Source: JBGPLH01 sp041486365 [NCBI: Thermodesulfobacteriota bacterium] (GTDB lineage: Bacteria > JAUYMQ01). From it: a stretch of DNA of 9,715 nucleotides. Numbering within the stretch: position 1 is the first letter of the stretch; each line of letters begins with the position of its first letter. The DNA is taken from positions 1 through 9,715 of the forward strand of contig JBGPLH010000101.1 in assembly GCA_041486365.1 (NCBI GenBank), written 5' to 3'. Shown piece after piece: positions 1-9,715 of this stretch. Both the position numbers and the translations under genes were made by a program. Under the pieces are notes generated by a model. That model searched no databases, had not been told where the DNA came from, and was given only the letters and a program-made list of their open reading frames with translations.

Positions 1-96
1 GGCGAGCAGCGTCGCTCCCCGCTCGACCAGCCCGCGGGCGAACTCCACCAATCCGCGCTTGTCGGACACGGAAAGCAGAGCGAGGCGGATGGGCAT
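1..96 (-). CDS. purH: PurH N-terminus (AICAR transformylase / IMP cyclohydrolase), cut by window edge
   Basis: The first 32 residues are visible and begin [20 protein letters not shown], followed by [12 protein letters not shown]. This matches the conserved start of PurH ([10 protein letters not shown][IL]-VEFA), the MGS-like cyclohydrolase domain. The family is a cytosolic bifunctional enzyme that does the last two steps of IMP synthesis. The start at 96 is favoured because an AAGGAGG Shine-Dalgarno (102-108 on the complementary strand) lies 5 nt upstream. An out-of-frame ATG at 100 is only 1 nt from that site and gives a non-homologous frame. The gene lies 58 nt downstream of selD on the same strand with no clear terminator between them, so co-transcription with selD is plausible. 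The catalytic C-terminal domain is outside the window. Identification rests on 32 residues, but the motif is distinctive. Confidence 0.85.
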
Positions 97-154
97 GCAT
101 GCCTCCTTATAAGAGGAAGGGGGATGGGCGGGCTGGTGGGCCTCGGGAGGCGGC

Positions 155-1222
155 TCAGGAGCCCGATTCACGAAGGATCACGCGCCCGAAGGCCCCCGGC
201 TCCGCGCGCGCCTCGACCCAGCCGACGCGGTGGGCCGCGACGCCACGTCGCGTGAGCGCCGAGACCAGCGTCTCCAGCCGCGCCTCAGGGATGGCGATGA
301 GGAGGCCGCCGGAGGTCTGCGGATCGAACGCGATCTTCTTCCAGACCTCGTCGAGCCCCCCGGGCCAGAGGATCATCGGGCCGTAGTATGCCTGGTTGTG
401 CGCCGTCCCGCCGGGGCTCATGCCGCGGCGCGCGAGGTCCATCACGTCGGGCAACAACGGGAGCGCCGATAGCTCGATGGCCACGCGCACGCCGCTCCCG
501 CGCGCGAGGTTCATCGCGTGGCCGAGAAACCCGAAGCCCGTGATGTCCGTCGCCGCCCTGGCGCCCGCCTCGATCATCGCCTCGCAGGCGTCGCGGTTGA
601 GCCGCAGCATGGAGGCCGTCGCCGCGTCGAGCGCTTCCCTGGACGACTTCCCGCGCTTCGTCGCCGTGGCCACGAGCCCCGTGCCGACCGGCTTCGTGAG
701 AAGGAGCGCGTCTCCCGGCTCGGCCCCCTGATTCGTGGTCAGGCGGGCGGGATGCACGAGGCCCGTGACGCTGAGCCCGTATTTCAGCTCCTCGTCCTCC
801 ACCGTGTGGCCGCCCACGATGACGGCGCCCGCCTCACGGACCTTGTCGCCTCCGCCCTTGAGAATTTCCACCAGGACCCCACGGTCGAGCTTCTTCGAGG
901 GAAAGCCCATGACGTTCATCGCCGTGAGCGGCCGCCCGCCCATCGCGTAAACGTCCGAGAGCGAATTGGCCGCGGCGATCTGCCCGAAGAGGAAGGGGTC
1001 ATCGACGATCGGGGTGATGAAGTCGACCGTCTGCACGAGGGCGACCTCGTCGGAGATCCGGTAGACCCCGGCGTCGTCGTAGGTGTCGATCCCCACGAGC
1101 AGGTTCGGGTCGTCGCTCCCCGGAAGACACGCGATCGCTTCGGCAAGGCCACCCGGGCCCAGCTTGGCGGCTCAACCGGCGGTCTTCACCGTCTTCGTCA
1201 GTTCGATTTTTTTGTGGGTCAT
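155..1222 (-). CDS. selD: Selenide, water dikinase (selenophosphate synthetase) with a UGA-encoded selenocysteine
   Basis: SelD makes selenophosphate from selenide and ATP, the selenium donor for selenocysteine and 2-selenouridine synthesis. Reading TGA (1172-1174) as Sec gives 355 aa, close to the 347 aa of E. coli SelD. The N-terminus reads [24 protein letters not shown], so U17 and K20 fall where E. coli has catalytic Cys17 and Lys20. Other visible SelD marks are VQTVDF (63-68), SDVYAMGG with D90, [13 protein letters not shown] (137-149), [10 protein letters not shown] with D226 and DPQTSGG (300-306). D50, D90 and D226 correspond to the Mg-ATP aspartates. The frame is unbroken on both sides of the TGA, which argues against a pseudogene. 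A GTG at 1096 would give a 313-aa product lacking the catalytic segment and is not the true start. No Shine-Dalgarno precedes ATG 1222, but a promoter lies immediately upstream. The SelA, SelB and tRNA-Sec genes are not in the window. Confidence 0.93.
1148..1171 (-). promoter_or_regulatory. Candidate bacterial SECIS hairpin immediately after the selD UGA
   Basis: Directly after the UGA the mRNA reads GCCGCC (1171-1166), a 12-nt loop AAGCUGGGCCCG, then GGUGGC (1153-1148). The arms form six pairs including one G-U. An alternative fold pairs CAAG-CUG with UGG-CUUG around a bulged C, leaving a 7-nt apical loop that begins with GG, which suits SelB recognition better. That loop is only 12 nt from the UGA, closer than the 18 nt I count in E. 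coli fdhF. Bacterial SECIS elements are known to lie inside the coding region just downstream of UGA. GC-rich sequence forms hairpins easily, so structure alone is weak; position supports the call. Confidence 0.45.
1172..1174 (-). other. In-frame UGA, probable selenocysteine codon 17 of selD
   Basis: TGA on the minus strand sits at codon 17 of selD, in the context T-A-G-(UGA)-A-A-K. In SelD families this position is the nucleophilic Cys or Sec, followed three residues later by an essential Lys, which is present here. The reading frame continues through conserved SelD sequence on both sides without a shift. Direct observation: a TGA flanked by the SelD active-site context. Inference: it is decoded as selenocysteine. 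Confidence 0.88.
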
Positions 1223-1228
1223 GGTGGG

Positions 1229-1257
1229 TTATTACACCCGCCCCGGTGGGGTGTCAA
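1229..1257 (-). promoter_or_regulatory. selD promoter: TTGACA-N17-TAATAA, probably leaderless
   Basis: On the minus strand TTGACA (1257-1252) is a perfect sigma-70 -35 box, followed by exactly 17 nt and TAATAA (1234-1229) as a -10 box. Only six bases (CCCACC) separate the -10 from ATG 1222. A normal start 6-7 nt after the -10 would fall at or beside the A of the start codon, giving an mRNA with no 5' leader. The absence of a Shine-Dalgarno upstream of selD agrees. The boxes stand out from the GC-rich surroundings and lie in the 74-nt gap after the glycan cassette, so selD need not depend on that operon. Confidence 0.6.
1234..1254 (-). promoter_or_regulatory. Palindrome in the selD promoter spacer, candidate operator
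   Basis: The 21-bp sequence between and touching the two promoter boxes is an inverted repeat. Outer arms ACACCC and GGGTGT pair perfectly (6 of 6), and two more C-G pairs flank the central G, with two mismatches between. It overlaps the 3' part of the -35 box and the first base of the -10 box, where a bound repressor would block RNA polymerase. I recognise no specific regulator. In GC-rich sequence short palindromes can be chance. Confidence 0.35.
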
Positions 1258-1259
1258 CG

Positions 1260-1283
1260 AAAGGCGCGACGACGCCGCGCGCC
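1260..1283 (-). terminator. Weak hairpin terminator after the glycan cassette
   Basis: Downstream of the CapK-like stop codon the transcript contains GGCGCG (1283-1278), a 9-nt loop and CGCGCC (1268-1263), a perfect six-pair GC stem followed by UUU (1262-1260). The short U run makes this a weak intrinsic terminator. Its place between the cassette and the selD -35 box (1257-1252) is what would be expected if the two are separate units. Confidence 0.35.
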
Positions 1284-1296
1284 GCGGGGAGAGCGG

Positions 1297-2724
1297 TCAT
1301 TCGTAGAGGTTGTGCTGCTCCGATCCGGCGAAGCGCAGCGGCACCTTCGAGACGACCCAGCGGAACTTCCCGCTCGGCCCGCGCGGGATGTCGTCGACGA
1401 ATTCGACCTCGATGGCGACGGAGGGCCCCAGGCGCTCGCCGAGAGCCGCGACGAGCTGCCGCGTATCGTCGTCCGTGTAGCCGGAGCGCCGGACGATCTT
1501 CACCGTCACGCGATCGGGCGTCTCCTGGACGATCTGGCTCTTCTCGATGCGGACCATGGGCTTGAAGGGGTGGGTGAGCGTGGAGGACGAGATGAACCGC
1601 CCCTCCGGCGTGACGACGATATCCTCCGCCTTCGTCGTGACGGCGGCCATGCGCGGCAGCGTCCGGCCGCAGCCGCAGGCCCCGCCGATCTTCGCGCTCA
1701 CGTCCCCCACCTCGTAGCGGATGAGCGGCATCCCGTGGTTCTGGAGCCCCGTGGCGATGATCCGCCCGAACTGTCCCTCCGGGAGCGCCTCGCCGTCGTC
1801 CCCCACGATCTCCAGGACGCCGAACTCCGGCTGGACATGGAGCCCGTGGTGCTTCTCGCACTCCATGGCGAAGAGCACGCGCTCGGCCTGGCTGAAGACG
1901 TCGAAGACCCGGCAGGCGAAGGCCTGCTCGATCGTCGCGCGCTGGATCGGGAGCAGCGTCTCGGAGGAGCACACCACCCCGCGCAGGGGGAACGTCTTCC
2001 CGCTCTCGACGACGTGGCGCGCGAGGATGTAGGCGGTGCTCGGGTAGGCGTCGAGAAACTGGCACCGCCGCGCCCTCATGGCGTCCAGGTACAGCGGCAG
2101 GTTCCGCTCCTCCAGGTGGAAGGAGGAGAGCAGGAGCTGCTTCCAGGGCGCGTTCCACCGCCAGAAGGGGGGAAGCGTCCGCGCGATCGGGACGATGGTC
2201 CGGCCCAGCAGGCTCGCGTAGGGCGACCCGAAGGCGAACCCGGCCCAGCCCCGCGCGCGCCAGTTGGCCGCGTTGTTCGCCACGTCCACGCGCCGATCCC
2301 AGAGCACGGTGACGGGCGACCCGGTCGTGCCGGAGGAGTTCCCCGGCTTGAGGTCCTTCGGCCGGTCGTCCGTGGACACGAGGCCCTCGAACCGTGAACG
2401 CAGGATGTCCTTCGTGAGGATCGGGAGCTTCGCGAGATGGGCCACACCGCCGATGTCCCGGGGCTCGAGCTTCCGCTCGCGCATCACGTCGCGGTAGTAG
2501 GCGACCTTCTCGTAGGCGTGCCCTATCAGGTCGCGCACCGCCCGGTCCTGCATCGCGGCCAGCTCCGCGGGCGGCCGCCGCTCGTTCTCCGCGAAGATCC
2601 GCTGCCACAGCCGGTACTCGTCGTTGAACCGCTCGCGCCGGATCTTCCAGCCGTAGGCGTTGAGCGCGAGCGTCTGGAGCGCCGCGGGGCTCGCCGCGTA
2701 GATCCGCTCGAGGACCTTCTTCAT
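1297..2724 (-). CDS. CapK/PaaK-like adenylate-forming enzyme (phenylacetate-CoA ligase family)
   Basis: This 475-aa protein belongs to the adenylate-forming PaaK/CapK family, which activates a carboxylate as acyl-AMP and usually passes it to CoA or another acceptor. Visible motifs are the P-loop NSSGTTGSP (129-137), DVFSQAERV (275-283, the position of the YGxTE-type motif), LIRYEVGD (334-341), a Cys-containing CGCGRTLPRM (350-359) and the C-terminal GPSGKFRWVV (449-458) with the expected lysine K453. No signal peptide or membrane segment is evident, so it should be cytosolic. The ATG at 2724 overlaps the upstream glycosyltransferase stop as ATGA, with GAGGG 6 nt upstream. The frame is open further upstream, but that part is only antisense-quality sequence in another gene. 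CapK-like members are common in capsule and O-antigen clusters, where their substrates are mostly unknown. Here it may activate an acyl group for glycan decoration; this is inference. Confidence 0.82.
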   Translation of the reverse strand: MKKVLERIYAASPAALQTLALNAYGWKIRRERFNDEYRLWQRIFAENERRPPAELAAMQDRAVRDLIGHAYEKVAYYRDVMRERKLEPRDIGGVAHLAKLPILTKDILRSRFEGLVSTDDRPKDLKPGNSSGTTGSPVTVLWDRRVDVANNAANWRARGWAGFAFGSPYASLLGRTIVPIARTLPPFWRWNAPWKQLLLSSFHLEERNLPLYLDAMRARRCQFLDAYPSTAYILARHVVESGKTFPLRGVVCSSETLLPIQRATIEQAFACRVFDVFSQAERVLFAMECEKHHGLHVQPEFGVLEIVGDDGEALPEGQFGRIIATGLQNHGMPLIRYEVGDVSAKIGGACGCGRTLPRMAAVTTKAEDIVVTPEGRFISSSTLTHPFKPMVRIEKSQIVQETPDRVTVKIVRRSGYTDDDTRQLVAALGERLGPSVAIEVEFVDDIPRGPSGKFRWVVSKVPLRFAGSEQHNLYE

Positions 2725-3875
2725 GGGGCGCCCTCTGCCGTGCCGGCGCCCGGAGCCCCGTCGGGCGGCGGGACCACCAGATGCGCGGGGACCGGCGGCA
2801 CCGCCGCTATCCCGCCCTGGACCAGCGCCCCGAACATCCCGTCGATCACCGCCATGTTCTCCCGCATCGACGCGCGCGCGCACACGAGCCGCCGGTTCTC
2901 CTCCCGGGCCCGGGCGGCGCGGGCCGGATCGGCGAGCGCGCCGCCGATCGCGCGGCCGATGGCGTGCGGGTCGCCCGCGGGGACGAGATCCCCGGTCAGG
3001 TCGGGACGGATCCAGAGCCGGTTCGCTTCGTTGTCCGTCACCACGGGCCAGGCCCCGCAGGCCATCGCCTCGAGCAGCGACGCGCTCACGCCGTCCGTGC
3101 GCACCGTCGAGACGTACACGTCGCATGCACGCAACAGCTCCACGAGCCGCTCGATCGAGACGCGGCCCGGGAACTCGACGTGCTTCGCCACGCCGAGCGT
3201 GTCCGCGAGCGCCACCAGCCGCTCCTTCTCGGGCCCCTCCCCCACCGCCGTCCAGACGGCGTCCGGGAACCTCTTCAGGACGTCGGGCAGCGCCCGGAGG
3301 ATCGGCTCCAGGTTGTAGTCCGCCCGGAGAGCGCGCGTCGAGAGGAGGCGCGTCGGCGTCCCCGGCCGTGGCCGGCTCCCGTCCATCGTGAATCGCTCCG
3401 TATCGATCCCGTAGGCGATCGTCCGGATCCTCGCCGGGTCGCAGCCCAGGGCGATCATGTTCCGCGTCATGTGGGCGCCCCAGGAGGTGACGAGATCGGC
3501 GCGGGCTAAGGCGTAGCGCGCGAGGGCGCGCTTCATGCGGGAGGTGGGCGGAAAGGCGATGTGCATCCCCTGGGCCGCCATGGCGAGCGGATGGAGACCG
3601 GCCGCAGCGGCGAGCACCCCGTAGGAGGTGACGCGGTAGGCCACCGTGAGATCGGGACGGAGCCGGCGGGCCAGCGCGCGTGCCGCGGGGATCGCGGCGA
3701 GGTATCCGAGACGCCCGAAGCGGCGGCCGAGCGGATGGAACGTCACGCCCACGGGCGCCGAGGAAGGCTCCTGGAGCGAGGCGAGGTGCACCTCGTGCCC
3801 AAAAGCGACGGCCGAGTGCTCGGCCCAGACGCGGGTGTAGGGGCTCGTCGCCTCACCGAGGAAGAGGATGCGCAT
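2721..3875 (-). CDS. GT4-family glycosyltransferase
   Basis: A 384-aa GT-B fold glycosyltransferase (group 1, GT4). It starts MRILFLGEATSPYTRVWAEH, an N-terminal Rossmann strand typical of the family. The C-terminal nucleotide-sugar domain shows VGEGPEKERL (211-220), HVEFPGRVS (232-240), a central ACDVYVSTVRTDGVSASLLE run (250-269) and EAMACGAWPVVTDN (269-282). The usual E-x7-E appears here as D261-x7-E269. It should transfer a sugar from a nucleotide donor to a growing glycan at the cytosolic face; donor and acceptor cannot be read from sequence. The last 30 residues or so are Pro/Gly/Ala-rich and look disordered. The start lies 6 nt after the methyltransferase stop, and the stop overlaps the CapK-like start, indicating translational coupling within the cassette. 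Confidence 0.88.
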   Translation of the reverse strand: MRILFLGEATSPYTRVWAEHSAVAFGHEVHLASLQEPSSAPVGVTFHPLGRRFGRLGYLAAIPAARALARRLRPDLTVAYRVTSYGVLAAAAGLHPLAMAAQGMHIAFPPTSRMKRALARYALARADLVTSWGAHMTRNMIALGCDPARIRTIAYGIDTERFTMDGSRPRPGTPTRLLSTRALRADYNLEPILRALPDVLKRFPDAVWTAVGEGPEKERLVALADTLGVAKHVEFPGRVSIERLVELLRACDVYVSTVRTDGVSASLLEAMACGAWPVVTDNEANRLWIRPDLTGDLVPAGDPHAIGRAIGGALADPARAARAREENRRLVCARASMRENMAVIDGMFGALVQGGIAAVPPVPAHLVVPPPDGAPGAGTAEGAP

Positions 3876-3881
3876 GCCGCC

Positions 3882-4745
3882 CTATTTCCGGAAGGTCATC
3901 ACCGCCATGCGGTAGAAGCGGCCGATGCCGGGAAAGGCCCGGAGCAGCGCCGCGTCCGCGCTCCTGAGCGAGAGCATCGCCCGCCGGTAGGCGCGGGCCG
4001 CCGCGGGGTGGCGGCGCAGGAAGGCGGCGTCGTTGTCGCGCAGCGCGTTTCCGGGGACCTTCCAGCCGATCACCTGCTGGATCATGGAGAAAAAGTAGAA
4101 CGCCTCGATCGAGTGCGACCGGAAGGGTCCGGCAAAGGTGAGCACGTCCTGCGCCGTGAGGGGGACGTCGGTCCCGTGCTCCTCCTTCCCCGGGTAGGGG
4201 ACGTGCTTGCGCGCCCACTCGAGGATCGGATTGGTGCCGAGCGGCTCCGAGAAGACCGCCACGCCGCCAGGCTTGAGCACCCGGTGGACCTGCCGGGCGG
4301 CGAGCGGGATGTTCACGTGGTGGAGCACGCCGAACCCAACGACGACGTCGAACATCTCGTCCGGGTACGAGATGTTCTCGAAGCTGGACACCGACAGCTC
4401 GACCTTGTCGTCGACGCCGCTCACGCGGCAGACCCGCCGCGCCACCTCCACCACCTCGGGAACGAGATCGAACGCCCAGACCCGTGCCCCGGAGTGGGCC
4501 AGGAGGGGGATCTGGCCGCCGGGCCCGCAGCCGCATTCGAGCACGCTGCGGCCCCTCAGATCGCCCATCGCCCGCAGAATTGCCTCGCCCTCCGCGTGGC
4601 GGCCCTCGCCAAAGTACGTCTGCAGATCGTCCACCACGCGAAGCTTGCGCTCGTCGCGGAACTTGGCCGCCCAGGGGCCCCACACCTTCTGCTCGTAGGC
4701 CTGGCGCTCCTCGAGCGACGCCGTGCGCCAGTCGGTCCCGCTCAT
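3882..4745 (-). CDS. Class I SAM-dependent methyltransferase
   Basis: A 287-aa protein with a Methyltransf_11-type core. Motif I is [11 protein letters not shown] (68-78), followed by an acidic loop AFDLVPE with D93 for the SAM ribose, the core strand [13 protein letters not shown] (132-144) and [12 protein letters not shown] (157-168). The C-terminal third has an aromatic patch [16 protein letters not shown] (214-229) and a helical tail, probably the substrate-binding part. The start at 4745 gives [10 protein letters not shown] and overlaps the upstream glycosyltransferase stop as ATGA, with GGAG 8 nt upstream. The frame runs open for nearly 300 more codons antisense to nothing recognisable, so an upstream start is not credible. 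Position between two glycosyltransferases suggests sugar O-methylation or methylation of a glycan building block, which is inferred from context only. Confidence 0.85.
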
Positions 4746-5986
4746 GCGGCCTTCTCCCCTGCGCCTTTCGCGATGGCGGCGCGAAGGATCTCCAGATAGT
4801 CGTCCGCCAGCCTTCTCCGGTCGTAGTGCGCCTCGACGTGGGCGCGCCCCTTCTCCCCCATGGCGCGGGCCCCGGCCGGATCGTCGGCCAGCGCGCGCAC
4901 CGCGCGGGCCAGCGCCTCGCCGTCGCCGGGCGGAACGGTGATTCCCACGCCGTCGCTCCGCAGGATCGCCTCGCATTCCCCCGCGCCCGAGAGCACCACG
5001 GGGAGCCCGCAGGCGAGCTGCTCGAACACCTTCACGGGCAGCGATCCGCGGGTGAGCGCCGTGTCGGCCAGCGTCGCCACCCCGGCGTCGCAGGCGTTCA
5101 GCACCGCCGGGACGTCGCCGGAGGGAACGCTCGCGCCGAAGATCACGTTGGAAAGCCCCGCCTCCCTGGCGCGGGCCTCCATCCGCGACTTGTCGGCCCC
5201 CTCGCCCACCAGGAGGAAACGGATCCGCGGGTCGTCCCGAAGAGCCGCCGCGGCGTCCACGATCACCTCCGCCCCGTGCATGCGCCCCATGAGACCGACG
5301 TAGCCCGCCACGAAGGCATCCTCCGGGATCCCGTAACGCGCGCGGATGGCCGGGTCCCGCGGCGCGGGGCGGAAGCGCTCCGTGTTGGCGCCGTTGGGGA
5401 TCGCCGAGACCTTCGCCGCGGGCACGCCGCCCGCGACGATCGCGCGGGTGAGGCCATCCGTCGCGGTGACGATCCGGGAAGCGCGCGCGTACACGAACCG
5501 CTCGAGCGCCTCGAAGGCCGACAGAACCGGACCCTCCTTCAGGACCCCCGCCGCCACCGCGGAGGCCGGGTAGAGATCCCGCACGTCGAAGACCAGGGGG
5601 ACGCCGCGGCGCCGCGCCATGAGCCACCCGGCCACGCCGATCGTGAGGGGCGGGGACGTCGCCACGACCACGTCGGCTTCTCCCGCGCGATCGAGCAGGG
5701 CCGGGAGAATCGCGAAGAGCACCTGGTTCACTATTCGCCGGGCGATGGCCGAGCGCGCGTAGGGCACCGTGAACACGCGGTGCACCGGGACGCCGTTCAC
5801 CTCATCGCGCCGGAAGAGGCCGTTCGGGTAACCCGGAAAGATCCGGCCCTCCGGGTAGTGCGGGTTCCCCGTGACGACGGTGACGACGTGGCCCCTCGCG
5901 TGCCATCGCTCGGCCAGCTCGGAGGCGCGCACCGCCGCCGCCGCCCGCTCGGGCGGATAGGTGTCGCCCACCAGAAGGATGCGCAC
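4742..5986 (-). CDS. GT4 glycosyltransferase, WbuB-like
   Basis: A 414-aa GT-B glycosyltransferase of the WbuB-like GT4 group, enzymes that add amino- or deoxy-sugars in O-antigen and capsule synthesis. The N-domain starts [20 protein letters not shown] and contains the group's signatures [15 protein letters not shown] (106-120), [20 protein letters not shown] (131-150) and [14 protein letters not shown] (160-173). The C-domain has [10 protein letters not shown] (231-240), LVGEGADK (259-266) and [16 protein letters not shown] (316-331), where E322 is the likely donor-binding glutamate. The GTG start at 5986 is chosen because it gives the conserved MRILLVGD strand; a weak GGGGGT lies 7 nt upstream. 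It begins 24 nt after the alr stop, and its stop overlaps the methyltransferase start. The donor sugar is not predictable. Confidence 0.9.
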
Positions 5987-6010
5987 GCGGCTACCCCCGG
6001 GCCCGGAGCG

Positions 6011-7132
6011 TCACGGCCCGAGGTACACGCGGGGCACGCGGCGCGAGATCCCGCAGAGCACCTCGTAGCCGATCGTGTCGGCCCATCCCGCGACCTCCTC
6101 GACGTCGATCCGCGCGCCCGCCTGCGATCCGAAGAGGACGACCTCCTCGCCCGCGGCGAGATCGGGCGCCTGGTCGGTGGCGTCGATCATCGTGAGGTCC
6201 ATGCAGACGCGCCCGATGATCGGCAGCCGCCTTCCGCGCGCGAGGACCTCCCCACGGTTGCTGAGCAGGCGCGGCAGGCCGTCGGCGTAGCCCACGGGGA
6301 GCGTCGCGATCACGCTCTCGCGCGGCGTCACGAAGGTGCGGCCGTAGGAGATCGGCGTCCCCGCCGGGACCCGCTTCACGAAGACGGTCTCGGTGACGAA
6401 GCGCATCACCGGCCGCAGGTCGAGATCCGTCTTGAAGCCCGCCGAGGGGCGCGCGCCGTACAGGAGAATGCCCGGGCGGGCCAGGTTCGCCTCTCCGGGG
6501 AGCCCCGTCGCCGTCGCGGCGGAGTTGGCGAAGTGCACGAACCGCGGGCGCACGCCCGCCTCGGTCATCGCGCGAACCGCGGCGTCGAAGCGTGCCACCT
6601 GCCCCCGCGAGTACTCCTGGTCGGCCAGATCGGCGTCGGCGAGATGGGTGAGCACTCCCTCGATCTCGACGTGGGCGAAGCGCTTGAGGTCGCCGAGGAA
6701 GGCGGGAAGCTCCCTCCACGCGACGCCCACGCGCCCCATCCCCGTGTCGATCTTCAGGTGGGCGCGGGCCCGCTTTCCCAGGCGCTGGGCCGCGGCGTCG
6801 AGATCGGCCAGGGTTGCGTGCCGGTAGACGACCGGGGTCAGGTCGCGCTCCACGCAGGCCTCGGCCTGGCCGTCGAAGAGGCCGTTCAGGAGCACGACGC
6901 GGGCCGAAATTCCGACTTCCCGCAGCTCGAGCCCCTCCTCGATCGTCGCCACCCCGAGCCAGGCCGCACCGGCCTCCTCGAGCGCCCGGGCGCATCGCAC
7001 GGCACCGTGGCCGTAGGCGTCCGCTTTCACGATGGGGAGCATCTGCCCGGGCCGCGCGCGCTCCGCGAGGAGGCGGTAGTTCGAGACGAGGGCGCCGAGA
7101 TCGATCTCGGCGCGGGTGGGTCGCGGTCTCAT
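6011..7132 (-). CDS. alr: Alanine racemase, PLP-dependent
   Basis: A 373-aa alanine racemase, which interconverts L- and D-alanine in the cytosol for peptidoglycan. The PLP lysine is K36 in VKADAYGHG (35-43), and the second catalytic base is Y263 in SYGRTFVTP (262-270). Other family marks are [12 protein letters not shown] (125-136), HFANSAAT (200-207), [11 protein letters not shown] (219-229), [11 protein letters not shown] (278-288) and [11 protein letters not shown] (307-317). Length matches the family. ATG 7132 is preceded by AAAGGA with 5-nt spacing. It is the first gene on this strand, divergent from thiS, and its stop is only 24 nt before the glycosyltransferase, so it probably heads the glycan operon. 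Its presence there may simply tie it to envelope synthesis. A role in supplying D-Ala to the CapK-like enzyme is possible but unsupported. Confidence 0.96.
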
Positions 7133-7184
7133 GCCGATCCTTTCGGAAGGTCCCGGGGCGCACGCGAGAGTCCCCGAACGCTCA

Positions 7185-7213
7185 TGGGTATCACCTGCCC
7201 CGGCGCCTGTAAA
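7185..7213 (-). promoter_or_regulatory. Weak candidate promoter for alr and the glycan operon
   Basis: On the minus strand TTTACA (7213-7208; 5 of 6 to TTGACA) is followed after 17 nt by TACCCA (7190-7185). A TG one base upstream of that hexamer resembles an extended -10. The -10 match is poor, so this is offered only as the best candidate in the divergent region. Confidence 0.25.
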
Positions 7214-7249
7214 GCCGCGTCCTGTCCCCGGAATGTCCTCCTGCGCGCC

Positions 7250-7278
7250 TTGACACCCATGGGGTCCAAAAGTACCTT
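7250..7278 (+). promoter_or_regulatory. Candidate promoter for the thiS-thiG operon
   Basis: TTGACA (7250-7255) is a perfect -35, then 17 nt, then TACCTT (7273-7278), which keeps the important T1, A2 and T6 of a -10 box. Start would be near 7285, leaving a leader of about 75 nt before thiS. The spacer holds the 8-bp palindrome CCCATGGG. The leader shows no CTGAGA-type thi-box core and is short for a TPP riboswitch, so thiamine control by riboswitch is not visible here. Confidence 0.5.
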
Positions 7279-7358
7279 GTCCGCGGGTATTCCGAATCCA
7301 CGCAGCATCGTCGGAGTCGGCCTGCGCTCACTTCTGGAGCCGGCGGCGCGAAGAGCCG

Positions 7359-7604
7359 ATGAGCCACACGGTTCCCCCCACCCACCGACCCTTGAAACTC
7401 ATCGTCAATGGCGAGACGATGGAGCTGCCCGGGGTGAGGACGGTGAGCGATCTCCTCCGGGCTCTCCGTTTCGACGCGGGGGAGGGCTCCTCGCGCGTGG
7501 CCGTCGCCGTGAACCTCGAGGTCGTCCCCCGGGGCAGGCATCCGGAGCACGCGCTGCGCGAGGGCGATCGGGTCGAGATCATCCACGCCGTGGGAGGCGG
7601 CTAG
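7359..7604 (+). CDS. thiS: ThiS sulfur-carrier protein
   Basis: ThiS is a small ubiquitin-fold protein. Its C-terminal glycine is adenylated by ThiF and thiocarboxylated, and it gives sulfur to ThiG for the thiazole of thiamine. This 81-aa frame has the expected beta-grasp pattern, [13 protein letters not shown] (12-24), TVSDLLRAL (28-36), [12 protein letters not shown] (47-58), [13 protein letters not shown] (66-78), and ends in GGG. ATG 7359 has only a weak purine stretch upstream. An in-frame TTG at 7392 would give a 70-aa protein starting KLIVNGE like most ThiS, but it has no Shine-Dalgarno, so the exact start is uncertain. It is first in the cluster, 11 nt before thiG. Confidence 0.9.
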
Positions 7605-7615
7605 CACATCCTGAC

Positions 7616-8392
7616 ATGACCGACACGCTGAGACTGGGAAAGTACGAATTCAGGTCGCGCCTGATCGTGGGCACGGGCAAGTACGCCTCGCTCGATCAGA
7701 TGCGCGAGGCGATCGAGGAGAGCGGCGCCGATCTTGTGACGGTGGCGATCCGCAGGGTCGATCTGAAGTCCCGGGGCGAGGGAAGCTTTCTGTCCGCGCT
7801 CGATCTGGGGAAGATCGCGTTGCTCCCGAACACCGCCGGCTGCTACACGGCCGACGAGGCGGTCACGACCTGCCGCCTCGCGCGGGAGCTGCTGGGCACG
7901 GATCTCGTGAAGCTCGAGGTGATCGGCGATGAGCGCACGCTTTTCCCCGACAACGAGGCGCTCCTGTCCGCGACCGCGATCCTGATCAGGGAGGGCTTCA
8001 CGGTCCTCCCCTACACGAGCGACGACCCGATCGTCTGCCGCAAGCTCGCCGACCTCGGGTGCCCCGCGGTGATGCCCCTGGGGGCCCCGATCGGCTCGGG
8101 CCTGGGCATCCGCAATCCGACGAACATCCGGATCATCCTGGAAACGGTCGGCGTCCCGGTGATCGTCGACGCCGGCGTGGGGACCGCTTCCGACGCGGCG
8201 ATTGCCATGGAGCTCGGCTGCGCCGGCGTGCTCATGAACACGGGGATCGCGGGCGCGAAGGACCCGGTGAAGATGGCCCGCGCGATGCGCAAGGCCGTGC
8301 AGGCGGGGCGGCTCGCCTACGAGGCGGGCCGCGTCCCGAAGAAGCTCTACGCGACGGCATCGAGCCCGCTCGATCACCGGATCGAGGGCTGA
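7616..8392 (+). CDS. thiG: Thiazole synthase ThiG
   Basis: ThiG condenses 1-deoxy-D-xylulose 5-phosphate, 2-iminoacetate and ThiS thiocarboxylate into the thiazole phosphate carboxylate. The 258-aa product is full length and a TIM barrel. Recognisable blocks are [13 protein letters not shown] (13-25), VTVAIRRV (41-48), LLPNTAGC (69-76), the Schiff-base lysine K99 in [10 protein letters not shown] (96-105), [13 protein letters not shown] (153-165), [14 protein letters not shown] (182-195) and [14 protein letters not shown] (204-217). The start ATG 7616 lies 11 nt after the thiS stop. The only good Shine-Dalgarno, GGAGG inside the last ThiS codons, is 18 nt away, so translation may depend on coupling to thiS. 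The 2-iminoacetate source (ThiH or ThiO) is not seen in the window. Confidence 0.96.
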
Positions 8393-8396
8393 TCCC

Positions 8397-9053
8397 TTGG
8401 CGGAGGTCCTCCTCATCACCGATCGGACCCGGAGCCGCGGCCGCCCGGTGGACGAAGGGGTGGCCGCCGCGGTGCGCGGCGGCGTGCGGATGGTACAGGT
8501 CCGGGAGAAGGATCTCGCGACGCGCCCGCTTCTCGATCTCCTGCGCGGCGTGACGCGCGCGGCCACAAAGGCCGCGGGCGGCCCGGGGCGCGTCCGGGTC
8601 TTCGTCAACGATCGGATCGACGTCGCGCTCGCGGCCGGCGCCCAGGGGGTCCACCTCGGGGCCCGGACGATCCCCGTCGCGGCCGCGCGGCGCGTAGCGC
8701 CGGGCCTTTCCATCGGCTACTCGGCCCACGATCTGGAGGAAGCGCTCGGGGCGGAGCGCGACGGCGCGGACTTCGTGACCTTCGGTCCGGTGTTCGAGAC
8801 CGCCTCGCCGGGCGTGAAGGCCCCGCCCCGGGGGCTCGCGCGGCTTTCGGAAGTCTGCCGCGTGCTTCGCATCCCGGTCTTCGCCCTCGGAGGGATCACA
8901 GCGGCGCGGGTGCCCGACGCGCTCGCGGCGGGGGCCGCGGGCGTGGCCGTCGTCTCGGCCATCACGGAGGCCGCCGATCCCGCCGCCGCCGCGGAGGCCA
9001 TCGTGAAGGCGTGCCGCTCTTCCTCGTGGAACCCGAAGGAGCGCTCGACATGA
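8397..9053 (+). CDS. tenI: ThiE/TenI-family protein, more TenI-like (thiazole tautomerase)
   Basis: A 218-aa TIM-barrel protein of the ThiE/TenI family. ThiE joins the thiazole and pyrimidine halves of thiamine; TenI aromatises the ThiG product. Shared motifs are MVQVREKDL (32-40), VNDRIDVAL (70-78), GVHLG (84-88), FGPVFETAS (129-137) and ALGGI (163-167). The sequence after GVHLG is ARTIP rather than the ThiE GQ[ED]D block with the Mg-binding acid. GYSAHDLEEA (107-116) resembles TenI GYSVHSLEEA, and the ThiE TxTK diphosphate segment is replaced by TASPGVKAPP. These favour TenI, but TenI and ThiE are often confused. A TTG start at 8397 is used, 4 nt after thiG, with GAGGG 8 nt upstream. Its stop overlaps the next gene as ATGA. 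Confidence 0.72.
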   Translation: MAEVLLITDRTRSRGRPVDEGVAAAVRGGVRMVQVREKDLATRPLLDLLRGVTRAATKAAGGPGRVRVFVNDRIDVALAAGAQGVHLGARTIPVAAARRVAPGLSIGYSAHDLEEALGAERDGADFVTFGPVFETASPGVKAPPRGLARLSEVCRVLRIPVFALGGITAARVPDALAAGAAGVAVVSAITEAADPAAAAEAIVKACRSSSWNPKERST

Positions 9054-9565
9054 ACGGACCCAGCCTCCCGCAGCGCATCGCCCATCCCGACGTCCGCGAC
9101 GGGAGCTTCCTCGCGCGCCTGTCCCCCGGCGTCGCCCGCATCCTCGATCGATCGCTCGAGGGGATCGAGATCAGCGAGGACGACGCGACGGTCCTCTTCG
9201 GGACGACGGGGCCCGATCTGGCCGCGGTACTCGGCGTCGCCGATCATCACCGGCGCGAGATCAACGGCGACGTCGTCACCTTCGTGGTGAACCGGAACAT
9301 CAACTTCACGAACCGCTGCTTCGTCGGCTGCAAGTTCTGCAACTTCAAGGTCCGCGAGGAAGGCCCCAACGCCTATTTCCAGGATCTCGAGGAGGTCGCC
9401 CGTCGCGCCGACGAGGCGGTCGAGCGCGGCGCCACGGAGCTGTGCATCCAGGGCGGGCTCCACAAGGAGCTGCCCGGCACCCACTACGAAGCGATCCTCC
9501 GGACCATCCGCGCGCGCCATCCGCGCCTGCACCTGCACTCCTTCTCGAACGTTCCAGGCTCTTGA
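9050..9565 (+). CDS. cofH: CofH-like radical SAM protein, 3' part missing at a sequence junction
   Basis: The frame encodes 171 aa, about 166 of which look native. The [4Fe-4S] motif C90-x3-C94-x2-C97 lies in NRNINFTNRCFVGCKFCNF (81-99), and is followed by ATELCIQGGLHKELPG (128-143) and HLHSFS (161-166). These match CofH, the FO synthase subunit that joins tyrosine to a ribityl-aminouracil for coenzyme F420. MqnC and MqnE are related but lack the CIQGGLH form. Full CofH is about 370-400 aa, so over half is missing. After HSFS, where CofH continues with P-x-E, it reads NVPGS and stops, exactly where base composition changes. The ATG is supported by GAAGGAG 8 nt upstream and a 4-bp ATGA overlap with the preceding gene. 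The stop at 9563 is probably not native. Confidence 0.78.
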   Translation: MNGPSLPQRIAHPDVRDGSFLARLSPGVARILDRSLEGIEISEDDATVLFGTTGPDLAAVLGVADHHRREINGDVVTFVVNRNINFTNRCFVGCKFCNFKVREEGPNAYFQDLEEVARRADEAVERGATELCIQGGLHKELPGTHYEAILRTIRARHPRLHLHSFSNVPGS

Positions 9566-9570
9566 AATCG
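9548..9570. other. Composition and homology junction (probable chimeric join or breakpoint)
   Basis: Upstream of here lines run at 70-75% GC with strong CofH coding homology. The 150 bases after 9565 hold 72 G/C (48%), with a different codon style and an unrelated kinase frame. CofH homology ends after codon 166 (9545-9547) and kinase homology is clear by 9583. No inverted repeat, target duplication, tRNA or integrase is seen at the join, so an assembly chimera is the simplest explanation. Confidence 0.75.
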
Positions 9571-9715
9571 GGACCTAACCCTCATAAATTAGCGCGCTAT
9601 CTGCTTAATATTCAGGAGGAGGAACGCAAGTGTATTGCGCGGGAGCTGCATGACGATGTTGGGCAGCGTCTTGCATTGATAAAGATCGAACTTGAAATGG
9701 CGCTGCAGAAAAACC
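9562..9715 (+). CDS. Fragment of a HisKA_3 sensor histidine kinase (NarL/DegS-type), both ends missing
   Basis: From about 9583 the frame reads HKLARYLLNIQEEERKCIAR and then ELHDDVGQRLALIKIE, running open to the window end. ELHDDVGQ is the phospho-acceptor H-box of HisKA_3 kinases, preceded as usual by QEEERKxIAR. These membrane or cytosolic sensors phosphorylate LuxR/NarL-type response regulators. The frame differs from that of the CofH-like gene and has no start codon or ribosome site, so this is the interior of a gene whose 5' part is missing. The left limit is uncertain: the frame is open through the junction into GC-rich sequence with no kinase homology. AT-richer codons (ATA, TTA, AAT, AAA) set it apart from every other gene here. 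Confidence 0.75.
   Translation, partial: MKSGPNPHKLARYLLNIQEEERKCIARELHDDVGQRLALIKIELEMALQKN

Follow-up and report, generated by a model that had tools for sequence, protein, structure and literature searches.

A probable selenocysteine-type selenide, water dikinase gene with an in-frame UGA at its catalytic codon

The selD gene and its in-frame TGA codon

The stretch of DNA analysed here (9,715 nt, hereafter the window) contains a gene, selD, that almost certainly codes for a functional selenophosphate synthetase of the selenocysteine (Sec) type, in which the in-frame UGA at codon 17 would be read as Sec. The gene and its relevant positions are:

155 to 1222, minus strand: selD, selenide, water dikinase (TIGR00476, AIRS and AIRS_C domains, translation)
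1172 to 1174, minus strand: in-frame TGA, codon 17, predicted Sec at the catalytic Cys/Sec position (sequence; TGA in 29 of 30 relatives)
1163 to 1165, minus strand: codon AAG for Lys20, the conserved active-site lysine (sequence; opposite a Lys of 3u0o_A)
155 to 157, minus strand: TGA serving as the true stop codon of selD (sequence and stop-codon table)

The gene starts at ATG 1222–1220 of the minus strand and comprises 355 codons plus the TGA stop. The first 16 codons, including the ATG, are followed by TGA at 1174–1172 (codon 17), two Ala codons and the codon of Lys20, after which the frame is open to the TGA at 157–155; apart from codon 17, there is no internal stop in the entire frame. 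Two sense codons (CCC ACC) separate ATG 1222 from an in-frame TAA TAA on its 5′ side, and this ATG is therefore the first usual start codon of the frame. No clear Shine-Dalgarno sequence was seen before ATG 1222 when the sequence was inspected by eye.

With residue 17 taken as Cys/Sec, the product matches TIGR00476 with 382.8 bits (cut-off, 125) over residues 8–313, a match that spans the UGA codon, and NF002098 with 330.3 bits (cut-off, 299), and the AIRS and AIRS_C domains are both present in the 355 residues. In an alignment to PDB chain 3u0o_A, residue 17 is situated opposite a Cys and Lys20 opposite a Lys. By its sequence, this is a genuine gene of the selD (selenide, water dikinase) family: a SelD is recognised by a match, over most of its length, to the curated equivalog model (TIGR00476; also NF002098) and by a Cys/Sec codon followed three residues on by Lys, and both are found here.

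The first-pass annotation of the window had proposed a TGA at codon 17, exactly at the catalytic Cys/Sec position, with K20 intact and with SelD homology in a single frame on both sides of the UGA, and had recommended aligning the readthrough product to SelD families. The coordinates of the codon were right and the family matches given above extend over both sides of it, in support of the predicted Sec-type SelD. It had also warned that standard gene calling would lose the active site, which is what occurs: the automatic listing of open reading frames contains only 155–1096, with GTG 1096 as the start and with residue 17 and Lys20 lost. The window selD illustrates in this way a standard annotation error, in which a gene caller would remove the active site of the enzyme.

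Predicted decoding and function

In the proposed mechanism, SelB would bind a stem-loop immediately 3′ of the UGA and bring Sec-tRNA-Sec to codon 17; readthrough would lead to the full 355-residue enzyme, whose mobile N-terminal segment would have Sec as its catalytic residue. Sec17 and Lys20 would take part in the reaction of selenide, ATP and water that yields selenophosphate; the catalytic roles of these two residues are well established for the SelD family. The selenophosphate produced would feed SelA, and hence the synthesis of SelD itself, and possibly also the formation of selenouridine in tRNA.

An improbable variant of this scheme is that the window comes from an unsampled lineage in which a Sec-type SelD is retained chiefly for its own synthesis and that of selenouridine and is the sole, or almost the sole, selenoprotein. 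Species with SelD as their single selenoprotein are already described in the text of Zhang et al. (2006; PMC1794560), and none of the results obtained here points to SelD as the sole or near-sole selenoprotein.

Codon 17 in related selD genes

Relatives of the window gene were obtained by scanning genome_contigs for exact matches to any of six 8-residue patterns, a procedure that possibly missed closer relatives; the scan yielded 30 genes that are 41–55% identical to the window selD, none exceeding 55%. According to their records, they belong to Dehalococcoidia/Dehalococcoidales, several groups of Deltaproteobacteria, Pseudomonadota, Stahlbacteria, Spirochaetes, Poribacteria and Cloacimonadota. 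Codon 17 was TGA in 29 of these 30 genes and TGC in the other (L026, from genome G026).

Two larger groups were also covered. Within the phylum of the Poribacteria MAG, which is itself one of the 30 relatives, 75 of 84 genomes had a strong selD match (E < 1e-80), five had weak matches only and four had none; each of the 75 strong matches contained exactly one TGA, and this was codon 17 in all ten genes that were fetched. Within the class of a Geobacteraceae MAG (G006; 277 genomes), selD genes with TGA and selD genes with no stop were both found among the matches listed. Codon 17 was TGC in three and TGT in one of four selD genes of this class without an internal stop, and the selD from genome G121 contained two TGA, one at codon 17 and one at query position 349. 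Identity to the window selD did not exceed 57% among the matches listed for either the phylum or the class. The window gene has UGA where its homologues have UGA or a Cys codon, which is one mark of a bacterial selenoprotein, and the TGC and TGT alternatives correspond to the usual Sec/Cys exchange.

This distribution bears on the possibility that an ordinary Cys-type selD has acquired its TGA through a nonsense mutation or a base-calling error. TGA is one base away from TGT and TGC, and Cys-type relatives do exist, but of the 355 codons the change would need to have struck precisely the codon at which 29 of 30 relatives have TGA, and the gene has no other in-frame stop. Because the same codon is TGA across the relatives, and TGC or TGT otherwise, we consider a chance mutation or error at codon 17 very unlikely. 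Still less credit can be given to translation from GTG 1096, the first start codon past codon 17, which would give a shorter product lacking the N-terminal segment with Cys/Sec: relatives (for instance L020, L023 and L025) show conservation ahead of the UGA, the product would be devoid of residue 17 and Lys20, and inspection by eye revealed no clear ribosome binding site for this GTG either. An organism-wide reassignment of UGA to an amino acid, with which an open frame across one UGA is compatible, is practically discounted because TGA ends selD as well as six of the eight other genes examined in the window (the remaining two end in TAG), and none of these eight has an internal stop.

Selenocysteine machinery in the related genomes

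ARAGORN predicted no tRNA genes in the window, and no match to the selA or selB families was found among the window proteins scanned. In the genomes of the 29 relatives with TGA, the respective cut-offs were passed by SelB in 27 (all but G001 and G017), by SelA in 24 (all but G001, G005, G008, G015 and G025) and by tRNA-Sec (RF01852) in 26 (all but G012, G017 and G030); many of the records are titled MAGs, and some of these absences may be gaps. The first-pass annotation had predicted this machinery for a genome with such a gene, and most of the relatives bear the prediction out. The same cut-offs were passed in 14 control genomes by SelB in two, by SelA in one and by tRNA-Sec in five. Five is above the number of Sec users expected among the controls, and RF01852 matches near 50 bits may correspond to tRNA-Ser or tRNA-Leu. 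Because the cut-off was passed in more controls than expected, a count of tRNA-Sec matches of at least 67 bits was added, which includes 24 of the 29 genomes. In two cases (L002 and L019), the locus that carries selD also has a tRNA-Sec gene according to ARAGORN. In G026, the genome with the Cys-type gene, SelA had no match and SelB none over the cut-off; the tRNA-Sec match, of 53.8 bits, was over the cut-off.

A second set of genomes, from the class of G006, was composed of the 15 best-ranked genomes with no stop in selD and 15 of the best-ranked genomes with one TGA, in both cases among the matches listed, plus G333. Genomes G005, G006 and G010, already included in the first set, and G121, with its two TGA, were left out, and codon 17 was read in four of the 15 genomes with no stop. 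SelB was over the cut-off in all 15 genomes with TGA versus 11 of the 15 without it. Since these 11 genomes also have SelB, this protein is not specific to a Sec-type SelD; a Sec-type SelD predicts SelB well, as the first-pass annotation had proposed, but not the converse, and for the window organism SelB is a prediction. The gene marks its source organism as a probable user of selenocysteine.

The selD from G333 (L075; G333:C142:621-2031) is of the Cys type and carries an in-frame TAG at query position 64, away from the Sec codon, probably reflecting a broken gene or a base error; SelB was over the cut-off in this genome. Another particularity was observed in a Desulfopila MAG (L013), where ARAGORN predicted a 94-nt tRNA-Cys (GCA) downstream of the Sec-type selD, at 4756–4849 of the minus strand; this unusual length may be due to a long variable arm or to a poor prediction.

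A candidate bSECIS hairpin after the UGA

The sequence that follows codon 17 can form a stem-loop:

1143 to 1163, minus strand: candidate bSECIS hairpin (fits the published model)

The model of bacterial SECIS elements, as outlined in PMC13188914, comprises a loop of 3–9 nt with a G in the first two positions, an upper stem of 4–16 bp, a distance of 16–37 nt from the UGA and an energy of −7.5 kcal/mol or lower. The window hairpin has an upper stem of 5 bp (1160–1156 with 1150–1146) and a loop of 5 nt, CGGGU (1155–1151), with G in second position, and is extended below by 2 bp of GC (1163–1162 paired with 1144–1143). Its loop begins 16 nt after the UGA and its energy, including the lower pairs, is −14.1 kcal/mol. 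In L001, L020 and L023, the hairpins agree with it in spacing, loop length and stem length.

Taken alone, the window hairpin is not significant and is to be expected from the encoded amino acids and the GC content. Its thermodynamic z-scores ranged from 0.73 to 1.64 in four windows, and hairpins as good were found in 556 of 2000 codon shuffles and at 53 of 331 other codon positions of selD. When this GC-rich gene was recoded synonymously, 100 of 100 versions fitted the model and 96 of 100 were as stable. The exact geometry (loop at 16 nt, 5-nt loop and at least 5 bp), which was picked post hoc, appeared in 242 of 5000 synonymous recodings, and hairpins of any kind with 5 bp or more and the loop at 16–20 were present in 3944 of 5000.

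Forty genes with TGA were examined (the window gene, the 29 relatives and the ten from the Poribacteria phylum), and they are not independent, several being near-identical (e.g., L005/L006/L010 and L016/L017). The bSECIS model was fitted by 38 of these 40 genes versus 293 of 800 codon shuffles and 2429 of 4000 synonymous recodings, and the best hairpin had its loop 16–20 nt after the UGA, a range picked post hoc, in 32 of the 40 versus 981 of 4000 recodings. Base pairs were also counted in 16 of the 41 extracted genes, picked to cover the lineages, and in 500 shuffles and slid versions. Both the percentage of paired positions and the covariation score were above those of all 500 shuffles and of the slid versions; 79 of the 500 shuffles had at least as many pairs with double changes and 368 at least as many pair types, and slides +1 and +3 had just as many double-change cells. 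Pair counting suggests modest covariation; RNAalifold did not retrieve a consensus structure from the same 16 genes, and no Rfam SECIS family matched positions 900–1400 of the window at E values up to 10. Altogether, the window hairpin is a plausible candidate for the bSECIS that would direct Sec insertion at codon 17. A hairpin that fits the model (−9.9 kcal/mol, same spacing) also follows the TGC codon of the Cys-type gene L026; this hairpin may be a relic of a Sec-type ancestor or a product of chance.

Relation to known SelD proteins

FdhA and SelD are given as the most widespread bacterial selenoproteins by Zhang et al. (2006; PMC1794560), where a table lists Sec-type SelD as a selenoprotein in Geobacter, Desulfovibrio and Syntrophobacter. 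In the reference set of prokaryotes described by Mariotti et al. (2015; PMC4561486), Sec is present in 19% of SelD genes, always at the same position. These passages agree with the first-pass annotation, which had called Sec-type SelD an established variant. As to the number of selenoproteins per genome, a Methylomirabilota MAG is said to have 63 selenoprotein genes (PMC13188914).

As in other bacterial Sec-type selD genes, UGA at the catalytic codon, Lys20, full length and a hairpin-forming sequence after the UGA are found together in the window gene. It differs from its Sec-type relatives in sequence, at the identities given above for the 30 relatives and for the matches listed in the class of G006, and in that there is no adjoining selB, whereas selB adjoins selD in seven of the 15 genomes with TGA of the second set (G114, G136, G152, G214, G238, G244 and G247). 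The Cys-type SelD of PDB 3u0o (Selenide, water dikinase), which we take to be that of E. coli, is homologous over residues 2–333 and has Cys at position 17, where the window product has a predicted Sec. In PDB 2yye/2zod, presumably the SelD of Aquifex aeolicus and naturally a Sec enzyme, the GCAAK of the crystallised form aligns with GUAAK of the window product, the sequences being otherwise distant. The window selD is a further, divergent member of the well-described family of Sec-type SelD proteins, to which it adds one divergent sequence, and no open question about mechanism arises from it.

Other genes in the window

Seven of the eight other reading frames examined in the window match known families. 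The neighbours identified include genes for two glycosyltransferases and a methyltransferase, alr, and thiS-thiG-thiE, and have no evident link to selenium. The remaining frame (1300–2727, minus strand), situated upstream of selD, gave no Pfam match at a threshold of E 0.001; by eye, its product resembles adenylate-forming enzymes of the PaaK/CapK type. The window ThiG is 69–70% identical to those of the Geobacteraceae-type genomes G005, G006 and G010 and 65% identical to that of the Poribacteria MAG, with any ThiG match present in the genomes of 17 of the 30 relatives.

A frame for a CofH-like radical SAM protein (9011–9562) stops after 184 residues and covers the first 126 of the 345 positions of the CofH model. 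At 9557–9715, the G+C content is 48.4%, down from 67.6%, and the final bases code for the beginning of a HisKA_3 histidine kinase region; this segment looks like a chimeric contig end.
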